This document shows, piece after piece, positions 1 to 64,000 of a stretch of DNA of 64,000 nt (its first letter is position 1; every line of letters starts with the position of its first letter). The stretch spans positions 62,001 to 126,000 of the forward strand of contig NZ_SPQP01000007.1 in assembly GCF_004571075.1 (NCBI RefSeq), in the 5' to 3' direction. The translations under genes were made by a program, and so were the position numbers. The notes beneath the pieces are model-generated. The model had not been told where the DNA came from. It made no database searches and saw only the letters and a program-made list of their open reading frames with translations. This DNA comes from Blastococcus sp. TF02A-35. Lineage in GTDB: Bacteria; Actinomycetota; Actinomycetes; Mycobacteriales; Geodermatophilaceae.

Positions 1-954
1 TTCGGCATCGCCTCGGCGACCCGACCGCTGCGCACGCCGGCGGACCCGGCGGCCGGCATCCTCACCCGGCTGGTGCTCCCGGTGCGGCACGAGGGAGCGA
101 CGCGGGGGTACCTGTGGCTCCTCGACGGCGGCCGGGTCGACCCGGACGACGACGAGGACCCGGCGCTGGCCCGGGCCATGGAGCTGGCCGCCCACGTCGG
201 GCGGCTGCTGGCCGGCCGCCCCGCCGACGACCTCGGCCGGATCCTCGCCGACGCCCTCACCGGACGCCCGGCCGCCCGCGCCCAGGCGGGACGGCGGCTC
301 GCCGACCGGCTGACCGAGGACGGCGCCCAGGTGCTCGTCGCGCTCGCCCCGTCCGGGGACGTCCCTCCCGGCTGGCGGCTGCCCGCGGCCGGTGCGGTCG
401 CCACCCTCGTGGACGACGGCCCGGTGGCCGTGCTCGTCCCGCTGCCGTCCACGACCGACCTGCGCCCGGCCGGCGCGCTGGCCGCGGCCTCCCTCCGGTC
501 GCTCCCGGCCGGCAGCACCGCCGGGGTCTCCGCCGTGCGCCGCGGCACCGCCGACCTGGCCGAGCAGTGGCGGGAGGCGCGGGCCGCCGCCCGGGTCGCC
601 GCGGCGGTCGAGCGCTTCTCGCCGGTCGTCCACTGGGCCGAGCTCGGCGCCTGGCGACCGGTCACCGGGCTGCCCGGACCGGACCCGGTCGTGCTGCCGC
701 TGCTGGCCGACCCGGTGCTCGCCGCGACGGCGGAGACCAACCTCGACTGCGCGGGGAGCGCGGCGCGCACCGCGGAGGCCCTGGGCATCCACCGGCAGAC
801 GCTCTACTACCGGCTGGGCCGGATCGCCGCGGTCACCGGCCTGGACCTCGCCGAGGGCGACGACCGCCTCCTGCTGCACACCGGGCTGCGTGCGGCACGG
901 CTGTCCCGAGTCGACCGCCCCCGGCCCGGGCCGGTCACCTACCCTCGACCGTGA
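1..954 (+). CDS. PucR-type transcriptional regulator (5' end outside window)
   Basis: The reading frame is open from base 1, so the N-terminus lies before the window. The last ~60 residues form the HTH typical of PucR/CdaR regulators: a run with AARTAEALGIHRQTLYYRL, followed by a second helix and a hydrophobic tail. The upstream part is a poorly conserved sensor region. The stop (TGA) shares one base with the ATG of the heme oxygenase gene, so it is the first visible gene of a coupled operon with bphO and the phytochrome. Its ligand cannot be read from sequence; a role in controlling the light-sensing cassette is inference from position only. Confidence 0.8.
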   Translation, partial: FGIASATRPLRTPADPAAGILTRLVLPVRHEGATRGYLWLLDGGRVDPDDDEDPALARAMELAAHVGRLLAGRPADDLGRILADALTGRPAARAQAGRRLADRLTEDGAQVLVALAPSGDVPPGWRLPAAGAVATLVDDGPVAVLVPLPSTTDLRPAGALAAASLRSLPAGSTAGVSAVRRGTADLAEQWREARAAARVAAAVERFSPVVHWAELGAWRPVTGLPGPDPVVLPLLADPVLAATAETNLDCAGSAARTAEALGIHRQTLYYRLGRIAAVTGLDLAEGDDRLLLHTGLRAARLSRVDRPRPGPVTYPRP

Positions 955-1592
955 TGGCTGCGGACGACACGACTGCGCACCAGGACGACCGCAGCGGGAG
1001 CGACGACGTCCTGCGGCTGCTGCGCACCGGGACGGCCCCGGAGCACGACGCCGTCGAGCGCACCCTGGACCTCCTGGACCCGCGGCTCGACCGCGACCGG
1101 CTCGGGCGCGCGCTCGGGCTGATGCACGGCTTCTGGGTGGCCGCCGAGAGCGGCCTGGACGAGTGGGCCGCCCGCTCCCCCGAGGCCGCGAGCGCCGTGG
1201 ACTGGCCCCGCCGCCGGCGCGCCGACTTGTTCGCCGCGGACCTCGCCACCCTCGGGGCGCCCGCACCGGCCGGCGCCCCCCGCCTGCCCGCGGTCACCGG
1301 CACCGACGAGGCGCTGGGCCGGCTGTACGTGCTGGAGGGCTCGACGCTGGGCGGGACCTTCATCGACCGGCACCTGGCGACGCTGCCCACCCTCGCCGAC
1401 GTGCGCATCCGCGCGTTCTCCCCCTACGGCGCCGAGACCGGCGCCATGTGGGCGGGATTCCGCCGGGCCACCCGCGCCCACGTGGCCGCCGGGGGCGACG
1501 TCGACCGGATCGTGGCCGCCGCCCGCGACACCTTCCGCACGCTGGCCGAGTGGTGCGCCCCGGCCGCGCGCGCCCAGGAGGTGCCGGCATGA
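954..1592 (+). CDS. bphO: Heme oxygenase (biliverdin-forming), BphO-like
   Basis: About 212 residues, matching bacterial heme oxygenases. Near the N-terminus TAPEHDAVE carries the presumed proximal heme-ligand His, and the distal-helix region reads YVLEGSTLGG. The enzyme opens heme to biliverdin IXalpha, releasing CO and iron. The ATG overlaps the previous stop by one base and its own stop overlaps the phytochrome ATG (ATGA). This is the classic bphO-bphP arrangement, in which the oxygenase supplies the chromophore of the next gene. Function is strongly supported by family features plus context. Confidence 0.9.
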   Translation: MAADDTTAHQDDRSGSDDVLRLLRTGTAPEHDAVERTLDLLDPRLDRDRLGRALGLMHGFWVAAESGLDEWAARSPEAASAVDWPRRRRADLFAADLATLGAPAPAGAPRLPAVTGTDEALGRLYVLEGSTLGGTFIDRHLATLPTLADVRIRAFSPYGAETGAMWAGFRRATRAHVAAGGDVDRIVAAARDTFRTLAEWCAPAARAQEVPA

Positions 1593-3952
1593 CCGACGTC
1601 GACCGCGAGATCGAGTTCCTGGCCCCCGGCACCCCGATCGACCTCTCCAACTGCGAGCGCGAGCCGATCCACATCCCCGGCAGCATCCAGCCCCGCGGCG
1701 TGCTGATCGCCGTCAGCGACCCCGACTGGGTCGTGCAGCAGGTGTCGGCCAACCTCGCCGACCTCACCGGCGTGGCCTGGCAGGACGCGATCGGTCGCCC
1801 GCTCGCCGACGTCCTCGGCGTCGCCGCGGCCGGGGCGGTCATCCGCTCGGCCAGCGCCTTCGGCGACCTCCGCGAGCGCAACCCGGTGGAGGTCACCCTC
1901 GACCTCGACGGCGACCCGGTGCCGGTCGACGCGCTGCTGCACCGCGCGATCGTCGAGCGGGGCACCGTCGACGCCGGCGACGGGCCGGTCGCCACGCAGG
2001 AGCTCCCGGTCTCCAGCCTGGTCGTGGAGCTCGAGCCGGCCCGCGGGCCGCGGCCGTTCTCCTTCCCCAACACCTACCAGGCCGTGCGCGGCACGGTGGC
2101 CGAGCTCAACCGGGCCTCGTCGCTCCCGGAGCTGTACGACATCACCGCCCGGGCGGTGCGGTCCCTCACCGGCTTCGACCGGGTGATGGTCTACCGCTAC
2201 GACGCCGACTACAACGGCGAGGTCGTCGCCGAGGCCAAGCGCGAGGACCTCAACTCCTTCCTCGGCCTGCACTACCCGGCCTCGGACATCCCGGCGCAGG
2301 CCCGGGCACTGTACGAGAAGAACTGGATCCGGCTGATCTCCGACGTCGACTACGCGCCGGTGCCGATCCACCCCGTCGAGCACCCCGTCACCGGCCGGCC
2401 GCTGGACCTCACCTACTCGACGCTGCGCAGCGTCTCCCCCATCCACGTCGAGTACCTGCACAACATGGGCGTGCGCGCCTCGATGTCGATCTCGCTGCTG
2501 CGCGGCGACAAGCTGTGGGGCCTCATCGCCTGCCACCACTACAGCGGCCCGCACGCCCCGCCGTACGCCACCCGCGCCGCCGCGGAGTTCCTGGGCTCGA
2601 CGCTGTCGGTGCGGCTGATCGACCGGGTCGCGGAGGACGAGGTCCAGCGCGCCCTGCGCGTCCGGTCCACCCTGACCACGCTGACCGCCGCGGCCCTCGA
2701 CGAGGACCGGGCGCTGAGCGAGACGCTGCTCGGCCGCCCCGGCCTGCTGGACGTGCTGGACGCCGACGGCGTCGTCGTCCACCTGCAGGGGCACCGCGGC
2801 TCCGCCGGCGCCGAGCTCCCGCAGGCGCTGGCCGACGACATCGCGGCCTGGGCCGCCGCCCGCGGTGACGACGTCGTCGCCACCGACGCCCTCGCCACCG
2901 ACGCGCCGCACCTGCCGGCCCCCACCGAGGTCGCGTGCGGCGTGCTCGTCCTGCCGCTGCCCGAGGGCCAGTACGTGCTGTGGTTCCGCGGCGAGGCCGT
3001 GCGGCACATCGACTGGGGCGGCGACCCGCACAACAAGGCGATCGCCGAGCGCGAGGGCGACGAGGTCCGCCTCAGCCCGCGGAAGTCCTTCGACCGGTGG
3101 CGGGAGACCGTCCGAGGCCGCTCCGAGCCGTGGACGGCGCAGGAGGTCGCCGAGGTCACCGAGCTGCGCACCCACCTGCTGGAGGCGCTCTACGCCCGGT
3201 CGCGCAGCATCGTGCGGGCCGCCGAGACGCTGCAGCGCAGCCTGCTCTCCGAGCCGCCGGAGCCCGACCACCTCGAGGTCGGGGTGCGCTACGTGCCGGC
3301 CGCGCGCGAGGCGCAGGTGGGCGGTGACTGGTACGACGTGTTCCGGCAGCCCGACGGGTCGACGATGCTGGTGATCGGCGACGTCGTCGGCCACGACACC
3401 CAGGCGGCCGCGACCATGGCGCAGCTGCGCGGCCTGCTGCGCGGCATCGCCTACGACAACGGCGCCGGGCCGGCCTCGGTGCTCTCCCGCCTGGACGCCA
3501 CCATCGAGGGCCTGGCGCTGGGCGCGATGGCGACCGTGCTGGTCGGCCGGCTGGAGCAGACCGCCGACGAGCGCGGCCGCGGCGTCACCCGGCTGCGCTG
3601 GGCCAGCGCCGGCCACCTGCCGCCGCTGGTGGTCGCGCCCGACGGCACCCAGCGGCTGCTGGAGTCCGCCCGCCCCGGCCTGCTGCTCGGCGTGGACCCG
3701 AGCCTGCCGCGCACCGAGTACGAGGCCGAGATCGAGCGCGGCTCCACCCTGCTGCTCTACACCGACGGGCTCGTCGAGCGCCGCGACCAGGTCTTCGACG
3801 ACGGCGTGGACCTGCTCGGCGAGGCGCTCGCGGACCTGCGGGGACTGCCGGTCGAGCAGCTGTGCGACCGGCTCATCGCCCGGCTGATGCCCGAGGGCGC
3901 GGAGGACGACGTCGCCCTCGTCGCCGTCCGCCTCCGACCGCAGGAGCGCTGA
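1589..3952 (+). CDS. bphP: Bacteriophytochrome with PP2C (SpoIIE) phosphatase output
   Basis: 787 residues. N-terminal PAS has the biliverdin-binding Cys22 in LSNCEREPIHIPGSIQPRG (IQPRG rather than the usual IQPHG). GAF domain ~165-330 contains the PASDIP motif (~233) and ACHHYSG. PHY domain ~340-520 ends with the tongue motif PRKSFDRW (~497). There is no histidine kinase: residues ~560-780 are a SpoIIE/PP2C phosphatase with GGDWYDVF, VIGDVVGHD and a C-terminal EDDVALVAVRL that supply metal-binding acids. In this family PP2C outputs usually act on anti-anti-sigma factors, so red/far-red light is likely passed to a partner-switching sigma circuit (inference). Translationally coupled to bphO. 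Confidence 0.93.
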   Translation: MTDVDREIEFLAPGTPIDLSNCEREPIHIPGSIQPRGVLIAVSDPDWVVQQVSANLADLTGVAWQDAIGRPLADVLGVAAAGAVIRSASAFGDLRERNPVEVTLDLDGDPVPVDALLHRAIVERGTVDAGDGPVATQELPVSSLVVELEPARGPRPFSFPNTYQAVRGTVAELNRASSLPELYDITARAVRSLTGFDRVMVYRYDADYNGEVVAEAKREDLNSFLGLHYPASDIPAQARALYEKNWIRLISDVDYAPVPIHPVEHPVTGRPLDLTYSTLRSVSPIHVEYLHNMGVRASMSISLLRGDKLWGLIACHHYSGPHAPPYATRAAAEFLGSTLSVRLIDRVAEDEVQRALRVRSTLTTLTAAALDEDRALSETLLGRPGLLDVLDADGVVVHLQGHRGSAGAELPQALADDIAAWAAARGDDVVATDALATDAPHLPAPTEVACGVLVLPLPEGQYVLWFRGEAVRHIDWGGDPHNKAIAEREGDEVRLSPRKSFDRWRETVRGRSEPWTAQEVAEVTELRTHLLEALYARSRSIVRAAETLQRSLLSEPPEPDHLEVGVRYVPAAREAQVGGDWYDVFRQPDGSTMLVIGDVVGHDTQAAATMAQLRGLLRGIAYDNGAGPASVLSRLDATIEGLALGAMATVLVGRLEQTADERGRGVTRLRWASAGHLPPLVVAPDGTQRLLESARPGLLLGVDPSLPRTEYEAEIERGSTLLLYTDGLVERRDQVFDDGVDLLGEALADLRGLPVEQLCDRLIARLMPEGAEDDVALVAVRLRPQER

Positions 3953-4020
3953 CCGCACCCCGGCGGTCGCCGGGTGGCGCAGGCCCTGCGCGGGCACCGG
4001 CACCCGGGCAGGATCGGTCC

Positions 4021-5115
4021 ATGAGCGCTGGGACCACGGAACTGGACGCGTCGGCCCTGGTGCGCGAGCTCGTCCGTCGACCGACGGTCTCGGGCAGCGC
4101 CGCGGCCCAGCGGGACTGCATGGGGATGGTCACCGAGGTGCTGCGCGAGCGGGCCCCGCACCTCGACGTCCGCGTCGGCCGGGACCCGGACCAGCCGTGG
4201 AGCCTGCTCCGGACGCCCACGGACCCCACCCGCCCGCACCTGCTCCTGGCCTGCCACGTCGACACCGTCCCGGTCCCCGACCCGGGGGCGTGGCAGCGCG
4301 ACCCGTTCGGAGCCGACGTCGAGGCCGGCCGGGTTTGGGGCCGGGGCGCCAGCGACATGAAGGCGGGGCTCGTCGCCGCCGCGGCCGCGCTGGCCGCCAC
4401 CGACCCGCAGGTCCCCGTCGCCCTGCTGCTGACCAGCGACGAGGAGATCGGCTCCCAGGGCGCCGCCGCCGCGGCCGGGGCGGTGGCCGAGCTCCCGGTC
4501 GGTGCGGTCGTCGTCCCCGAGGCCACCGGCAACCAGGTCGTCCTCGGCCACAAGGGCGCGCTGTGGGTGGCGGTGCGCACCGCCGGGCGGGCGGCGCACG
4601 GCAGCACCCCGGAGCGCGGCCACAACGCCGTCCTCGACCTCGTCGCGGTCCTCTCCCGGGCCCCCGGCGCGCTCCCCCTGGGCAGCCACCCCTTCCTGGG
4701 GGCCGAGACGTGGAACTGCGGGACCGTCTCCGGCGGCACGGTGCCCAACGTGGTCCCCGACCGGGCCGAGGCGGTCATCGACATGCGGACCGTCACCGAC
4801 GGCGCCGACCTCCTCGCCTGGTGGCGCGACCAGCCCGAGGTCGCCGACGTCGACGTCCGCGTGGACCTCCCGCCGGTGGGCACCCCGGCCGACGACCCGT
4901 GGGTCGCCACCCTGCCCGCGCCGGTGCTCCCGACCCCGGCCACCTACTTCACCGACGCGTCGGTGCTGGGCCAGGTGGTCGGGAGCGCCCCGATCGTGGT
5001 GTGGGGACCCGGCACGCCGGCGGTCATGCACGCCGTCGACGAGTACGCGGAGCTGGGCGAGCTCGAGGACGCGGCCACCCTGCTCACCGGTGTCGCCGCC
5101 CGGTGGCCGCGCTGA
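4021..5115 (+). CDS. M20 family metallopeptidase (DapE/ArgE-like)
   Basis: 364 residues, usual length for M20A amidohydrolases such as succinyl-diaminopimelate desuccinylase. Visible motifs: LLACHVDTVPVP (metal His and catalytic Asp), GRGASDMKAG (bridging Asp), TSDEEIGSQGA (general-base Glu pair), VVPEATG, and a late His in AVMHAVDEYAE. Starts at ATG 68 bases after the phytochrome stop. A dimerisation domain occupies roughly residues 165-275. Whether the substrate is succinyl-DAP, N-acetylornithine or another N-acyl amino acid cannot be told from sequence. It lies alone, with a small converging gene behind it. Confidence 0.85.
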   Translation: MSAGTTELDASALVRELVRRPTVSGSAAAQRDCMGMVTEVLRERAPHLDVRVGRDPDQPWSLLRTPTDPTRPHLLLACHVDTVPVPDPGAWQRDPFGADVEAGRVWGRGASDMKAGLVAAAAALAATDPQVPVALLLTSDEEIGSQGAAAAAGAVAELPVGAVVVPEATGNQVVLGHKGALWVAVRTAGRAAHGSTPERGHNAVLDLVAVLSRAPGALPLGSHPFLGAETWNCGTVSGGTVPNVVPDRAEAVIDMRTVTDGADLLAWWRDQPEVADVDVRVDLPPVGTPADDPWVATLPAPVLPTPATYFTDASVLGQVVGSAPIVVWGPGTPAVMHAVDEYAELGELEDAATLLTGVAARWPR

Positions 5116-5132
5116 CCCCTGGCGGGGTCAGC
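5111..5132. terminator. Bidirectional hairpin between convergent genes
   Basis: Nine-base perfect stem (GCTGACCCC / GGGGTCAGC) with a four-base loop. It includes the stop codons of the M20 peptidase (+) and of the small gene on the minus strand, so it can end both transcripts. There is no U-tract, as is common in very GC-rich actinobacteria. Confidence 0.55.
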
Positions 5133-5394
5133 CGCCCTCGGGGGCGGTGAACGTGGGGGTCAGCCCGTCGTCCGGGGGTCCGGCGCCGTCCGGCGCGGGG
5201 ACGACGGCGGTCGTCCCCGCCACGACCGGGTCGCCGGACCGGGCGTCCCGCTCCAGGGCGGCCAGGAGCCGCTCCTCGTCGGGCGCGAGGTCACCGGGGC
5301 CGAGGTGGCCGCCGGGCGGCCCCGCGTCCGCCCCCGACGCCATCGCGGTGTCCGGGGTGGGGTCGTCGGGAGCGTTCACGCGGCTGTTCCTCAC
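5128..5394 (-). CDS. Small hypothetical protein
   Basis: 88 residues from a GTG start, rich in Pro, Gly, Asp and Ala, with one likely helix (DEERLLAALERDARSG). No recognised domain, signal or membrane segment. It sits 6 bases downstream of the SDR gene on the same strand, so it could be the last gene of that operon. The gene call rests on strand, spacing and the shared terminator at its stop, not on homology; a shorter ATG start inside the frame is possible. Confidence 0.45.
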   Translation of the reverse strand: MRNSRVNAPDDPTPDTAMASGADAGPPGGHLGPGDLAPDEERLLAALERDARSGDPVVAGTTAVVPAPDGAGPPDDGLTPTFTAPEGG

Positions 5395-5400
5395 CGTGGG

Positions 5401-6174
5401 TCAGCGGGGGAAGTTCGGCTCGAGCCGGGGGACGATCTGCATCTCGGGGATGAACGCCGCCGGGTGCAGCGTGACCAGCGTGCGGATCGCGTCGGCCACT
5501 GCCGACGGCGGCATCATCAGGTGCCCGGGGATGCCCCACTGCTCCATCATCGGGGTGTCCATGGCCGCCGGGATGACGCTCTGCACCCGGCACGGGAACG
5601 GCCGCTCGCTGCCGTCCTCGGCCCGGACCGCCTTCTCCCGCAGCTCGCGCTGGATGCACTTCGTCGCGTTCAGGAAGCCGGCCTTGGAGCCGTTGTAGGC
5701 GATGGCGCCGCTGCCGGAGGTGATGGCCGAGAGCGACACGACGTGGACCACGTCGGCGGTGCGGCCCTCCGGCAGGTGCTGCACCCGCTTCATGAACTCG
5801 CTGGTGAGGAAGATGGGACCCTCGCAGTTGACCGCCATGACCCGGCGGTAGTCCTCGAGGTCGATGTCGGTGATGTAGCCGGGGCGGTCGATGCCAGCGA
5901 CGTTGACCAGGACGTCGAAGGCGTCGCCGTGCCGGTCGAACAGCTGCTCGACCACCGCGCGCCGGCTGCCGTCGTCGGTGACGTCGAGCGCGACGACCTC
6001 GCCGGAGCCACCGGCCGAGGTCACCTGGCCGAGCGTCTCCTCGCTGCCCGCGGCGTTGATGTCGCCGACGGCCACGTGGGCACCGGCCTCGGCGAGCGCC
6101 AGGGCGGTGGCCCGTCCCAGCCCGCTGGCCCCTCCGGTGACGAGTGCGACCCGGCCCTTCAGCGGCGCGTCCAT
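5401..6174 (-). CDS. Short-chain dehydrogenase/reductase (SDR)
   Basis: 257 residues, a classical SDR: the nucleotide-binding loop TGGASGLG is near the N-terminus, the Asp in VGDIN suggests NAD(H) preference, NVAG follows, then catalytic Ser in VVSLSA and YNGSK (Tyr/Lys). The ATG is preceded by a clear GGAGGAG ribosome-binding site seven bases upstream, which decides the start over longer in-frame options. A C-terminal extension around MDTPMMEQWGIPGH probably forms the substrate loop. Substrate unknown. Confidence 0.9.
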   Translation of the reverse strand: MDAPLKGRVALVTGGASGLGRATALALAEAGAHVAVGDINAAGSEETLGQVTSAGGSGEVVALDVTDDGSRRAVVEQLFDRHGDAFDVLVNVAGIDRPGYITDIDLEDYRRVMAVNCEGPIFLTSEFMKRVQHLPEGRTADVVHVVSLSAITSGSGAIAYNGSKAGFLNATKCIQRELREKAVRAEDGSERPFPCRVQSVIPAAMDTPMMEQWGIPGHLMMPPSAVADAIRTLVTLHPAAFIPEMQIVPRLEPNFPR

Positions 6175-6204
6175 GCAGCAAGCTCCTCCGTCGTCGTGCG
6201 TGTT

Positions 6205-6238
6205 CGGTCCCCGACAGCCTCTCGGACAACGGGGACCG
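6205..6238 (-). terminator. Hairpin downstream of polysaccharide deacetylase
   Basis: Eight-base stem (CGGTCCCC / GGGGACCG) with an 18-base loop. It lies directly after the deacetylase stop on the minus strand and before the SDR ribosome-binding site. Weak as a terminator because of the long loop. Confidence 0.3.
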
Positions 6239-6263
6239 CCGCAGGTCGGACCGGCGGGGGCAG

Positions 6264-7112
6264 CTAGCCGGTCGTCACGCGCCCGGAGGCGCGCGCCCCG
6301 CGCACCCGCTGGCCGGGCGTCGCCCAGACGTCGGCGAGGGTGACGGTCTGCAGCCCGCGCTCGGCGATCAGCTCCAGCAGCGCCCCGTAGACCTTGGTGA
6401 CCGACGGCTGGTTGGCGTGCCCGACGACGATCGTCTGCGGGTTGAACCACTGCCGGGCGGCCGCCATGAGCTCCTCCGGCGTCAGCACCCGGAAGTCCTC
6501 CATGGTGCCGTCCCACATCGCGATGGTCGGGTGGCCGAGGTCGGCGGAGATCCGGTCGACGCGCTCGTCGTGCGCCCCGAACGGCGGCCGGAGGAAGGGG
6601 CTGTCCCGCACCCCGAAGGTGTTGCTCAGGAAGTCCCGGTTGCGCCGGATCTCCTCGGCCACCTCCTGGTCGCCCAGGGTCGTCAGGTCGGGGTGGGACC
6701 ACGTGTGGTTGCCCATCGCGACCTGCCCGGAGTCGATGAGCGGGCGCAGCAGCGGGGCGTTCTCCTCCCAGGAGGCGTAGCGGCCGTTCGGGAAGAAGGT
6801 CATGCGGACGCCGCTGTCCGCGGCGAACCGGGCGTAGGCCGCGACCACCTCGGAGCTCGTGCCGTCGTCGATCGTGAGCGCCAGCGCGTTGCCCTCCCCG
6901 GGCAGGGTGTCGATGACGCCGAGGGGCGGCGGCACGGGCACGACCCCGGCGGCGGTGGGAGGTGCGGCCGGCTCCAGCACGCGGACCGCCGCCCCCGGGC
7001 CCGGAGGGGCCGCGGCCGGGCCGACGGCGTCGCCCAGCCCGGTCGCACCACGTGCCACTGCCGTCCCTGCCAGACCGGCCGCGAGGGCGAGCAGGAACCG
7101 TCGTCGGTCCAT
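6264..7112 (-). CDS. Secreted polysaccharide deacetylase (CE4/NodB fold)
   Basis: 282 residues. Starts MDRRRFLLALAAGLAG, a twin-arginine-like or Sec signal, so the protein is exported. The NodB domain covers ~residues 75-270: LTIDDGT (the usual catalytic/metal Asp pair), GNHTWSHPDL (metal-binding His pair), FLRPPFGAHD, and a late VVGHANQ where the family general-base His is expected. Likely removes acetyl groups from peptidoglycan or other envelope glycans. ATG chosen at the start of the signal peptide. Substrate is inference. Confidence 0.88.
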   Translation of the reverse strand: MDRRRFLLALAAGLAGTAVARGATGLGDAVGPAAAPPGPGAAVRVLEPAAPPTAAGVVPVPPPLGVIDTLPGEGNALALTIDDGTSSEVVAAYARFAADSGVRMTFFPNGRYASWEENAPLLRPLIDSGQVAMGNHTWSHPDLTTLGDQEVAEEIRRNRDFLSNTFGVRDSPFLRPPFGAHDERVDRISADLGHPTIAMWDGTMEDFRVLTPEELMAAARQWFNPQTIVVGHANQPSVTKVYGALLELIAERGLQTVTLADVWATPGQRVRGARASGRVTTG

Positions 7113-7213
7113 GCGGCGGAAGTTAGTGAGCGCCGCGCGGCATGCCCGGGAGGGCGCGCGGCGACGCGCCGGACCGGTTCGTACCGCGACCGGCCGACCT
7201 CGCTGGGTGACCG

Positions 7214-7762
7214 TCAGACGGTGTGCAGCCCGGCTGCCTCGATCAGCCGTGCCTGCTCCCGGCACCACGGCGACCAGGCGTCGCCCTCGGTCTCCTGGCG
7301 GCGGCGGAACGCGGCCCAGTCGAGCAGCTCCCACTCCCACACCTCGGAGGGCTCGGGTGCGGGGGTGCCGGTGAACCGGCCGACGTAGACCGGGCAGATC
7401 TCGTTCTCCACGACGCCGCGGAACTCCGCTCGGTACCGGTACCCGGGCACGGCCGGCCGGACGTCGGAGACGCCGAGGCCGAGCTCGAACCCGGCCCGGC
7501 GGGCGATCGCGTCGCCGTCGTCCTCACCCGGGCCCGGGTGCCCGCAGACGGTGTTGGTCCACATCCCGGGGAAGGTGGCCTTGTCCTCCGCCCGGCGGGT
7601 GACCAGCAGCCGGCCGGCGTCGTCGAACAGGTAGGCCGAGAAGGCCCGGTGCAGCGGGGTCTCCCCGTGGTGCACCTCGGGCTTGGGCATCGTGCCGATC
7701 TCCCTGCCGTCGTCGTCGACCAGCACGATCAGCTCGACAGGGGAGGCGGTCACGACGCCCAT
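7214..7762 (-). CDS. idi: Isopentenyl-diphosphate delta-isomerase, type I
   Basis: 182 residues, a Nudix-fold type I IPP isomerase. It interconverts IPP and DMAPP for isoprenoid synthesis. Catalytic Cys73 is in NTVCGHPGPGE and the acid pair is in VENEICPVY (~119-121); HHGETPLHRAFSAYLFD is the family's metal/substrate region. Divergent from the hydrolase at 7836 with only 73 bases between starts. No carotenoid or other isoprenoid genes are adjacent in this window. Confidence 0.93.
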   Translation of the reverse strand: MGVVTASPVELIVLVDDDGREIGTMPKPEVHHGETPLHRAFSAYLFDDAGRLLVTRRAEDKATFPGMWTNTVCGHPGPGEDDGDAIARRAGFELGLGVSDVRPAVPGYRYRAEFRGVVENEICPVYVGRFTGTPAPEPSEVWEWELLDWAAFRRRQETEGDAWSPWCREQARLIEAAGLHTV

Positions 7763-7835
7763 GGTCCCCGATCGACGGACCTCGTGCCCAGGCGGTCCCC
7801 GTGCGGCCGGCGGCGGCGCGGGGCACAGTCACCGG

Positions 7836-8663
7836 GTGGACAGCTTCCGCCGAGACGGCCTGACCTTCGACGTCCGCGACGCCGGACCGACCGACGGCGA
7901 GCCCGTCGTCCTCCTGCACGGGTTCCCGCAGGACTCCACCGCCTGGGACCTGGTGGCCCCCGCGCTGCACCAGCACGGGCTGCGCACGCTCGCCCCCGAC
8001 CAGCGGGGGTACTCGCCGATGGCCCGGCCCCGCGGCCGGCAGCACTACCGGCTCCGGGAGACGACCGCCGACGTGCTCGCGCTGCTCGACGCCGCCGGCC
8101 TGGAGTCGGCGCACGTCGTCGGCCACGACTGGGGCGGCATCGTGGGCTGGGCGCTGGGCGCCTGGCACCCCGACCGGGTGCGCACGCTCACCGCCCTCTC
8201 AGTGCCGCACCCGGGCGCGATGGCGCGCGCCATAGTGACCAGCGACCAGGCGCTGCGCTCGTACTACATGGGCCTCTTCCAGCTCCCGCTCGTGCCCGAG
8301 CAGCTACTGCTGGCCGGCGACGGCGCAGCGCTGCGGCGGATGCTGAGGCACGGCGGCCTGCCGGACGAGGCGGTCGAGCGCTACGTCCGCAAGATGCAGG
8401 AGCCAGGGGCCCTCTCGGCCGCCATCGGCTGGTACCGGGCGCTCCCGTGGAGCGGCCGCGACCCGGTGGGCAAGGTCCGGGTGCCCACCCTGCACGTGTG
8501 GAGCACCGGCGACGCCTTCCTCGGCCGCGCCGCCACCGAGGACACCGCCCGCTTCGTGGACGCGCCCTACCGGCTCGAGGTCCTCGACGACGTGACGCAC
8601 TGGATCCCGGAGCTGGCCGCCGACCGGACCGCCGGGCTCGTCACCGCCCACGTGCGCGGCTGA
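7836..8663 (+). CDS. Alpha/beta hydrolase (epoxide hydrolase-like)
   Basis: 275 residues from a GTG start. HGFP oxyanion motif near residue 30, nucleophile elbow VVGHDWGGIVGW (Asp nucleophile, as in epoxide hydrolases and haloalkane dehalogenases rather than Ser), a lid region with paired Tyr, late acid in WSTGDAFL and catalytic His in DDVTHWIPE. GHDWGG is the hallmark of soluble epoxide hydrolases. Substrate unknown. It is followed at 27 bases by an MFS transporter on the same strand. Confidence 0.85.
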   Translation: MDSFRRDGLTFDVRDAGPTDGEPVVLLHGFPQDSTAWDLVAPALHQHGLRTLAPDQRGYSPMARPRGRQHYRLRETTADVLALLDAAGLESAHVVGHDWGGIVGWALGAWHPDRVRTLTALSVPHPGAMARAIVTSDQALRSYYMGLFQLPLVPEQLLLAGDGAALRRMLRHGGLPDEAVERYVRKMQEPGALSAAIGWYRALPWSGRDPVGKVRVPTLHVWSTGDAFLGRAATEDTARFVDAPYRLEVLDDVTHWIPELAADRTAGLVTAHVRG

Positions 8664-8690
8664 CCCGCCCGGGTTGGGAGACTGCCGCGC

Positions 8691-10040
8691 ATGACGTCGC
8701 CGCTGACCCGCGCCCAGCGCCTCGACCGGCTGCCCTACACCCGCGAGCACGGTCGGCTGGTCGTCGGCTCGGGCATGGGCTGGGCCCTGGACGCGATGGA
8801 CGTCGGCCTCATCTCCTTCGTCATGGCGGCGCTGGCGGTGCAGTGGGGCCTCTCCCCCACCGAGCTGTCGTGGATCGGCTCGATCGGCTTCGCCGGCATG
8901 GCCCTCGGCGCGACGCTCGGCGGGCTGCTGGCCGACCGCTTCGGCCGGCGCCAGGTCTTCGCGCTCACCCTGCTGGTCTTCGGCCTGGCGACCGGCGCGG
9001 CGGCGCTGTCGTGGTCGGTCGGCGCGCTGCTGGTCTTCCGGTTCGTCATCGGCCTCGGCCTGGGCGCCGAGCTGCCGGTGGCCTCGACCCTGGTCAGCGA
9101 GTTCGCCCCGGCGCGCATCCGCGGCCGGATGGTCGTCCTGCTCGAGGCGTTCTGGGCCGTGGGCTGGACGCTGTCGGCGCTCATCGGCTACTTCGTGGTC
9201 CCCGGCAGCGACGACGGGTGGCGCTGGGCCCTGGCCCTCGGTGCGGCGCCCGCGCTCTACGCCGTCGTCGTCCGGCGGGGCCTGCCCGAGTCGGTGCGGT
9301 TCCTGGAGCAGCGCGGCCGGACCGAGGAGGCCGAGGCCGCGGTGCGCCGCTTCGAGTCGGCGGCCGGGGTGGCACCGGTGGACTCGCCGCCCGCCCGGCC
9401 GGTGGCCTCGCCCGGCGCCCGGGCGCTCTGGGGAGCGGCCACGCGCAACCGCACGGTGGCGCTGTGGGTGGTGTGGTTCAGCATCAACTTCGCCTACTAC
9501 GGCGCCTTCGTCTGGCTGCCCACCCTGCTGTTCAACGACGGCTTCTCGCTGGTCAAGTCCTTCGGCTACACGCTGGTCATCACCCTCGCCCAGCTGCCCG
9601 GGTACGCCGCGGCAGCCGTCCTGATCGAGAAGTGGGGCCGGCGGCCGACGCTGGTCACCTTCCTCCTGGGCTCCGCGGCCGGCGCCGGCATGTTCGCCGC
9701 CGCCGACGGCGACACCGCCGTGCTGGTCACCGGCATGGTGCTCTCGTTCTTCAACCTCGGCGCCTGGGGTGCGCTCTACGCGGTGACGCCGGAGATCTAC
9801 CCGACCGCGCTGCGGGCGACCGGGGCCGGCGCGGCAGCGGGCTTCGGCCGGCTCGCCTCGATCGCGGCGCCGCTGTGCGTCCCGCCGCTGCTCGGCGCCG
9901 GCGGCACCGGGATGGTCTTCGGTGCCTTCGCGGCGTTCTTCGTCCTCGGCTCGCTCGCCGCCCTCGGCCTCCCCGAGCTGCGCGGCCGGGCGCTGGACAG
10001 CGAGACGCCGTCCGCCGAGCCGGCCGGGTCCTCGGCCTGA
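8691..10040 (+). CDS. MFS transporter (metabolite:H+ symporter type)
   Basis: 449 residues with about 12 predicted membrane helices. The MFS signature GGLLADRFGRRQVF lies between helices 2 and 3, and EIYPTALRATGAGAAAGFGR in the second half is typical of sugar/aromatic-acid symporters. LDAMDVGLISFV in helix 1 resembles aromatic-acid:H+ symporters. It may be co-transcribed with the preceding hydrolase (27-base gap). Substrate cannot be assigned. Confidence 0.85.
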   Translation: MTSPLTRAQRLDRLPYTREHGRLVVGSGMGWALDAMDVGLISFVMAALAVQWGLSPTELSWIGSIGFAGMALGATLGGLLADRFGRRQVFALTLLVFGLATGAAALSWSVGALLVFRFVIGLGLGAELPVASTLVSEFAPARIRGRMVVLLEAFWAVGWTLSALIGYFVVPGSDDGWRWALALGAAPALYAVVVRRGLPESVRFLEQRGRTEEAEAAVRRFESAAGVAPVDSPPARPVASPGARALWGAATRNRTVALWVVWFSINFAYYGAFVWLPTLLFNDGFSLVKSFGYTLVITLAQLPGYAAAAVLIEKWGRRPTLVTFLLGSAAGAGMFAAADGDTAVLVTGMVLSFFNLGAWGALYAVTPEIYPTALRATGAGAAAGFGRLASIAAPLCVPPLLGAGGTGMVFGAFAAFFVLGSLAALGLPELRGRALDSETPSAEPAGSSA

Positions 10041-10081
10041 CCTCACCGGTTGGTGCGGGGAAGGCCGGGTAGCGGGAGGGC

Positions 10082-11200
10082 ATGCCGAACTTCTCCCCCG
10101 GTCACCTGGCCGGCACGACGGTCGCCGTCACCGGTGCCAGCGGCAACGTCGGCACCGCCCTGCTGCGCCGGCTCACCGCCGCCTCCGCCGGGGTGGCCGA
10201 GGTCCGGGGGCTCGCCCGTCGCCGTCCGCCGTCGGTCGCCCCCTACGACGGCGTCCGCTGGCACCTGGCCGACCTCGGCGAGGCGGCGAGCGAGCGGGAG
10301 ATCGCCGAGCTCGTCGCCGGCGCCGACGTCGTCGTCCACCTGGCGTGGGCGCTGCAGCCGGGGCGCGACCCCGACCTCCTGCACGAGGTGAACGTCGAGG
10401 GCACCCGGCGCGTGGCCCGGGCGGCCGCCGCGGCGGGCGTGGGCCAGTTCGTGCACATGAGCTCGATCGGCACCTACGCCGGTGGCGCCCGCGGGCACCG
10501 CGTACAGGAGGACTGGCCGACCACCGGCATCCCCAGCGCCCAGTACAGCCGCGACAAGTCCGCGGCCGAGCGGGTGGTCCGCGAGGTGTTCGGCCGGCAC
10601 CGGGACACCACGGTGACCGTCGTCCGCCCCACGCTCGTGCTGCAGCCGGAGGCCAGCAGCGAGATCGGCCGCTACTTCCTCGGCCCGCTGCTGCTCGGCG
10701 CCGCGCGGATGCTGCCGGGGTCGGTGGCGAAGCTGCTGCCCCTGCCGCTGCCCGCGCTGGCCATCTCCTTCGTGCACGCCGACGACGTCGCCGACGCCAT
10801 CGAGCGGATGATCGACCGCCGCGCCCCCGGCCCGTTCAACCTGGCCGCCGAGCCGCTGATGGACGCCGACGCCCTGGCCAAGGCGCTGGGCACCTTCCGG
10901 GTGCCCACGCCCGCGTTCGCCCTGCGCGCCGGCCTCGCCGCGGCGCACGCCGCCCACGTGGTGCCGACCGAGCCGGGGTGGCTCGACATCGGCACCCAGG
11001 TCCCGGCGCTGGACACCAGCCGGGCCCGCAAGCTGCTGGACTGGGCGCCGTTCCACCGCGGCGACGACGTGCTGCGCCAGTTCGTCGCCGCGCTCGGCAA
11101 CGGCGTCGGCGCGCCGGGGCCGCTGCTGCGGCCCGCCGGTGGGCCACAGCTCGATCCGGCAGGCGACCCGGCCAACGCCCCGGGCCCGCGCGCGAACTAG
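10082..11200 (+). CDS. NAD-dependent epimerase/dehydratase (extended SDR)
   Basis: 372 residues. Rossmann motif VTGASGNVGTALL, then HLAWALQPG (usual extended-SDR position), MSSIGTYAG and a YSRDKSAAE catalytic Tyr/Lys. Residues ~225-300 match the substrate domain of sugar epimerase-like proteins; the C-terminal ~50 residues are a low-complexity Pro/Gly/Ala tail. Convergent with the thioesterase gene, four bases apart. Substrate unknown. Confidence 0.85.
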   Translation: MPNFSPGHLAGTTVAVTGASGNVGTALLRRLTAASAGVAEVRGLARRRPPSVAPYDGVRWHLADLGEAASEREIAELVAGADVVVHLAWALQPGRDPDLLHEVNVEGTRRVARAAAAAGVGQFVHMSSIGTYAGGARGHRVQEDWPTTGIPSAQYSRDKSAAERVVREVFGRHRDTTVTVVRPTLVLQPEASSEIGRYFLGPLLLGAARMLPGSVAKLLPLPLPALAISFVHADDVADAIERMIDRRAPGPFNLAAEPLMDADALAKALGTFRVPTPAFALRAGLAAAHAAHVVPTEPGWLDIGTQVPALDTSRARKLLDWAPFHRGDDVLRQFVAALGNGVGAPGPLLRPAGGPQLDPAGDPANAPGPRAN

Positions 11201-11204
11201 GCGG

Positions 11205-11870
11205 TCAGCTCTTCGACGTCCAGGCGCCGACGGCCCGTCCGGTGCGCGCGAAGACCTCGCTGGCGCGCTCGGCCCGGAGCGCGACCAGCAGCGCCTCCCC
11301 CTCGGCCAGCGTGGTGTCCGGGTCGTCCGCGGCGACGAGCCGGGCGGTCGCGGTGGCCCGCCGTCCCTCGACCGAGACCAGCTGGCCGGTGACCACGAGC
11401 GGCACGCCCAGGTGCACCGGCCGGCGGTAGGTCACGGTGAGGCTCGCGGTCAGCCCGCCGTGCCCGGCTCCGCGGGCGGAGCGCGCCAGCACGTGGTCGA
11501 GCAACGTGGCGACGACGCCGCCGTGGGCTAGCCCGGGCGGGCCCTCGAGCTTCTTGCCGACGGTCACGTGCCCGACGCAGCGCCCCTCGTCCGGGAAGTC
11601 CTCGACCACCATCGGCGGCGCGACCGGGCTGCCCGGGCCGTACACGGGGCTGTACCAGCGCTGGCCGCTCTCCGGGTCGTCCACCGAGGCGATCTCGTGC
11701 ACCTCGCGGAGGTCGGTGGACAGCAGCGCCGTCAGCTCGCGGGCCGCCCGGGCGGCCTCGGCCAGCCGCTCCAGCGGCACCTCGGTGCGGACGGCGGCGT
11801 CGACCAGCTCGCGCAGCGCCTCCCCCAGCTCGGCGACGGCGTCGCGGCGGACCGCCCGCTCGTCAGCCAC
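11205..11870 (-). CDS. PaaI-type acyl-CoA thioesterase (hotdog fold)
   Basis: 221 residues, GTG start. A ~85-residue helical N-terminal extension precedes a hotdog domain with GPPGLAHGGVVATLLD, the PaaI-family active-site helix, and LTVTYRRPVHLG. Its start overlaps the end of the acyl-CoA dehydrogenase gene by 8 bases, so the two are coupled and probably act in the same acyl-CoA pathway, with this enzyme hydrolysing acyl-CoA products. Confidence 0.85.
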   Translation of the reverse strand: MADERAVRRDAVAELGEALRELVDAAVRTEVPLERLAEAARAARELTALLSTDLREVHEIASVDDPESGQRWYSPVYGPGSPVAPPMVVEDFPDEGRCVGHVTVGKKLEGPPGLAHGGVVATLLDHVLARSARGAGHGGLTASLTVTYRRPVHLGVPLVVTGQLVSVEGRRATATARLVAADDPDTTLAEGEALLVALRAERASEVFARTGRAVGAWTSKS

Positions 11871-13017
11871 GGGGCATACCGGCCTCGCGCAGCAGCGCGC
11901 CGCCGATGATGACCCGCTGCACCTCGCTGGTGCCCTCGTAGAGCCGGTACAGGCGGGCGTCGCGGTAGAAGCGCTCGACCGGCGTCGTCCGCAGGTAGCC
12001 CATGCCGCCGTGCACCTGCACCGCCTTGTCGACCGCCAGGCCCACCATCTCGGTGCAGAAGAGCTTGGCCGAGGACGGGCCGACGGAGGTGTCCTCGCCG
12101 GAGTCGTAGCGGGCGGCGACGTCGCGCACCATGCTGCGGCCGGCGAGCAGCTCGGCGTGCATGTCGGCGAGCATCGCCTGCACCAGCTGGAAGCGGCCGA
12201 TCGGCGCCCCGCCCTGCTTGGCCGTGGCCGCGTAGGCCACCGACTCGTCCAGGACGCGCTGCGCCATCCCGACGCAGAGCGCGGCGATGTGCAGCCGGCC
12301 GCGGGAGAGCACGGTGAGGGCCTTGGAGTAGCCGCGGCCCTCCTCGCCGATGAGCGCCTCCGCGGGGACCCGCACGTCGTCGAAGTAGACCTCGGCGGTC
12401 CACGCGCCGGCCTGGCCCATCTTCTTGTCCTTCGGGCCGACGGTCACGCCCGGCGTGGAGGTCTCGACGACGAAGCTGGAGATGCCGCGGCCGCCCTTCT
12501 CCTCCGGGTTGGTCCGGGCGAAGACGACGAAGAGGTCGGCCAGCGGGGCGTTGGTGATGTAGCGCTTGCTGCCGTTGATGACCCACGAGTCGCCGTCGCG
12601 GCGCGCGGTCGTGCGCAGCGCCGAGGGGTCCGAGCCGGCCTCGGCCTCGGTGAGGGCGAAGGAGCCGATCAGCTCACCGGCCGACAGCCCCGGCAGGTAC
12701 TTCTTCTTCTGCGCCTCGTCGCCGAAACGGGCGATCACCTGGCCGGAGATCCCGTTGTTGGTGCCGAACAGCGAGCGGAAGGCCGGCGTCGTGTAGCCGA
12801 ACTCGAAGGCGAGCTCGACGTCCTCGCTCATCGTGACGCCCAGGCCGCCGTACTCCTCGGGCAGCGCGTACCCGAACAGGCCCATCTCGGCGATCTGCGC
12901 GCGCAGCTGGTCGGGGATGCGGTCCTCGTCCTCGATCTGCTCCTCGAGGGGGATGACCGACTCGCGGACCAGCTGGCGAACGGCGTCCTTGATCTGGCGG
13001 AAGTCCTCGGCGTCCAC
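11863..13017 (-). CDS. Acyl-CoA dehydrogenase
   Basis: 384 residues, standard length for the FAD-dependent family. ALTEAEAGSDPSALRT is the FAD/substrate-binding region, YITNAPLAD the middle beta domain, and YEGTSEVQRVIIGG carries the expected base-region Glu and C-terminal signature. Catalyses alpha,beta-desaturation of acyl-CoA. First gene of a two-gene operon with the PaaI thioesterase. GTG start; the region upstream is shared with the palindrome at 13082-13140. Confidence 0.92.
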   Translation of the reverse strand: MDAEDFRQIKDAVRQLVRESVIPLEEQIEDEDRIPDQLRAQIAEMGLFGYALPEEYGGLGVTMSEDVELAFEFGYTTPAFRSLFGTNNGISGQVIARFGDEAQKKKYLPGLSAGELIGSFALTEAEAGSDPSALRTTARRDGDSWVINGSKRYITNAPLADLFVVFARTNPEEKGGRGISSFVVETSTPGVTVGPKDKKMGQAGAWTAEVYFDDVRVPAEALIGEEGRGYSKALTVLSRGRLHIAALCVGMAQRVLDESVAYAATAKQGGAPIGRFQLVQAMLADMHAELLAGRSMVRDVAARYDSGEDTSVGPSSAKLFCTEMVGLAVDKAVQVHGGMGYLRTTPVERFYRDARLYRLYEGTSEVQRVIIGGALLREAGMPRG

Positions 13018-13081
13018 GCCGCCATGGTGACGCGTGCCTCAGCCCGGCCGTGCGGCGGGGTGCCGGGACGCGCCTCGAGCG

Positions 13082-13140
13082 CCGAGCCATGCGAACTCGT
13101 GGCCATCGGCCGGCGATGGCCACGAGTTCGCATGGCTCGG
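13082..13140. repeat. Perfect 27-bp inverted repeat (palindrome copy 1)
   Basis: Left arm 13082-13108 and right arm 13114-13140 are exact reverse complements around a five-base GCCGG centre. The core CGAACTCGTGGCCATC is shared with the palindrome at 14090. It lies between divergent genes (acyl-CoA dehydrogenase and the DUF559 gene), where a terminator would have no obvious use, 53 bases before the ATG of the DUF559 gene. Confidence 0.9.
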
Positions 13141-13193
13141 GCAGCCTGTGGACGGCGGGAGCGAGCGCCTCGCGGTTTCGGCACGCTCCCGCC

Positions 13194-14066
13194 ATGCCGA
13201 CACCCCCTGTCCCGCCACGGGTGCACGGGCCCCTCGACCGGCGCGGCGCCCGGGCCGCGGGGATCACCGACTGGCACCTGCGGCACGCGGAGGTCCGTCG
13301 CTCCTCGCGCGACACCTACCTGCCCCGGGCGTCGACCGGGCTCGAGCAGGTCCGCGCCGTCCTCATCGGCGCCCCGGACGACGCGGTCGTCAGCCACCTG
13401 ACCGCTGCGCGGCTGTGGGGGCTCGAGGTGCCGCTGGTGGCGCCGGACCAGCCGGTGCACCTGACCGTGCCGCCGTCCGCCCGGCGCCGACACCGCCGCG
13501 ACCGTCGTCTCCACTTCTCCGACGTGCCCGCGCCGGAGACCCGTCGTCGGCACGGGGTCGTGGTGACCTCGCCCAGCCGGACCTGGATCGACCTGGCCGC
13601 CGTCGTCCCGCCCGGCGCGCTGCTGGCGGTCACCGACCAGATGCTCGCCCGCGGTTTCCCGCGGGACGAGCTCGACGCGGTCACCGCGCGGTCGGCCGGG
13701 CGCAGGGGCGTGGCCGCGGCCCGCCGGGTCGCGCCGTGCGGGGATCGGCTGGCCGGCTCGCCGATGGAGTCGGTCCTCCGGTGGGCCGTCCACGAGGCCG
13801 GTCTCCCGCCGCCGGTCCTGCAGCACGTCGTGCGGGACGCCGGGCGGTTCCTCGGGCGGGTCGACCTGGCCTGGCCTGCGCACCGGGTGGTCGTCGAGTT
13901 CGACGGCGACGTGCACCGCGACCGCCGGGTCTTCGTCGAGGACCTGAGGCGGCAGAACGGGCTGGTCCTGGCGGGCTGGACCGTCCTCCGGTTCACCTCC
14001 GCCGACCTGCTAGGGCGACCGGCCCAGGTGCTGGCGGCCATCCGCGCGTCGCTCGGCCTGGGCTGA
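13194..14066 (+). CDS. AbiEi/DUF559-type protein with Vsr-like nuclease fold
   Basis: 290 residues. The first ~180 resemble the AbiEi-like N-terminal region common in actinobacteria (SHLTAARLWGLEVP, TSPSRTWIDLA). The C-terminal ~100 match the DUF559/Vsr endonuclease-like fold: E192 in SPMESVLRWA, D224 in GRVDLAWP, E235-D237 in VVEFDGDVH, D250 and R253, then GWTVLRFTSADL. The PD-(D/E)XK-type acids are present, so it may cut or nick DNA. Flanked on both sides by related long palindromes; no antitoxin or toxin partner is next to it. Start chosen at the ATG beyond the left palindrome; longer frames run through the repeat. Confidence 0.75.
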   Translation: MPTPPVPPRVHGPLDRRGARAAGITDWHLRHAEVRRSSRDTYLPRASTGLEQVRAVLIGAPDDAVVSHLTAARLWGLEVPLVAPDQPVHLTVPPSARRRHRRDRRLHFSDVPAPETRRRHGVVVTSPSRTWIDLAAVVPPGALLAVTDQMLARGFPRDELDAVTARSAGRRGVAAARRVAPCGDRLAGSPMESVLRWAVHEAGLPPPVLQHVVRDAGRFLGRVDLAWPAHRVVVEFDGDVHRDRRVFVEDLRRQNGLVLAGWTVLRFTSADLLGRPAQVLAAIRASLGLG

Positions 14067-14089
14067 GAGCGGAAGCGGCCGCCGAGACG

Positions 14090-14132
14090 CACGAACTCGT
14101 GGCCATCAGCTCTCGATGGCCACGAGTTCGTG
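14090..14132. repeat. 18-bp inverted repeat (palindrome copy 2)
   Basis: Left arm 14090-14107 pairs with right arm 14115-14132 around the seven-base centre AGCTCTC. The outer bases then repeat GTTCGTGCGT, giving an imperfect extension to about 14145. The core CGAACTCGTGGCCATC is identical to copy 1. It lies 23 bases after the DUF559 gene and before the convergent aldo/keto reductase stop, so here it could also act as a terminator. Confidence 0.85.
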
Positions 14133-14153
14133 GGGTTCGTGCGTGCGGAGGGC

Positions 14154-15008
14154 TCAGGCGAGGGCGTCCAGGCGTGCCATGTCCTCGTCGGAGAGGGTCA
14201 GCTGGGCCGCCCCCAGGTTCTCGGTCAGGTGGTCGACCGACTTGGTGCCCGGGATCGGCAGGATGACCGGCGACTTCTGCAGCAGCCAGGCGAGCGCCAC
14301 CTGCGACGGCGTGGCGTCCAGCTCGCGCGCGATGTCGGCGACCGGGCTGTCGGGCGCCGCCAGGTCACCGGTGGCGATCGGGAACCACGGGATGAAGGCG
14401 ATGTTCTCGGCGGTCGCGTAGTCCAGGACGTCCTGGCTCTGCCGCGTCGTCAGGTTGTAGAGGTTCTGCACGCTGACGATCTCGGTGATCTCGCGGGCGG
14501 CCTTCAGCTCCTCGACGGAGACCTCGGAGACGCCGATGTGGCGGACCTTGCCCTCCTCCTTGAGCTCGGCGAAGGCGCCCAGCTGGTCGGCCAGCGGGAC
14601 CTCGGCGTCGATCCGGTGCAGCTGGATCAGGTCGATGCGGTCGACCTTCAGGTGCCGCAGGGAGAGCTCGACCTGCTGCTTGAGGTAGGCGGGGCGGCCG
14701 ACCGGCGTCCAGATGCCGGGGCCCTGGCGGGTCAGCCCGGCCTTGGTCGCGATGACCAGGTTCTCGGGGTACGGGTGGAGGGCCTCGGCGATGATCTGCT
14801 CGCTGACCTCGGGGCCGTAGGAGTCGGCGGTGTCGATGAAGTCGACGCCCTGCTCGATCGCGGCCTTCACCACGCGGACGGCGGCGGGGCGGTCGGCCGG
14901 CTCGCCCCAGACACCGGGCCCGGGCAGCTGCATGGCGCCGTAGCCGAGCCGGTGGACGGGGAGGTCCCCACCGATGCTGAACGTGTCGCTGATCTGTGCG
15001 GTGGTCAT
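14154..15008 (-). CDS. Aldo/keto reductase
   Basis: 284 residues, TIM-barrel NADPH oxidoreductase. The full catalytic tetrad is visible: D59 and Y64 in FIDTADSYGP, K89 in VIATKAG, H131 in DLIQLHRID. Cofactor-binding end: PIPGTKSVDHLTENLGA. ATG selected (MTTAQIS). Divergent from the phosphatase gene. A paralogue lies at 47034, which differs at the catalytic His. Physiological substrate unknown. Confidence 0.9.
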   Translation of the reverse strand: MTTAQISDTFSIGGDLPVHRLGYGAMQLPGPGVWGEPADRPAAVRVVKAAIEQGVDFIDTADSYGPEVSEQIIAEALHPYPENLVIATKAGLTRQGPGIWTPVGRPAYLKQQVELSLRHLKVDRIDLIQLHRIDAEVPLADQLGAFAELKEEGKVRHIGVSEVSVEELKAAREITEIVSVQNLYNLTTRQSQDVLDYATAENIAFIPWFPIATGDLAAPDSPVADIARELDATPSQVALAWLLQKSPVILPIPGTKSVDHLTENLGAAQLTLSDEDMARLDALA

Positions 15009-15051
15009 GCCAGTGGCCAGCACGGGACGGCGCGCGTGTGTTCCCCGCAGC

Positions 15052-15648
15052 GTGTTCGATGTGCGGGTGGGCGAGATCATCGTGCTGAGGCACGGGCAGA
15101 CCGAGTGGAGCCGGACGGGGCAGCACACGGGGACCACCGACCTGCCGCTGCTGCCCGAGGGCGAGGAGCAGGCCCGCGCGCTGCGGGCGGCGATGGCCGA
15201 GCGCCGGTTCGTCGAGGTCCGGGTCAGCCCGCTGCAGCGGGCCCGGCGGACGGCGGAGCTGGCGGGGCTCACCACCACCGACCTCGACCCGGACCTGGTC
15301 GAGCTCGACTACGGCGGCTACGAAGGGCGCACGACCGCGGAGATCAGCGAGGAGCTGGGCCGCGAGTGGTCGATCTGGGAGGACGGCACCGCCGACGCCG
15401 ACGAGCCCGGTGAGTCGCTGGCCGACGTGGGCGCCCGCGTGGACCGGGTGCTGGACCTCGTCCGGGACCGGCTGGCCGACGGCGACGTGGCGCTGGTGGC
15501 CCACGGGCACGTGCTGCGGGTCGTGGCCGCGCGCTGGCTGGGGCTGCAGCCGGAGGCGGGCGCGCTCCTCGCGCTGCCCGCCGGCCGGTACGGCGTGCTG
15601 GGCCACGAGCACGGCCGGCAGGTGCTCACCGGCTGGGCGCTGGGCTGA
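15052..15648 (+). CDS. Histidine phosphatase superfamily protein (PGM-like)
   Basis: About 198 residues. The catalytic phospho-His is in VLRHGQTEWS (RHG motif), followed by VSPLQRARRTAELAG, LDYGGYEGRT and the second His in LVAHGHVLRVVAARWL. This is the common small acid-phosphatase/cofactor-independent mutase-like form. Start is uncertain: GTG codons at 15052, 15061 and 15067 are all possible and none has a clear ribosome-binding site. Substrate not determinable. Confidence 0.85.
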   Translation: MFDVRVGEIIVLRHGQTEWSRTGQHTGTTDLPLLPEGEEQARALRAAMAERRFVEVRVSPLQRARRTAELAGLTTTDLDPDLVELDYGGYEGRTTAEISEELGREWSIWEDGTADADEPGESLADVGARVDRVLDLVRDRLADGDVALVAHGHVLRVVAARWLGLQPEAGALLALPAGRYGVLGHEHGRQVLTGWALG

Positions 15649-15669
15649 CGCCGGGGCGGCCGAGGGCCG

Positions 15670-16236
15670 TCAGCGGACCGCGAGCGCCTCGCGGACCGAG
15701 GACATGAGGAACTCGCCGTCGGCGGCGCCGGCGGACCCGAGGAACCAGGTCATCAGGACGACGTGCGTCCCCGCCACCCCACCGACCAGGAGCGGCACGG
15801 CGTAGCCGGTCGCTCCCGCGCCCAGCAGCAGCTCGCGCACGGCGAGGACGGCACCGGCCACGACCACCGCCGGCCACACGACGAGGGACACCGCGGTGAG
15901 CACCCGGACGAGCCTCCGCCAGCCCAGGGTGCCGGTGAGCCGGGACCCCTCGGCGGTGTCGGTCAGCCGGCCGCGGAGCTCGTGGGTGAAGGAGTTGCCG
16001 AACGTCGGCATCGTGGCGACGACGCGGACCTCGCCGTCCCGGACCTGGCCCTCGACGATGCGGCGGTCCCGCGGGACCTGGGGCCGACGCCACCAGGACC
16101 GCCGGGTGAGGACGGCGCGCAGCCGCTCCTCGGCGACCGCCGCCGGCAGCGGTGAGGCGAGGTCGACCTCGTGCACGCGCCAGAGCGCCAGCCACCGGCG
16201 CAGCAGGGGCCCCGGCCGCTCCTGCACGCGCGTCAC
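15670..16236 (-). CDS. Unknown two-helix membrane protein coupled to EAL gene
   Basis: 188 residues, GTG start overlapping the EAL gene stop by four bases (GTGA), so translation is coupled. The first ~120 residues are soluble and beta-rich looking (FGNSFTHELRGRLTD, SRLTGTLGWRR). Two hydrophobic segments follow, LTAVSLVVWPAVVVAGAVL and VPLLVGGVAGTHVVLMTWF, and the C-terminus is SSVREALAVR. No family recognised. Context suggests a partner or target of the c-di-GMP phosphodiesterase at the membrane (inference). Confidence 0.7.
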   Translation of the reverse strand: MTRVQERPGPLLRRWLALWRVHEVDLASPLPAAVAEERLRAVLTRRSWWRRPQVPRDRRIVEGQVRDGEVRVVATMPTFGNSFTHELRGRLTDTAEGSRLTGTLGWRRLVRVLTAVSLVVWPAVVVAGAVLAVRELLLGAGATGYAVPLLVGGVAGTHVVLMTWFLGSAGAADGEFLMSSVREALAVR

Positions 16237-17408
16237 CGCCGGGCCCGCTCCACCGGCTGCCAGCGGCCCTCGGGCTCCTCGGCCGGCGGGTCCGGGCGCA
16301 CCGGGCGGCCGAACAGCCAGCCCTGCCCCATGTCCGCGCCGAGCGCGGTGACCTCGTCGGCCAGCTGCTCGGTCTCGATGCCCTCGGCGACGACGACCGC
16401 ACCGAGCTGGTGGGCGAGGTCGGTGACCGCCTTGAGCACCGTGCGGGCGCCGTCGTCGGGCAGCTCCTGCACCAGTCCCTTGTCCAGCTTGACGACGTCG
16501 GGGCGGATGGCGGCCAGCAGCGACAGGCTCGACCAGCCTGCGCCGACGTCGTCCAGGGCGACCCGCCAGCCCAGCGAGCGGTAGTGCTCCAGGACCGAGA
16601 CCAGGTGGCCGCGGTCGGCGATGACGTGCGACTCCACGACCTCGAAGACCAGCTGGTCCGGCGCGATGCCGACGTCGTGGGCGACCCGCTCGGTGCTGGC
16701 GAGGCAGACCTGGGGCCGGAAGATCGACGTCGGGTTGAAGTTGACGAACAGGTCGTCGCCGCCGAGCCAGGGCATGGCGCCGGCGATGGCCGACTCCCGC
16801 CCGATGCGGTCGAGGCGGTGCAGCCAGCCGGCGGACTCGGCGACGAAGAACAGGTCCCCGCCGCCGACCTCGCGCCCGTCGACCAGCCCGCGCAGCAGCG
16901 CCTCGTGGGCGACGACGGAGCGGTCGGCCAGCGAGACGATGGGCTGGTACACCGACCAGAACTCGGCCTCGGCCAGCACGCCGACCTCGACGGTGACCCC
17001 GCGGCGGGCGAGCTCGACCGCGAGGGTCGGGGCGGTCAGCAGCCGGGCGGTCCGGGCGGCGCCGTCGTCCGGCGGGTCGGTGGCCACGCGCACCGCCTCG
17101 GTCTCGGCCCCGGTCAGCTCCCGGGCGAGGCGCTTGAAGAGCGCCTCCAGGGCCCGGCCACCGCGCTCGTCGACGATGTCGAGCAGCTGGGGCGAGGAGT
17201 GCACGGTGAGGCCCAGGGCCTTGGCCGTGCGCGAGACGTGCGGGAGCACGTGCCCGATCGACGTGGCCAGCAGGGCCCGGGAGGCACGCCCGGGCACCTC
17301 CCAGTGCTGCCGGCAGCCGCACACCCCGCCGCAGTTCGTTCCCACGGGGAAAGCCTGACTCACCGGTCGAGGTCTTGGTCCTAGGCGCGCGGCCCGTATC
17401 GGATCCAC
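16233..17408 (-). CDS. EAL-domain c-di-GMP phosphodiesterase
   Basis: About 391 residues. The C-terminal EAL domain (~145-375) keeps the catalytic set: HEALLRG for the EAL motif, FVNFNP (Asn), FEVVES (Glu), ALDDVGAG (Asp pair), VKLDKG (Lys), VAEGIET (Glu) and QGWLFGRP. It therefore probably hydrolyses c-di-GMP. The N-terminal ~140 residues are not a recognised sensor; they begin with a small Cys cluster (TNCGGVCGC) that could bind metal or respond to redox. Starts possible at GTG 17408 or GTG 17363, neither with a strong ribosome-binding site. Followed by the overlapping membrane gene. Confidence 0.88.
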   Translation of the reverse strand: MDPIRAARLGPRPRPVSQAFPVGTNCGGVCGCRQHWEVPGRASRALLATSIGHVLPHVSRTAKALGLTVHSSPQLLDIVDERGGRALEALFKRLARELTGAETEAVRVATDPPDDGAARTARLLTAPTLAVELARRGVTVEVGVLAEAEFWSVYQPIVSLADRSVVAHEALLRGLVDGREVGGGDLFFVAESAGWLHRLDRIGRESAIAGAMPWLGGDDLFVNFNPTSIFRPQVCLASTERVAHDVGIAPDQLVFEVVESHVIADRGHLVSVLEHYRSLGWRVALDDVGAGWSSLSLLAAIRPDVVKLDKGLVQELPDDGARTVLKAVTDLAHQLGAVVVAEGIETEQLADEVTALGADMGQGWLFGRPVRPDPPAEEPEGRWQPVERARR

Positions 17409-17470
17409 TTAAGGGGGTACTCGCGGGGGATCTGCAACATGTCCACAACTTGAATGTCTAAGGTTTGGCC

Positions 17471-18085
17471 ATGGCCGCTCTCCCCACAGCCGAAGAAGCC
17501 CGACCCAGTCGCGGCGGCCGACCGCGCGACCCCAGCCGGGACGGCGTGATCCGCGCCGCGATCCTCCAGCTGCTCGCCGACGTGGGCTACGGCGCGCTGA
17601 CGATGGACGCCGTGGCCGCGGAGGCCGGCGTCGGCAAGGCCACCATCTACCGCCGCTGGCGGACCAAGCAGGACCTCGTCGTCGACACGATCTCCGACCT
17701 CAACCGCGCCGAGGCCCAGAGCCCCGACACCGGCTCGCTCGAGGGTGACCTGCGCGAGCTGCTGCACAGCCTCGTGGGGGTCGTGAACGGCCCGACCGGT
17801 GCGGCGACCCTGTCGCTGCTGTCCACCGTGCCGCGCCAGCCGGCCCTGGCCGAGGCCTTCCACAACGGCCCGCTGGCGGTCTGGCAGCAGTCGTTCGAGG
17901 CCGTCTTCGACAACGCCGAGGCCCGGGGCGAGGTCTCCGCCGCGTTCCGCTCCTCGGTGGCCGCGGAGAGCATCAGCGCCCTGCTGGTGCAGCGCTGGCT
18001 GCTGACCGGCCGCACGGTCGACGAGGCCTACGCCGACCAGGTCCTCGACACGGTCATCCTGCCGCTGGTCCGGGCCACCGCCTGA
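17471..18085 (+). CDS. TetR-family transcriptional regulator
   Basis: 204 residues. N-terminal HTH (~20-70) with MDAVAAEAGVGKATIYRRW, the typical TetR recognition helix, and a ligand domain of the TetR_C family with SLLSTVPRQPALAEAF. ATG chosen over an upstream in-frame TTG. Divergent from the EAL gene with ~60 bases between starts, so it is a candidate regulator of that gene as well as itself; no clear operator palindrome was identified. Confidence 0.9.
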   Translation: MAALPTAEEARPSRGGRPRDPSRDGVIRAAILQLLADVGYGALTMDAVAAEAGVGKATIYRRWRTKQDLVVDTISDLNRAEAQSPDTGSLEGDLRELLHSLVGVVNGPTGAATLSLLSTVPRQPALAEAFHNGPLAVWQQSFEAVFDNAEARGEVSAAFRSSVAAESISALLVQRWLLTGRTVDEAYADQVLDTVILPLVRATA

Positions 18086-18096
18086 CCTGCTCGCGA

Positions 18097-18142
18097 ACGG
18101 CGAAGGCCGGTCCACCCCACGGGGTGGACCGGCCTTCGCCGT
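18097..18142 (+). terminator. Long perfect hairpin after TetR gene
   Basis: 22-base perfect stem, 18097-18118 paired with 18121-18142 around AC, 11 bases after the TetR stop. It also lies just beyond the minus-strand DUF3618 stop at 18158, so it probably terminates from both sides. Confidence 0.75.
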
Positions 18143-18157
18143 GTCAGGGGTGCGCGG

Positions 18158-18388
18158 TCAGCGCTTGCGGTGCCGGATCTTCTGGACGACGACGAACGTC
18201 ACCAGCAGGCCGACGGCGCCGACCGTGGCCTGACCGGCCGGGGTCTGCAGGAACCGCTGGACGGCGTCCTTGCCCTGGGCCTTGAGGCGGGTCGGGCTGG
18301 TCCGGTAGACGATCTGGTCCAGCGTGGCGGCCAGCGACTCGCGGGCCGAGTCGATCTCCAGCTGAATCTGTCGTGGGTCGCGAGGCAC
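18158..18388 (-). CDS. DUF3618 small membrane protein
   Basis: 76 residues, GTG start. DUF3618 begins PRDPRQIQLEIDSARESLAA, with TLDQIVYRTSP next, and ends in one membrane helix (VGAVGLLVTFVVVQKI) and a basic tail HRKR. Widespread short actinobacterial envelope protein of unknown role. A longer member of the same family is at 57068. Confidence 0.85.
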   Translation of the reverse strand: MPRDPRQIQLEIDSARESLAATLDQIVYRTSPTRLKAQGKDAVQRFLQTPAGQATVGAVGLLVTFVVVQKIRHRKR

Positions 18389-18476
18389 GGCGACAGCCTG
18401 CCAGACGCCGCGCTGGTCAGCGCGCCGACCGTCCTCGGCAGCACTCGGCCGGGGTGCTCCTAGACTCGGCGGCCAC

Positions 18477-18557
18477 GCGGGAGTGGTGTAACGGCAGCCA
18501 CGCCAGACTTAGGATCTGGTGCCTTCGGGCGTAGGGGTTCGACTCCCCTCTCCCGCA
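18477..18557 (+). tRNA. tRNA-Leu (UAG anticodon)
   Basis: 81 bases without encoded CCA. Acceptor arms GCGGGAG and CTCCCGC pair fully, discriminator A. Anticodon stem CCAGA/TCTGG encloses the loop CTTAGGA, giving anticodon TAG. A type II variable arm (GCCTTCGGGC) and T arm GGGGTTCGACTCCCC identify the leucine isoacceptor. Confidence 0.95.
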
Positions 18558-18570
18558 CGTCGGCCGGCGC

Positions 18571-19116
18571 TCAGAAGCAGACGCGCCAGCGCCCGTCCTC
18601 CTCGACGAGGGCGACGGAGGTCCGTTCCCTGACGCCGCTCCTGGTCACGAAGGTGATCGCGGCATCGCCGGTCGTCCGGCCGTTGGACCAGACGACGTTC
18701 ACCCCGTCGATGCTGTACGCGACGAGCGGCGGCTGCCCGAACGTGGTGGCCAGGTCCTCGGCGGTGTACTCGTCGGCGCTGCCCTCGCACAACATGCCGT
18801 GCGCGTCGTCCCACCGCTGCTCGACCAGGGCGGTGGCGTAGGTGTCCGCCGCCTCCTGGGCCGGCGCGATGGCCTGGACGAAGCCCCGGTCGGCGAAGAA
18901 GCCGAGGCTGCCGAGCACGACCAGGACCAGTAGGAGGGGCGCCCCCACGGTGGCCCAGCGCGAGCGGCGCGGCCCGGGGGGCGGGCCCCACGGCGGCGGC
19001 GGGGCCCACGGGGGCGGGGCCCACGGCGGCGGGGCCCACTGCTGCGGGTGCGGGCCGGGCCCGGAGCCGGGGGGCGGCGGCCCCCACGGCTGGAAGTGCT
19101 GTGCCGGACCGCTCAC
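18571..19116 (-). CDS. Proline-rich single-pass membrane protein
   Basis: 181 residues, GTG start. A cytoplasmic Pro/Trp/Gly-rich head (repeats of WAPPP and WGPPP, ~10-48) is followed by a membrane helix GAPLLLVLVVLGSLGFF (~58-75) and an outer domain of ~100 residues containing AADTYATALVEQRWDDAHGM, which resembles the DUF4878/NTF2-like small extracytoplasmic domains. It ends in EEDGRWRVCF. A stress or envelope role is typical of such proteins but unproven. It lies 13 bases downstream of the tRNA on the opposite strand. Confidence 0.65.
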   Translation of the reverse strand: MSGPAQHFQPWGPPPPGSGPGPHPQQWAPPPWAPPPWAPPPPWGPPPGPRRSRWATVGAPLLLVLVVLGSLGFFADRGFVQAIAPAQEAADTYATALVEQRWDDAHGMLCEGSADEYTAEDLATTFGQPPLVAYSIDGVNVVWSNGRTTGDAAITFVTRSGVRERTSVALVEEDGRWRVCF

Positions 19117-19247
19117 CCGCCAGCTCCCTCACGTCGGTGGCGGTGACCGTAGCGCCCGGTCACCCGGGTCCGGGGTCGTGCCCGAGCCCCGCCGGGGAAG
19201 AGCACCTGTTCGGGTGGACCGCCGCCGGGGCCGCCTAGCGTTGCGCC

Positions 19248-19643
19248 GTGATCCGCGCGTTCGACTGGCCCGATCTCCCCGCGGTCGCCACCCTCTGGGA
19301 GACGACCGGGCAGGGCGTGCTGCGGGAGGCGGAGCTGCGCGCCACGCTGGCGCACGGCCCGGATCTCATGGTCGTCGCTGAGGAGTCCACCGGAGTCGTC
19401 GGCGTCGTCCTCGGCACCTTCGATGGCCGCCGCGGGTGGATTCACCGGCTCGCCGTCGACCCCTCCCACCGCCGGTCCGGCCTCGCCACGGCACTGGTCG
19501 CCGAGGTCGAGCGCCGGCTGGCCGACCGGGGCGCGCCGCGCATCAACCTGCTGGTCCTGCCGGAGAACGCCGCAGCCCTCACCTTCTGGCAGCGCCTCGG
19601 TTACCTCCCGCATCCCGACGTGCTCTGCTCCAAGGCGGTCTAG
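19248..19643 (+). CDS. GNAT-family N-acetyltransferase
   Basis: 131 residues, GTG start. Acetyl-CoA-binding motif in IHRLAVDPSHRRSGLATALV, followed by LLVLPENAAALTFWQRLGY, the usual GNAT C-terminal half. Substrate unknown. Its TAG stop overlaps the stop of the convergent gene by four bases. Confidence 0.88.
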   Translation: MIRAFDWPDLPAVATLWETTGQGVLREAELRATLAHGPDLMVVAEESTGVVGVVLGTFDGRRGWIHRLAVDPSHRRSGLATALVAEVERRLADRGAPRINLLVLPENAAALTFWQRLGYLPHPDVLCSKAV

Positions 19644-20572
19644 GCCAGCTCGACGCGCAGGTCCAGCTCCGCCGAGGGCGTCGTGGGGTCGTCGTCGTCC
19701 ACCACCGCCAGCAGGTGCACGGTGGCGCCCTCGACCCGGCGCAGCGCCAGGCCCTCCACCTTGTGCACGTGGCCGTCGACCTCCGGGATGGGCGCGACCG
19801 CCTGCACCGACTCCCCGTCCAGCAGCGCGACCGCGGTGGCCACCACCGGCCCGTCGTCGACGGCGTTGGGGGTGTCCTCGGCGGCGGCGCTGAGCAGCAC
19901 CCGCCCGTCGGGCAGGGCGATGGCGTCGGTGACGGCGAGCCCGACGCCCTCGACCTCGCCGAGCTCGTACTCCAGCGGCCGCCCCACCGGGACGGCTGCG
20001 GCCTCGCCGCGCCCCAGGACGGCGGCGACCAGCCCCTCCAGCGGGACGTCGACGCTGGCGGAGCGGAAGCCGGCCATCAGGTTGCCCCGGTTGAACCAGC
20101 GGACCGTGCCGCCGGAGCGGCTCGCGCCCTCGAGGTTGAGGTGGTCCATCGGCAGGCCGAGCCGCTCGGCCACGTGGTGGTAGAGCGGGCCGAGCTCCGC
20201 GGCCCGCACCTCGGGCCGCCCGTCGACCAGCCGCACCAGCACCCCGCGCATCCTCCGCGGCGAGGAGCCGGAGCCGAGCAGGAGGACCGCCGGCTCGCCG
20301 TCCACCTCGGCCGGGCAGGCCACCTCGAGGTCGGGCTTGAGGTGCTTGGTCCCCGCGGCCGGGTCGAACGTGTCGTGCCCCTCCACGGACGGCAGGACCC
20401 GGACCGGCACGACGCCGTCGTCGCGGCGCCAGGCCGCGATCACCGAGTCGTCCTGGGCGACCAGCCACCCGTTCCCGAGCGGGGCCACCCCGGAGGCGGC
20501 CGTCACCGGCGTCCCGTCGTCGAACCGCAGCTGCCGAGCAGCGTCCACGTACACCCGCACGCGGGCAGGCAT
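19640..20572 (-). CDS. Uncharacterised beta-propeller-like protein (DUF6929-like)
   Basis: 310 residues without signal peptide. Repeated short beta-type segments separated by acidic turns (GVAPLGNGWLVAQDDSVI, DAIALPDGRVLLSAAAED, HVHKVEGLALRR, HLLAVVDDDDP) suggest a small propeller or phytase-like fold. NLEGASRSGGTVRWFNRGN in the middle is reminiscent of esterase-like phytase/DUF6929 proteins. I cannot assign an activity. Ends overlapping the GNAT gene. Confidence 0.65.
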   Translation of the reverse strand: MPARVRVYVDAARQLRFDDGTPVTAASGVAPLGNGWLVAQDDSVIAAWRRDDGVVPVRVLPSVEGHDTFDPAAGTKHLKPDLEVACPAEVDGEPAVLLLGSGSSPRRMRGVLVRLVDGRPEVRAAELGPLYHHVAERLGLPMDHLNLEGASRSGGTVRWFNRGNLMAGFRSASVDVPLEGLVAAVLGRGEAAAVPVGRPLEYELGEVEGVGLAVTDAIALPDGRVLLSAAAEDTPNAVDDGPVVATAVALLDGESVQAVAPIPEVDGHVHKVEGLALRRVEGATVHLLAVVDDDDPTTPSAELDLRVELA

Positions 20573-20598
20573 GCCCGCCCGCGCGGCTCCTCACGCCG

Positions 20599-21114
20599 TC
20601 AGTAGTAGCCCTTCTCGCCGTCGGCCATCTCCCGGAGGAGGTCCAGGTGCCCGACGTGGCGCGCCACCTCCTCGACCATGTGGCCGAGGATCCAGCGCAG
20701 GGTCAGCGTGTCGGCGCGGTGCTCCCGGTTGCGCCCGCGGTCGTCCAGGGAGGCGGCGGCGACCACCGCCTCCGACGCGGCGCACTCGCGCGCGTACTCC
20801 TCCAGCAGCCGGGCGAGGGGCACACCGTCCACGCGGAAGTCGGCGTCCGCGACGTCCCCGAACTGCGGGTTGGCCGCCATGTCGCGGTCCAGGAAGAGCA
20901 CCTGGAACCAGCAGTGCTCCACCCAGCGCAGGTGCGAGACCAGCCCGGCGACGGTCATCAGCGGGGAGGTCGGCACCAGCGGACGGTGCGCCGCCGCGTC
21001 GTCCAGGCCCTCGCACTTCTGGTGGACGACGGCGCGCTGCAGGTTCAGCCAGCCCAGCAGCTGGGCGCGTTCGTCGCCGTCACCGGGCGGCCGTACTCGG
21101 GCAGGAATGGTCAC
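20599..21114 (-). CDS. DinB-like DUF664 protein
   Basis: 171 residues. Four-helix DinB/DUF664 fold with the expected metal-ligand histidines in LVSHLRWVEHCWF and in MVEEVARHVGHLDLLREM. Members are often mycothiol- or bacillithiol-dependent transferases; mycothiol dependence here is inference from the actinobacterial host. Ends in DGEKGYY. Confidence 0.82.
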   Translation of the reverse strand: MTIPARVRPPGDGDERAQLLGWLNLQRAVVHQKCEGLDDAAAHRPLVPTSPLMTVAGLVSHLRWVEHCWFQVLFLDRDMAANPQFGDVADADFRVDGVPLARLLEEYARECAASEAVVAAASLDDRGRNREHRADTLTLRWILGHMVEEVARHVGHLDLLREMADGEKGYY

Positions 21115-21166
21115 GCCGCCGGACGCTAGCGCCCGGCGGCGTGGTGGTCGGTGGGTTTTCCCGCGG

Positions 21167-21541
21167 TCAGGTCCAGAGGACCGCGATGAGCACGTTGAGG
21201 ATCGCCAGCGCGCCCGTGGCGTGGAAGAACGGCAGCGGCGACTTCGGGTCGGCCTGGCCGGCGGCCGCCGCGCGCTGCTTGCGGGCCGCGAGGAAGACGG
21301 TGACGACGGCGAGCACGGTGACCACGAGCTTCACGCCGATCTTGGCGTGGTCGACCGGGAGGTCGCCGGCCTCGCGGACGCCGACCAGCGCCAGGCCCGA
21401 GACCAGCTGCACGAGCGCGCCGACCTGCATCAGCCGCGGCTCGAAGTTCGCCTTCCGGCTCACCTGGAAGAGGAACGGCCCGATGATCAGCGAGAGGCCG
21501 AGGATGTGGACGACGACGAGGAGAAGGCGCACGAACTCCAT
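21167..21541 (-). CDS. Four-helix integral membrane protein
   Basis: 124 residues with about four hydrophobic segments: VRLLLVVVHILGLSLIIGPF, LVQLVSGLALVGV, LVVTVLAVVTVFLAA and ATGALAILNVLIAVLW. His in VVHILG and the overall pattern resemble small CopD/DUF2269-like membrane proteins, but I would not assign a function. Single gene between the DUF664 gene and an intergenic gap. Confidence 0.7.
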   Translation of the reverse strand: MEFVRLLLVVVHILGLSLIIGPFLFQVSRKANFEPRLMQVGALVQLVSGLALVGVREAGDLPVDHAKIGVKLVVTVLAVVTVFLAARKQRAAAAGQADPKSPLPFFHATGALAILNVLIAVLWT

Positions 21542-21668
21542 GGCGGCAGGCTACTGACCAGGCAGGGGTGCGCTGTGCCACAGCTCGGTCACGCTGCGCT
21601 TCACCCAGCCGGGTGGGTGCCGGGCGCGGCCGCTCGGGTTCCCCCGGCGGCGGGCCGATCAGAGGTGC

Positions 21669-21890
21669 ATGACCTCCAGCGCCTCCCCGACCGCCACCTG
21701 GCTCCCGGCTGCCCTGGTGCGCGCCGCCGTCGTCCACTCCCCCGCTGCCGCCCCGGCCCGTGGCCGGCACCGCGCCCCGGAGTTCGGCGGCGTCGAGGTC
21801 GCGACCCAGGAGGAGATCGTCCGCCCCGGCCGGCACGCCGAGCCGGAGGAGGAGGACTCGCTGGCCTGGCTGGGCTTCAGCTTCCGCTGA
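21669..21890 (+). CDS. Small acidic/basic hypothetical protein
   Basis: 73 residues with an AGAGG ribosome-binding site before ATG. It has an Ala/Pro-rich first half and an acidic tail EPEEEDSLAWLGFSFR. No homology recognised. It is the only sensible frame between 21542 and 21903, and codon bias is in line with neighbours, so I keep it at moderate confidence. Confidence 0.45.
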   Translation: MTSSASPTATWLPAALVRAAVVHSPAAAPARGRHRAPEFGGVEVATQEEIVRPGRHAEPEEEDSLAWLGFSFR

Positions 21891-21902
21891 TGCCCCGCCC
21901 GC

Positions 21903-22510
21903 TCAGCGGGCGCCCAGCACCTCCGCCAGCACCGGCACCAGCGCGGCGAACGCCTGCCCCCGGTGGCTGCGCGCGTCCTTCTCGGCCGGTGCCAGCTCCG
22001 CGGAGGTGAGCCCCAGCCCCTCGGGCACGAACACGGGGTCGTAGCCGAAGCCGTTGCTCCCCCGCTTCTCCCGGACCACGTGCCCGCGCCACTCCCGCTC
22101 CAGCACCCGCTCGGTGCCGTCGGGGGTCACCAGCGCCGCCGCGCACACGAACGCCGCGCCCCGGCGCTCGTCCGGGACGTCGGCCAGCTGGCCCAGCAGC
22201 AGCGCGGTGTTGGCGTCGTCGTCACCGTGCCGGCCCGACCAGCGTGCCGACAGCACCCCCGGCATCCCGTTCAGCGCGTCCACCGCGATGCCCGAGTCGT
22301 CGGCCACCGCCGGCAGCCCGGTGCACCGCACCGCCTCCCGCGCCTTGAGCAGCGCGTTGTCGGCGAACGTCGCGCCGGTCTCCGGCGCCTCGGGGTACTC
22401 GGGGACGTCGCGGAGACCGACGACCTCTACGCCGGGCACCGCGCTCTCCAGCAGCCGCTGCAGCTCGGCGAGCTTGCCCGCGTTGCGCGTGGCCAGCAGC
22501 AGGCGGGTGC

Positions 22511-22514
<4 letters not shown>
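21903..22514 (-). CDS. rdgB: XTP/dITP pyrophosphatase (RdgB/HAM1)
   Basis: 203 residues. Substrate loop [14 protein letters not shown] near the N-terminus, then [31 protein letters not shown] and [16 protein letters not shown]: all HAM1 signatures. Hydrolyses non-canonical purine triphosphates (XTP, ITP, dITP) to keep them out of nucleic acids. GTG start overlaps the rph stop by four bases (GTGA), the conserved actinobacterial rph-rdgB order. Confidence 0.95.
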
Positions 22515-23251
<737 letters not shown>

Positions 23252-23313
23252 GGGTGCCGACAGTAGTGCGCGCCGGGTCGACGCGGACGCGGCCCGGTGG
23301 AGAGGATCGGCCC

Positions 23314-23718
23314 ATGAGATCGGAGCTGCGAGCCGTCCGCACCGGTGCCGTCCCCGTCGTCGTCGACCTGACCGAGGAGTGCGCGGACTTCGTGCGCACC
23401 GAGGGCGACGGGCTGCTGCACGTGTTCGTGCCGCACGCGACGGCCGGGCTGGCGATCCTGGAGACAGGGGCGGGCAGCGACGACGACCTGCTGGCCCAGC
23501 TCGACCAGCTGCTCCCCCGCGACGACCGCTGGCGGCACCGGCACGGCAGCTCGGGGCACGGCCGCGACCACGTGCTGCCTGCGTTCGTGCCCCCGCACGC
23601 CTCGGTCCCGGTGCTGGAGGGACGGATGCAGCTCGGCACCTGGCAGCGCATCTGCCTGGTCGACACCAACGTGGACAACCACACCCGGCACGTGCGGTTC
23701 TCCTTCCTGCCCGGCTGA
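23314..23718 (+). CDS. YjbQ/UPF0047 family protein
   Basis: 134 residues, ATG with a GGAGAGG ribosome-binding site. YjbQ signature: [17 protein letters not shown] (conserved His), [20 protein letters not shown] and [13 protein letters not shown]. Some family members show weak thiamine-phosphate synthase activity; the real cellular role is not settled. Divergently paired with rph. Confidence 0.9.
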
Positions 23719-23769
23719 TCGGCCCGCCCCCTTGCGGGCGGGGGGAAGGGACACGGCAGGATTCCTCCC

Positions 23770-24258
23770 ATGACCGCGACCGACGCTGCGCCCGTCCGCC
23801 TCACCGCCGGCGACCCCGCGCCGGAGTTCACGCTGCCCGACGCCGGGGGCAACCCGGTGTCGCTCAGCGACTACCGCGGGCGCCGGGTGATCGTGTACTG
23901 CTACCCGGCGGCGCTCACCCCCGGCTGCACCACCCAGGCGGTGGACTTCACGGCCTCCGCGGGCGACCTGGCCGAGGCAGGCCTGGACATCGTCGGGATC
24001 TCCCCCGACCCGGTCGAGAAGCTGCTCCGGTTCCGCGACAAGGAGCAGCTCTCCATCACGCTGGTCTCCGACCCGGAGAAGGAGGTGCTGGCGGCCTACG
24101 GGGCCTACGGCACCAAGAAGCTGTACGGCAAGGAGGTCGTCGGGGTCATCCGCTCGACCTTCGTGATCGACGCCGAGGGCCGCATCGAGAAGGCGTCCTA
24201 CAACGTGAAGGCCACCGGGCACGTGGCCAAGCTCCGCCGCGACCTCGGCCTCGACTGA
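23770..24258 (+). CDS. bcp: Peroxiredoxin of the BCP/PrxQ type
   Basis: 162 residues, thioredoxin fold. Peroxidatic Cys53 in [13 protein letters not shown]. The resolving Cys that sits five residues later in E. coli BCP is Val58 here, so the enzyme is likely 1-Cys or uses another thiol; Cys44 (VYCYP) is the only other Cys. Reduces peroxides in the cytoplasm. Follows the YjbQ gene after 51 bases that contain a small GC-rich inverted repeat. Confidence 0.92.
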
Positions 24259-24278
24259 CGAAGGCCCGACCCCGTCTC

Positions 24279-24761
24279 CTAGGCCCGCCACGTCCCCGGC
24301 CGCGGCTGGCAGTCCGGAGGGCAGGGGTAGCCGGGCTCCCAGGGGAACGAGCCGTCGGCGTGGGCCCAGGTGAGCTGGTACGCCGGGACGGAGAACTCGT
24401 CGGGCCGCTGGTAGAAGCGGTTGGCGCTGAACAGCACCTCGCCGGGGTTGGGCAGGGTCTCGACGGCCAGCCTGCTGAGCTCGTCGAGGTCGACCAGCTC
24501 GCCGGGCACCAGGTCCCGCCCGCCGAGCACCAGCTCCGCCACCGCGTCCAGCAGGGCGCAGGCCCGCTCCTGGTCGACCCCGACCACGACCAGTTCGGGA
24601 TGGCCCACGCCGAACAGCCCGACCGTGTAGCCGAACGGCGGCTCGCCCGGGCCCGTACCGCGCATGACGTACTGCACGGCCACGCGGTGGGCCCGGACGG
24701 CCTGCGCCAGCCGGCTGTCCTCCTGGTCGAGCCAGGCGATGGTCTGCGGGTCGTGCGTCAT
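24279..24761 (-). CDS. DUF4262 domain protein
   Basis: 160 residues. [19 protein letters not shown] is the DUF4262 core, followed by [20 protein letters not shown] and a Trp/Pro/Cys-rich end ([15 protein letters not shown]). Function of the family is unknown; often found near mobile or defence genes in actinobacteria, but nothing of that kind is adjacent here. Convergent with the peroxiredoxin gene. Confidence 0.82.
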
Positions 24762-24844
24762 GCCGACAGCTTCGGCGCCGGCACCGACAGATCCCCCGCT
24801 CTCCGGCCGCCTGTGGACGCGGCGCACCCCTGGGGACGGCGCGC

Positions 24845-25435
24845 TCAGCTCCCCCCGACCCGGAAGACGCTGGTCACGAGGGCGTCCAGGACGGTGGTCG
24901 CCGCCTCCAGGTCCGGGGCGCGGGCCGCCAGCACGTCGGAGTAGAGGAAGGACTCCCCGAGCCGCACCACGGCCAGCGCCAGCAGCGGGACCGGCACCTG
25001 CGGCTGGAACCCGTGCTCGTCCACGTCCCGCTGGAAGAGCGCGGTGTAGGCCTCGACGACCCGGGGCTGCACGCGCCCCTGCGGGTCGGTGAGGATCCGG
25101 ATCGCCGTCGAGGGCTCCTCGTCCAGCAGCCGGCGGATCGGCACGGCGGTGCTCAGCGCGTAGCGGAACTCCTCGCTCACCGCCAGGCACCGGAGCCGGC
25201 CCGAGGACGCGGTGTCGGCCCGCCGCTCGTCGTACCGCCGCTCGATGGCCCGCAGGGTGCGGTGGCCCAGGGAGGACAGCGCCTCGCCGAGGATCGCGTC
25301 GCGGTTGCCCGCTCGCCGGAACAGCGTCGCGCGGGAGATGCCGAGCTCGGCGGCCAGCGTGCCGGTGTCCAGCCGGCGGCCGGCCAGCAGCGTCTGCGCG
25401 GCGCAGCGGACGACGTCGTCGGGCGGGCCGGTCAC
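24845..25435 (-). CDS. TetR-family regulator (QsdR-like)
   Basis: 196 residues from the GTG at 25435. HTH with [24 protein letters not shown], then the QsdR-type ligand domain ([20 protein letters not shown]). The frame can be extended to a GTG at 25498, but that would put the terminator-like hairpin of the upstream cutinase gene inside the coding region, so I prefer the shorter form; neither start has a strong ribosome-binding site. It follows the cutinase gene on the same strand, so it could control it (inference). Confidence 0.8.
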
Positions 25436-25453
25436 CGGGGCAGGGTAAGCCGA

Positions 25454-25488
25454 AGGGGCGGGCCCCGACGTGGTCGGAACCCGCCCCT
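25454..25488 (-). terminator. Two-stage hairpin after cutinase gene
   Basis: Nine-base stem AGGGGCGGG (25454-25462) / CCCGCCCCT (25480-25488) with an inner five-base stem CCGAC/GTCGG around GTG. It lies 15 bases beyond the cutinase stop on the minus strand. Confidence 0.65.
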
Positions 25489-25502
25489 CCTCGGTCACCG
25501 GC

Positions 25503-26378
25503 TCACATGGGGCAGGTGGCCCGGTAGTCCGAGATGTCCCCGAGCAGGGAGACGCTCGGTCCCGGGCAGAGGAACTGCGTGTACCGGGTGTCGGCGTCCA
25601 CGAACCGCTTGAGCCAGGCGATCGAGCTCGACGCGATGTCGTCGTCCGGCGAGTTCGGGGCGAAGTGGCTGGCGTTGTTCAGCTCGAGGTAGGCGCGCTC
25701 CGACGCGTTGGTCAGGCTGTTGTAGAACGGGATGGAGTGGCTGGAGACCGGCGCCACGCTGTCGTTCTCGGCACCGATCACCAGCGTCGGCGTCGTGACC
25801 TCGGGCCAGGTCTTGTCGGTGTTCCAGCCGGTCAGCGGGATCGCCGCCCGCAGCGAGGGCCGGTCCTTGGCCGCCTCCAGCGTCCCTCCACCGCCCATCG
25901 AGTGCCCCATGACGGCGAGGCGGTTGGCGTCCACCCGTGAGCGGACCGAGCTGGTCCGGGTCAGGTAGTCCAGCGCCGCGAGGAGCTGGTCGCCACGGGC
26001 GGACGGCTGGTCGTAGCGGGAGTTGGTGTTGAACGTGATGACGACGAAGCCCTGCGAGGCGATGCGCGGGCCGAGCCAGGCGATCGTGGACTCCGAGGCG
26101 GTGTACCCCGGGGAGATCGCGACGCCGCCGAAGGTCCCCGACGTCGTGCTCGTCGGGTAGTAGATCGTCGCGGACCCGAAGCCCGGGCTGGCCAGGTCCG
26201 AGACCGAGGTGGAGCTGACGGCGAAGGGGCCGCGCTCGGCGGTGATGCTGGCCTGGGTGGGTGCGGGACCACGCCACCAGGACGGGTCGGCCGAGGCCGG
26301 GACCGCCGTGGCGACGGCGGTGGCCGCGGCGAGGGTGAGGGCCGCGAGGGTGCGCGACATCATGCGAGGAAGGGGCAC
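25503..26378 (-). CDS. Secreted cutinase / PET-hydrolase-like polyesterase
   Basis: 291 residues. GTG start chosen because GAAAGG lies six bases upstream; signal peptide ends ~[17 protein letters not shown]31. The mature part matches the actinobacterial cutinase/PET-hydrolase family (TfCut2, LCC) along its full length. Catalytic Ser160 in [12 protein letters not shown], Asp206 in [10 protein letters not shown], His238 in NNASHFAPN; oxyanion/subsite residues Tyr92 in SPGYTASES, Met161, Trp185 in PLTGWN. It has the His214/Phe218 pair of thermophilic cutinases, not the Ser/Ile pair of IsPETase. A C-terminal disulfide is expected between Cys271 ([11 protein letters not shown]) and Cys289. Activity on PET or cutin is inference. 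Confidence 0.93.
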
Positions 26379-26514
26379 GGTGGACCTTTCGGCGAGAGCC
26401 GCGGAGCACTGCGGCTGCTGAGGGGGGATCCACCGACGCACCGGGCCCGGCTGTGACGCGCGTCACCGTCGATGTGCGAGCACCGTAGCGCCGGACCGCG
26501 CCGTGCCGCAACAC

Positions 26515-27126
26515 TTACGAGATCTGTCTCATCCATCGCGTCCGCCGGGCGTCCGGCGCGGAGTACCGGCCGCCGTCCGCCTCCGGCGCGCCCACCGGCG
26601 GGTGCGGGGCCAGCCAGGTCCGGCGGGGCCGCTCCAGCAGCCACGACTCCTCGATGCGGACGCCGGTCAGCCGCTCCATCAGCGTGAAGGCGAGCGCATC
26701 GGGGTCGGCGTCCTCGTCGGCGAAGTCCAGGCCCTCCTCCTCCGGCAGCGGGTCCCCCTCCTCGTCGCCGGGCACGACCGGGTCGAAGGCGCGGACCACC
26801 TCCCCCCGGCGCGCCACGAGGAACTCGGCGTGGGCGTTGACGTTGCGGAAGGAGGAGACCGCCGTGCCACCACGGGACAGGCGGGCCAGCAGGTCCCGGT
26901 CGGCCAGCTGGAAGCCGTTGGGCTCCACGACGACGAGCCAGCCCTCGAGCTCCTCCACCTGCACCGGGAAGTGGTCGGGGCCGCCCTCCGCGTCGGCCTC
27001 GTCGAAGGTCCGCATCCGCTCGGTCGACGGGTCGAGCCGCAGGAGGTGCGCGACCTCCTCCAGCCACCCGCCTTCGAGCATGGTGATCGTGTACGCCTCC
27101 ATGTCGACCCAGTCGTAGCCGCTCAC
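26515..27126 (-). CDS. DUF6461 protein
   Basis: 203 residues, GTG start overlapping the LigD-polymerase stop by four bases (GTGA). DUF6461 pattern: SSFRNVNAHAEFLVARRGEV followed by VRAFDPVVPG, EEEGLDFADEDADP and a C-terminal helix LMERLTGVRIEESWLLER. Function unknown; these proteins occur in actinobacteria, often in clusters of paralogues. Coupling to a DNA-repair polymerase gene is notable but may be incidental. Confidence 0.8.
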   Translation of the reverse strand: MSGYDWVDMEAYTITMLEGGWLEEVAHLLRLDPSTERMRTFDEADAEGGPDHFPVQVEELEGWLVVVEPNGFQLADRDLLARLSRGGTAVSSFRNVNAHAEFLVARRGEVVRAFDPVVPGDEEGDPLPEEEGLDFADEDADPDALAFTLMERLTGVRIEESWLLERPRRTWLAPHPPVGAPEADGGRYSAPDARRTRWMRQIS

Positions 27127-28085
27127 GCGCCCTCCTCCGAGCCTGCCGCCGCCCGCTTGCGGCGCTTGCCCTCGTGCATGGCCTGGACCCGGGCCACCGG
27201 GATGGTGTGCCCCTCGGCGACCAGCTCCGCCGGCAGCGGCTGCGGCTCCGGGAGCGCCTCCGCCCACGGGTCGCGGTCGCCCAGCAGCCCGGCCGCCGTC
27301 GCCACCGTGAAGTCCCCGGGCCGGACGTCGTCGAGGTCGTCCCAGGCCACGGGGAACGAGACCGGCAGCCCGGGGCGGATGCGCGGGCTGTAGGCCGCCA
27401 CGACCGTCCCCTGGCCCGAGCGGGTGGAGTCCACGAAGACCCGGCCGCCGCGGTCCTCCAGCAGGTAGGCGGTGGTCGCCAGCTCCGGGCCCAGCGCCGC
27501 GGTCCGCGCCGCCAGCGCACGGGTGGCGGCGGCGACGTCCTCCACCGGCGAGCCCTGCACCGGGACGACCACGTGCAGCCCCTTCGAGCCGCTCGTCTTC
27601 ACCGCGCCGGACAGCCCGCTGCCCTCCAGGGCCTGCCGGACCAGCCGTGCGGTGGCCACGACGACGGCGAAGTCCGCCCCGTCCGGCGGGTCGAGGTCGA
27701 GCACCAGGCCCGTCGGCTCGTGCGAGCCGGCCCGCAGGAACGGCACGTGCAGCTCGACGGCGCGCTGGTTGCCCAGCCACAGCAGCGTCCGCCGGTCGTC
27801 GCAGAGCACCTGGTGGATCTCCCGGTGCGAGCCCTCGGACCACACCGGCACCGTGCGGACCCAGTCCGGGGCGCCCTTGCTGACGTTGCGCTGCATGAAC
27901 GGCGCCTGCCCCGGGCGCACCCGCTTCACCGACAGCGGCCGGCCGGCCAGCAGCGGGACGAGCCGGTCGGCCACGGCGTCGAAGTGGTCGACCAGCGCGC
28001 GCTTCGGGACCCCCAGGCCGTCGCCCAGGGGCGCGTCCAGGCTGCTCAGCGCGACGCCGTCGCGTTCCTCGTCCACGCGGCTCAC
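27123..28085 (-). CDS. Standalone LigD-type DNA polymerase domain
   Basis: 320 residues, GTG start. Archaeo-eukaryotic-primase-type polymerase domain of LigD (NHEJ): VKRVRPGQAPFMQRNVSKG, LVLDLDPPDGADF (metal-binding Asp pair), KTSGSKGLHVVVPV and the third acid in RGGRVFVDSTRSGQGT. Adds nucleotides/ribonucleotides at broken DNA ends in non-homologous end joining. No ligase, nuclease or Ku gene is in the window, so this is a separate Pol protein as in many actinobacteria. Coupled to the DUF6461 gene. Confidence 0.93.
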   Translation of the reverse strand: MSRVDEERDGVALSSLDAPLGDGLGVPKRALVDHFDAVADRLVPLLAGRPLSVKRVRPGQAPFMQRNVSKGAPDWVRTVPVWSEGSHREIHQVLCDDRRTLLWLGNQRAVELHVPFLRAGSHEPTGLVLDLDPPDGADFAVVVATARLVRQALEGSGLSGAVKTSGSKGLHVVVPVQGSPVEDVAAATRALAARTAALGPELATTAYLLEDRGGRVFVDSTRSGQGTVVAAYSPRIRPGLPVSFPVAWDDLDDVRPGDFTVATAAGLLGDRDPWAEALPEPQPLPAELVAEGHTIPVARVQAMHEGKRRKRAAAGSEEGA

Positions 28086-28126
28086 CGTGCCGGGCGGGCC
28101 CGCCCCGGGCAACCGGGGCCACCCGT

Positions 28127-28870
28127 TCAGATGTCGTAGACCGCCTTGGCACGCACCAGCTCGGTCTCGGGGAACACCGAGCTGGCGGCGAAGAGCTGGC
28201 CGATGTGGTCGACCCAGGCCGGGATGTGGGTGAGCAGCAGCCGCCCCACGCCCGCCGCCGCCGCGTGCTCGGCCGCCTGCCTGCCCGTCAGGTGCAGACC
28301 GGGCGGCTGGTCGCGGTCGTTGTCCGGGTGGGCGGCCTCGGCCAGCAGCACGTCGGCCCCCCGCGCCAGCTCCACGACCCGCTCGCTGGGGCCGGTGTCG
28401 CCGGTGTAGACCAGCGACCGGCCGCCGGCGGTCAGCCGGATCGCGTAGCACTCGATGGGGTGCGCCGTGCGCGCCAGCTGCACCTCGAACGGGCCGATCT
28501 GCAGGGCGCCGGGCCCGACCGGGACGAAGTCGAAGACGTCGGTCAGCCCCTCGCCGTCCATGTCGTAGGCCAGGGCCAGCCGCCGCTCGGCGCCGACCGG
28601 CGCGTACAGCGGCACGAGCGAGCCGGAGGACCGCTTGGAGTACCGGTGCCAGACGACGAACGGGGCGACGTCGAGGCAGTGGTCGGCGTGCAGGTGGGAC
28701 AGGAAGACCGCGTCCACCGACCCGGGGTCGACCAGGCCCTGGAGGGCACCGAAGGCGCCGCTGCCCAGGTCCAGCAGCAGCCGGAAGCCCTCGTGCTCGA
28801 CCAGGTAGCTGGAGGCCGGTGAGTCCGGCCCGGGCCCGCTGCCGCAACAGCCGATGACGGTCAGCCTCAA
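28127..28870 (-). CDS. MBL-fold metal-dependent hydrolase (RNase Z-like)
   Basis: 247 residues. Metal motif [12 protein letters not shown] (HxHxDH), later ligands in [20 protein letters not shown] and LLLTHIPAW. Start is TTG at 28870, overlapping the murI stop (TTGA), consistent with coupling. Related proteins include tRNase Z and cyclic-nucleotide phosphodiesterases; the murI-MBL order is conserved in actinobacteria, but the substrate is not established. Confidence 0.88.
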
Positions 28871-29691
28871 GCGGCGCCCACCGTCCCGGCGCGCAGGACC
28901 GCGCCGACCTCGGGGCCCAGGAACCGGCGGCCCAGCCGGGCGAACGGCTCGGGGTCACCGGTGGCGAGGAAGGCGTGCCGCGGCGGCGGCGCGTCCTCGC
29001 CGCGGAGCAGGTCGGCCCGCGTGAGCACCCGGTAGACGTCCTTTGCGGTCTCCTCGGCGCTGGACACCAGTGTGACGTCCTCCCCCATCACCAGCGAGAT
29101 GACGCCGGTCAGCAGCGGGTAGTGCGTGCAGCCGAGGACGACGGTGTCGACCCCGGCCGCCAGCAGCGGGTCGAGGTAGGACTGCGCCAGCCCCACGAGC
29201 TGCCGGCCGCTGGTGACGCCGCGCTCGACGAAGTCCACGAAGCTCGGGCAGGCCGCGGAGGTCACCGTGATGCCGGGGGCGGCGGCGAAGGCGTCGTCGT
29301 AGGCACCGCTGGTGACCGTGGCCTGGGTGCCGATGACCCCGATCCGGCCGTTGCGGGTCGCCGAGATCGCCCGGCGCGCGGCGGGCAGCACGACCTCGAC
29401 GACGGGCACGTCGTAGCGCTCGCGGGCGTCCCGGAGGGAGGCGGCGCTGGCGGAGTTGCAGGCGACCACGAGCATCTTCACGCCGTCGGCGACGAGGTCG
29501 TCCATGACCGCGAGGGAGTGCCGCCGCACCTCGGCGATGGGCAGCGGGCCGTACGGCCCGTTGGCGGTGTCACCGATGTAGCGGACCGCCTCGCCGGGCA
29601 GCTGGTCGAGCACCGCCCGGGCGACGGTCAGCCCACCGACCCCCGAGTCGAAGATGCCGATCGGCGCGTCGGCTCCTGGCTGCGTCCCCAT
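28867..29691 (-). CDS. murI: Glutamate racemase
   Basis: 274 residues. Makes D-glutamate for peptidoglycan. [15 protein letters not shown] at the N-terminus, catalytic Cys78 in VVACNSAS and the second catalytic Cys in [14 protein letters not shown] chosen directly before [13 protein letters not shown]; an upstream in-frame start is less likely. Followed immediately by the MBL hydrolase gene. Confidence 0.95.
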
Positions 29692-29717
29692 GTCGCCGGT
29701 CAGGCTAGCCCGCACTG

Positions 29718-29750
29718 GTGACGTGCTGGGACGGCCGCCCTCCAGGGCCC
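29718..29750. repeat. Dispersed intergenic repeat, copy A
   Basis: 33 bases beginning GTGACGTGCTGGGACGGCC. About 29 of the first 31 bases match 42456-42486. Located between murI and cysM, both on the minus strand. Confidence 0.55.
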
Positions 29751-29790
29751 CGCGGCGAGCGCGCGACCCGTGGGGGGAAGGTCGGTCCTC

Positions 29791-31182
<1,392 letters not shown>

Positions 31183-31190
31183 TCACCCGC

Positions 31191-31676
31191 TCAGTCGTAG
31201 ACGACGGTCGTCGGCGAGTGCCCGAACAGGTGGGTCTCGACGATCTCGACCTCCTCCTCCGACACCTCCCCGTCGACGATGCGGTAGCTGCGGAACTCGA
31301 CCTCGTCGTCGGCCAGGCCGGTTCGCGGGCCGTGGTGCCGGGTGGAGACGAGGACGTAGTGGGTGCGCGGGTCCGCGGCGGGGCCGGAGGCGTAACCGAT
31401 GTCGGTCCGCGACGGGTAGGCCTCGGTGGCGGTGTGCGAGTGGTAGACGACGACGGCCCACTCGTCCCGGTCGTCGAGGTCGCGGTACAGCCTCAGCAGG
31501 TCCGCGGTGTCGAACTCGTAGAACGTCGGCGACCGCGCCGCGTTGAGCATCGGGACGACGCGCTCGGGACGGTTGGTCCCCTCGGGGCCGGCGACGACGC
31601 CACAGGCCTCGTCCGGGTGGTCCTCCCGGGCGTGGGCCACGATGGCGTCGTAGGTCGCGCGGGCGATGCGCAGCAC
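31191..31676 (-). CDS. mec: Mec/JAMM metalloprotease (CysO-Cys hydrolase)
   Basis: 161 residues, GTG start. M67/JAMM motif: E23 in DEACGVVAG, H79 and H81 in VVYHSHTATEAYPSRTD with S89 and D92. In actinobacteria it removes cysteine from the CysO C-terminus, releasing free Cys. Lies upstream of cysO and cysM with a 123-base gap. With a CysO that ends in Cys, this enzyme should also mature the carrier. Confidence 0.92.
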   Translation of the reverse strand: MLRIARATYDAIVAHAREDHPDEACGVVAGPEGTNRPERVVPMLNAARSPTFYEFDTADLLRLYRDLDDRDEWAVVVYHSHTATEAYPSRTDIGYASGPAADPRTHYVLVSTRHHGPRTGLADDEVEFRSYRIVDGEVSEEEVEIVETHLFGHSPTTVVYD

Positions 31677-31701
31677 GGGGGCAGTCTATGCGCGCGCCGT
31701 C

Positions 31702-31754
31702 GGCCCCCTGCAGGGTCCCGTCCCGGGGCCGCGAGGGGCGGGCGGCAGGGGGCC
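31702..31754. repeat. Inverted repeat in divergent promoter region
   Basis: Ten-base arms GGCCCCCTGC (31702-31711) and GCAGGGGGCC (31745-31754) around a GC-rich 33-base centre. It sits between the divergent mec and small membrane-protein genes, so it is either an operator or a dispersed repeat rather than a terminator. Confidence 0.4.
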
Positions 31755-31777
31755 CTCCATCGGATACGGTCGCCGTC

Positions 31778-32131
31778 GTGCTGGTCCCCTCGCTGCTCGT
31801 CGCCGGTGTCGTGCTGTTGGCGCTGCCGGCTCTCGTGCTGGGCGGGCGCGGGCTGTTCCGGCACCGCGGCTACAGCGCCGCCGAGCCCGGCGACCGGGCC
31901 TCGGTCGTCGTGATCGTCGTGCTCCGGGTGCTGCTCCTGCTGCTGCTCGTCAGCGTCTCCGCCGTGGTGCTGCTGTCCACGGTCGGCGCGATCGTCGTCG
32001 ACGTCGAGCTGCACGGCATGGTCTACGTGCTGTTCGGCCTGGACGTGCTCGTGGCCGCGACGGTGCTGCTCACCTTCGGCCGGCGCGACCGGCGGCCAGC
32101 GCGTCGACGAGCGAGCCCTGCACGGCGGTGA
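31778..32131 (+). CDS. Three-helix membrane protein
   Basis: 117 residues from a GTG start. Hydrophobic segments LLVAGVVLLALPALVLGG, VVVIVVLRVLLLLLLVSVSA and [17 protein letters not shown]. Basic C-terminal tail ([16 protein letters not shown]). Its 3' end overlaps the DUF2017 gene on the other strand by 62 bases. No family recognised; real because of the clean membrane pattern and divergent spacing from mec. Confidence 0.55.
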   Translation: MLVPSLLVAGVVLLALPALVLGGRGLFRHRGYSAAEPGDRASVVVIVVLRVLLLLLLVSVSAVVLLSTVGAIVVDVELHGMVYVLFGLDVLVAATVLLTFGRRDRRPARRRASPARR

Positions 32132-32567
32132 GCCAGTAGTAGACCGCCAGCTGGTGGTCGGTCTCGTCGACGATCTCCTCCGGCGGCTCGGAGTCCTCGG
32201 TGATGTCCAGCCGCGTGCCGAGCGCGAGCCGGAGGTCGTTGCTCGTGCGCAGCCAGGCGCCGGCCTGCTCCGCGTCCAGCCGGACCTCCCCGCCCTCGGC
32301 GGGGAGGGTCGCCCGCACCGTGGCCAGGTCGTCGGCCTTGCCCCCGCGCAGCGACTCCTCGGTCAGCTCGCGGTAGTCGTCGGCCATCGCGCGGTCGGAG
32401 CGGTGCCCCGGCGGGAAGAGCCGCTCCAGCACCGGGTCCCCGGCGACGTCGTCGGTCTCGGCGGCCAGGAGCTGCTCGAGCTGGTCGAGGAGCAGGCCGA
32501 CGATGCCTGCCTCGGCCCGGTCGAGCCGGGCGACGAGCTGGCCGCCACGGGCGCGGAACGGCTTCAT
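32070..32567 (-). CDS. DUF2017 protein
   Basis: 165 residues. Typical DUF2017: [20 protein letters not shown], then [20 protein letters not shown] and [20 protein letters not shown]. Always next to clpS in actinobacteria, and here coupled by a four-base ATGA overlap, so it probably works in or is regulated with ClpS-directed proteolysis; function itself unknown. Confidence 0.9.
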
Positions 32568-32860
32568 GAGTCCTTCTGATAGCTGGCCCACAGCCCGTAG
32601 GCGTGCAGCCGGCTGGTGTCGTGCTCCATCCGCTCCCGGGGGCCGGAGCTCACGATCGCCCTGCCCTCGTGGTGCACCTGCAGCATGAGCTCGGTCGCCT
32701 TGGCCTCGTCGTAGCCGAACAGCTCCTGGAGCACGAAGGTCACGTAGTTCATGAGGTTGACCGGGTCGTTCCAGACGATGGTCACCCACGGACGGTCCAG
32801 GTCACCGTGCTCCTCGACGGTGGTGTCGGGCGTCCGTGTCGGCGCGAGGGGTCCGGCCAC
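32564..32860 (-). CDS. clpS: ClpS adaptor for N-end rule proteolysis
   Basis: 98 residues, GTG start. [20 protein letters not shown] is the ClpS core (the Asn-Asp and Met line the N-degron pocket), then [20 protein letters not shown] (contact with ClpC). Delivers proteins with N-terminal hydrophobic residues to ClpC-ClpP. Divergent from pncB, coupled to DUF2017. Confidence 0.95.
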
Positions 32861-32919
32861 GGGTCCACCTTAGAGCGCGGGTCTGCCCCCGCGCGCCCGC
32901 CCGCCTACGCTCCGGTGCC

Positions 32920-34203
32920 ATGCCGACGGCTTCCGCGCTGTTCACCGACCGCTACGAGCTGACCATGCTCGCCGCTGCCCTCGCCGACGGCACCGCCGAC
33001 CGCGACTGCGTCTTCGAGGTGTTCGCCCGCCGCCTGCCGCACGGCCGCCGGTACGGCGTCCTCGCCGGCACCGGCCGGCTGCTGGAGGCCCTCCCCCGCT
33101 TCCGCTTCGGGACCGACGAGCTCGCGACGCTGCGGGAGCAGGGGCTCAGCGACGAGCGGCTGCTGGACTGGCTGGCCGGGTTCCGCTTCTCCGGCGACAT
33201 CGACGGCTACGCCGAGGGCGACCTCTACTTCCCCGGCTCCCCGGTGCTCACCGTGCGCGCGTCCTTCGCCGAGGGCGTGCTGCTGGAGACCCTCGCGCTG
33301 TCGATCCTCAACCACGACTCGGCGATCGCCTCCGCCGCGGCCCGCATGGTCGCCGCGGCCTGCGAGCGCCCCTGCATCGAGATGGGCTCCCGCCGCACCC
33401 ACGAGGAGGCCGCCGTCGCCGCCGCCCGGGCCGCGCACCTGGTCGGCTTCACCGCCAGCTCCAACCTCGAGGCGGGCCGGCGCTACGGGGTCCCGACCAC
33501 CGGCACCAGCGCGCACGCGTTCACGCTGCTGCACGACGACGAGCGGTCGGCCTTCCGGGCGCAGGTGGAGGCCCTGGGGGTCGGCACGACGCTGCTCGTG
33601 GACACCTACGACGTCGAGCAGGGCATCCGCACCGCCGTCGAGGTGGCCGGGCCCGAGCTGGGCGGCATCCGGCTGGACTCCGGCGACCTGCCCACGCTCG
33701 CCACGCGGGCCCGCCAGCTCCTCGACGAGCTCGGCGCCACGACGACGCGGGTGATCGTCACCAGCGACCTCGACGAGTACGCCATCGCCGGTCTCATGGC
33801 GGCCCCGGTCGACGGCTACGGGGTCGGCACCTCGCTGGTCACCGGCTCCGGGGCGCCGACGGCCGGCATGGTCTACAAGCTGGTCGAGCGCGACGGCGTC
33901 CCGGTCGCGAAGCGGTCCGAGGGCAAGAACTCCGTCGGCGGCCGGAAGCACGCGGTGCGCCGGCACGGCGCCGACGGCACCGCGACCGCCGAGGTGGTCA
34001 GCAGCGCGCCGGTCCGGCCCCGGGACGGCGACCGCGACCTCCTGGTCCCCCTCGTGCGCGGCGGGCAGCCGTGCGACGACGTCACCCCCGCCGACGCCCT
34101 GCGCCGGGCGCGGGAGCACCACGCGCGGGTACGGGAGGCGCTGCCGGCCGAGGGCTGGGCGCTCTCCCGTGGCGAGCCCGCGCTCGAGACCCTGACCGCC
34201 TGA
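32920..34203 (+). CDS. pncB: Nicotinate phosphoribosyltransferase
   Basis: 427 residues. Converts nicotinate plus PRPP to NaMN in NAD salvage. LFTDRYELTMLAAAL (N-terminal signature), EMGSRRTHEEAA (with the expected active-site region), GTSAHAFTLLH (phospho-His site), GGIRLDSGDLP and VTSDLDEYAI. ATG chosen at MPTASALFTD. Followed 17 bases later by pncA, giving a two-step nicotinamide-to-NaMN operon. Confidence 0.95.
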   Translation: MPTASALFTDRYELTMLAAALADGTADRDCVFEVFARRLPHGRRYGVLAGTGRLLEALPRFRFGTDELATLREQGLSDERLLDWLAGFRFSGDIDGYAEGDLYFPGSPVLTVRASFAEGVLLETLALSILNHDSAIASAAARMVAAACERPCIEMGSRRTHEEAAVAAARAAHLVGFTASSNLEAGRRYGVPTTGTSAHAFTLLHDDERSAFRAQVEALGVGTTLLVDTYDVEQGIRTAVEVAGPELGGIRLDSGDLPTLATRARQLLDELGATTTRVIVTSDLDEYAIAGLMAAPVDGYGVGTSLVTGSGAPTAGMVYKLVERDGVPVAKRSEGKNSVGGRKHAVRRHGADGTATAEVVSSAPVRPRDGDRDLLVPLVRGGQPCDDVTPADALRRAREHHARVREALPAEGWALSRGEPALETLTA

Positions 34204-34220
34204 CCCCCGGAGGAGGACCG

Positions 34221-34787
34221 ATGACCCGCGCACTGGTCGTCGTCGACGTGCAGAACGACTTCTGCGAGGGCGGCAGCCTCGCCGTCGCCGGTGGGGCCGC
34301 GGTGGCCGCCGCCGTCACCGAGCACGTCCGGACGGCGGGCTACGACCACGTCGTCGCCACCCGGGACCACCACGTGGACCCCGGCCACCACTTCGCCGAC
34401 TCCCCCGACTTCGTCGAGACGTGGCCCGCGCACTGCGTCGTCGGCACCGGCGGGGTGGAGCTGCACCCGGCGCTGGACCGCGGGCCGATCGAGGCGGTGT
34501 TCGACAAGGGCGAGTACGCCGCCGCCTACTCCGGCTTCGAGGGCGCGGCCGGCGGCACCGGGCTGGCCGACTGGCTCCGGGAGCGCGGCGTGGACGCCGT
34601 CGACGTCGTCGGCATCGCGACCGACCACTGCGTGCGGGCCACCGCGCTCGACGCCGTCGCCGCGGGGTTCGCGACCCGGGTCCTGCTGCCCCTCACCGCC
34701 GGGGTCGCCGAGGGCACCGTCGAGGCCGCCCTGGAGCAGCTGCGCACCGCCGGCGTGGAGCTGGAGGGCTCGGTCCTCCGGCCGTGA
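34221..34787 (+). CDS. pncA: Nicotinamidase (pyrazinamidase)
   Basis: 188 residues, ATG with GGAGGAGG upstream. Deaminates nicotinamide to nicotinate for PncB. Catalytic triad D9 (VVVDVQNDF), K96 (FDKGEY) and C137 (ATDHCVRAT); metal ligands D49, H51, H57 and H71, at nearly the same numbers as in the mycobacterial enzyme. Stop overlaps the next gene (GTGA). Confidence 0.95.
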   Translation: MTRALVVVDVQNDFCEGGSLAVAGGAAVAAAVTEHVRTAGYDHVVATRDHHVDPGHHFADSPDFVETWPAHCVVGTGGVELHPALDRGPIEAVFDKGEYAAAYSGFEGAAGGTGLADWLRERGVDAVDVVGIATDHCVRATALDAVAAGFATRVLLPLTAGVAEGTVEAALEQLRTAGVELEGSVLRP

Positions 34788-35146
34788 GCGCTCCGCAGCT
34801 CGACCCGCAGGAGCGTGCCCGGCTGGAGACCTGGTACCGGTCGCTGAGCGGTCGCCACGGCCGGAAGCTGCACGCTGCGGTGGGCCACGAGATCTTCCGC
34901 GGGCCGGCTCCCCGGCTCGGCCGGGCGCTGATGTGGGCCGGGGTCGTCCTCGGCGTCGCCGGCGCCGTCGTCCTGGGGGCCGCGGGGCTCGAGCGCGGGG
35001 CCGTCCTGTACCTGCTGCCGTTCGTGGGCCTCGCCGCGCTCGGGTCGTACCTGTCGTACGGCCTGGACCCCGGCTACGTGCTCACCGACGAGCTGCTCGT
35101 GGCCCTGTGGGAGGCCGACCAGCGGCTCAGCTCGCGGGGCCGGTGA
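34784..35146 (+). CDS. Two-helix membrane protein after pncA
   Basis: 120 residues, GTG start overlapping the pncA stop. A short soluble head with LDPQERARLETWYRSLSG, then two membrane helices (LMWAGVVLGVAGAVVLGAAG and LYLLPFVGLAALGSYLSYG) and an acidic helix at the end. It resembles DUF3040-type small proteins loosely; no function assigned. Its last 20 bases overlap serB on the other strand. Confidence 0.6.
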   Translation: MSAPQLDPQERARLETWYRSLSGRHGRKLHAAVGHEIFRGPAPRLGRALMWAGVVLGVAGAVVLGAAGLERGAVLYLLPFVGLAALGSYLSYGLDPGYVLTDELLVALWEADQRLSSRGR

Positions 35147-36401
35147 CGGGCACGGCGTCGAGGACCTCGTCCCGCGTGAACCCGAGGACCTGCAGGACGG
35201 CGTCCAGGTAGGGCTGGTTGAGCGCCGTGTGCGCCTGCTCCCGCACGAAGGGCTTGGCGTTGAACGCGATGCCCAGACCGGCCGTGTTGAGCATGTCGAG
35301 GTCGTTGGCGCCGTCGCCGACCGCGACCGTCTGGTCCAGCGGGATGCCGTACTGCTCGGCGAACCGCTCCAGCGCCCGCGCCTTGCCGGGCCGGTCGACG
35401 ATCTCCCCCACCAGGCCGCCGGTGAGCCGGCCGTCGACGACCTCCAGCGTGTTGGCCGCCGCGAAGTCCAGGCCCAGGCTCTCGGCGAGCGGGTCGGTGA
35501 TCTGGGTGAAGCCGCCGCTGACGATCCCGCAGCGGAACCCGAGCCGCTGCAGGGTGCGGATCAGGGTGCGGGCGCCCGGGGTGAGCACCAGGTGCTCGCG
35601 CACCTCGTCGAGCACCTCCTCCGGCAGCCCCGCGAGGACGCCGACGCGGGCCCGCAGGGACTCGGCGAAGTCCAACTCCCCGTTCATGGCCGCCGCGGTG
35701 ATCCGGGCGACCTCGGCGGCCCGGCCGGCCCGCGCGGCCAGCTCGTCGATGACCTCGCCGCGCACCAGCGTGGAGTCGACGTCGAGGACGATCAGCCGCT
35801 TGCTGCGCCGGGCCAGGCCCACCTGCTCCACGGCGATGTCGGCGCCCGTCGTCGCCGCCACCGAGGCCAGCGCGGTGCGCAGCGCCGTCGCCTCGGCACC
35901 GGAGACGGTGAGCTCGAAGCTGGTGACGGGGTAGTCCGACAGCCGGCGGATGGCGTCGATGTTGCCGCCGATCCCGGCGACCGCCCGGGCCGCCCCGGCC
36001 ACCGCCTCCGGGGGGACCGGCCGGCCGAGCACGATCACGTGGTGCGGGCGGCCGGCGGGGACCGGCGCGTCCGGGCCGCTGGCGGACTCGACGTCCACCT
36101 GGACGCCGACGGCGGCCTCGACGCCCCGGGCCAGCGTCCGCAGGTGCTCGAGCAGCTCGGCCTCGCCCAGCGGGCGGTCGGCGTCCGCGAGGGCACCGAC
36201 GACGACGCCCAGCACCAGCTGCCCGTGCACGACCACCTGCTCGATGTCGAGCACCTCCACCGCCGGCCCCTCGCCCGCCGAGAGCGCGCCGAAGAGGTGC
36301 GCGGTGACCCCCGGGCGGTCCGCCCCGGTGACGGTCAGGAGCGCCCGGACCGACGTCGTGCGGGCGTCCGGCAGCTGGCGGGGCGTGGGGTCGAGCGGCA
36401 C
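35127..36401 (-). CDS. serB: Phosphoserine phosphatase with ACT domains
   Basis: 424 residues, GTG start. Two N-terminal ACT-like regions (RALLTVTGADRPGVTAHLFG and HHVIVLGRPVPPEAVAG) bind amino-acid effectors in this family; HAD phosphatase domain ~210-415 with the nucleophile motif VLDVDSTLVRGEV, SGGFTQI, and VGDGANDLDML. Produces L-serine from O-phosphoserine, the same compound used by CysM. The tail (~400-424) is short and Ala/Pro rich. Confidence 0.94.
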   Translation of the reverse strand: MPLDPTPRQLPDARTTSVRALLTVTGADRPGVTAHLFGALSAGEGPAVEVLDIEQVVVHGQLVLGVVVGALADADRPLGEAELLEHLRTLARGVEAAVGVQVDVESASGPDAPVPAGRPHHVIVLGRPVPPEAVAGAARAVAGIGGNIDAIRRLSDYPVTSFELTVSGAEATALRTALASVAATTGADIAVEQVGLARRSKRLIVLDVDSTLVRGEVIDELAARAGRAAEVARITAAAMNGELDFAESLRARVGVLAGLPEEVLDEVREHLVLTPGARTLIRTLQRLGFRCGIVSGGFTQITDPLAESLGLDFAAANTLEVVDGRLTGGLVGEIVDRPGKARALERFAEQYGIPLDQTVAVGDGANDLDMLNTAGLGIAFNAKPFVREQAHTALNQPYLDAVLQVLGFTRDEVLDAVPVTGPAS

Positions 36402-36477
36402 GGCGCCATCGTGCCGCACCGCCGTCGGGACCCCTCCCCTGCCCCCGTGGGCGGCGGGACCCGGCCCGGGAACGGCG

Positions 36478-36510
36478 GACGCCCCGCCGGCCGATGGCCG
36501 ACGGGGCGTC
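36478..36510 (-). terminator. Hairpin downstream of ctaD
   Basis: Nine-base stem GACGCCCCG/CGGGGCGTC (36478-36486, 36502-36510) continued by a one-base mismatch and five more pairs (CGGCC/GGCCG) with a three-base loop. It lies 22 bases after the ctaD stop on the minus strand. Confidence 0.75.
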
Positions 36511-36532
36511 GCGACGAGCTGTTCGACCTGGG

Positions 36533-38290
36533 TCAGGTCGGGTCGGGGTCGTTCGGGCCCTGACGCGGGCCGGCGGTGCCGCCGAGCTCGCTGACCCCGG
36601 CGTAGGGCTTGTGCCGCTTGCCGACGTGCGCCTCGTCCTGCAGGCGCTGCAGCAGGTGCGGGTAGTGGGCCTCGAACGCCGGGCGCTCCGAACGGATCTT
36701 CGGGATCTCGACGAAGTTGTGCCGCGGCGGCGGCGAGGACGTCGCCCACTCCAGCGAGTTGCCGTGGCCCCACGGGTCGTCGCGCAGCGCGAGCTTCCCG
36801 TACTTCCAGGACTTCACCACGTTGTAGACGAACGGCACCGTGGCCGCACCCAGCACGAACGAGAAGATCGTCGAGATGGTGTGCATCGTCGTGAAGCCGT
36901 CCGTGGCCACGTAGTCCACGTACCGGCGGGGCATGCCCTCGGCACCCAGCCAGTGCTGGATGAGGAACGTGCCGTGGAAGCCGATGAAGGTCAGCCAGAA
37001 CTGGAGCTTGCCCAGGCGCTCGTCCATCATCCGGCCGCACATCTTCGGGAACCAGAAGTAGACGCCGGCGTAGGCGGCGAACACGACGGTGCCGAAGACC
37101 ACGTAGTGGAAGTGCGCCACGACGAAGTAGCTGTCGTTGACGTGGAAGTCCAGCGGCGGGCTGGCCAGGAGCACACCGGTGAGGCCACCCAGGAGGAAGG
37201 TCACCAGGAAGCCGATCGAGAACAGCATGGGCGTCTCGAAGGTCATCTGACCCCGCCACATGGTGCCGATCCAGTTGAAGAACTTGATGCCGGTCGGCAC
37301 CGCGATCAGGTAGGTCAGGAAGGCGAAGAACGGCAGCAGGACCGCGCCGGTGGCGAACATGTGGTGGGCCCACACGGCGACCGAGAGGGCGGCGATCGAC
37401 AGGGTCGCGAAGACCATGCCCTTGTAGCCGAACAGGGGCTTCCGGGCGAAGACCGGGATGATCTCGGTGACGATGCCGAAGAACGGCAGCGCGATGATGT
37501 AGACCTCGGGGTGGCCGAAGAACCAGAACAGGTGCTGCCACAGCATCGGACCACCGTTCTCGTCCGAGTAGATCAGCGCACCGAGGTGACGGTCGGCCAG
37601 CATGCCCATGATCGCGGCGGTCAGGATCGGGAACGCGAAGAGGATCAGCACGCTGGTGACCAGCGCGTTCCAGGTGAAGATCGGCATCCGGAACAGCGTC
37701 ATGCCCGGCGCGCGGAGGCAGACGATCGTGGCGATGAAGTTGACGCCGCCGAGGATCGTGCCCAGACCCGAGACGGCCAGGCCGGCGAACCACAGGTTGG
37801 CGCCCGCACCGGGGCTGTGCACCGCGTCGGACAGCGGCGCGTAGGCGTACCAGCCGAAGTCGGCGGCGCCACCGGGGGTGATGAAGCCCGAGACCGCGAT
37901 CAGGCTGCCGAAGAAGAACAGCCAGAAGGAGAAGGCGTTCAGCCGCGGGAACGCGACGTCCGGCGCACCGATCTGCAGCGGCATGATCAGGTTCGCGAAC
38001 GCGAAGAACAGCGGCGTCGCGAACATCAGCAGCATGACCGTGCCGTGCATGGTCACGAGCTGGTTGTACTGCTCCGGGGAGAGCAGCTGCAGGCCCGGAC
38101 GCCCCAGCTCACCGCGGATCAGCATGGCCATCAGCCCGCCCGCGATGAAGTACGCGAACGAGGTGGTCAGGTACATCAGACCGATGGTCTTGTGGTCGGT
38201 GGTCCGCAGCAGGTTCGAGAGCCGCGAGCCCTTCTCGACCACGTGAGCCGGGCTGGGCCGACTCACGATGGGCGCCGGTGCAATCGTCAC
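36533..38290 (-). CDS. ctaD: Cytochrome c oxidase subunit I
   Basis: 585 residues, GTG start, 12 or more membrane helices. Heme/copper ligands visible: [29 protein letters not shown] (CuB His with the cross-linked Tyr region), WAHHMFATG (CuB pair), and [15 protein letters not shown] (heme a and a3). Catalytic subunit of the aa3 oxidase, in the cytoplasmic membrane. Other oxidase subunits are not in the window, as is usual for actinobacterial ctaD. Confidence 0.96.
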
Positions 38291-38354
38291 GGCTCGCAGC
38301 TTAGACCGTGCCGGCCGAGCGCTCAGGACGGGCGGGGCGGGCGCGCCGCGCGGG

Positions 38355-39215
38355 TCATCCGGCCGGCGCGTAGGTGGCCACGTCCACCGACACGGTGACC
38401 TCCAACCGCGCCGGGAACCGTTCCAGCGACGCCGCCAGCGCGCCCGCCGGGAGGTGCCGGGCGTGCGGCCCCATGCCCACCAGGGTGGCGACGGCGGAGC
38501 GGTCCAGGGAGGCCGTCCACCGGTGCGCGGTCGACCGGACCGGCTGCAGGTGGGGCCCCAGCGTGGCGGCCAGGCGCTCGGCCTTGTCGGGGTCGACCCG
38601 GAGCAGCCCGAGCGGCCCGACGACCTCGGCGAGGTGGTCCGGGGCCGGTGTCGCGACGACCAGCCGTCCGCCGGGGCGCAGCACCCGGGCGATCTCCGCC
38701 CCGTTGCGCGGGGCGAACACGACCAGCACCCGGTCGGCCACCTCGTCGAGCAGGGGCAGCCGGGACCAGGCGTCCGCGACGACGGCGACGGCGCGGGGGT
38801 GCGCCCGGGCCGCGCGCCGCGCGGCGTAGCGCGAGGCGTCGAGCACCAGCCCGACCGCGTCGGGCAGCGCGTCGAGCAGCGCCGCGAGGTGGTGCCCCGT
38901 CCCGCCGCCGAGGTCGACCAGCGTCTGCGGCGCCGGGCCGTCGCCGGCCACCGCGTCCCGCAGCGCCGCCGTCAGGGGGTCGTAGTGGCCGGCGGAGAGG
39001 AACGCCACCCGGTCGGCGACCATCTCGGCCGAGTCCCCCGTCGGCGGCCGGCGGCCGGCCGGGAGGAGCGTCAGGTGCCCCTGCCGGGCCCGGTCCACCC
39101 GGTGCCCCGACGCGCACGCCAGACCCGCACCGCCGTCGACGACGGCGAACGGGGCGCGGCAGACCGGGCAGGACAGCAGCGCGACGGCACGCGCGTCCAG
39201 GGTCGGGCCGGTCAC
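38355..39215 (-). CDS. 23S rRNA methyltransferase, RlmA/TlrB type
   Basis: 286 residues, GTG start. N-terminal zinc site (SCPVCRAPF ... CASGHRVD), [14 protein letters not shown] and the SAM motif [20 protein letters not shown]: the RlmA layout. Methylates a guanine in domain II of 23S rRNA (G745 or G748); which position, and any macrolide effect, cannot be read from sequence. Its start overlaps the phosphoesterase stop (GTGA). Confidence 0.85.
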
Positions 39216-39718
39216 CGGGGCGGCACGGGGTGGAAGGTCACGTCCCGCAGCTCCCCCGAGTCGGCGACCGCGGTGACGTACGTGCCGTGCGGCTGCCGCC
39301 GGCGGTCGGTGGGCGAGCCCGGGTTCAGGAGACGCAGCCCGGAGGGCGCCGTGGTGTCCCACGGGATGTGGCTGTGGCCGAACACCAGCACGTCGACGTC
39401 GGGGAACCGGGCGGAGCAGCGCGCCTCGCGCCCCTTGGCGTCACCCGTCTCGTGGACGACGGCGAAGCGCAGCCCCTCCACCTCGAACCGGGCGACCTCC
39501 GGCAGCCGCCGGCGAAAGTCCCCGTGGTCGTTGTTGCCGTGCACCGCGACCAGCCTCGTGGCCCGCCGCTCGAACTCGTCCAGCAGCGCCAGGTCGACCC
39601 AGTCACCGGCGTGCACGACGACGTCCGCGGCGTCGATGTCACTCCACAGGTGATGAGGTAGGTCACGGGCGCGCTTGGGGACGTGCGTGTCGGAGGTGAA
39701 CACCAGCGAAACAGGCAC
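39212..39718 (-). CDS. YfcE-type metallophosphoesterase
   Basis: 168 residues, GTG start. Metal motifs: FTSDTHVPKR (Asp, His), VVHAGDWVDL (GD), VHGNNDHGDF (GNxD/H), VVHETGD and VFGHSHIPW (GHxH). A small YfcE/MJ0936-like phosphodiesterase. Coupled to the RlmA-like gene. Substrate unknown. Confidence 0.9.
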   Translation of the reverse strand: MPVSLVFTSDTHVPKRARDLPHHLWSDIDAADVVVHAGDWVDLALLDEFERRATRLVAVHGNNDHGDFRRRLPEVARFEVEGLRFAVVHETGDAKGREARCSARFPDVDVLVFGHSHIPWDTTAPSGLRLLNPGSPTDRRRQPHGTYVTAVADSGELRDVTFHPVPPR

Positions 39719-39798
39719 GACGTCATGGTCGCAGGCGGTTACCGTCGCCGACGGCCGGCGACCCGGCCGCTCCCCGCACGACCTCGAGGACTTTCGAC

Positions 39799-41391
39799 GT
39801 GACCCAGCCCCAGACCACCCCCGCCGCGCCGGACGGCGCCGGCACCGACGAGCCGTACGAGCGCCGCTGGCTCGCTCTCGGCGTCATCGCCATGACCGTC
39901 CTGCTGGTCATCCTCGACGCCACCATCGTCAACATCGCGCTGCCCGCGGTGACCGAGGACCTGGGCATCAGCTCGGCCAGCCAGCAGTGGATCGTCACCG
40001 CCTACACCCTGACCTTCGGCGGCTTCCTGCTCCTCGGCGGCCGCATCGCCGACTTCTGGGGCCGCAAGCGGACCTACCTGGTCGGCGCCGCCGGTTTCGC
40101 CCTCGCCTCGGCGCTCGGCGGCATCGCCCAGAACGAGGCCATGCTCTTCGGCGCCCGCGCCCTGCAGGGCGTGTTCGGCGCGCTGCTGGCCCCGGCCTCG
40201 CTGGCGCTGCTCACCGTGCTGTTCACCGACCCCAAGGAGCGCGCCAAGGCCTTCGGCGTCTACGGCGCGATCGCCGGCGGCGGCTCGGCCATCGGCCTGC
40301 TGCTCGGCGGTGTGCTGACCGAGTACGCCGACTGGCGCTGGTGCTTCTGGGTGAACCTGCCGGTCGCCCTGCTGGCCATCGTGCTCGCCATCCCGATCGT
40401 GCCCGAGAGCAAGGCCCCCGGTGACACGCGGTACGACATCCCCGGCGCCGTCCTGGTGACCCTCGGCCTGGCGTCGATCGTCTACGGCTTCACCCGCGTC
40501 GCCGAGGCCTCGCAGACCAACTCGATCGAGGCCGCGGAGGCCAACGCCCGGGCCGCCGCGCAGGGCTCGACCCAGCTGGTCAGCCCTGAGAGCGGCTGGA
40601 CCGACGGACCGGCCTGGCTGTTCATCGTGGCCGGCCTCGTGCTCGTCGCGCTGTTCGTGGTGGTCGAGATGCGCACCCGGAACCCGCTGCTCCCCATGCG
40701 GATCGTGCTCGACCGCAACCGCGGCGGCGCCTACCTCACCTCGACGCTCGTGGGCGCCGGGCTCATCGGTGCCTTCTTCTTCCTGAGCCTGTACTTCCAG
40801 CAGGTGCTGGGCTACGAGCCGGTCGAGGCCGGCCTCGCGTCGCTGCCGGTGACGCTCGGCGTCTTCATCTCGGCCGGCACGTCGAGCGCCCTGCTGCCGC
40901 GGGTCGGCCCCAAGCCGCTCATGGTGCTCGGCGGCATCCTGGCCGCGGGCGGCCTGTTCACCCTGTCGTTCGTCGGCGTGGACACCGGCTTCTGGCAGCT
41001 GCCCTTCCCGGGCCAGGTCCTGCTGGGCCTCGGCCTCGGGTTCACGTTCGTGCCGCTGTCGAACCTGGCCCTGGTCGGTGCCGGCGTGCACGACGCCGGC
41101 GCGGCCAGCGCGATGCTGAACGCCACCCAGCAGGTCGGCGCGTCCATCGGCACGGCCGTCCTGGCCTCGCTGTCGGTGGCGGCGATCAGCAGCTACACCG
41201 CCGACGCCCTCACCTCGGGGGCCAGCCCGCAGGACCCGGCCGTGGGCCTCACGGCGCAGGTCGAGGGGTACACCACCGCCTTCACCTGGGCCTCGGTGCT
41301 GCTGGTGGCCGGCGCGCTGGTCTCGGCCTTCCTGATCAAGGCGACCAAGGACGACCTGCCTGCCGGCGACGCCGTCGTCCACGTCGGCTAG
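39799..41391 (+). CDS. DHA2-family (14-TMS) MFS exporter
   Basis: 530 residues, GTG start, ~14 membrane helices. EmrB/QacA features: LDATIVNIALPAVTEDLGIS (motif D1), FWGRKRTYLVGAAGF (motif A) and motif C-like GGGSAIGLLLGGVLTEYADW. A ~35-residue polar insert (~235-270) lies before helix 7. Probably drug or metabolite efflux by proton antiport; no regulator next to it. Divergent from the phosphoesterase gene. Confidence 0.9.
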   Translation: MTQPQTTPAAPDGAGTDEPYERRWLALGVIAMTVLLVILDATIVNIALPAVTEDLGISSASQQWIVTAYTLTFGGFLLLGGRIADFWGRKRTYLVGAAGFALASALGGIAQNEAMLFGARALQGVFGALLAPASLALLTVLFTDPKERAKAFGVYGAIAGGGSAIGLLLGGVLTEYADWRWCFWVNLPVALLAIVLAIPIVPESKAPGDTRYDIPGAVLVTLGLASIVYGFTRVAEASQTNSIEAAEANARAAAQGSTQLVSPESGWTDGPAWLFIVAGLVLVALFVVVEMRTRNPLLPMRIVLDRNRGGAYLTSTLVGAGLIGAFFFLSLYFQQVLGYEPVEAGLASLPVTLGVFISAGTSSALLPRVGPKPLMVLGGILAAGGLFTLSFVGVDTGFWQLPFPGQVLLGLGLGFTFVPLSNLALVGAGVHDAGAASAMLNATQQVGASIGTAVLASLSVAAISSYTADALTSGASPQDPAVGLTAQVEGYTTAFTWASVLLVAGALVSAFLIKATKDDLPAGDAVVHVG

Positions 41392-41398
41392 CGGCGCC

Positions 41399-41450
41399 GG
41401 AACGGCCCCGCTGACCCCGCGCCGAGCGTGCGAGGCGGCGGGGCCGTTCC
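41399..41450. terminator. Bidirectional terminator
   Basis: 13-base perfect stem, GGAACGGCCCCGC (41399-41411) and GCGGGGCCGTTCC (41438-41450), with a 26-base loop. It fills the gap between the convergent exporter and CtaG-like genes. Confidence 0.7.
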
Positions 41451-42407
41451 TCAGCCCCGTTCGGCCAGGGCCTTCAGCCGGGCGTTGTAGGCGGCGAGCT
41501 CGGCGTCCCCGCTGCGGTCGGCGGCGCGGTCCAGGGCCCGCGCCCGGCGCTCGTCCGAGCCCACCCACGAGAAGAAGACGACGGCGAGCACCAGCACCGT
41601 CGGCAGCTCGCCGAACGCCCAGACGATGCCGCCCGCGATCCCCTGGTCGCCCAGCGGGTCGACGCCCCAGCCGGCCGGCGGCTCGGCGAAGCTGTCGACC
41701 ACCAGCGAGCCGGCCATCATGATCGCGACGCCGAAGAAGGCGTGGAACGGCACCGGCAGGAAGAGCTCGATCATCCGGCCCGGGTGGCTCAGCGTCCGCG
41801 GCCACGGGTCCTGGGCGACGATCGGGCCGAAGAACAGCAGCCCGGTGACGACGAAGTGGGCGAGCATGAACTGGTGCCCGGCCGGGTTCTGCATCAGCGC
41901 GTCGAACAGCGGCGTGAAGTAGACGCCGTAGAGGCTGACGATGAACAGCGGCACGCTGAACAGCGGGTGCGCGACGAACCTGGCCAACCGGCTGTGCAGG
42001 CCGCCCAGGAGCAGCGCGCGCGGGGTCCCGGCCGCGCCGTGCCCGCGGGGCAGCGTGCGCAGCGCCAGCGTCACCGGCGCCGCGAGCAGCAGGAGCAGCG
42101 GCGTGATCAGCGACAGCACCATGTGCTGCGCCATGTGCACGCTGAAGATCACCATGCTGTAGCCGTTGAACCAGGTGCCGGTGACGGCGAACAGGGAGGC
42201 GCAGCCCGCGACCCAGGCCAGGCTCCGCCACCACGGCCACGCCACCCCGGAGCGGCGCAGCCGGGCGACCGCCGCCAGGTAGACGACGACACCGACGATG
42301 CTCAGCACGGCCAGGACCGACCAGGCGTCGAGGTGGGGCAGGAACAGCCGTCCCGGCGTAGGCGGGTCCGCCGGGACCCACATCCCCGAGTGGTGCCCGT
42401 GCTCCAC
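41451..42407 (-). CDS. Cytochrome c oxidase assembly protein (CtaG/caa3-type)
   Basis: 318 residues, GTG start fixed by GGAGGAG seven bases upstream. About seven membrane helices. Family motifs: VHMAQHMVLSLITPLLLLLA (metal-binding His pair), HPLFSVPLFIVSLYGVYFTP, HQFMLAHFVVTGLLFFGP and VPFHAFFGVAIMM. Probably delivers copper to cytochrome oxidase. ctaD is 4 kb away on the same strand. Confidence 0.9.
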   Translation of the reverse strand: MEHGHHSGMWVPADPPTPGRLFLPHLDAWSVLAVLSIVGVVVYLAAVARLRRSGVAWPWWRSLAWVAGCASLFAVTGTWFNGYSMVIFSVHMAQHMVLSLITPLLLLLAAPVTLALRTLPRGHGAAGTPRALLLGGLHSRLARFVAHPLFSVPLFIVSLYGVYFTPLFDALMQNPAGHQFMLAHFVVTGLLFFGPIVAQDPWPRTLSHPGRMIELFLPVPFHAFFGVAIMMAGSLVVDSFAEPPAGWGVDPLGDQGIAGGIVWAFGELPTVLVLAVVFFSWVGSDERRARALDRAADRSGDAELAAYNARLKALAERG

Positions 42408-42455
42408 CGCGATCTCCTCCCACCGGACGTTCCTCCGGCTCCACTGTCCCACGTC

Positions 42456-42528
42456 GTGACGTGCTGGAACGGCCCCCTCCAGGGACCCACCCTGAGCCTG
42501 CGAAGGGTGGGGAGGAGGGGGTCCTTCT
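42456..42528. repeat. Dispersed intergenic repeat, copy B, with hairpin
   Basis: 42456-42486 begins GTGACGTGCTGGAACGGCC and nearly matches 29718-29748. It runs into a nested inverted repeat (CCACCCT / AGGGTGG, flanked by CCCCTCC / GGAGGAGGGG) just after the CDF gene stop on the minus strand, so this copy may also terminate transcription. Confidence 0.5.
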
Positions 42529-43446
42529 TCAGTCGTGGACGGGCGCCTCGTGCCCGGCGTGCGCCTCGGCCTCGAGCTGGAAGGTGCAGTGCTCGACGTC
42601 GAAGTGGTCGCCCAGGCAGGCGCAGAGGGCGTCGAGCACGCGGCCGCCGTGGCCGTCGGCGAGCACCGCGTCGGACACGACGACGTGCGCGGACAGGACC
42701 GGCAGGCCCGAGGTGATCGTCCACGCGTGCAGGTCGTGCACGTCCAGCACGCCGTCCACCCCGAGGATGTGCGCCCGCACCTGGGCCATGTCGACGTCGC
42801 GCGGGGCCGCCTCCAGCAGCACGTCGAGGGCCTCGCGGAGCAGGTGCCAGGCACGGGGCACCACGAGGCACCCGATGGCCAGCGAGGCCACCGTGTCCGC
42901 GGGTGTCCACCCGGTCGTGGCGATGACGACGGCGGCGACGACGACCGCCACCGAGCCGAGCGCGTCGGCGAGCACCTCCAGGTAGGCGCCACGGACGGCG
43001 AGGGACCGGTCGCGCCCCCGGTGCAGCACCGCCAGCCCGACCAGGTTCACGACCAGGCCGACGAGGGCGATGGCCAGCATCGGCCCGGAGGCGACGTCGG
43101 GCGGGTGCCCGACCCGGCGCACCGCCTCCACGACGACGTAGCCGGCCACCCCGAGCAGCAGGAGGCCGTTGGCGACGGCGGCGAGGATCTCCGCCCGCTG
43201 CCAGCCGAACGTGCGCCGCCCTCGGGCAGGCCGCTGGGCGAGCGTCACCGCGCCGAGCGCGAGGGCGATGCCGGCCGCGTCGGTGGCCATGTGGCCGGCG
43301 TCGGCGAGCAGGGCCAGGGAGCCGGAGACGACGGCGCCCACGACCTCCGCCGCGAGCACCCCGAGGGTGAGCACCAGCACGACGGCGAGCCGCCGCCGCG
43401 GCGGCCCGGAGGCCGTGACCGGCCCGTGCGCGTGGCCGTGCCCCAT
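42529..43446 (-). CDS. Cation diffusion facilitator (Zn/Co/Cd exporter)
   Basis: 305 residues, ATG with GGGAGGAG upstream. N-terminal MGHGHAHG His-rich head, six membrane helices with LLADAGHMATDAAGIALAL (metal site HxxxD in helix 2) and LEVLADALGSVAVVV (helix 5 site), then a C-terminal cytoplasmic domain ending with HFDVEHCTFQLEAEAHAGHE. CzcD/ZitB type, likely zinc efflux by proton antiport. Confidence 0.93.
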   Translation of the reverse strand: MGHGHAHGPVTASGPPRRRLAVVLVLTLGVLAAEVVGAVVSGSLALLADAGHMATDAAGIALALGAVTLAQRPARGRRTFGWQRAEILAAVANGLLLLGVAGYVVVEAVRRVGHPPDVASGPMLAIALVGLVVNLVGLAVLHRGRDRSLAVRGAYLEVLADALGSVAVVVAAVVIATTGWTPADTVASLAIGCLVVPRAWHLLREALDVLLEAAPRDVDMAQVRAHILGVDGVLDVHDLHAWTITSGLPVLSAHVVVSDAVLADGHGGRVLDALCACLGDHFDVEHCTFQLEAEAHAGHEAPVHD

Positions 43447-43487
43447 CGATCGCTCCTCCCGGACGGACACCCGAGTCTCCCCCACGC

Positions 43488-43524
43488 ACGACGCCCTCGA
43501 CCGGGTGCCGGTCGAGGGCGTCGT
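43488..43524 (-). terminator. Strong hairpin after M23 peptidase gene
   Basis: 17-base perfect stem (43488-43504 with 43508-43524) and a three-base loop GTG. It lies just beyond the peptidase stop on the minus strand and before the CDF start. Confidence 0.8.
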
Positions 43525-43541
43525 GGTGACGGTGCGGGGGG

Positions 43542-45503
43542 TCAGATCTGGACGCCGCGCTCGCGGAGCCAGGGCAGCGGGTCCACCTTCGAGCCGTTGA
43601 GCCCGCCGACGTGCACCTCGAAGTGCAGGTGCGGGCCCGTCGACTGCCCTCGGTTGCCCAGCAGCGCGATGGTGTCGCCCGCGCGGACGATCTGGCCGGC
43701 CTCGACCAGGATCTCGTCCATGTGGCCGTAGACGGTCACGTCACCGTTGTCGTGCTGGATGTAGACGGCCAGGCCGAAGCCGCTGGCGGGGCCGGCCTCG
43801 AGCACGACGCCGTCCATGACCGCGTACTCGGGCGTGCGCATGGGCGCGGCCAGGTCGATGCCGGCGTGCAGCGTCCCCCAGCGGGCACCGAAGCCGCTGG
43901 TGAGGCGGGCACCCTCGACGGGGAGGACGGCGTCCGGGCGGGCGGCCTCGGCCGCCGCCTCCACGGCCAGCCGGTCGGCCTCGGCCTGGGCGTCGGCCGC
44001 GGCCGCGCGCTCGGTGTCGCGGGCCGTGCGGCTGGCGACCAGGCCCTGGAGCCGGGTCGCCGCCTCGACGTTCGCGAGCTCGGTGGTCGGGGGCGCGGCC
44101 TCGATGCCCAGCTGCTCGGCGACGCTCACCGAGTGGCTGACAGTCGTGGTCTCGACCTCGGTGGGCTCGCCGGCGGCGGCACCGCTGATGCTCAGCGCGC
44201 CCACGAGCGCGGCGGCGAGGTACAGCGAGGGGCGACGGCGCGCCGAGGGCGGGCGCCGGGTGAGCACGCCGCGGCGGCCCCGGGCCAGTGCCGCGACGAA
44301 GCCGGCCGGGTCACCGGTCGGGACCGCGACCGTGGTCGCGGCGGCAGGCGCCTCGACCGAGACCGGGGTGGTCGGCTGCTCGGCGGGCTGGACCGGGGCG
44401 TCCTTGACGACCACGAGCTCCGGGCGCGGCGAGACCTGCGCGTCGACGAGCGCGGCGATGTCGGCGACCGGGGCGGCGGCCACGCGGGCGGCCACCGGGG
44501 TGCGCTTGTAGGGCGTCGGCCGCTGCACGGCCGGCTCGGCGGAGGCGGCGGCCTTGGCGGCGATGGCCTTCACCACGACGGTGCGCGCCGCGGCGATCCG
44601 GGCGGCGGTGGTGGGCTCGGCCCGGTGCCGGCCGCGGCTCCCGGCCGGCGGGGCCTTGACCGTCAGCGGCGCGCGGACGACCACCGGGGCGACGACCGGC
44701 GCGGTCTCCGCAACGGTCGCCTCCGCAACGGTCGCCTCCGCAACGGTCGCCTCGGCAACGGTCGCCTTGGCGGCAGTGGTCTTCGCAGCGGCCGGCTTCG
44801 CAGCGGCGGTCTTGGCGGCAGCCGGCTTCGCAGCGGTGGTCTTCGCGGTGGTCGCCTTGGCGGCAGCCGGCTTCGCAGCGGCGGTCTTCGCGGCGGCGGT
44901 CGCCTTGGCGGCAGCCGGCTTCGCAGCGGTGGTCTTCGCGGCGGTGGTCTTCGCGGCGGCGGTCTTCGCAGCGGTGGCCTTGGCAGCGGCCGGCTTCGCA
45001 GCCGTCGCCTTCGCGGTCGTCGCCTTCGCCGCAGCCGGGGTCCGCACGGACGTCGTCCCCTCGGCAGCGGCGGCCGGGGCCTGCGCCCGCTTGGCGGCCG
45101 CGGCGGTCCGAGCGGCCGCGGCGGCCTTCCGGGTCGCGGCGGCGGTGGCGGAGGCCGCCTTCACCGAGGCGACCTTGGCCGTGGCGGCGGTGGCGGTCAC
45201 GGCCTTGGAGCCGGCGGCCTTCGCCGTCGCGGTCCGGGCGGCCTTGGCGCCGGCGGCGAGGGTGCCGGCCGCAGCCTTGGCGCCCCGCGTCGCGGCGGTG
45301 GTCCGGGTGGTCGACTCGGTGGTCCGACGGGTCCCTGCAGGCGCCTTCCCCTGGCGCTGCGCGGGAACCGTGGGCTCGGCCTTCCCCTCACCGGACCCGC
45401 GGGACGAGGTCCTCGTCGTGCGGGCCGGGGCAGGGGCTGCGACGGCCTGGTCGGCCGGCACCGCACCCCCTGCGAGGAGGCGGTCGTGGTGGAGCGAACT
45501 CAT
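43542..45503 (-). CDS. M23 peptidase with long Ala/Lys-rich N-terminal region
   Basis: 653 residues. About 420 residues precede a single membrane helix (LYLAAALVGALSISGAAAG); this head is very rich in Ala, Lys, Thr and Pro, with many PAAAK, TTAAK and TAAK units (~150-270) and four consecutive ATVAE units, resembling histone H1-like or HU tails. Outside lie a coiled-coil-like Ala/Glu stretch (~500-530) and a LytM/M23 domain (~535-650) with HAGIDLAAP and HLHFEVHVGG zinc ligands plus GHMDEI. A type II membrane endopeptidase or activator acting on peptidoglycan. ATG start at MSSLHHDRLL; a longer frame exists but lacks support. Confidence 0.88.
   Translation of the reverse strand: MSSLHHDRLLAGGAVPADQAVAAPAPARTTRTSSRGSGEGKAEPTVPAQRQGKAPAGTRRTTESTTRTTAATRGAKAAAGTLAAGAKAARTATAKAAGSKAVTATAATAKVASVKAASATAAATRKAAAAARTAAAAKRAQAPAAAAEGTTSVRTPAAAKATTAKATAAKPAAAKATAAKTAAAKTTAAKTTAAKPAAAKATAAAKTAAAKPAAAKATTAKTTAAKPAAAKTAAAKPAAAKTTAAKATVAEATVAEATVAEATVAETAPVVAPVVVRAPLTVKAPPAGSRGRHRAEPTTAARIAAARTVVVKAIAAKAAASAEPAVQRPTPYKRTPVAARVAAAPVADIAALVDAQVSPRPELVVVKDAPVQPAEQPTTPVSVEAPAAATTVAVPTGDPAGFVAALARGRRGVLTRRPPSARRRPSLYLAAALVGALSISGAAAGEPTEVETTTVSHSVSVAEQLGIEAAPPTTELANVEAATRLQGLVASRTARDTERAAAADAQAEADRLAVEAAAEAARPDAVLPVEGARLTSGFGARWGTLHAGIDLAAPMRTPEYAVMDGVVLEAGPASGFGLAVYIQHDNGDVTVYGHMDEILVEAGQIVRAGDTIALLGNRGQSTGPHLHFEVHVGGLNGSKVDPLPWLRERGVQI
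44700..45050. repeat. Low-complexity repeat DNA coding for Ala/Lys-rich tail
   Basis: Dense imperfect 12-15 base repeats. Near 44704-44764 a unit of about 15 bases (GCAACGGTCGCCTCC) recurs four times, encoding ATVAE; the rest codes AAAKT/AAKPA-type units. Such tracts can vary in length by slippage. Confidence 0.8.
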
Positions 45504-45574
45504 GCACCTGACTTCCGTCGGCGGACATTGCAAGCGGCTCCCGGGGAGAGGAGCGGGGCCCATGTAAACACGCC

Positions 45575-45644
45575 GTGATGGATTCGTGATCTGAGAAAGG
45601 GGGTATCCACGTGCAGTTATGTGAAGTGGATCACGACGAATCAC
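45575..45644. promoter_or_regulatory. Inverted repeat flanking putative M23 promoter
   Basis: 45575-45591 (GTGATGGATTCGTGATC) and 45629-45644 (GATCACGACGAATCAC) are near reverse complements separated by 37 bases. The interval is AT-rich for this genome and contains TTCACATAACTGCACG on the minus strand, a plausible promoter region for the peptidase. It may be an operator pair; the regulator is unknown. The same 275-base gap also serves the divergent dehydrogenase gene. Confidence 0.4.
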
Positions 45645-45778
45645 GCTCAAGGTTCGACGGTCCGTCGATGTGGCGCGACGGAGCGTGACTGACGCGCCGT
45701 AGATGGTTGAGAGTCGCGCGATCCGGTCACGAACACGTCCAGAGGCCGATTTCGCGGTCCGATCGAGGGAGATTTCGC

Positions 45779-46960
45779 ATGCGCGCAGTGACCTGGCACG
45801 GCCGGGCGGACGTCCGGGTGGACACGGTCCCGGACCCCGTCATCCAGGACCAGACGGACGTGATCGTGGAGATCACCTCGAGCGGCATCTGCGGCTCGGA
45901 CCTGCACCTGATCGAGGTCATGGCGCCGTTCATGTCGGTCGGCGACGTGATGGGCCACGAGCCGATGGGGATCGTCCGCGAGGTCGGCCGCGAGGTCACC
46001 GCCGTGAAGCCCGGCGACCGCGTCGTCGTCCCGTTCAACATCTCCTGCAACACGTGCTGGATGTGCTCCCAGGGGCTGCAGTCCCAGTGCGAGACCACCC
46101 AGAACCGCGAGCAGGGCATGGGCGCCTCGCTCTTCGGCTACACCAAGCTCTACGGCCAGGTGCCCGGCGGGCAGGCGGAGTACCTGCGCGTGCCCTTCGG
46201 CAACACGCTGCCGATCAAGGTCCCCGACGCCCCGCTCGACGACCGCTTCGTCTACCTCTCCGACGTGCTGCCGACCGCCTGGCAGGCGGTGCAGTACGCC
46301 GGCATCCCCGACGGCGGCAGCGTGCTGGTGCTCGGCCTGGGGCCCATCGGTGACATGTGCACCCGGATCGCCAAGCACCTCGGCGCCGGCCAGGTCATCG
46401 CCTCCGACGTGGTCCCCGAGCGGCTGGCGCGTGCCCGGCGCAACGGCATCACGGTCATCGACACGACGAACCAGGCAGACGTCGTCGCCCAGGTCCGCGA
46501 CCTGACCGACGGGCGCGGCCCGGACGCCGTCATCGACGCCGTCGGCATGGAGGCGCACGGCTCGCCCCTGGCCTCCATCGCCCAGAAGGCGACGGCGGTC
46601 GTGCCCGACGCCATCATGGAGAAGGTCATGCAGGTCGCCGGGGTCGACCGGCTCGCCGCGCTGAACACCGCCATCGAGGCAGTCCGCCGCGGCGGCACGA
46701 TCTCGCTCTCGGGCGTCTATGGCGGCGCCACCGACCCGCTGCCGCTCATGCGCATGTTCGACAAGCAGATCCAGCTGCGCATGGGCCAGGCGAACGTCTG
46801 GCGCTGGGTGCCCGACATCCTGCCGCTGCTCATCGACGGCGACCCGCTCGGCGTGGACGAGTTCGCCACGCACCGGGTGCCGCTCGAGCAGGCCCCGGAG
46901 GCCTACGCCAACTTCCGGGAGAAGAAGGACGGCGCCGTCAAGGTGCTGCTCCAGCCGTGA
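45779..46960 (+). CDS. Zinc-dependent alcohol/formaldehyde dehydrogenase
   Basis: 393 residues, ATG with GAGGGAG upstream. Medium-chain dehydrogenase: catalytic zinc Cys in SGICGSDLHL, GHEPMG (zinc His/Glu), structural zinc Cys cluster ISCNTCWMCSQGLQSQC, Rossmann motif VLVLGLGPIGDMC. Close to the glutathione-independent formaldehyde dehydrogenase-like subgroup (GYTKLYGQVPGGQAEYLRVP). Substrate uncertain. Ends before a strong terminator. Confidence 0.9.
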   Translation: MRAVTWHGRADVRVDTVPDPVIQDQTDVIVEITSSGICGSDLHLIEVMAPFMSVGDVMGHEPMGIVREVGREVTAVKPGDRVVVPFNISCNTCWMCSQGLQSQCETTQNREQGMGASLFGYTKLYGQVPGGQAEYLRVPFGNTLPIKVPDAPLDDRFVYLSDVLPTAWQAVQYAGIPDGGSVLVLGLGPIGDMCTRIAKHLGAGQVIASDVVPERLARARRNGITVIDTTNQADVVAQVRDLTDGRGPDAVIDAVGMEAHGSPLASIAQKATAVVPDAIMEKVMQVAGVDRLAALNTAIEAVRRGGTISLSGVYGGATDPLPLMRMFDKQIQLRMGQANVWRWVPDILPLLIDGDPLGVDEFATHRVPLEQAPEAYANFREKKDGAVKVLLQP

Positions 46961-46965
46961 CCCCG

Positions 46966-46998
46966 GGCCGGGCCGGGGGAGATTTCCCCGGCCCGGCC
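46966..46998 (+). terminator. Terminator after dehydrogenase gene
   Basis: 13-base perfect stem GGCCGGGCCGGGG (46966-46978) / CCCCGGCCCGGCC (46986-46998) with loop GAGATTT. Confidence 0.8.
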
Positions 46999-47033
46999 GC
47001 ACATGGCCGCCTGGTCACGGGTAGGGCAGGGCC

Positions 47034-47927
47034 ATGACCACCACCACCGCGGAGAAGTCCGGCACCTACCGGCTCGGCGACCGGGACGTCCGGCGGCTCG
47101 GCTACGGCGCCATGCAGCTGGCCGGTCCCCACGTCCTCGGCCCGCCGGCCGACCGGGAGGCGGCCCTCGCCGTGCTGCGGCGCGCCGTCGAGCTCGGCGT
47201 GAACCACATCGACACCAGCGACTACTACGGCCCGACCGTGGTCAACGAGCTGATCCGCGAGGCGCTGCACCCCTACCCCGAGGACCTGGTCATCGTGACC
47301 AAGGTGGGTGCCCGCCGGGACGCCGACGGCGGCTGGCCCGAGGCGCTGGACCCCGCGGACCTGCGCCGCGCGGTGGAGGAGAACATCGAGCACCTCGGCG
47401 TCGAGGCGCTCGACGTGGTCAACCTCCGGATGCCCGGCTTCGCCGAGCCCGTCCAGCGCTCGCTGGCCGAGCCCTTCGAGGCGCTGGCCGCCATGCAGCA
47501 GGAGGGCCTGGTCCGCCACCTCGGCGTCAGCAACGTGACACCGCAGATGTACGCCGAGGCCCGGGCCATCGCGCCGGTTGTCTGCGTGCAGAACCACTAC
47601 AACCTCGTGCACCGGGCCGACGACCCGCTGGTCGACGCCCTCGCCCGTGACGGCGTCGCCTACACCCCCTTCTTCCCGCTCGGCGGCTTCACCCCGCTGC
47701 AGTCCGCGGCCCTCGAGACCGTCGCCCGGCGGCTGGGGACGACGCCGCTGCAGGTGGCGCTCACCTGGCTGCTGGCCCGGTCCCCCAACCTGCTGCTCAT
47801 CCCCGGCACCTCGTCGGTCGCCCACCTGGAGGAGAACCTGCAGGCCGCCGCCCGCGTGCTCGGTCCCGAGGAGCTCGCCGAGCTCGACCGCATCGGCGGG
47901 ACGGGCGAGCCGGACCCGGCCGGCTGA
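47034..47927 (+). CDS. Aldo/keto reductase lacking the catalytic His
   Basis: 297 residues. D60 and Y65 in HIDTSDYYGP and K90 in VIVTKVGA are present, but the position of the catalytic His reads Arg132 (DVVNLRMPG, compare DLIQLHRID in the paralogue at 14154). Some AKR subfamilies, such as the YdbC-like one, carry this NLR sequence, so it is likely a family trait rather than decay. LLLIPGTSSVAHLEENLQA is the cofactor end. Confidence 0.88.
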   Translation: MTTTTAEKSGTYRLGDRDVRRLGYGAMQLAGPHVLGPPADREAALAVLRRAVELGVNHIDTSDYYGPTVVNELIREALHPYPEDLVIVTKVGARRDADGGWPEALDPADLRRAVEENIEHLGVEALDVVNLRMPGFAEPVQRSLAEPFEALAAMQQEGLVRHLGVSNVTPQMYAEARAIAPVVCVQNHYNLVHRADDPLVDALARDGVAYTPFFPLGGFTPLQSAALETVARRLGTTPLQVALTWLLARSPNLLLIPGTSSVAHLEENLQAAARVLGPEELAELDRIGGTGEPDPAG

Positions 47928-47936
47928 CCCGGTGGT

Positions 47937-47967
47937 CCGGTGGCGCCCGTCAGGCGGGCGCCACCGG
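47937..47967. terminator. Bidirectional terminator
   Basis: 13-base perfect stem CCGGTGGCGCCCG (47937-47949) / CGGGCGCCACCGG (47955-47967), loop TCAGG, immediately after the aldo/keto reductase and over the 3' end of the minus-strand oxidase remnant. Confidence 0.75.
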
Positions 47968-48145
47968 GCCGAGCACGCGGTCGAGGTACTCGTTCCCCAG
48001 CACACCGGCCGGGTCGACCCGGTCGCGCAGGGCCACGAACGCGTCGAACCGCGGGTAGCGCTCGCGCAGCACCGCGGCGTCCAGCCCGTGGAGCTTTCCC
48101 CAGTGCGGCCGGCCGCCCACCGCACCGGCGATCGCCTCGGGTGGC
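47950..48145 (-). pseudogene. Remnant of D-arabinono-1,4-lactone oxidase-type FAD enzyme
   Basis: The minus strand encodes the C-terminal end of an ALO-domain oxidase: GGRPHWGKLHGLDAAVLRER, then YPRFDAFVALRDRVDPAGVL and GNEYLDRVLGP. The FAD-binding domain and most of the ALO domain (~360 residues in the family) are missing; upstream sequence is unrelated and soon runs into the divergent deaminase gene. In other actinobacteria these two genes are often neighbours, so a deletion here is likely. An open frame from 48234 exists but would lack all catalytic parts. Confidence 0.75.
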
Positions 48146-48203
48146 CGGTCAACCCGTCCGGCGCCCTTGCCCACCGGCGGTCGCTCCGGGCACGCTGCGG
48201 CGC

Positions 48204-49418
48204 GTGACCGAGGAGGCAGCAGACGCGCAGGCACGCCTGGAGCGCGCCACGGCCGACCTGGACCCGCCGTTCGCCGTCCTCGACCTGGCGGCGCTGGACG
48301 CCAACGCCGCGGACCTGACCGCCCGCGCGGCCGGCAAGCCGGTCCGCGTGGCCAGCAAGTCGGTCCGCTGCCGCGGCGTGCTGCGCCGCGTGCTGGTCCG
48401 GCCGGGGTTCGCCGGGGTGCTCGGCTACTCGCTCCCGGAGGCGCTCTGGCTCGCCGGCGGGGAGGACCCGGTCACCACCGACGTCGTCGTCGGCTACCCC
48501 TCGGTGGACCGGACGGCGCTGCGCGCCCTGGCCGCCGACGAGACGGTGGCCGGCCGCGTCACGCTGATGGTCGACTCCACCGACCACCTCGACCTGCTCG
48601 ACGACGTCGTCACGCCCGGCCGCCGTCCGGAGCTCCGGGTCTGCCTGGACGTCGACGCCTCGCTGCGCACCGCCGGCGGCCGGGTGCACGTGGGCGTGCG
48701 GCGCTCACCGGTGCACACGCCCGAGGAGGCCGCCGCCCTCGCCCGGGAGGTCGTCGCGCGCCCCGGCGTCCGGCTGGTCGGGCTGATGGCCTACGAGGCC
48801 CAGATCGCCGGCGTCCAGGACGCGCCGTCGGGGCGTCCGCTGCGGGGGCTGGCGGTCCGCGGGCTGCAGTCGCTGTCCGCGCGCGAGCTCGCCGCCCGGC
48901 GCGCGGCCGTAGTCGCCGCGGTCACCGCGGTGGCGCCGCTGGAGTTCGTCAACGGTGGCGGCACCGGCAGCGTGGAGCGCACCGGCGCCGAGGACGCGGT
49001 CACCGAGGTCGCGGCCGGCTCGGGGCTCTACTCCCCCGCGCTCTTCGACGGGTACCGCGCCTTCACCGCCCGGCCGGCCACCTTCTTCGCCGTCCCGGTG
49101 ACCCGCGTGCCCGCCCCCGGCCTGGTCACCGTGGCCGGGGGCGGGTGGATCGCCTCCGGCCCCCCGGGCGCCGACCGGCTGCCCCCGCCCACGTTCCCGC
49201 CCGGCCTGCGCTGGCTGCCCGCCGAGGGTGTCGGCGAGGTGCAGACCCCGCTGCGCGGACCGGGCACCGAGGGGCTGCGGGTCGGTGACCGGGTCTGGTT
49301 CCGGCACGCCAAGGCCGGCGAGGTCTGCGAGCACATCGACGCGCTGCACGCCCTCTCCGGCGACGGGTCGACCGACCGGCTGCCGACCTACCGCGGCGAG
49401 GGCAGGGCGTTCGGGTAG
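48204..49418 (+). CDS. Amino acid deaminase/aldolase (alanine racemase-like fold)
   Basis: 404 residues, GTG start. Type III PLP fold: PVRVASKSVRCRGVLRRVL has the expected PLP-Lys (SKS), followed by GLMAYEAQIAGVQD, EFVNGGGTGSVERT and VGEVQTPLRGPG; ends with VWFRHAKAGEVCEHIDALH, the D-threonine-aldolase/D-serine-dehydratase-like metal region. It is the usual partner of the ALO-type oxidase now reduced to a remnant next to it. Substrate not known. Confidence 0.88.
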   Translation: MTEEAADAQARLERATADLDPPFAVLDLAALDANAADLTARAAGKPVRVASKSVRCRGVLRRVLVRPGFAGVLGYSLPEALWLAGGEDPVTTDVVVGYPSVDRTALRALAADETVAGRVTLMVDSTDHLDLLDDVVTPGRRPELRVCLDVDASLRTAGGRVHVGVRRSPVHTPEEAAALAREVVARPGVRLVGLMAYEAQIAGVQDAPSGRPLRGLAVRGLQSLSARELAARRAAVVAAVTAVAPLEFVNGGGTGSVERTGAEDAVTEVAAGSGLYSPALFDGYRAFTARPATFFAVPVTRVPAPGLVTVAGGGWIASGPPGADRLPPPTFPPGLRWLPAEGVGEVQTPLRGPGTEGLRVGDRVWFRHAKAGEVCEHIDALHALSGDGSTDRLPTYRGEGRAFG

Positions 49419-49428
49419 CGCGCCCGCC

Positions 49429-51048
49429 TCACCGCGCGCGGACCACCCGGGTCTCGTCGAAGACCGGCTCGGACGACTCGTACACCCGGCCGTCGGCACC
49501 GAAGACGAGGAAGCGGTCGAAGGACCGGGCGAACCAGCGGTCGTGGGTCACCGCCAGCACGGTGCCGTCGAAGGCGGCGAGGGCCTCCTCCAGCGCCTCG
49601 GCGGAGAGCACGTCCAGGTTGTCCGTCGGCTCGTCGAGCAGCAGCAGGGTCGCACCCGACAGCTCCAGCAGCAGGATCTGGAACCGGGCCTGCTGCCCGC
49701 CCGACATCGTGCGGAACGGCTGGTCGGCGGCGACGGTGAGCCCGTAGCGGCGCAGCGCGGCCATCGCCCGCCCGCGGTCCACCCCCGGCCGCCCCGGCTC
49801 GCCGTGCCAGAGCAGGTCCACGGGGCTGCGGTCCAGCCACTCCGGGTGCGCGTGGGTCTGGGCGAAGAAGCCGGGGACGACGCGCGCGCCCAGCCGCCAG
49901 CCCCCGGTGTGCGCCACGTCCTGGCCGGCCAGCAGCCGCAGGAAGTGCGACTTGCCGGCACCGTTGGCGCCGAGAACACCGACCCGGTCGCCGTACCAAA
50001 TCTCGGTGTCGAACGGCTGCATCAGGCCGGTCAGCTCCAGCTGCTCGGCCATCACCGCGCGCACCCCGGTGCGGCCACCGCGCAGGCGCATCGACACCTT
50101 CTGCTCCGGCGGGCGCTCCGGGGGCGGGCCGGCCGCCTCGAACTTGGCCAGCCGGGTCTGCATCGCGTGGTACCGGTTGGCCATGTCCGGCGAGTTGGCC
50201 GCCTGCTGCTGCAGGGTGCGGACCAGGTCGACGAGGCGCTGGTGCTCCTCGTCCCAGCGCCGGCGCAGCTCGGCCAGCCGCTCGTGCCGCGCCGTGCGCG
50301 CCTCGGGGTAGGAGGCGAAGTCCCCGCCGTGCACCCACGCGGTCCCGCCCTCGACGGTGACGACGCGGTCGGCCACGCGGGCCAGCAGCTCGCGGTCGTG
50401 GCTGACGAAGAGCACCGTCTTGCGGGTCTCGAGCAGCCGGTCCTCCAGCCACCGCTTGCCGGGGACGTCGAGGTAGTTGTCCGGCTCGTCGAGCAGCAGC
50501 ACCTCGTCCGGGCCGCGCAGCAGCGCCTCGAGGGCCAGCCGCTTCTGCTCCCCACCGGAGAGCGTGGACAGCTCGCGGTACTTGCAGCGGTCGTAGGGGA
50601 CCCCCAGCGCCGCCACGGTGACCGTGTCCCAGGTGACCTCGGCGTCGTACCCGCCGGCGTCCCCCCACTCCGCGAGCGCGCCGGCGTAGGCCATCTGCGC
50701 GCGCTCGTCGTCGGTCTCCATGAGCGCCAGCTCGGCCGCCTCGACCGCGTCCCAGGCGGCCCGGACCGCTGGCGGGGAGAGGTCGACCAGGAAGCGCTGC
50801 ACGGTCGTGTCGTCGCGCACCGAGCCGATGAACTGGCGCATGACCCCGAGACCGCCGGTGCGCGCCACCGAGCCGGCCTCGGGCGTCAGGTCACCGGCGA
50901 TGATCCGCAGCAGGGTCGTCTTCCCCGCGCCGTTCTCCCCCACGAGCGCAGCACGCGCGCCCTCGCCGACGCGGAAGGAGACCTCGTCCAGCAGCACCCG
51001 CCCGTCGGAGAGGGTGTGCCGGACCGCACTGACGTCGACGTAGCCCAC
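49429..51048 (-). CDS. ABC-F family ATPase
   Basis: 539 residues, GTG start, two ABC domains and no membrane part. First: Walker A GENGAGKTT, signature LSGGEQKRLALEALL, Walker B LLLDEPDNYLD. Second: GANGAGKSH, MSGGQQARFQILLLELSG, LLLDEPTDNLD and TVLAVTHDRWFARSFD. The linker (~245-320) is charged, helical and of ordinary length. ABC-F proteins act on the ribosome; housekeeping translation factor or antibiotic protection cannot be separated here. The second Walker A has His where Thr/Ser is usual. Confidence 0.92.
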   Translation of the reverse strand: MGYVDVSAVRHTLSDGRVLLDEVSFRVGEGARAALVGENGAGKTTLLRIIAGDLTPEAGSVARTGGLGVMRQFIGSVRDDTTVQRFLVDLSPPAVRAAWDAVEAAELALMETDDERAQMAYAGALAEWGDAGGYDAEVTWDTVTVAALGVPYDRCKYRELSTLSGGEQKRLALEALLRGPDEVLLLDEPDNYLDVPGKRWLEDRLLETRKTVLFVSHDRELLARVADRVVTVEGGTAWVHGGDFASYPEARTARHERLAELRRRWDEEHQRLVDLVRTLQQQAANSPDMANRYHAMQTRLAKFEAAGPPPERPPEQKVSMRLRGGRTGVRAVMAEQLELTGLMQPFDTEIWYGDRVGVLGANGAGKSHFLRLLAGQDVAHTGGWRLGARVVPGFFAQTHAHPEWLDRSPVDLLWHGEPGRPGVDRGRAMAALRRYGLTVAADQPFRTMSGGQQARFQILLLELSGATLLLLDEPTDNLDVLSAEALEEALAAFDGTVLAVTHDRWFARSFDRFLVFGADGRVYESSEPVFDETRVVRAR

Positions 51049-51088
51049 GCCGACATCCTCCCGTGTGCGGCCAGCGTTTTTCCGGCGG

Positions 51089-51358
51089 TCAGCCGATCTC
51101 GCGGTCCAGGCGGTAGCGGGCCAGCCGCTCGACCAGCTCGGGCAGCGCCCCCACCGGCGAGCCGCCCAGCTCCCGCCGGCAGTCCCGCACGACCCGGACG
51201 ACGAGCTGCGGGCCCACGCGCCCGGAGAACTCGCCGTTCAGCCGGCCGACCGCCGCGGTGACGGAGTCGTCCGCCGGTCCGTCGAGGAGGGGCTCGGCCG
51301 CGGGACCGGTCGGGTCCTCGGCGGCAGGCTCGTGGCTCGGCGGGACGACCAGGGTCAT
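51089..51358 (-). CDS. Three-helix bundle domain small protein
   Basis: 89 residues. After an acidic/Pro-rich head (~1-33) the rest matches the three-helix bundle dimerisation domain often placed before actinobacterial arsenate-reductase-like phosphatases: LNGEFSGRVGPQLVVRVVRD and LPELVERLARYRLDRE. No phosphatase follows, so this is a standalone form. Function unknown. Confidence 0.7.
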   Translation of the reverse strand: MTLVVPPSHEPAAEDPTGPAAEPLLDGPADDSVTAAVGRLNGEFSGRVGPQLVVRVVRDCRRELGGSPVGALPELVERLARYRLDREIG

Positions 51359-51475
51359 GGGCGGTCCTTCGTTCGTCCGGAACCGCGTTCCCCTCCGGCC
51401 GCGGCGGTTCCATACGGTGTCGCCCCGGCGACCCCCGCACCAGGGACCAAGGACCCCCGGTCAGGGGGCCGCCGG

Positions 51476-51910
51476 TCAGCTCTCGAAGAACTCGTTGCGC
51501 CCCTGCGCGGTGCTCGCGGCGGCGTCGCGGACGAGCTCGGACAGCGCGTCGGCGTCCACGCGGTCGGCCGAGGTGAACCGGACGCAGCTCCGGCCGCAGC
51601 TGACCTTCCCGAGCCGCTCGGCGCGTGCCTCCGGCAGGTACTGCCCGTCGACGACGGCGCAGACGTAGAGGGAGAGGTGCCGCTTCTGCGCGGCCAGGGC
51701 GACCAGCGGCCACCGGGCGGTCGCCGCGGACGACCGGGTGCGGTACGGCAGCAGCCCGTAGCCGAGCATCGTGCCGGCGCCGGCGGGGACCAGCTCGCGC
51801 GGCAGGTCGGGGGCGGCGGCGCGCACGATCGCGTCGACCCGCCGCAGGTCGGCCTCGCGCGCCCCGGCACCGGCGAACCAGGCCTCGATCGCCTCGTCGA
51901 CCGCGGGCAC
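51476..51910 (-). CDS. DUF1801-like/YdhG-fold protein
   Basis: 144 residues from a GTG with GAGG nine bases upstream. Begins VPAVDEAIEAWFAGAGAREA, continues MLGYGLLPYRTRSS, ALAAQKRHLSLYVCAVVDGQ, and KVSCGRSCVRFTSADRVDAD: the DUF1801 (YdhG/YjhX-like) pattern. Function unknown. Ten bases downstream of a very small membrane gene. Confidence 0.75.
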   Translation of the reverse strand: MPAVDEAIEAWFAGAGAREADLRRVDAIVRAAAPDLPRELVPAGAGTMLGYGLLPYRTRSSAATARWPLVALAAQKRHLSLYVCAVVDGQYLPEARAERLGKVSCGRSCVRFTSADRVDADALSELVRDAAASTAQGRNEFFES

Positions 51911-51920
51911 CCGCGCCGCC

Positions 51921-52043
51921 TCAGCCCAGGGCGATCGAGAGCACCGTGGCGCCCGCACCGAGCACCAGCAGCAGCACCACCACCGCCGCCACCAGCCGGC
52001 GTCGCCGTTCCGCGTCGGGACCGCCGGCCCCACCCATGCCCAT
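51921..52043 (-). CDS. 40-residue single-pass membrane protein
   Basis: Too short for usual ORF lists. ATG start, MGMGGAGGPDAERRRRL then one membrane helix VAAVVVLLLVLGAGATVLSI and stop. The positive residues before the helix predict N-in topology. It is ten bases upstream of the DUF1801-like gene and in operon orientation. No homology claimed. Confidence 0.5.
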   Translation of the reverse strand: MGMGGAGGPDAERRRRLVAAVVVLLLVLGAGATVLSIALG

Positions 52044-52099
52044 CACGGACGGGAGGCTAGCCCAGCGGGACCGTCGCAGGGCCCTGGCATCGTGCGCCC

Positions 52100-53158
52100 A
52101 TGACCACGCCGCAGGACGTCGCGCTGATGCGCGTGCTCGCCCAGCTGCTCGCCGGTCCCCCGGCGCCGGGCCCGGCCGGGGCGGTGCACCGGCTGACCGC
52201 CGTCCAGGGCCAGGACTTCCGGGGTGCGGTCACCTCGGTGGCCCTGCGGACCGAGGGGCGGCGGCGCGAGGACGTGCTGGGCGCGCTGGACGACGGGACC
52301 GTGGTCCGCAGCTGGCCGATGCGCGGGACGCTGCACCTGCTCCTGGCCGAGGACCTGCCGTGGATGCTCGAGCTGCTCGGCCCCCGCGCGCTGGCCGGGC
52401 TGGCCGCGCGGCGAGCGGCGCTCGAGCTCACCGACACCGACGCCGAGCGCGCCCGCGAGCTCGTGGTCGGGGCCCTGGCCGGCGGGCGGCGGCTGTCCCG
52501 CGCCGCCCTGCTGGCCGCGATCGCCGACGGCGGCGTCGCCACCACCGGCCAGCGCGGCTACCACCTGCTCTGGTTCCTTGCCCAGACCGGCACGCTCTGC
52601 CTCGGCCCGACCGAGGAGGGCGAGCAGCAGTTCGTCCTGCTGGAGGAGTGGGTGCGCACGCCCCGCCGCCTGGAGCGGGAGGAGGCGCTGGGCGAGCTGG
52701 CCCTGCGCTACTTCCGGGGGCACGGGCCGGCCACGGTCGCCGACCTGGTTCGCTGGGCGGGCAGCACCGTGCGCGACGTCCGCGCGGGGGTCGCCGTCGC
52801 CGGCGACCGGCTGGCCCGGATCGACGTCGAGGGCACCGAGCACCTGCTGGACCCGGCGACCCCCGACCTGCTGGCGGCGCACCGCGACGAGGCCCGCGCC
52901 GTCCGGCTGCTGCCGGGCTTCGACGAGTTCGTGCTCGGCTACGCCGACCGCAGCGCGGTCCTCGACCCCGAGTTCGCCGAGCGGATCTGCCCGGGGCGCA
53001 ACGGCGTCTTCGCCCCCACGGTCGTCGCCGGGGGGCGGGTCGCCGGCACCTGGCGGTGGACCGGCACCGGCCGCCGGCGCGTGGCCACGCCGTCGCTCTT
53101 CACCGAGGACGCCGGGCTCGCCTCCGCCGTGCCGGAGCTGGCGGAGGCGCTGCCCTGA
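52100..53158 (+). CDS. Winged-helix DNA-binding protein (HTH_42/AlkX-like)
   Basis: 352 residues. DUF1006/HTH_42 family: RLTAVQGQDFRGAVTSVALR, VVRSWPMRGTLHLLLAEDLP, YFRGHGPATVADLVRWAG, RLLPGFDEFVLGYADRS and VVAGGRVAGTWRW. Relatives include DNA glycosylases of the AlkX/YcaQ group that excise bulky or cross-linked bases; the QxQ-type catalytic motif of that group is only partly visible (TAVQGQD), so glycosylase activity is plausible, not certain. Confidence 0.85.
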   Translation: MTTPQDVALMRVLAQLLAGPPAPGPAGAVHRLTAVQGQDFRGAVTSVALRTEGRRREDVLGALDDGTVVRSWPMRGTLHLLLAEDLPWMLELLGPRALAGLAARRAALELTDTDAERARELVVGALAGGRRLSRAALLAAIADGGVATTGQRGYHLLWFLAQTGTLCLGPTEEGEQQFVLLEEWVRTPRRLEREEALGELALRYFRGHGPATVADLVRWAGSTVRDVRAGVAVAGDRLARIDVEGTEHLLDPATPDLLAAHRDEARAVRLLPGFDEFVLGYADRSAVLDPEFAERICPGRNGVFAPTVVAGGRVAGTWRWTGTGRRRVATPSLFTEDAGLASAVPELAEALP

Positions 53159-53168
53159 GCCGGACCGG

Positions 53169-53612
53169 TCAGCGGCGCTCGAACAGGAAGACCGGGATCT
53201 CCCGGTCCGTCCTCTCCTGGTAGTCGGCGTAGTCCGGGTAGGCGGCGACCGCGCGCTCCCACCAGGTGGCCCGCTCCTCGCCGGTGATCTCGCGCGCGAC
53301 GCCGTCCCACGGCTCGGGCCCGTCCTGCAGGGTCACCTGGTCCGGGTGCGCGCGGAGGTTGTGCACCCAGGCGGGGTCGGTGGGGGCGCCGCCCTGGGAC
53401 CCGACCATGGCGTACACGCCGTCGTGCTCGACGCGCATCAGCCCGAGCTTGCGGACCTTGCCGCTCTTCGCCCCCCGGGTGCTGACGACCACGATCGGCA
53501 GGCCCGTGTCGAGGAGGGTGTTGGCCTCGCGCCCCCCGGTGGCCTCGTAGCGCTCGACCTGTTCGCGGACCCAGTCGGCCTTGCTCGGCTCGTACTCACC
53601 TTCCAGCGGCAT
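53169..53612 (-). CDS. F420/deazaflavin-dependent nitroreductase (Ddn family)
   Basis: 147 residues. Ddn-type split beta-barrel: LPIVVVSTRGAKSGKVRKLG, YAMVGSQGGAPTDPAWVHN and LRAHPDQVTLQDG. These enzymes use reduced F420 (or flavin) to reduce quinones, enones or nitro groups. No F420 synthesis gene is nearby. Convergent with the HTH_42 gene. Confidence 0.92.
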   Translation of the reverse strand: MPLEGEYEPSKADWVREQVERYEATGGREANTLLDTGLPIVVVSTRGAKSGKVRKLGLMRVEHDGVYAMVGSQGGAPTDPAWVHNLRAHPDQVTLQDGPEPWDGVAREITGEERATWWERAVAAYPDYADYQERTDREIPVFLFERR

Positions 53613-53722
53613 GCCCCGAACCTAGGCGCACCCGCGCCCGTCGGCTCGCCGGCCCGAGTCGCGGGGACCCCGTCGTCGATGGCACCGTTTCCGACGGCCT
53701 GACCGAGGGAGGACCACCGGGG

Positions 53723-54643
53723 ATGCGGTACAACGAGGGCGCCGGCCTGGACACGTCGGACGTCCGCGACCTGCGCGGCAGCGGCCGCGGGCTCGGCGGC
53801 GGGCGCGGCGTGGCCGTCGGCGGCGGGGGCCTCGGCCTGGTCGGCATCCTGGTGCTGGTCCTCTTCCAGGTCCTGGGCGGCGAGGGCGGCACGGGCGCGG
53901 GCCTGGGCGGCGGCCTCTCCGGCCTCGGCAGCGGGCAGACCGCCGACAACGGCCAGCTGGCGGAGAGCTGCCGCACCGGGGCCGACGCCAACGAGTCGGT
54001 CGACTGCGCCGTCGTCGCCGACATCGACTCGATCCAGGACTTCTGGGCCCTCGCCCTCGGCGAGGCCTACTCCCGCACCGACACCGTCTTCTTCTCCGGC
54101 TCCGTGCAGACCAGCTGCGGCGGGGCGACCAGCGGCTCCGGGCCGTTCTACTGCCCGGCCGACCAGCTCGTGTACATCGACCTCAGCTTCTTCGACCAGC
54201 TGCAGCAGCAGTTCGGGGCGCAGGGCGGCCTGTTCGTCAACGCCTACGTCATCGCCCACGAGTACGGCCACCACGTGCAGAACCTGCTCGGCACCAACCG
54301 GCGCGTGACCCCCGGCGAGACCGGCCCCACCAGCGGCAAGGTGCGGCTGGAGCTCCAGGCGGACTGCTACGCCGGGGCCTGGGCCAACCACGCCGAGACG
54401 GTCCCCGACGAGTCGGGGCAGCCGCTCATCGCCGAGATCACCGACGACGACATCGCGCGGGCCCTGGACGCCGCGGGCCGCATCGGCGACGACTTCATCC
54501 AGGAGAACCTCGGCGGGGGGACCGTGGACCAGGACGCCTTCACCCACGGCTCCTCCGAGCAGCGCCAGCGCTGGTTCCGCACCGGGTACGTGTCCGGCGA
54601 CCCGCGGGACTGCGACACCTTCGCCACGGACGACCTCGGCTGA
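53723..54643 (+). CDS. Neutral zinc metallopeptidase (YpfJ/KPN_02809 family)
   Basis: 306 residues. A Gly-rich head, one membrane helix (GGGGLGLVGILVLVLFQVL), then the peptidase domain: VDCAVVADIDSIQDFWAL, SGPFYCPADQLVYIDLSFFD and the zincin motif VIAHEYGHHVQNLLG, with ELQADCYAGAWANH providing the downstream ligand. Cell-surface or periplasm-side protease; substrate unknown. Stop shares one base with the next ATG. Confidence 0.9.
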   Translation: MRYNEGAGLDTSDVRDLRGSGRGLGGGRGVAVGGGGLGLVGILVLVLFQVLGGEGGTGAGLGGGLSGLGSGQTADNGQLAESCRTGADANESVDCAVVADIDSIQDFWALALGEAYSRTDTVFFSGSVQTSCGGATSGSGPFYCPADQLVYIDLSFFDQLQQQFGAQGGLFVNAYVIAHEYGHHVQNLLGTNRRVTPGETGPTSGKVRLELQADCYAGAWANHAETVPDESGQPLIAEITDDDIARALDAAGRIGDDFIQENLGGGTVDQDAFTHGSSEQRQRWFRTGYVSGDPRDCDTFATDDLG

Positions 54644-55422
54644 TGGGCGAGCACCTCCACGTCACCCGGGACGGCCACGTCGCGACCCTGACGATCCAGC
54701 GCCCCGAGAAGCGCAACGCGATGACCGTCGGCATGTGGGCGGACCTGCCCGGGGTCCTGGCCCCGCTCGCGGAGGACCCGGCGGTCCGGGTGCTGGTGGT
54801 CACCGGGGCCGGCCCCAGCTTCTGCGCGGGAGCCGACATCTCCGACCTCCTGTCCGGGGACGACCCGGCCGACCCCATGGCCGACGTCCGCCGGCACAAC
54901 CTCGCCGCCCAGGCAGCCCTGCGCGACTTCCCGAAGCCGACGCTGGCGATGGTCCGCGGCCACTGCATCGGCGGCGGCGTCGAGCTGGCCACGTGCTGCG
55001 ACCTGCGGTTCGCCGACCGGACGGCGGTCTTCGGCGTCACCCCCGCCAAGGTCGGCATCGTCTACACGCCGTCGTCCACCAAGGCGCTGCTGGACCTGGT
55101 CGGCCCCGCGACGACGAAGTACCTGCTCTACAGCGGCGAGCTGCTGGACGCCGGCACCGCGCTCCGGACCGGGCTGGTCGACCGGCTCGTCGACGAGGCC
55201 GACCTCGAGGCCGAGGTGCGCCGTTTCGCCGACGTCCTGGCCTCGCGCTCGGCGCTCACCCAGCGGGCCACCAAGGAGGTCGTCGCCGCGCTCACGGTGG
55301 GTGACGACGCGGAGCCGGTGGCCGCCGCCCGCTACCTCGAGACCATCGCCGCCGGCGAGCTGGCCGAGGGCGTGCGGGCCTTCGCCGAGCGCCGTCCCCC
55401 GCGGTTTCCCTGGCCGAACTGA
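54643..55422 (+). CDS. Enoyl-CoA hydratase/isomerase family protein
   Basis: 259 residues, crotonase fold. Oxyanion-hole regions PSFCAGADISDLL and MVRGHCIGGGVELATCCDLR. The usual second acid in the AxFGxPE segment is missing (AVFGVTPAKVGI), so it may not be a true hydratase; isomerase, hydrolase or other crotonase chemistry is possible. Translationally coupled to the zinc peptidase by TGATG overlap, an unusual pairing. Confidence 0.85.
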   Translation: MGEHLHVTRDGHVATLTIQRPEKRNAMTVGMWADLPGVLAPLAEDPAVRVLVVTGAGPSFCAGADISDLLSGDDPADPMADVRRHNLAAQAALRDFPKPTLAMVRGHCIGGGVELATCCDLRFADRTAVFGVTPAKVGIVYTPSSTKALLDLVGPATTKYLLYSGELLDAGTALRTGLVDRLVDEADLEAEVRRFADVLASRSALTQRATKEVVAALTVGDDAEPVAAARYLETIAAGELAEGVRAFAERRPPRFPWPN

Positions 55423-55720
55423 TCTTCGGCGGTTTCACCTGCCCCCTGACGCGGGTACCTGACCCTCTGCGAGGAACGGTGCTCTGCCCGAGCGGCGGAG
55501 GGACGGCGCAGCGCGGGTCGCTGCCCTCCCCCTGCCACCCGATCCCGCCCCGGGACGCACGGATGCGCCGGGTGGACGACGTCAGTTTTCCCGCGCCACA
55601 CCAGTGCGCTGACCCCGGTCAGTGCGGCCGTCGGACCCGGTTCAGCAACCGGCCGGATGTGTGCCGCATGGCCGCCGGGGTAGCGCCTCCACCGACCAAG
55701 AAGATTGCCGAGGAGGACCG
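55423..55720. other. Intergenic region before envelope operon
   Basis: 298 bases with no convincing gene. It contains a weak frame (81 codons from 55479) that I regard as chance. The last 20 bases hold AGGAGGACCG, a strong ribosome-binding site for the next gene. The promoter of the three-gene operon should lie here. Confidence 0.6.
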
Positions 55721-56515
55721 ATGACTCACTCCATCGACACCCCGTTCCCGCCCCCGGCGCCCGTGGACACGGGTGCCACGACCGCCAGCACGTCGAGCTC
55801 CGGCACGTCGAAGGCCGACGTCGCCAAGGACGAGGCCCGCAACGTGAAGGACACCGCCGCGCAGGCCGGCAGCCAGGTGGCCGGCACCGCCGCGGACCAG
55901 GCCCGGACCGTGGTCGACGAGACCCAGCGCCAGGCCAAGGACCTGCTCGAGCAGGGCCGCTCGCAGCTCAAGGAGCAGACGATCGGCCAGCAGCAGAAGG
56001 CCGCGTCCAGCCTGACCTCGCTCGCCCAGGAGCTGCGCGGCCTCGCCGACGGCAGCAGCCAGGGCGCCCCCGGCCCCGCTCGCGACCTGCTGCACCAGGC
56101 CTCCGGGATGGTCGAGAGCTTCGCCGACAAGCTGCAGAACCGCGAGCCGGCCGAGCTGCTCGACGAGGTGCGCACCTTCGCCCGCCGCAAGCCGGGCCTG
56201 TTCCTCCTGGGTGCGGCCGTCGCCGGCGTCGTCGCCGGCCGGCTGACCAGCGGTGTCCGCGCCGCGCACAGCGACTCGGGCACCACCGGCGGGACCTCCT
56301 CCTACCGGAGCACCACCACCACCAACTACGTGGACCCGGCGCCGACGTACTCCGACTACTCCAGCGCCACCACCGGCACCGGGGTCGGCACGGCCACCGG
56401 CACCCCGCTGCCCCCGCCGCCGTACGGCACCACGCCGCCGGCCGGCAGCATGGTCCCCCCGACCACGCCCGCGGGCTGGGACGACCCGGCGCGCCGTCCG
56501 GGTGAGGTGGGCTGA
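55721..56515 (+). CDS. Ala/Gln-rich membrane-associated stress protein
   Basis: 264 residues, ATG with AGGAGG. Long amphipathic/helical stretch rich in Ala, Gln, Lys and Asp (~25-130: AAQAGSQVAGTAADQARTVV, QRQAKDLLEQGRSQLKEQ), a single hydrophobic segment PGLFLLGAAVAGVVAGRL (~165-182) and a Ser/Thr/Pro-rich tail with PLPPPPYGTTPP. First gene of an operon with DUF1469 and DUF3618 proteins; LEA-like helices suggest a stress role (inference). Confidence 0.8.
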   Translation: MTHSIDTPFPPPAPVDTGATTASTSSSGTSKADVAKDEARNVKDTAAQAGSQVAGTAADQARTVVDETQRQAKDLLEQGRSQLKEQTIGQQQKAASSLTSLAQELRGLADGSSQGAPGPARDLLHQASGMVESFADKLQNREPAELLDEVRTFARRKPGLFLLGAAVAGVVAGRLTSGVRAAHSDSGTTGGTSSYRSTTTTNYVDPAPTYSDYSSATTGTGVGTATGTPLPPPPYGTTPPAGSMVPPTTPAGWDDPARRPGEVG

Positions 56516-56516
56516 C

Positions 56517-57023
56517 ATGAGCTCCCCCTACTCCGGGGCGACCCCTGCGGCGACGCCGCAGGGCTACGCCGAGCCGACGCAGCAGAACTACGCGGCGGAC
56601 TACAGCGGCAGCATGGGGACCCCCATGACCGAGGGCGGCCACCCGGACGTCGAGGGCGTCTCGGTCGGTGCCCTGATCGGCGAGGTCGCCAAGGACATGT
56701 CGACCTTGATGCGGCAGGAGCTCGAGCTCGCCAAGGTGGAGATGAAGGCCGAGGCGAAGAAGGCCGGCACCGGTGCCGGGCTCTTCGGGGCCGCCGGGTT
56801 CGCCGCCTACATGACGGTGGTGTTCCTGTCCGTGGCCCTCTGGTGGGCCCTGTCCCACCTGGTCGGCCACAGCTGGTCCGCGCTGATCGTCGCCCTCCTC
56901 TGGGGCGCCGTCGCCGCCGTGACAGGCCTGATGGGCAAGAAGAAGTTCCAGCAGGTGAACCCGAAGCCCGAGCGCACCGTCGAGACCCTCCAGCAGGTTC
57001 CCGGCGCCCTGAAGCCCAACTGA
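56517..57023 (+). CDS. Phage-holin-like DUF1469 membrane protein
   Basis: 168 residues. Signature SVGALIGEVAKDMSTLMRQE followed by LELAKVEMKAEAKKAG, then two membrane helices (GLFGAAGFAAYMTVVFLSVA and ALIVALLWGAVAAVTGLMG). Called holin superfamily by similarity, but in actinobacteria it is a chromosomal envelope protein found in this three-gene set. One base between the previous stop and its ATG. Confidence 0.9.
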   Translation: MSSPYSGATPAATPQGYAEPTQQNYAADYSGSMGTPMTEGGHPDVEGVSVGALIGEVAKDMSTLMRQELELAKVEMKAEAKKAGTGAGLFGAAGFAAYMTVVFLSVALWWALSHLVGHSWSALIVALLWGAVAAVTGLMGKKKFQQVNPKPERTVETLQQVPGALKPN

Positions 57024-57067
57024 CCAGCAGACCGCTGAGGTCTCTTGAACGGCAGGAGCCGATACCA

Positions 57068-57733
57068 ATGACCAGCAGTGACCCGGACGTCATCCGCCGG
57101 CAGATCGAGGACACCCGGCGCGAGCTCAGCTACGACGTCGACGCCCTCAACGAGAAGGTCAACCCCTCCCGCGTCATGGACCGGCGGGTGACCGCCGCCA
57201 AGGGCCGCATGACCGGCCTCAAGGACAAGGTGATGGGCACCGCCCACGACACCCGCTCCTCGGCGCAGGGCATGGCCTCCAACGCGGCGGGCTCGGTGCA
57301 GGGCACCGCGTCCAACGCCGCCGACAGCGTGCAGCACGCCGCCCAGTCGGCGATGGGCGCCGTCCAGCAGGCGCCGGAGACGATCTCCCGTCAGGCGCAG
57401 GGCAACCCCCTGGCCGCGGGCCTGATCGCCTTCGGTGTGGGCTGGCTCGTGTCCAGCCTGCTGCCCGCCTCGCAGAAGGAGCAGGAGCTGGCCCAGCAGG
57501 CCGAGTCCGCGCTCCGCGAGAACAAGGACACCCTCCTCCAGCCGGCCAAGCAGGCCGCGCAGGAGATCGGCGAGCAGCTCAAGCCCGCCGCCCAGCAGGC
57601 GGTCGAGGAGGTCAAGTCCACTGCTCAGGACGCGGCCGAGACCGTCAAGCAGGAGGGTCAGTCCGCTGCCCAGGACGTGCAGGGCCAGGCCCAGCAGTCC
57701 AAGGAGACCGTGCAGAGCCAGGCCTCCAGCTGA
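57068..57733 (+). CDS. DUF3618 protein with long helical tail
   Basis: 221 residues. DUF3618 at the N-terminus (PDVIRRQIEDTRRELSYDVD, ALNEKVNPSRVM), an Ala/Gln-rich stretch, a membrane segment GLIAFGVGWLVSSLLPAS (~117-135) and a long charged Ala/Gln/Lys/Glu helix at the C-terminus resembling LEA proteins. Third gene of the envelope operon; the short family member at 18158 lacks the tail. Followed by a strong terminator. Confidence 0.88.
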   Translation: MTSSDPDVIRRQIEDTRRELSYDVDALNEKVNPSRVMDRRVTAAKGRMTGLKDKVMGTAHDTRSSAQGMASNAAGSVQGTASNAADSVQHAAQSAMGAVQQAPETISRQAQGNPLAAGLIAFGVGWLVSSLLPASQKEQELAQQAESALRENKDTLLQPAKQAAQEIGEQLKPAAQQAVEEVKSTAQDAAETVKQEGQSAAQDVQGQAQQSKETVQSQASS

Positions 57734-57762
57734 TCCGCGGGTCAGCCGACCCGCTCCCACGC

Positions 57763-57796
57763 CTGCGCCCCGCCGGGATCTCCCGGCGGGGCGCAG
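57763..57796 (+). terminator. Terminator of envelope operon
   Basis: 16-base perfect stem (57763-57778 with 57781-57796) and a minimal loop, 30 bases after the DUF3618 stop. Confidence 0.8.
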
Positions 57797-57809
57797 TGCT
57801 GTCCGGGGT

Positions 57810-57832
57810 GTCTCCCCCCGAGGGGTGAGACC
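57810..57832. promoter_or_regulatory. Duplicated upstream element, copy 1
   Basis: 23 bases, GTCTCCCCCCGAGGGGTGAG followed by ACC, identical to 63465-63487 and at the same distance (108 bases) from a response-regulator GTG start. The sequence is partly palindromic (TCTC...GAGA, CCCC...GGGG), as expected of an operator; it may also be part of a promoter. Confidence 0.6.
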
Positions 57833-57939
57833 CCTGGCGGCCGGCTGCAGGGCCGCTCCCGCGGCGCCGTTCCTCCCCGGGACGACGCCAATGGCGGCGG
57901 CCGCACCCGCGGTCGTCGGCCCGACCGACGGGAGCCCTC

Positions 57940-58350
57940 GTGGACTCGGCCCTGCACGCCACCGGAACGGGGGCATTCCGCGTCCTGGTCGCCGACGACG
58001 AGGACGACATCCGCGACCTGGTCACCCTGGCCGTGCGCAAGGCCGGATGCGCGGTCGTCCGCTCCGTGCCGGACGGCGCCCAGGCCCTGGCCGCCGCGCG
58101 CTCCGAGCTGCCCGACCTCGCCGTGCTCGACGTCTCGATGCCCGGGGCGACGGGCCTGGAGGTCTGCACCGCGCTGCGCGAGGACCCGGCCACCTCGGGC
58201 ATCCGCATCCTGCTGCTCTCCGCCGGCGCCTCCCCCGACGAGGTCGCCCGCGGCCTGTCCGCCGGCGCCGACGCCTACCTCGCCAAGCCCTTCACCGTCG
58301 CCGGCCTCGTGCAGCAGGTCCGCGCGCTGACCGCGGGGGTGGCCGCGTGA
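57940..58350 (+). CDS. Single-domain response regulator
   Basis: 136 residues, GTG start with ACGGGAG upstream. Receiver domain only: acidic pair in VLVADDEDDIRD, phospho-Asp64 in LAVLDVSMPG, and Lys in AYLAKPFT. No output domain, so it works by protein contact. Its stop overlaps the histidine kinase start (GTGA). The leader carries the element shared with the regulator at 63595. Confidence 0.92.
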   Translation: MDSALHATGTGAFRVLVADDEDDIRDLVTLAVRKAGCAVVRSVPDGAQALAAARSELPDLAVLDVSMPGATGLEVCTALREDPATSGIRILLLSAGASPDEVARGLSAGADAYLAKPFTVAGLVQQVRALTAGVAA

Positions 58351-60131
58351 GCGTCGCCGTCCTCGACCGCCCGGCGGCCTCCGCCCGGCCGCACCGGCTC
58401 ACCGACCCCGCCACCTGGCCGGGCGCCGCACGCCTCGCCCTGCCCAGCACGGTCCTGTTCTCGGTGACCGCCCTGCTGATGGCGACCGGCTGGGTCCCGG
58501 TGGTCGACCGGGTGCTGGCCGGCATCGGCCTGGCCGTCGCGCTGGGCGCCACCGCCGTCTCCTGGGTGGCCCGCCGCTCCCCCGTCGGCCTGCGGTCGCT
58601 CGCCCTCCCCGTCGCCCACCTGGCCGGCATCGCGCTCCTGTACGCCGGTACCGCGTCCGCGGCGATGCTGTTCCTCCTCCTCAGCCCGCTCTGGACGCTG
58701 TCGTCGCACCCGACCCGCGCCGGCATCCCGCTCGCCACCGGCGGGACGGCGGTCGTCCTGCTGGCGCCGTACCTGACCGGCGAGGCCCTCGCCGTCGCCG
58801 CCCCCATGCCGGGTGCGCTGCTGCTCGGGCCGCTCGTCGCCGCCGTGGGCAGCGTGGCGGTGAACGAGAACACCCGCCGCGTCGCCGGCCAGGCGCACGA
58901 CATCGCCCGGCTGCAGCGGGAGCAGGCCGCCCTGCTCGAGCAGGTGCAGAGCCGCGCCGACGAGCTGGACACCGCCTCGCGGATCCTGGCCGCGCGCGCC
59001 CAGACCATGACCAGCGTCATCGACGCGGTCACCCAGCAGTCGATCATCGGCACCGACCGCGACGGCACCATCCGGGTCTGGAACCCCGGTGCCGAGCGCA
59101 TGCTCGGCCTGCTCCGGCCCGATGTCGTCCGCAAGCGGTCGATCCTCGAGTTCCACGAGCCCGAGGAGCTGGCGGCGGCGGCCGAGAGCACCGGGTCGGC
59201 CACGCCGCTGGACGCCCTGGTGCACGCCGCCCGGGTGGAGGGCAGCGACGTCCGCGACTGGACCTACGTCGCCGCCGACGGCAGCCACCGCACCGTCTCG
59301 GTGGCCATCACCCCCCGCGCCGACGACCGGGGCGTGCACGCCGGCTGGAACTTCGTGGGCACCGACATGACCGAGGCGCGGGCGACCGAGCGCATGAAGG
59401 ACCAGTTCGTGAGCCTCATCAGCCACGAGCTGCGCACCCCGCTGAGCTCGATCCTCGGCTACCTCGAGCTGGTCATGGACGACGAGGACCAGCCGCTGAC
59501 CGACGAGCAGCGCCAGTACCTCTCGACCGTCGAGCGCAACGCCCAGCGCCTGCTCCGCCTCGTGGGCGACCTGCTCTTCACCGCCCAGGTGGACAGCGGC
59601 CGCTTCACCCTCCAGCCCGCCGACGTGGACCTCGCGGCCGTCGTCCGGGCCGCCGAGGAGACCGCCCGGGTCGCCGCGGCCGGCGCCGGGGTCGAGATCG
59701 TGGTGGACGTGCCGGCCGACGGCCTCGTCGTCTCCGGCGACGCGGTCCGCCTCGGGCAGGCCTGCGACAACCTGGTCTCCAACGCCGTCAAGTTCACGCC
59801 GTCCGGCGGGCAGGTCCGGCTCTCCCTGGAGCGCCGCTGGCAGGCCGAGGACGGCGGTCTCCTCGAGGTGGAGCGCCCGGGCGCCGTCCCGGTGGCCCTG
59901 CTCGCGGTGGCCGACACCGGCATGGGCATCCCGGCCGGCGAGCAGGGCGAGCTGTTCACCCGCTTCTTCCGCTCGTCCACGGCGCGGCGCAACGCCGTGC
60001 CGGGCGTCGGCCTCGGCCTGACGATCACCAAGGCCATCACCACTGCCCACGGCGGCACGCTGGACCTGGTGAGCGTCGAGGGCCAGGGCACGACGTTCAC
60101 CATGACGCTGCCCGTGGACCCGGCCTCCTGA
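58347..60131 (+). CDS. PAS-containing membrane histidine kinase
   Basis: 594 residues, GTG start. About six membrane helices (~30-180), a coiled linker (~185-225), PAS/PAC (~230-345: SIIGTDRDGTIRVWNPGAER, SVAITPRADDRG), dimerisation/His-phosphotransfer segment FVSLISHELRTPLSSILGYL, and ATPase domain with NLVSNAVKFTPSGG, VADTGMGIP and VPGVGLGLTITKA. Canonical H, N, G1 and G2 boxes are intact. Coupled to the single-domain regulator and directly upstream of the TasA module. Confidence 0.93.
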   Translation: MSVAVLDRPAASARPHRLTDPATWPGAARLALPSTVLFSVTALLMATGWVPVVDRVLAGIGLAVALGATAVSWVARRSPVGLRSLALPVAHLAGIALLYAGTASAAMLFLLLSPLWTLSSHPTRAGIPLATGGTAVVLLAPYLTGEALAVAAPMPGALLLGPLVAAVGSVAVNENTRRVAGQAHDIARLQREQAALLEQVQSRADELDTASRILAARAQTMTSVIDAVTQQSIIGTDRDGTIRVWNPGAERMLGLLRPDVVRKRSILEFHEPEELAAAAESTGSATPLDALVHAARVEGSDVRDWTYVAADGSHRTVSVAITPRADDRGVHAGWNFVGTDMTEARATERMKDQFVSLISHELRTPLSSILGYLELVMDDEDQPLTDEQRQYLSTVERNAQRLLRLVGDLLFTAQVDSGRFTLQPADVDLAAVVRAAEETARVAAAGAGVEIVVDVPADGLVVSGDAVRLGQACDNLVSNAVKFTPSGGQVRLSLERRWQAEDGGLLEVERPGAVPVALLAVADTGMGIPAGEQGELFTRFFRSSTARRNAVPGVGLGLTITKAITTAHGGTLDLVSVEGQGTTFTMTLPVDPAS

Positions 60132-60140
60132 CCACGTCAC

Positions 60141-60181
60141 CACCGCGCCCCCCGCCCGCACCCGGGACGGGGGGCGCGGTG
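60141..60181 (+). terminator. Terminator after histidine kinase
   Basis: 14-base stem (60141-60154 with 60168-60181; CACCGCGCCCCCCG / CGGGGGGCGCGGTG) with a 13-base loop, so the kinase operon and the TasA operon are separate transcripts. Confidence 0.8.
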
Positions 60182-60243
60182 CGCCGGAGGGCCGGGATCC
60201 GGCTCCCGGGGCCGGGAACGCCCCGATCTGCGGAGCACCCGCC

Positions 60244-60276
60244 GATTCCTTGCGGATTCCTTGCGGATCGCTGGCG
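60244..60276. promoter_or_regulatory. Three 11-bp direct repeats before TasA gene
   Basis: GATTCCTTGCG at 60244-60254 and 60255-60265 is an exact tandem; GATCGCTGGCG at 60266-60276 is a degenerate third copy. An 11-base period puts sites on one DNA face, the typical arrangement for PhoB/OmpR-type regulators. It lies ~80 bases before the ATG at 60356, a good place for an activator. Confidence 0.6.
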
Positions 60277-60355
60277 GGTGGCCTGCGGTTGGCCCTCCAG
60301 AGTCCTTGGTGTCGCCGGAAAGCCGGTGGCACCCACGGACACAGGAGACACGGAC

Positions 60356-60970
60356 ATGAGCAGCACCACCGTCACCGCCACCAGCTCCACCGCCCGCAAG
60401 GTCATCGGCTCCCTCGGCGTCCTCGGCGCCGCTGCCGCCGTCGCCGGCCTCGGCACGTTCGGTACGTTCACCGACAGCGCCACCCCGGTGCAGAACGCGA
60501 CCGTCGACTCGGGCACCCTCTCGATCAGCGCGACCCGGGGCGACTCGCTCCCGCTGAACGTCGCGAACCTGGTCCCGGGCGACACGATCACCCGCGCCAT
60601 CACCATCAAGAACGACGGCAACCTGCCCCTGGGCAGCGTCTCGCTCGCCGCCACCGCGGCCGCGCCGGCCAGCATCCTCACGACCGACGCCACCAACGGC
60701 CTGCAGATGGCCGTCAAGTCCTGCGCCGTCGCCTGGACGCCGGGCGCCAACAACACCCTCACCTGCTCCAGCGGTGAGCGCTCCATCAGCACCGGCCAGA
60801 TCATCCGCAACGTCGACCTGGGCGCGGTCGCCTCGCTGGCGGCGAACGGCACCGACTACATCGCCTACACGGTGTCGCTGCCCCTCTCGGCCGACAACAC
60901 CTTCCAGGGCAAGTCCGCCGCGCTGACCCTCACCGTCACCGGCGCCCAGAAGACCGGCACCACCCGCTGA
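60356..60970 (+). CDS. TasA/camelysin-like protein with SipW-dependent signal
   Basis: 204 residues, ATG with AGGAGA upstream. N-terminal signal of the SipW-dependent kind (RKVIGSLGVLGAAAAVAGLG then TFGTFTDSATP), followed by an all-beta domain (NVANLVPGDTITRAITIKND, PLGSVSLAATA, YIAYTVSLPLS) as in TasA/CalY fibre-forming proteins. Two Cys (VKSCAV, TLTCSS) may form a disulfide. Located directly before its processing peptidase. Fibre formation is inference from family. Confidence 0.85.
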   Translation: MSSTTVTATSSTARKVIGSLGVLGAAAAVAGLGTFGTFTDSATPVQNATVDSGTLSISATRGDSLPLNVANLVPGDTITRAITIKNDGNLPLGSVSLAATAAAPASILTTDATNGLQMAVKSCAVAWTPGANNTLTCSSGERSISTGQIIRNVDLGAVASLAANGTDYIAYTVSLPLSADNTFQGKSAALTLTVTGAQKTGTTR

Positions 60971-61002
60971 TCGCGGTCTGACGAGCTCTCGGAGACCACA
61001 CC

Positions 61003-61650
61003 ATGACCACCGTCCTCCCCGTCCGTCGCCCGGGGGCAGCCGACGAGCTGCCCCCGGCCGGGGACGAGCGCTCCACGGCCGGCCGCCGCGCCGACCGGGC
61101 CCGCCAGGTCCTGGGCCGCACGGCCCCGTGGCTGGTCCGCGGAGTGATGGCGACCGCGGTCCTGGTGTTCGCCCTCCTGGCCGTCGGACCGCACGTGCTC
61201 GGCTACCGCACCATGACCATGCTGACCGCGAGCATGGCCCCCGAGATCGAGCCGGGTGACATCACCATCGCCACCCCGGTCGCCGTCTCGGACGTCACCG
61301 AGGGCATGGTCATCACGTACCACATGCCCGTCGACGACCACAGCCTCGTGACCCACCGGGTCGTCTCGGTCGAGAAGACCCCCGACGGCAGCGTCCTGGT
61401 CCAGACCAAGGGCGACGCCAACGCCGCGGTCGACCCCTGGACGGCGCACCTGCAGGGCGACACCGCCTACGAGGTCCGCGCGGTCGTCCCGGAGCTCGGC
61501 CACCTGGTCCAGCTCCTGCGCACCCCGGTCGTCAGCCAGGCGCTGCTCTACGGCGCCCCCCTGATGCTGGCCGCCTGGCTGCTCATGACGATCTGGCGCC
61601 CCGCCCCGGCCGCCGCCCCCACGCACGAGGACAAGGAGAACCAGGAATGA
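61003..61650 (+). CDS. SipW-type signal peptidase I
   Basis: 215 residues, ATG. Catalytic Ser77 in MLTASMAPEIEPGDI; the general base is His118 (LVTHRVVS) rather than Lys, which defines the archaeal/ER-like SipW class. KGDANAAVDP holds a conserved Asp. Membrane helices at ~43-62 and near the C-terminus (LLYGAPLMLAAWLLMTIW). It should process the TasA-like protein and possibly the next secreted protein. Confidence 0.92.
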   Translation: MTTVLPVRRPGAADELPPAGDERSTAGRRADRARQVLGRTAPWLVRGVMATAVLVFALLAVGPHVLGYRTMTMLTASMAPEIEPGDITIATPVAVSDVTEGMVITYHMPVDDHSLVTHRVVSVEKTPDGSVLVQTKGDANAAVDPWTAHLQGDTAYEVRAVVPELGHLVQLLRTPVVSQALLYGAPLMLAAWLLMTIWRPAPAAAPTHEDKENQE

Positions 61651-62132
61651 CCGGCTCCCGCCGCACCCTCACGGTGCTCGCCCTGGCGATCCTCGCCGTC
61701 GTCCTCGGCACGCTCCCCGCCTCCGCGACCTTCAGCCGCGCGGTGCAGCTGCCCACGTTCACCGCGTCGGCCGTCACCGTCACCCCGCCGGCGTCGGTCA
61801 CCACGTCCGGCCGCTGCACCACCACCCAGTCCTCGTACTGGAACGGCTCGAGCTGGGTCCAGACGACGCAGTACTGGTACGACGCGACCGTGAACTGGAC
61901 GGCCAGCACCACGCCCACGACGCCGACCGGGCGCGTCACCGGCTACCGCGTCATGGCGCACCTGAACACCGGCCAGTCGGTCGTGCTCGGCGAGACCGAC
62001 GCCGCCGGCCGCACGATGAGCCAGCGGGTGGACCGGGCCTACCTGAACTACCAGCCCCGCGTCTCGATCATCACGCTCACCAGCTACGGCTGGACGGCGG
62101 AGTCCCCCCGGTCGGCGGTGCTGACGTGCTGA
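61647..62132 (+). CDS. Unknown secreted protein of the TasA-SipW operon
   Basis: 161 residues, ATG overlapping the peptidase stop (ATGA). Signal RRTLTVLALAILAVVLGTLP-ASA, then TFSRAVQLPTFTASAVTVTP and a beta-rich domain with aromatic strands (SSYWNGSSWVQTTQYWYDAT, GRVTGYRVMAHL, SIITLTSYGWTAESPR), reminiscent of a fibronectin-III fold. Only two Cys, one being the last residue (VLTC). Placed where TapA-like anchoring proteins occur in Bacillus, but I see no TapA similarity. Confidence 0.75.
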   Translation: MTGSRRTLTVLALAILAVVLGTLPASATFSRAVQLPTFTASAVTVTPPASVTTSGRCTTTQSSYWNGSSWVQTTQYWYDATVNWTASTTPTTPTGRVTGYRVMAHLNTGQSVVLGETDAAGRTMSQRVDRAYLNYQPRVSIITLTSYGWTAESPRSAVLTC

Positions 62133-62560
62133 CCCTCGTGCACTCGGCCGACGCGGCCGAGGACCCCGCCGCCGGACCGGGCACGCCGCAGCGCGCCCTC
62201 CTGGTGCCCGGCACCCTCCTGGACTTCCTGCGCGGCCGGACCACGGGGCCGGCCGCGCAGGCACCGCTCGACGAGGACGAGGCCGACCTGCACGACGAGG
62301 ACCTCGACGCCGAGCTCATGGACCGCCTGCAGGAGATGTACCTGAGCGCCCTGCCCGAGCGGCTCACCGCGATCCGGACCTCCACCTCGGCCGGGGACGC
62401 CCCCGCCGTCGCCTCCGCCGCGAACACCCTGGCGGGGACCAGCGGCCAGCTGGGCCACCCGGAGGTCGCCTCGATCTGCCGCGCCATCGCCGCCGACGCC
62501 CGCCGCGGCGTCCTGGCCCACTCCCGGGTCCAGGAGCTCCAGGCCCTCGCACTCGCCTGA
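62126..62560 (+). CDS. HPt-like protein without the phospho-histidine
   Basis: 144 residues, GTG start overlapping the previous gene by 7 bases. The C-terminal half follows the HPt four-helix pattern (LMDRLQEMYLSALPERLTAI, ASAANTLAGTSGQLGHPEVA, SICRAIAADARRG), but the site that should be His in the AHTLKG-type motif is Asn100 (AANTLAG). It therefore cannot relay phosphate in the usual way; His111 is one turn further and unlikely to replace it. A binding or sequestering role is possible. Stop codon lies inside a terminator hairpin. Confidence 0.7.
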   Translation: MLTLVHSADAAEDPAAGPGTPQRALLVPGTLLDFLRGRTTGPAAQAPLDEDEADLHDEDLDAELMDRLQEMYLSALPERLTAIRTSTSAGDAPAVASAANTLAGTSGQLGHPEVASICRAIAADARRGVLAHSRVQELQALALA

Positions 62561-62608
62561 GACGACAGGAGGACCCCCGCCTCGGCGGGGGTCCTCCTGT
62601 CGTCTCAG
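62557..62608. terminator. Very long perfect bidirectional terminator
   Basis: 25-base perfect stem (62557-62581 with 62584-62608) with a two-base gap at the tip. It starts at the last codon and stop of the HPt-like gene and lies before the minus-strand OmpR gene stop, so it serves both. Confidence 0.85.
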
Positions 62609-62634
62609 GCCCCGTCCGGGACGGGGGTGCTGCC

Positions 62635-63342
62635 TCAGGCGACCAGGCGGTAGCCGACCCCCCGGACGGTCTTGATCTCCGGCGAGCTCAGGCCGGCCGC
62701 GACCAGCTTCCGGCGCAGGTTGGACATGTGCGCCTCCACCAGCCGGAGGTTGCCCTCCCAGTCGGTCTGCCAGACCTCGCGCAGCAGCGTCTCGCGCTGC
62801 AGCACCCGGCCCGGCCGCGAGGCCAGGGCGGCGAGCAGGTCGAACTCCGTCCGGGTGAGGTCGACGACCTCGCCGTCGACCCGGACCTCCCGGCTGTCCT
62901 CGTCCACCTCGAGCTCGGCGAGCCGGCGGACCGAGTCCGCGTCCTCGGCCCCCATGGGGGTGGCCGCGGGGGCGGTGCGCGGGAAGCGCAGCATCGCCTG
63001 CACCCGTGCGGTGAGCTCGCGCGGGGAGAACGGCTTCGCCATGTACCCGTCGGCGCCCACGGCCAGGCCGATCAGGAGGTCGACCTCCTCCGCCCGCGCG
63101 GTGAGCATGAGGACGTAGCAGGGCGTCTCGGCGCGGATCTGGCGGCACACCTCGGTGCCGTCGGCGTCCGGCAGGCCGAGGTCGAGCACGATGAGGTCCG
63201 GCGGGTCCCGCCGCACCTCCGCGAGCGCCTCGCCACCGGTGCCCACGGCACGCACGGCGAACCCGGCGCGCTCGAGGACCGTGGTCACGAGCTCGCGGAT
63301 CTCCGCGGTGTCCTCGACCACCAGCACGGACTGTTCCGGCAC
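62635..63342 (-). CDS. OmpR/PhoB-family response regulator
   Basis: 235 residues, GTG start. Receiver with E10-D11, phospho-Asp54 in IVLDLGLPDADG and Lys in GYMAKPFS; winged-helix DNA-binding domain ~140-233 with VVDLTRTEFDLLAALASRPG, RETLLREVWQ, VEAHMSNLRRKL and VRGVGYRLVA. No kinase adjacent on its own strand. It is the obvious candidate to bind the 11-base direct repeats before the TasA gene. Confidence 0.94.
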   Translation of the reverse strand: MPEQSVLVVEDTAEIRELVTTVLERAGFAVRAVGTGGEALAEVRRDPPDLIVLDLGLPDADGTEVCRQIRAETPCYVLMLTARAEEVDLLIGLAVGADGYMAKPFSPRELTARVQAMLRFPRTAPAATPMGAEDADSVRRLAELEVDEDSREVRVDGEVVDLTRTEFDLLAALASRPGRVLQRETLLREVWQTDWEGNLRLVEAHMSNLRRKLVAAGLSSPEIKTVRGVGYRLVA

Positions 63343-63464
63343 GACGTCTCCTCCTCACGCTGCGTCTGACGGCGCGGCGGGCCCTGTGGTCCTCCGTCAC
63401 CTGACCGGGTGATCGGCACGGGAAAAGCGCTGCTTGAGCGACCGGCGGGTCCCCTGGCCGGGTC

Positions 63465-63487
63465 GTCTCCCCCCGAGGGGTGAGACC
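63465..63487. promoter_or_regulatory. Duplicated upstream element, copy 2
   Basis: Identical 23 bases to 57810-57832, again 108 bases from a response-regulator GTG. Apart from a shared GACCGACGGGAGCC around the ribosome-binding site, the rest of the two leaders is clearly diverged. Confidence 0.6.
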
Positions 63488-63594
63488 GGTGCGGTGCGGC
63501 TCATGACCGCCGGCGCTCCCGCCGTCAACACCCACGGGGACGCCCGTCCCCCTCCCGGCGCCGCCGGGGGACCCGACCGACGGGAGCCGGAACC

Positions 63595-64000
63595 GTGGAC
63601 GGTGCTCTGCACGTCCTCGTCGTCGACGACGACGCCGACACCGCACTCTTCGTGCGCACCGTGCTGCAGCGCGGTGGCATGACCGTGACCACGTGCGCGG
63701 ACCCGCTGGAGGCGCTCGCCCTCCTCGCCCGCGTCGAGTTCGACGCCGCCATCACCGACATCGAGATGCCCGGCATGACCGGGCTGGAGTTCCTCGACCG
63801 GCTCCGCCAGGTCCGCCCCGACCTCCCGGTCACCGTGATGACCGCGCACGCGTCGGTCGACTACGCCGTCGACGCCCTCCGCCGGCAGGCCGACGAGTTC
63901 CTCGTCAAGCCCGTCCCCAAGGACACCCTGGCCGCCACGATCCGCCGGCTGGCCGAGAGCGCCGCGGCCAAGCGCGCCGCCGCCCCGCAGCGGCAGACCG
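63595..64000 (+). CDS. Response regulator receiver protein (3' end outside window)
   Basis: The first 135 residues are visible, from a GTG start with ACGGGAG upstream. Receiver: VLVVDDDADTALF, phospho-Asp55 in AAITDIEMPGMTGLEFL, VMTAHASVDYAVDAL and FLVKPVPKDTL. The switch-region pattern resembles NtrC- or hybrid-type regulators. After ~125 residues an Ala/Lys/Arg linker begins (AAAKRAAAPQRQ), so an output or kinase domain probably follows beyond the window edge. Confidence 0.9.
   Translation, partial: MDGALHVLVVDDDADTALFVRTVLQRGGMTVTTCADPLEALALLARVEFDAAITDIEMPGMTGLEFLDRLRQVRPDLPVTVMTAHASVDYAVDALRRQADEFLVKPVPKDTLAATIRRLAESAAAKRAAAPQRQT

Follow-up and report, generated by a model that had tools for sequence, protein, structure and literature searches.

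The locus described here raises two related questions: what a PETase-family hydrolase of Blastococcus acts on, and whether the TetR-family gene that follows it controls its expression. The locus is found within 64,000 nt of DNA from the soil actinobacterium Blastococcus sp. TF02A-35, termed the window, and all of its features are on the minus strand. An earlier note on this DNA had proposed a secreted cutinase resembling PET hydrolases, in a lineage not usually discussed for plastics, with the TetR gene as a possible regulator.

The hydrolase gene and its product

The gene is at positions 25503–26378 (minus strand) and consists of 291 codons plus a stop codon, with a GTG start and a TGA stop. 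It is the single PETase-type hydrolase gene of the genome. A Shine-Dalgarno-like GAAAGG is present 5' of the start (26385–26390, minus, read by eye), and similar stretches were seen by eye upstream of the cutinase genes of relatives. In the 11 cutinase upstream regions compared (the window, nine relatives and L056, a further Blastococcus), the start codon is GTG in ten and ATG in one (L155). Read by eye, the N-terminus is hydrophobic and has an ASA motif followed by DPSWW. Residues 1–30 (26289–26378, minus) represent a probable signal peptide, and the protein is likely secreted.

The translated sequence matches Pfam model PF12740 with 398.6 bits (E = 1.6e-119; curated cut-off, 28 bits). Ser160 (25899–25901), Asp206 (25761–25763) and His238 (25665–25667, all minus) form the catalytic triad, which is found in a GHSMGGGG context. 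Tyr92 and Met161, which we take to be the oxyanion hole, and the active-site Trp185 are also in place, as are His214, Phe218, Cys271 and Cys289. Thus all ten residues that had been named for the mature protein are present, but the numbers are those of the precursor, counted from the GTG. Cys271 and Cys289 align with the C-terminal pair of the reference enzymes, as had been claimed (the local alignment to LCC ended before Cys289). Each is kept in at least 90% of 42 aligned sequences, and the two presumably form a disulfide. The dN/dS of the gene is 0.12–0.24 against three congeners.

An AlphaFold2 model built on the 42-sequence alignment has a mean pLDDT of 84 and a pTM of 0.85; the 27 N-terminal residues (pLDDT < 50) and the tail from about residue 271 are its weak parts. 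The best 50 of 1,943 PDB matches to the model are cutinases, PET hydrolases and close lipases, with a TM-score of about 0.9 by target length. The structure-prediction check suggested in the earlier note thus returned the family fold. In the phylogenetic tree the hydrolase falls within the cutinase/PETase clade, nested among actinobacterial members of the family; long branches leave the positions of the T. fusca enzyme, LCC and IsPETase uncertain. The 11 sequences from Geodermatophilaceae group in a single clade (support 100/99), which fits a single ancestral gene and repeated loss. Pfam, alignment, phylogeny and fold model together bear out the assignment to the PETase/cutinase type.

Comparison with known enzymes

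The best named homologues are from Blastococcus, Modestobacter and Geodermatophilus; that of Blastococcus aurantiacus DSM 44268 is 87% identical. Among solved structures, an alpha/beta hydrolase of Thermomonospora curvata (7YKQ) and a Streptomyces exfoliatus lipase (1JFR) show 72% and 70% identity, respectively, each over 253 residues, and both have the triad, the fold and the C-terminal cysteine pair in common with the hydrolase. Identity to LCC (4EB0) is 62% and to a Thermobifida fusca cutinase (5ZOA) 60%; these share the triad, the Tyr, Met and Trp, and the His214/Phe218 pair. Both are thermostable enzymes with demonstrated activity on PET.

IsPETase is 50% identical and has the same triad and C-terminal cysteine pair, but its second cysteine pair is absent from the hydrolase. 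Ala240 is opposite one of these IsPETase cysteines and Ala203 opposite the other, the latter read between aligned positions 202 and 206. His159, His214, Phe218 and Phe239 replace Trp, Ser, Ile and Ser of IsPETase, i.e., positions 159, 214, 218, 239 and 240 follow LCC and not IsPETase in the alignment. The absence of a second disulfide together with His159, His214, Phe218 and Phe239 is what we take to define a type I (cutinase-like) PET hydrolase, and by alignment the enzyme has these type I residues.

The nearest solved relatives carry lipase names, and the protein may be a lipase whose main substrates are soluble esters and triglycerides and which does not act on polymers. In a study of the family (PMC9686282), Blastococcus aurantiacus DSM 44268 is the sole strain annotated with a triacylglycerol lipase, and we infer that this annotation refers to the gene of the 87% identical homologue. 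We regard the lipase reading as rather unlikely. Degradation of PCL and PBS is reported for a related lipase from Amycolatopsis (PMC7851449). In addition, LCC and the T. fusca cutinase also have the Tyr found here at position 92, where both lipases (7YKQ and 1JFR) have Phe.

The TetR gene and its association with the hydrolase gene

The TetR gene (24845–25498, minus) starts 4 nt downstream of the hydrolase stop codon. Its true start may be a GTG at 25435, near where the matches of several relatives begin, in which case the spacing is 67 nt. The product is of the QsdR type (PF18598, 118.9 bits; curated cut-off, 33.7 bits), and this is the sole PF18598 gene in the genome. The single PDB match at E 0.001 is QsdR of Rhodococcus erythropolis (4ZA6, E = 2.2e-11), the repressor of the qsd lactonase operon, which likewise has PF18598. 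QsdR represses the operon until quorum-signal lactones release it (PMC6262395), and qsdR is divergent from qsdA (PMC4640858). In the window, by contrast, the proposed target is a PETase-family enzyme and the TetR gene is downstream of it. The TetR gene is flanked by the PETase-family gene and by a DUF4262 gene, neither of which encodes a phosphotriesterase-like lactonase. A similar gene order is found in the lipA-lipR pair of Streptomyces, in which the regulator gene of a lipase comes directly after the lipase gene (PMC12134079). Enzyme and contiguous regulator are common to both systems, but LipR is a LuxR-family activator, whereas the window regulator is of the TetR family and would be a repressor.

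The hydrolase is present in 10 of 112 Geodermatophilaceae genomes (4 of 23 within the genus), and in all ten the TetR gene adjoins it. L056 provides an eleventh case. A further 13 genomes of the family have a TetR match (E 1e-30 or better) and no hydrolase, and in 11 of these the match is at the same locus. Two TetR genes from such cutinase-less loci have a dN/dS of 0.23, i.e., they are under purifying selection; the regulator may therefore have, or have gained, another target. At ten cutinase-less loci of the family that retain the TetR gene, no matching repeat of the type described below was found. One genome (G055) has, beside the TetR gene, a degraded stretch of 34 residues that matches the C-terminal end of the cutinase (L143:6804-6905).

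The pairing is not a general rule. In a class-wide sample of 345 genomes, 66 have the PETase family, and TetR and PETase genes are adjacent in just 2 of the 66 at the thresholds used. These counts may be low, since the number of candidates scored for each genome was small. In G393 the PF18598 and PETase genes are about 5.5 kb apart.

Inverted repeat and predicted promoter

A 23-bp inverted repeat, GAGACAGATCTCGTAAGTGTTGC, is present in front of the hydrolase gene (26508–26530, minus) and overlaps the end of the upstream ORF. It is proposed as the TetR operator. A predicted -35 box, TTGCGG (26506–26511, minus), and a predicted -10 box, TACGGT, 18 nt past it (26482–26487, minus), were read by eye. 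The right arm of the repeat has four bases in common with the -35 box, also by eye. The repeat thus overlaps the predicted promoter, a position that suits a repressor.

The repeat precedes all 11 cutinase genes. Ten have the exact pattern GNRACA-N11-TGTTNC and L056 has one mismatch, although the 11 promoters are dependent evidence because of common descent. The pattern has one exact match in the window against 0.06 expected (6 of 100 shuffles had a match), and one in the whole genome, with none for the reversed control. The window's repeat is imperfect, such that the pattern fits one strand only; the same is true of G012. A search of 32 genomes gave 81 matches summed over strands, compared with 38 for the control. 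Sites that fit on both strands are found in 17 of the 26 genomes with PF18598 and in none of the six without it.

The TetR gene may, on the other hand, be a positional neighbor, with the repeat serving another regulator and the cutinase controlled by different means, e.g., by a CRP/FNR-type protein at GTGA-N6-TCAC. A perfect palindrome of this kind, GTGACGCGCGTCAC, is found just downstream of the predicted -10 box (26453–26466), and GTGA-N6-TCAC is present in four more of the 11 cutinase upstream regions. The retention of TetR in genomes without the cutinase is also consistent with independent control. This explanation is nevertheless considered improbable. The two-strand repeat is linked to genomes with PF18598 by the counts given above, even though several of the 17 sites are far from the TetR gene (as in G055, G112, G116 and G127). 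The repeat also recurs near PF18598 genes in other neighborhoods, including those of G053, G123 and G275, where it is near the TetR start.

Repeat and regulator in other genomes

The proposed control of the enzyme by the TetR protein through the 23-bp repeat can be compared with arrangements elsewhere in the family and class. In G011 the place of the cutinase is occupied by an unrelated and probably secreted hydrolase (PF20091, 414 bits), and the 23-bp repeat is about 130 bp in front of it. This genome played no part in defining the motif. The suggestion that the TetR gene regulates the enzyme thus gains comparative support from the co-occurrence in 10 of 10 genomes, from the operator-like repeat, and from the presence of this repeat before the replacement hydrolase. 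A PF20091 hydrolase gene next to a PF18598 TetR gene is found in two genomes, which belong to different families (L137:4801-6264 and L172:2402-3820).

In G070, from another family of the same order, the repeat is between the TetR and PETase genes. This genome has nine PETase-family matches, eight of which are just 44–54% identical to the query. In L160 a QsdR-like TetR (226.7 bits to 4ZA6) faces a phosphotriesterase-family gene across GAGACACACTCCATGAGTGTCTC; this repeat, GAGACA-N11-TGTCTC, is identical to that of the window in left half-site and spacing.

A class-wide scan used a matrix made from the cutinase promoters alone. The best site in 8 kb was within 200 bp of the TetR start, itself approximate, at 11 of 27 PF18598 loci, and not near the TetR gene at the other 16. 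Across 300 dyad-preserving shuffled matrices the mean was 2.6 and the highest count 9; none reached 11. The 27 loci were taken from 37 PF18598 matches. Those omitted were the window's own genome and L173, which has the site before the cutinase; G289, G296 and G412, which are partial or weak matches above the cut-off; and five matches below it.

Four genomes of the Actinoplanes group (L012, L018, L022 and L031; 9–11 Mb) each have a single PF18598 match, and in all four it is divergent from a PETase gene. This is an independent arrangement of the same pair, though with a different repeat: the 23-bp repeat is absent from the Actinoplanes intergenic regions examined, and the pairs have in common an imperfect GGATCG...CGATCC-like repeat in the gap. 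The gap in L022 also contains repeated segments.

Two further copies of the 23-bp repeat are present in G113, before a thiolase gene (L189:2007) and an acyl-CoA dehydrogenase gene (L190:1967). Among 11 loci with other two-strand sites, nothing obvious was found downstream outside these two. G113 has a second PF18598 gene, and for this reason no regulon is claimed from its sites. A scan of 15 hand-picked proteins, 13 of them near PF18598 genes, is not a survey. It comprised one PETase, two hydrolases of the PF20091 type, a candidate lactonase of the phosphotriesterase family, two acyl-CoA dehydrogenases, a thiolase and an AMP-binding ligase, and in addition a kinase, a flavin monooxygenase, two dehydrogenases (an alcohol and a short-chain dehydrogenase) and an MPAB/Lcp-type oxygenase. 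These neighbors point to ester, lactone or acyl products as the ligands.

Substrate and proposed mechanism

It is highly improbable that the enzyme is a genuine PET hydrolase through which the organism uses PET: the enzyme's active-site residues match those of LCC and a Thermobifida cutinase, but it scores 467.3 bits against the nearest NCBIfam model (NF051441, bis(hydroxyethyl) terephthalate hydrolase BdeA), below the 520-bit equivalog cut-off, and the single clade of the family's copies suggests that the gene is older than plastics. In vitro activity on PET would be plausible by analogy with other PETase-type enzymes. The genome does encode one tannase-family protein (PF07519, 405.7 bits; G000:C8:63007-64455, L198:1501-2949, minus), and among PDB entries this protein matches MHETase best (E = 5.7e-93). 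As an MHETase partner it was rejected, since it has GGSNGGR and GMGHV where MHETase has GCSEGGR and GMNHC, and so is without the active-site cysteine pair. The stretch that contains what we take to be Arg411 and Ser416 of MHETase is poorly aligned and gapped. The tannase-family protein has a secretion-like N-terminus, and its gene adjoins an ORF resembling an ABC-transporter ATPase.

Most likely the hydrolase acts outside the cell and breaks down polyesters and lipids of plant or microbial origin. As a secreted type I serine esterase it would cleave the ester bonds of natural aliphatic polyesters and lipids by means of the Ser160-Asp206-His238 triad. The QsdR-type TetR protein would bind the 23-bp repeat overlapping the promoter and repress, rather than activate, the operon. 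A small ester-derived product, such as a fatty acid, a hydroxy acid or a lactone, would release it, and the enzyme would therefore be made while its substrate is being broken down. We consider it probable that the locus encodes such an esterase for polyesters and lipids, under a downstream TetR repressor that acts at the 23-bp repeat and responds to an ester product.

A broader reading, put forward tentatively and with some doubt, is that QsdR-type TetR proteins with a GNRACA-N10/11-TGTTNC operator are sensors of ester and acyl products that have been recruited repeatedly, to lactonases, beta-oxidation genes and polyesterases that are secreted. The window's regulator would then be a repressor, and a biosensor, of polyester breakdown.

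Among the matches listed from the open-access literature, judged by titles and the starts of abstracts, no PETase-family enzyme from Geodermatophilaceae was found, in agreement with the view that this lineage is little discussed for plastics. A TetR repressor of a cutinase or PETase was likewise not among the matches listed from that literature. The enzyme adds a member to a well-studied family and is by itself just one more homologue, as the 66 of 345 class genomes with the family indicate; the new part is the regulator. With a dedicated repressor and a defined operator, the natural substrates behind the evolution of the PETase family become testable, and whatever ligand releases the repressor probably resembles the natural product of the enzyme. 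The TetR protein and its repeat represent a candidate transcriptional sensor for polyester hydrolysis. If the sensor-family reading is true, it gives a PETase-family enzyme a natural, identifiable inducer.
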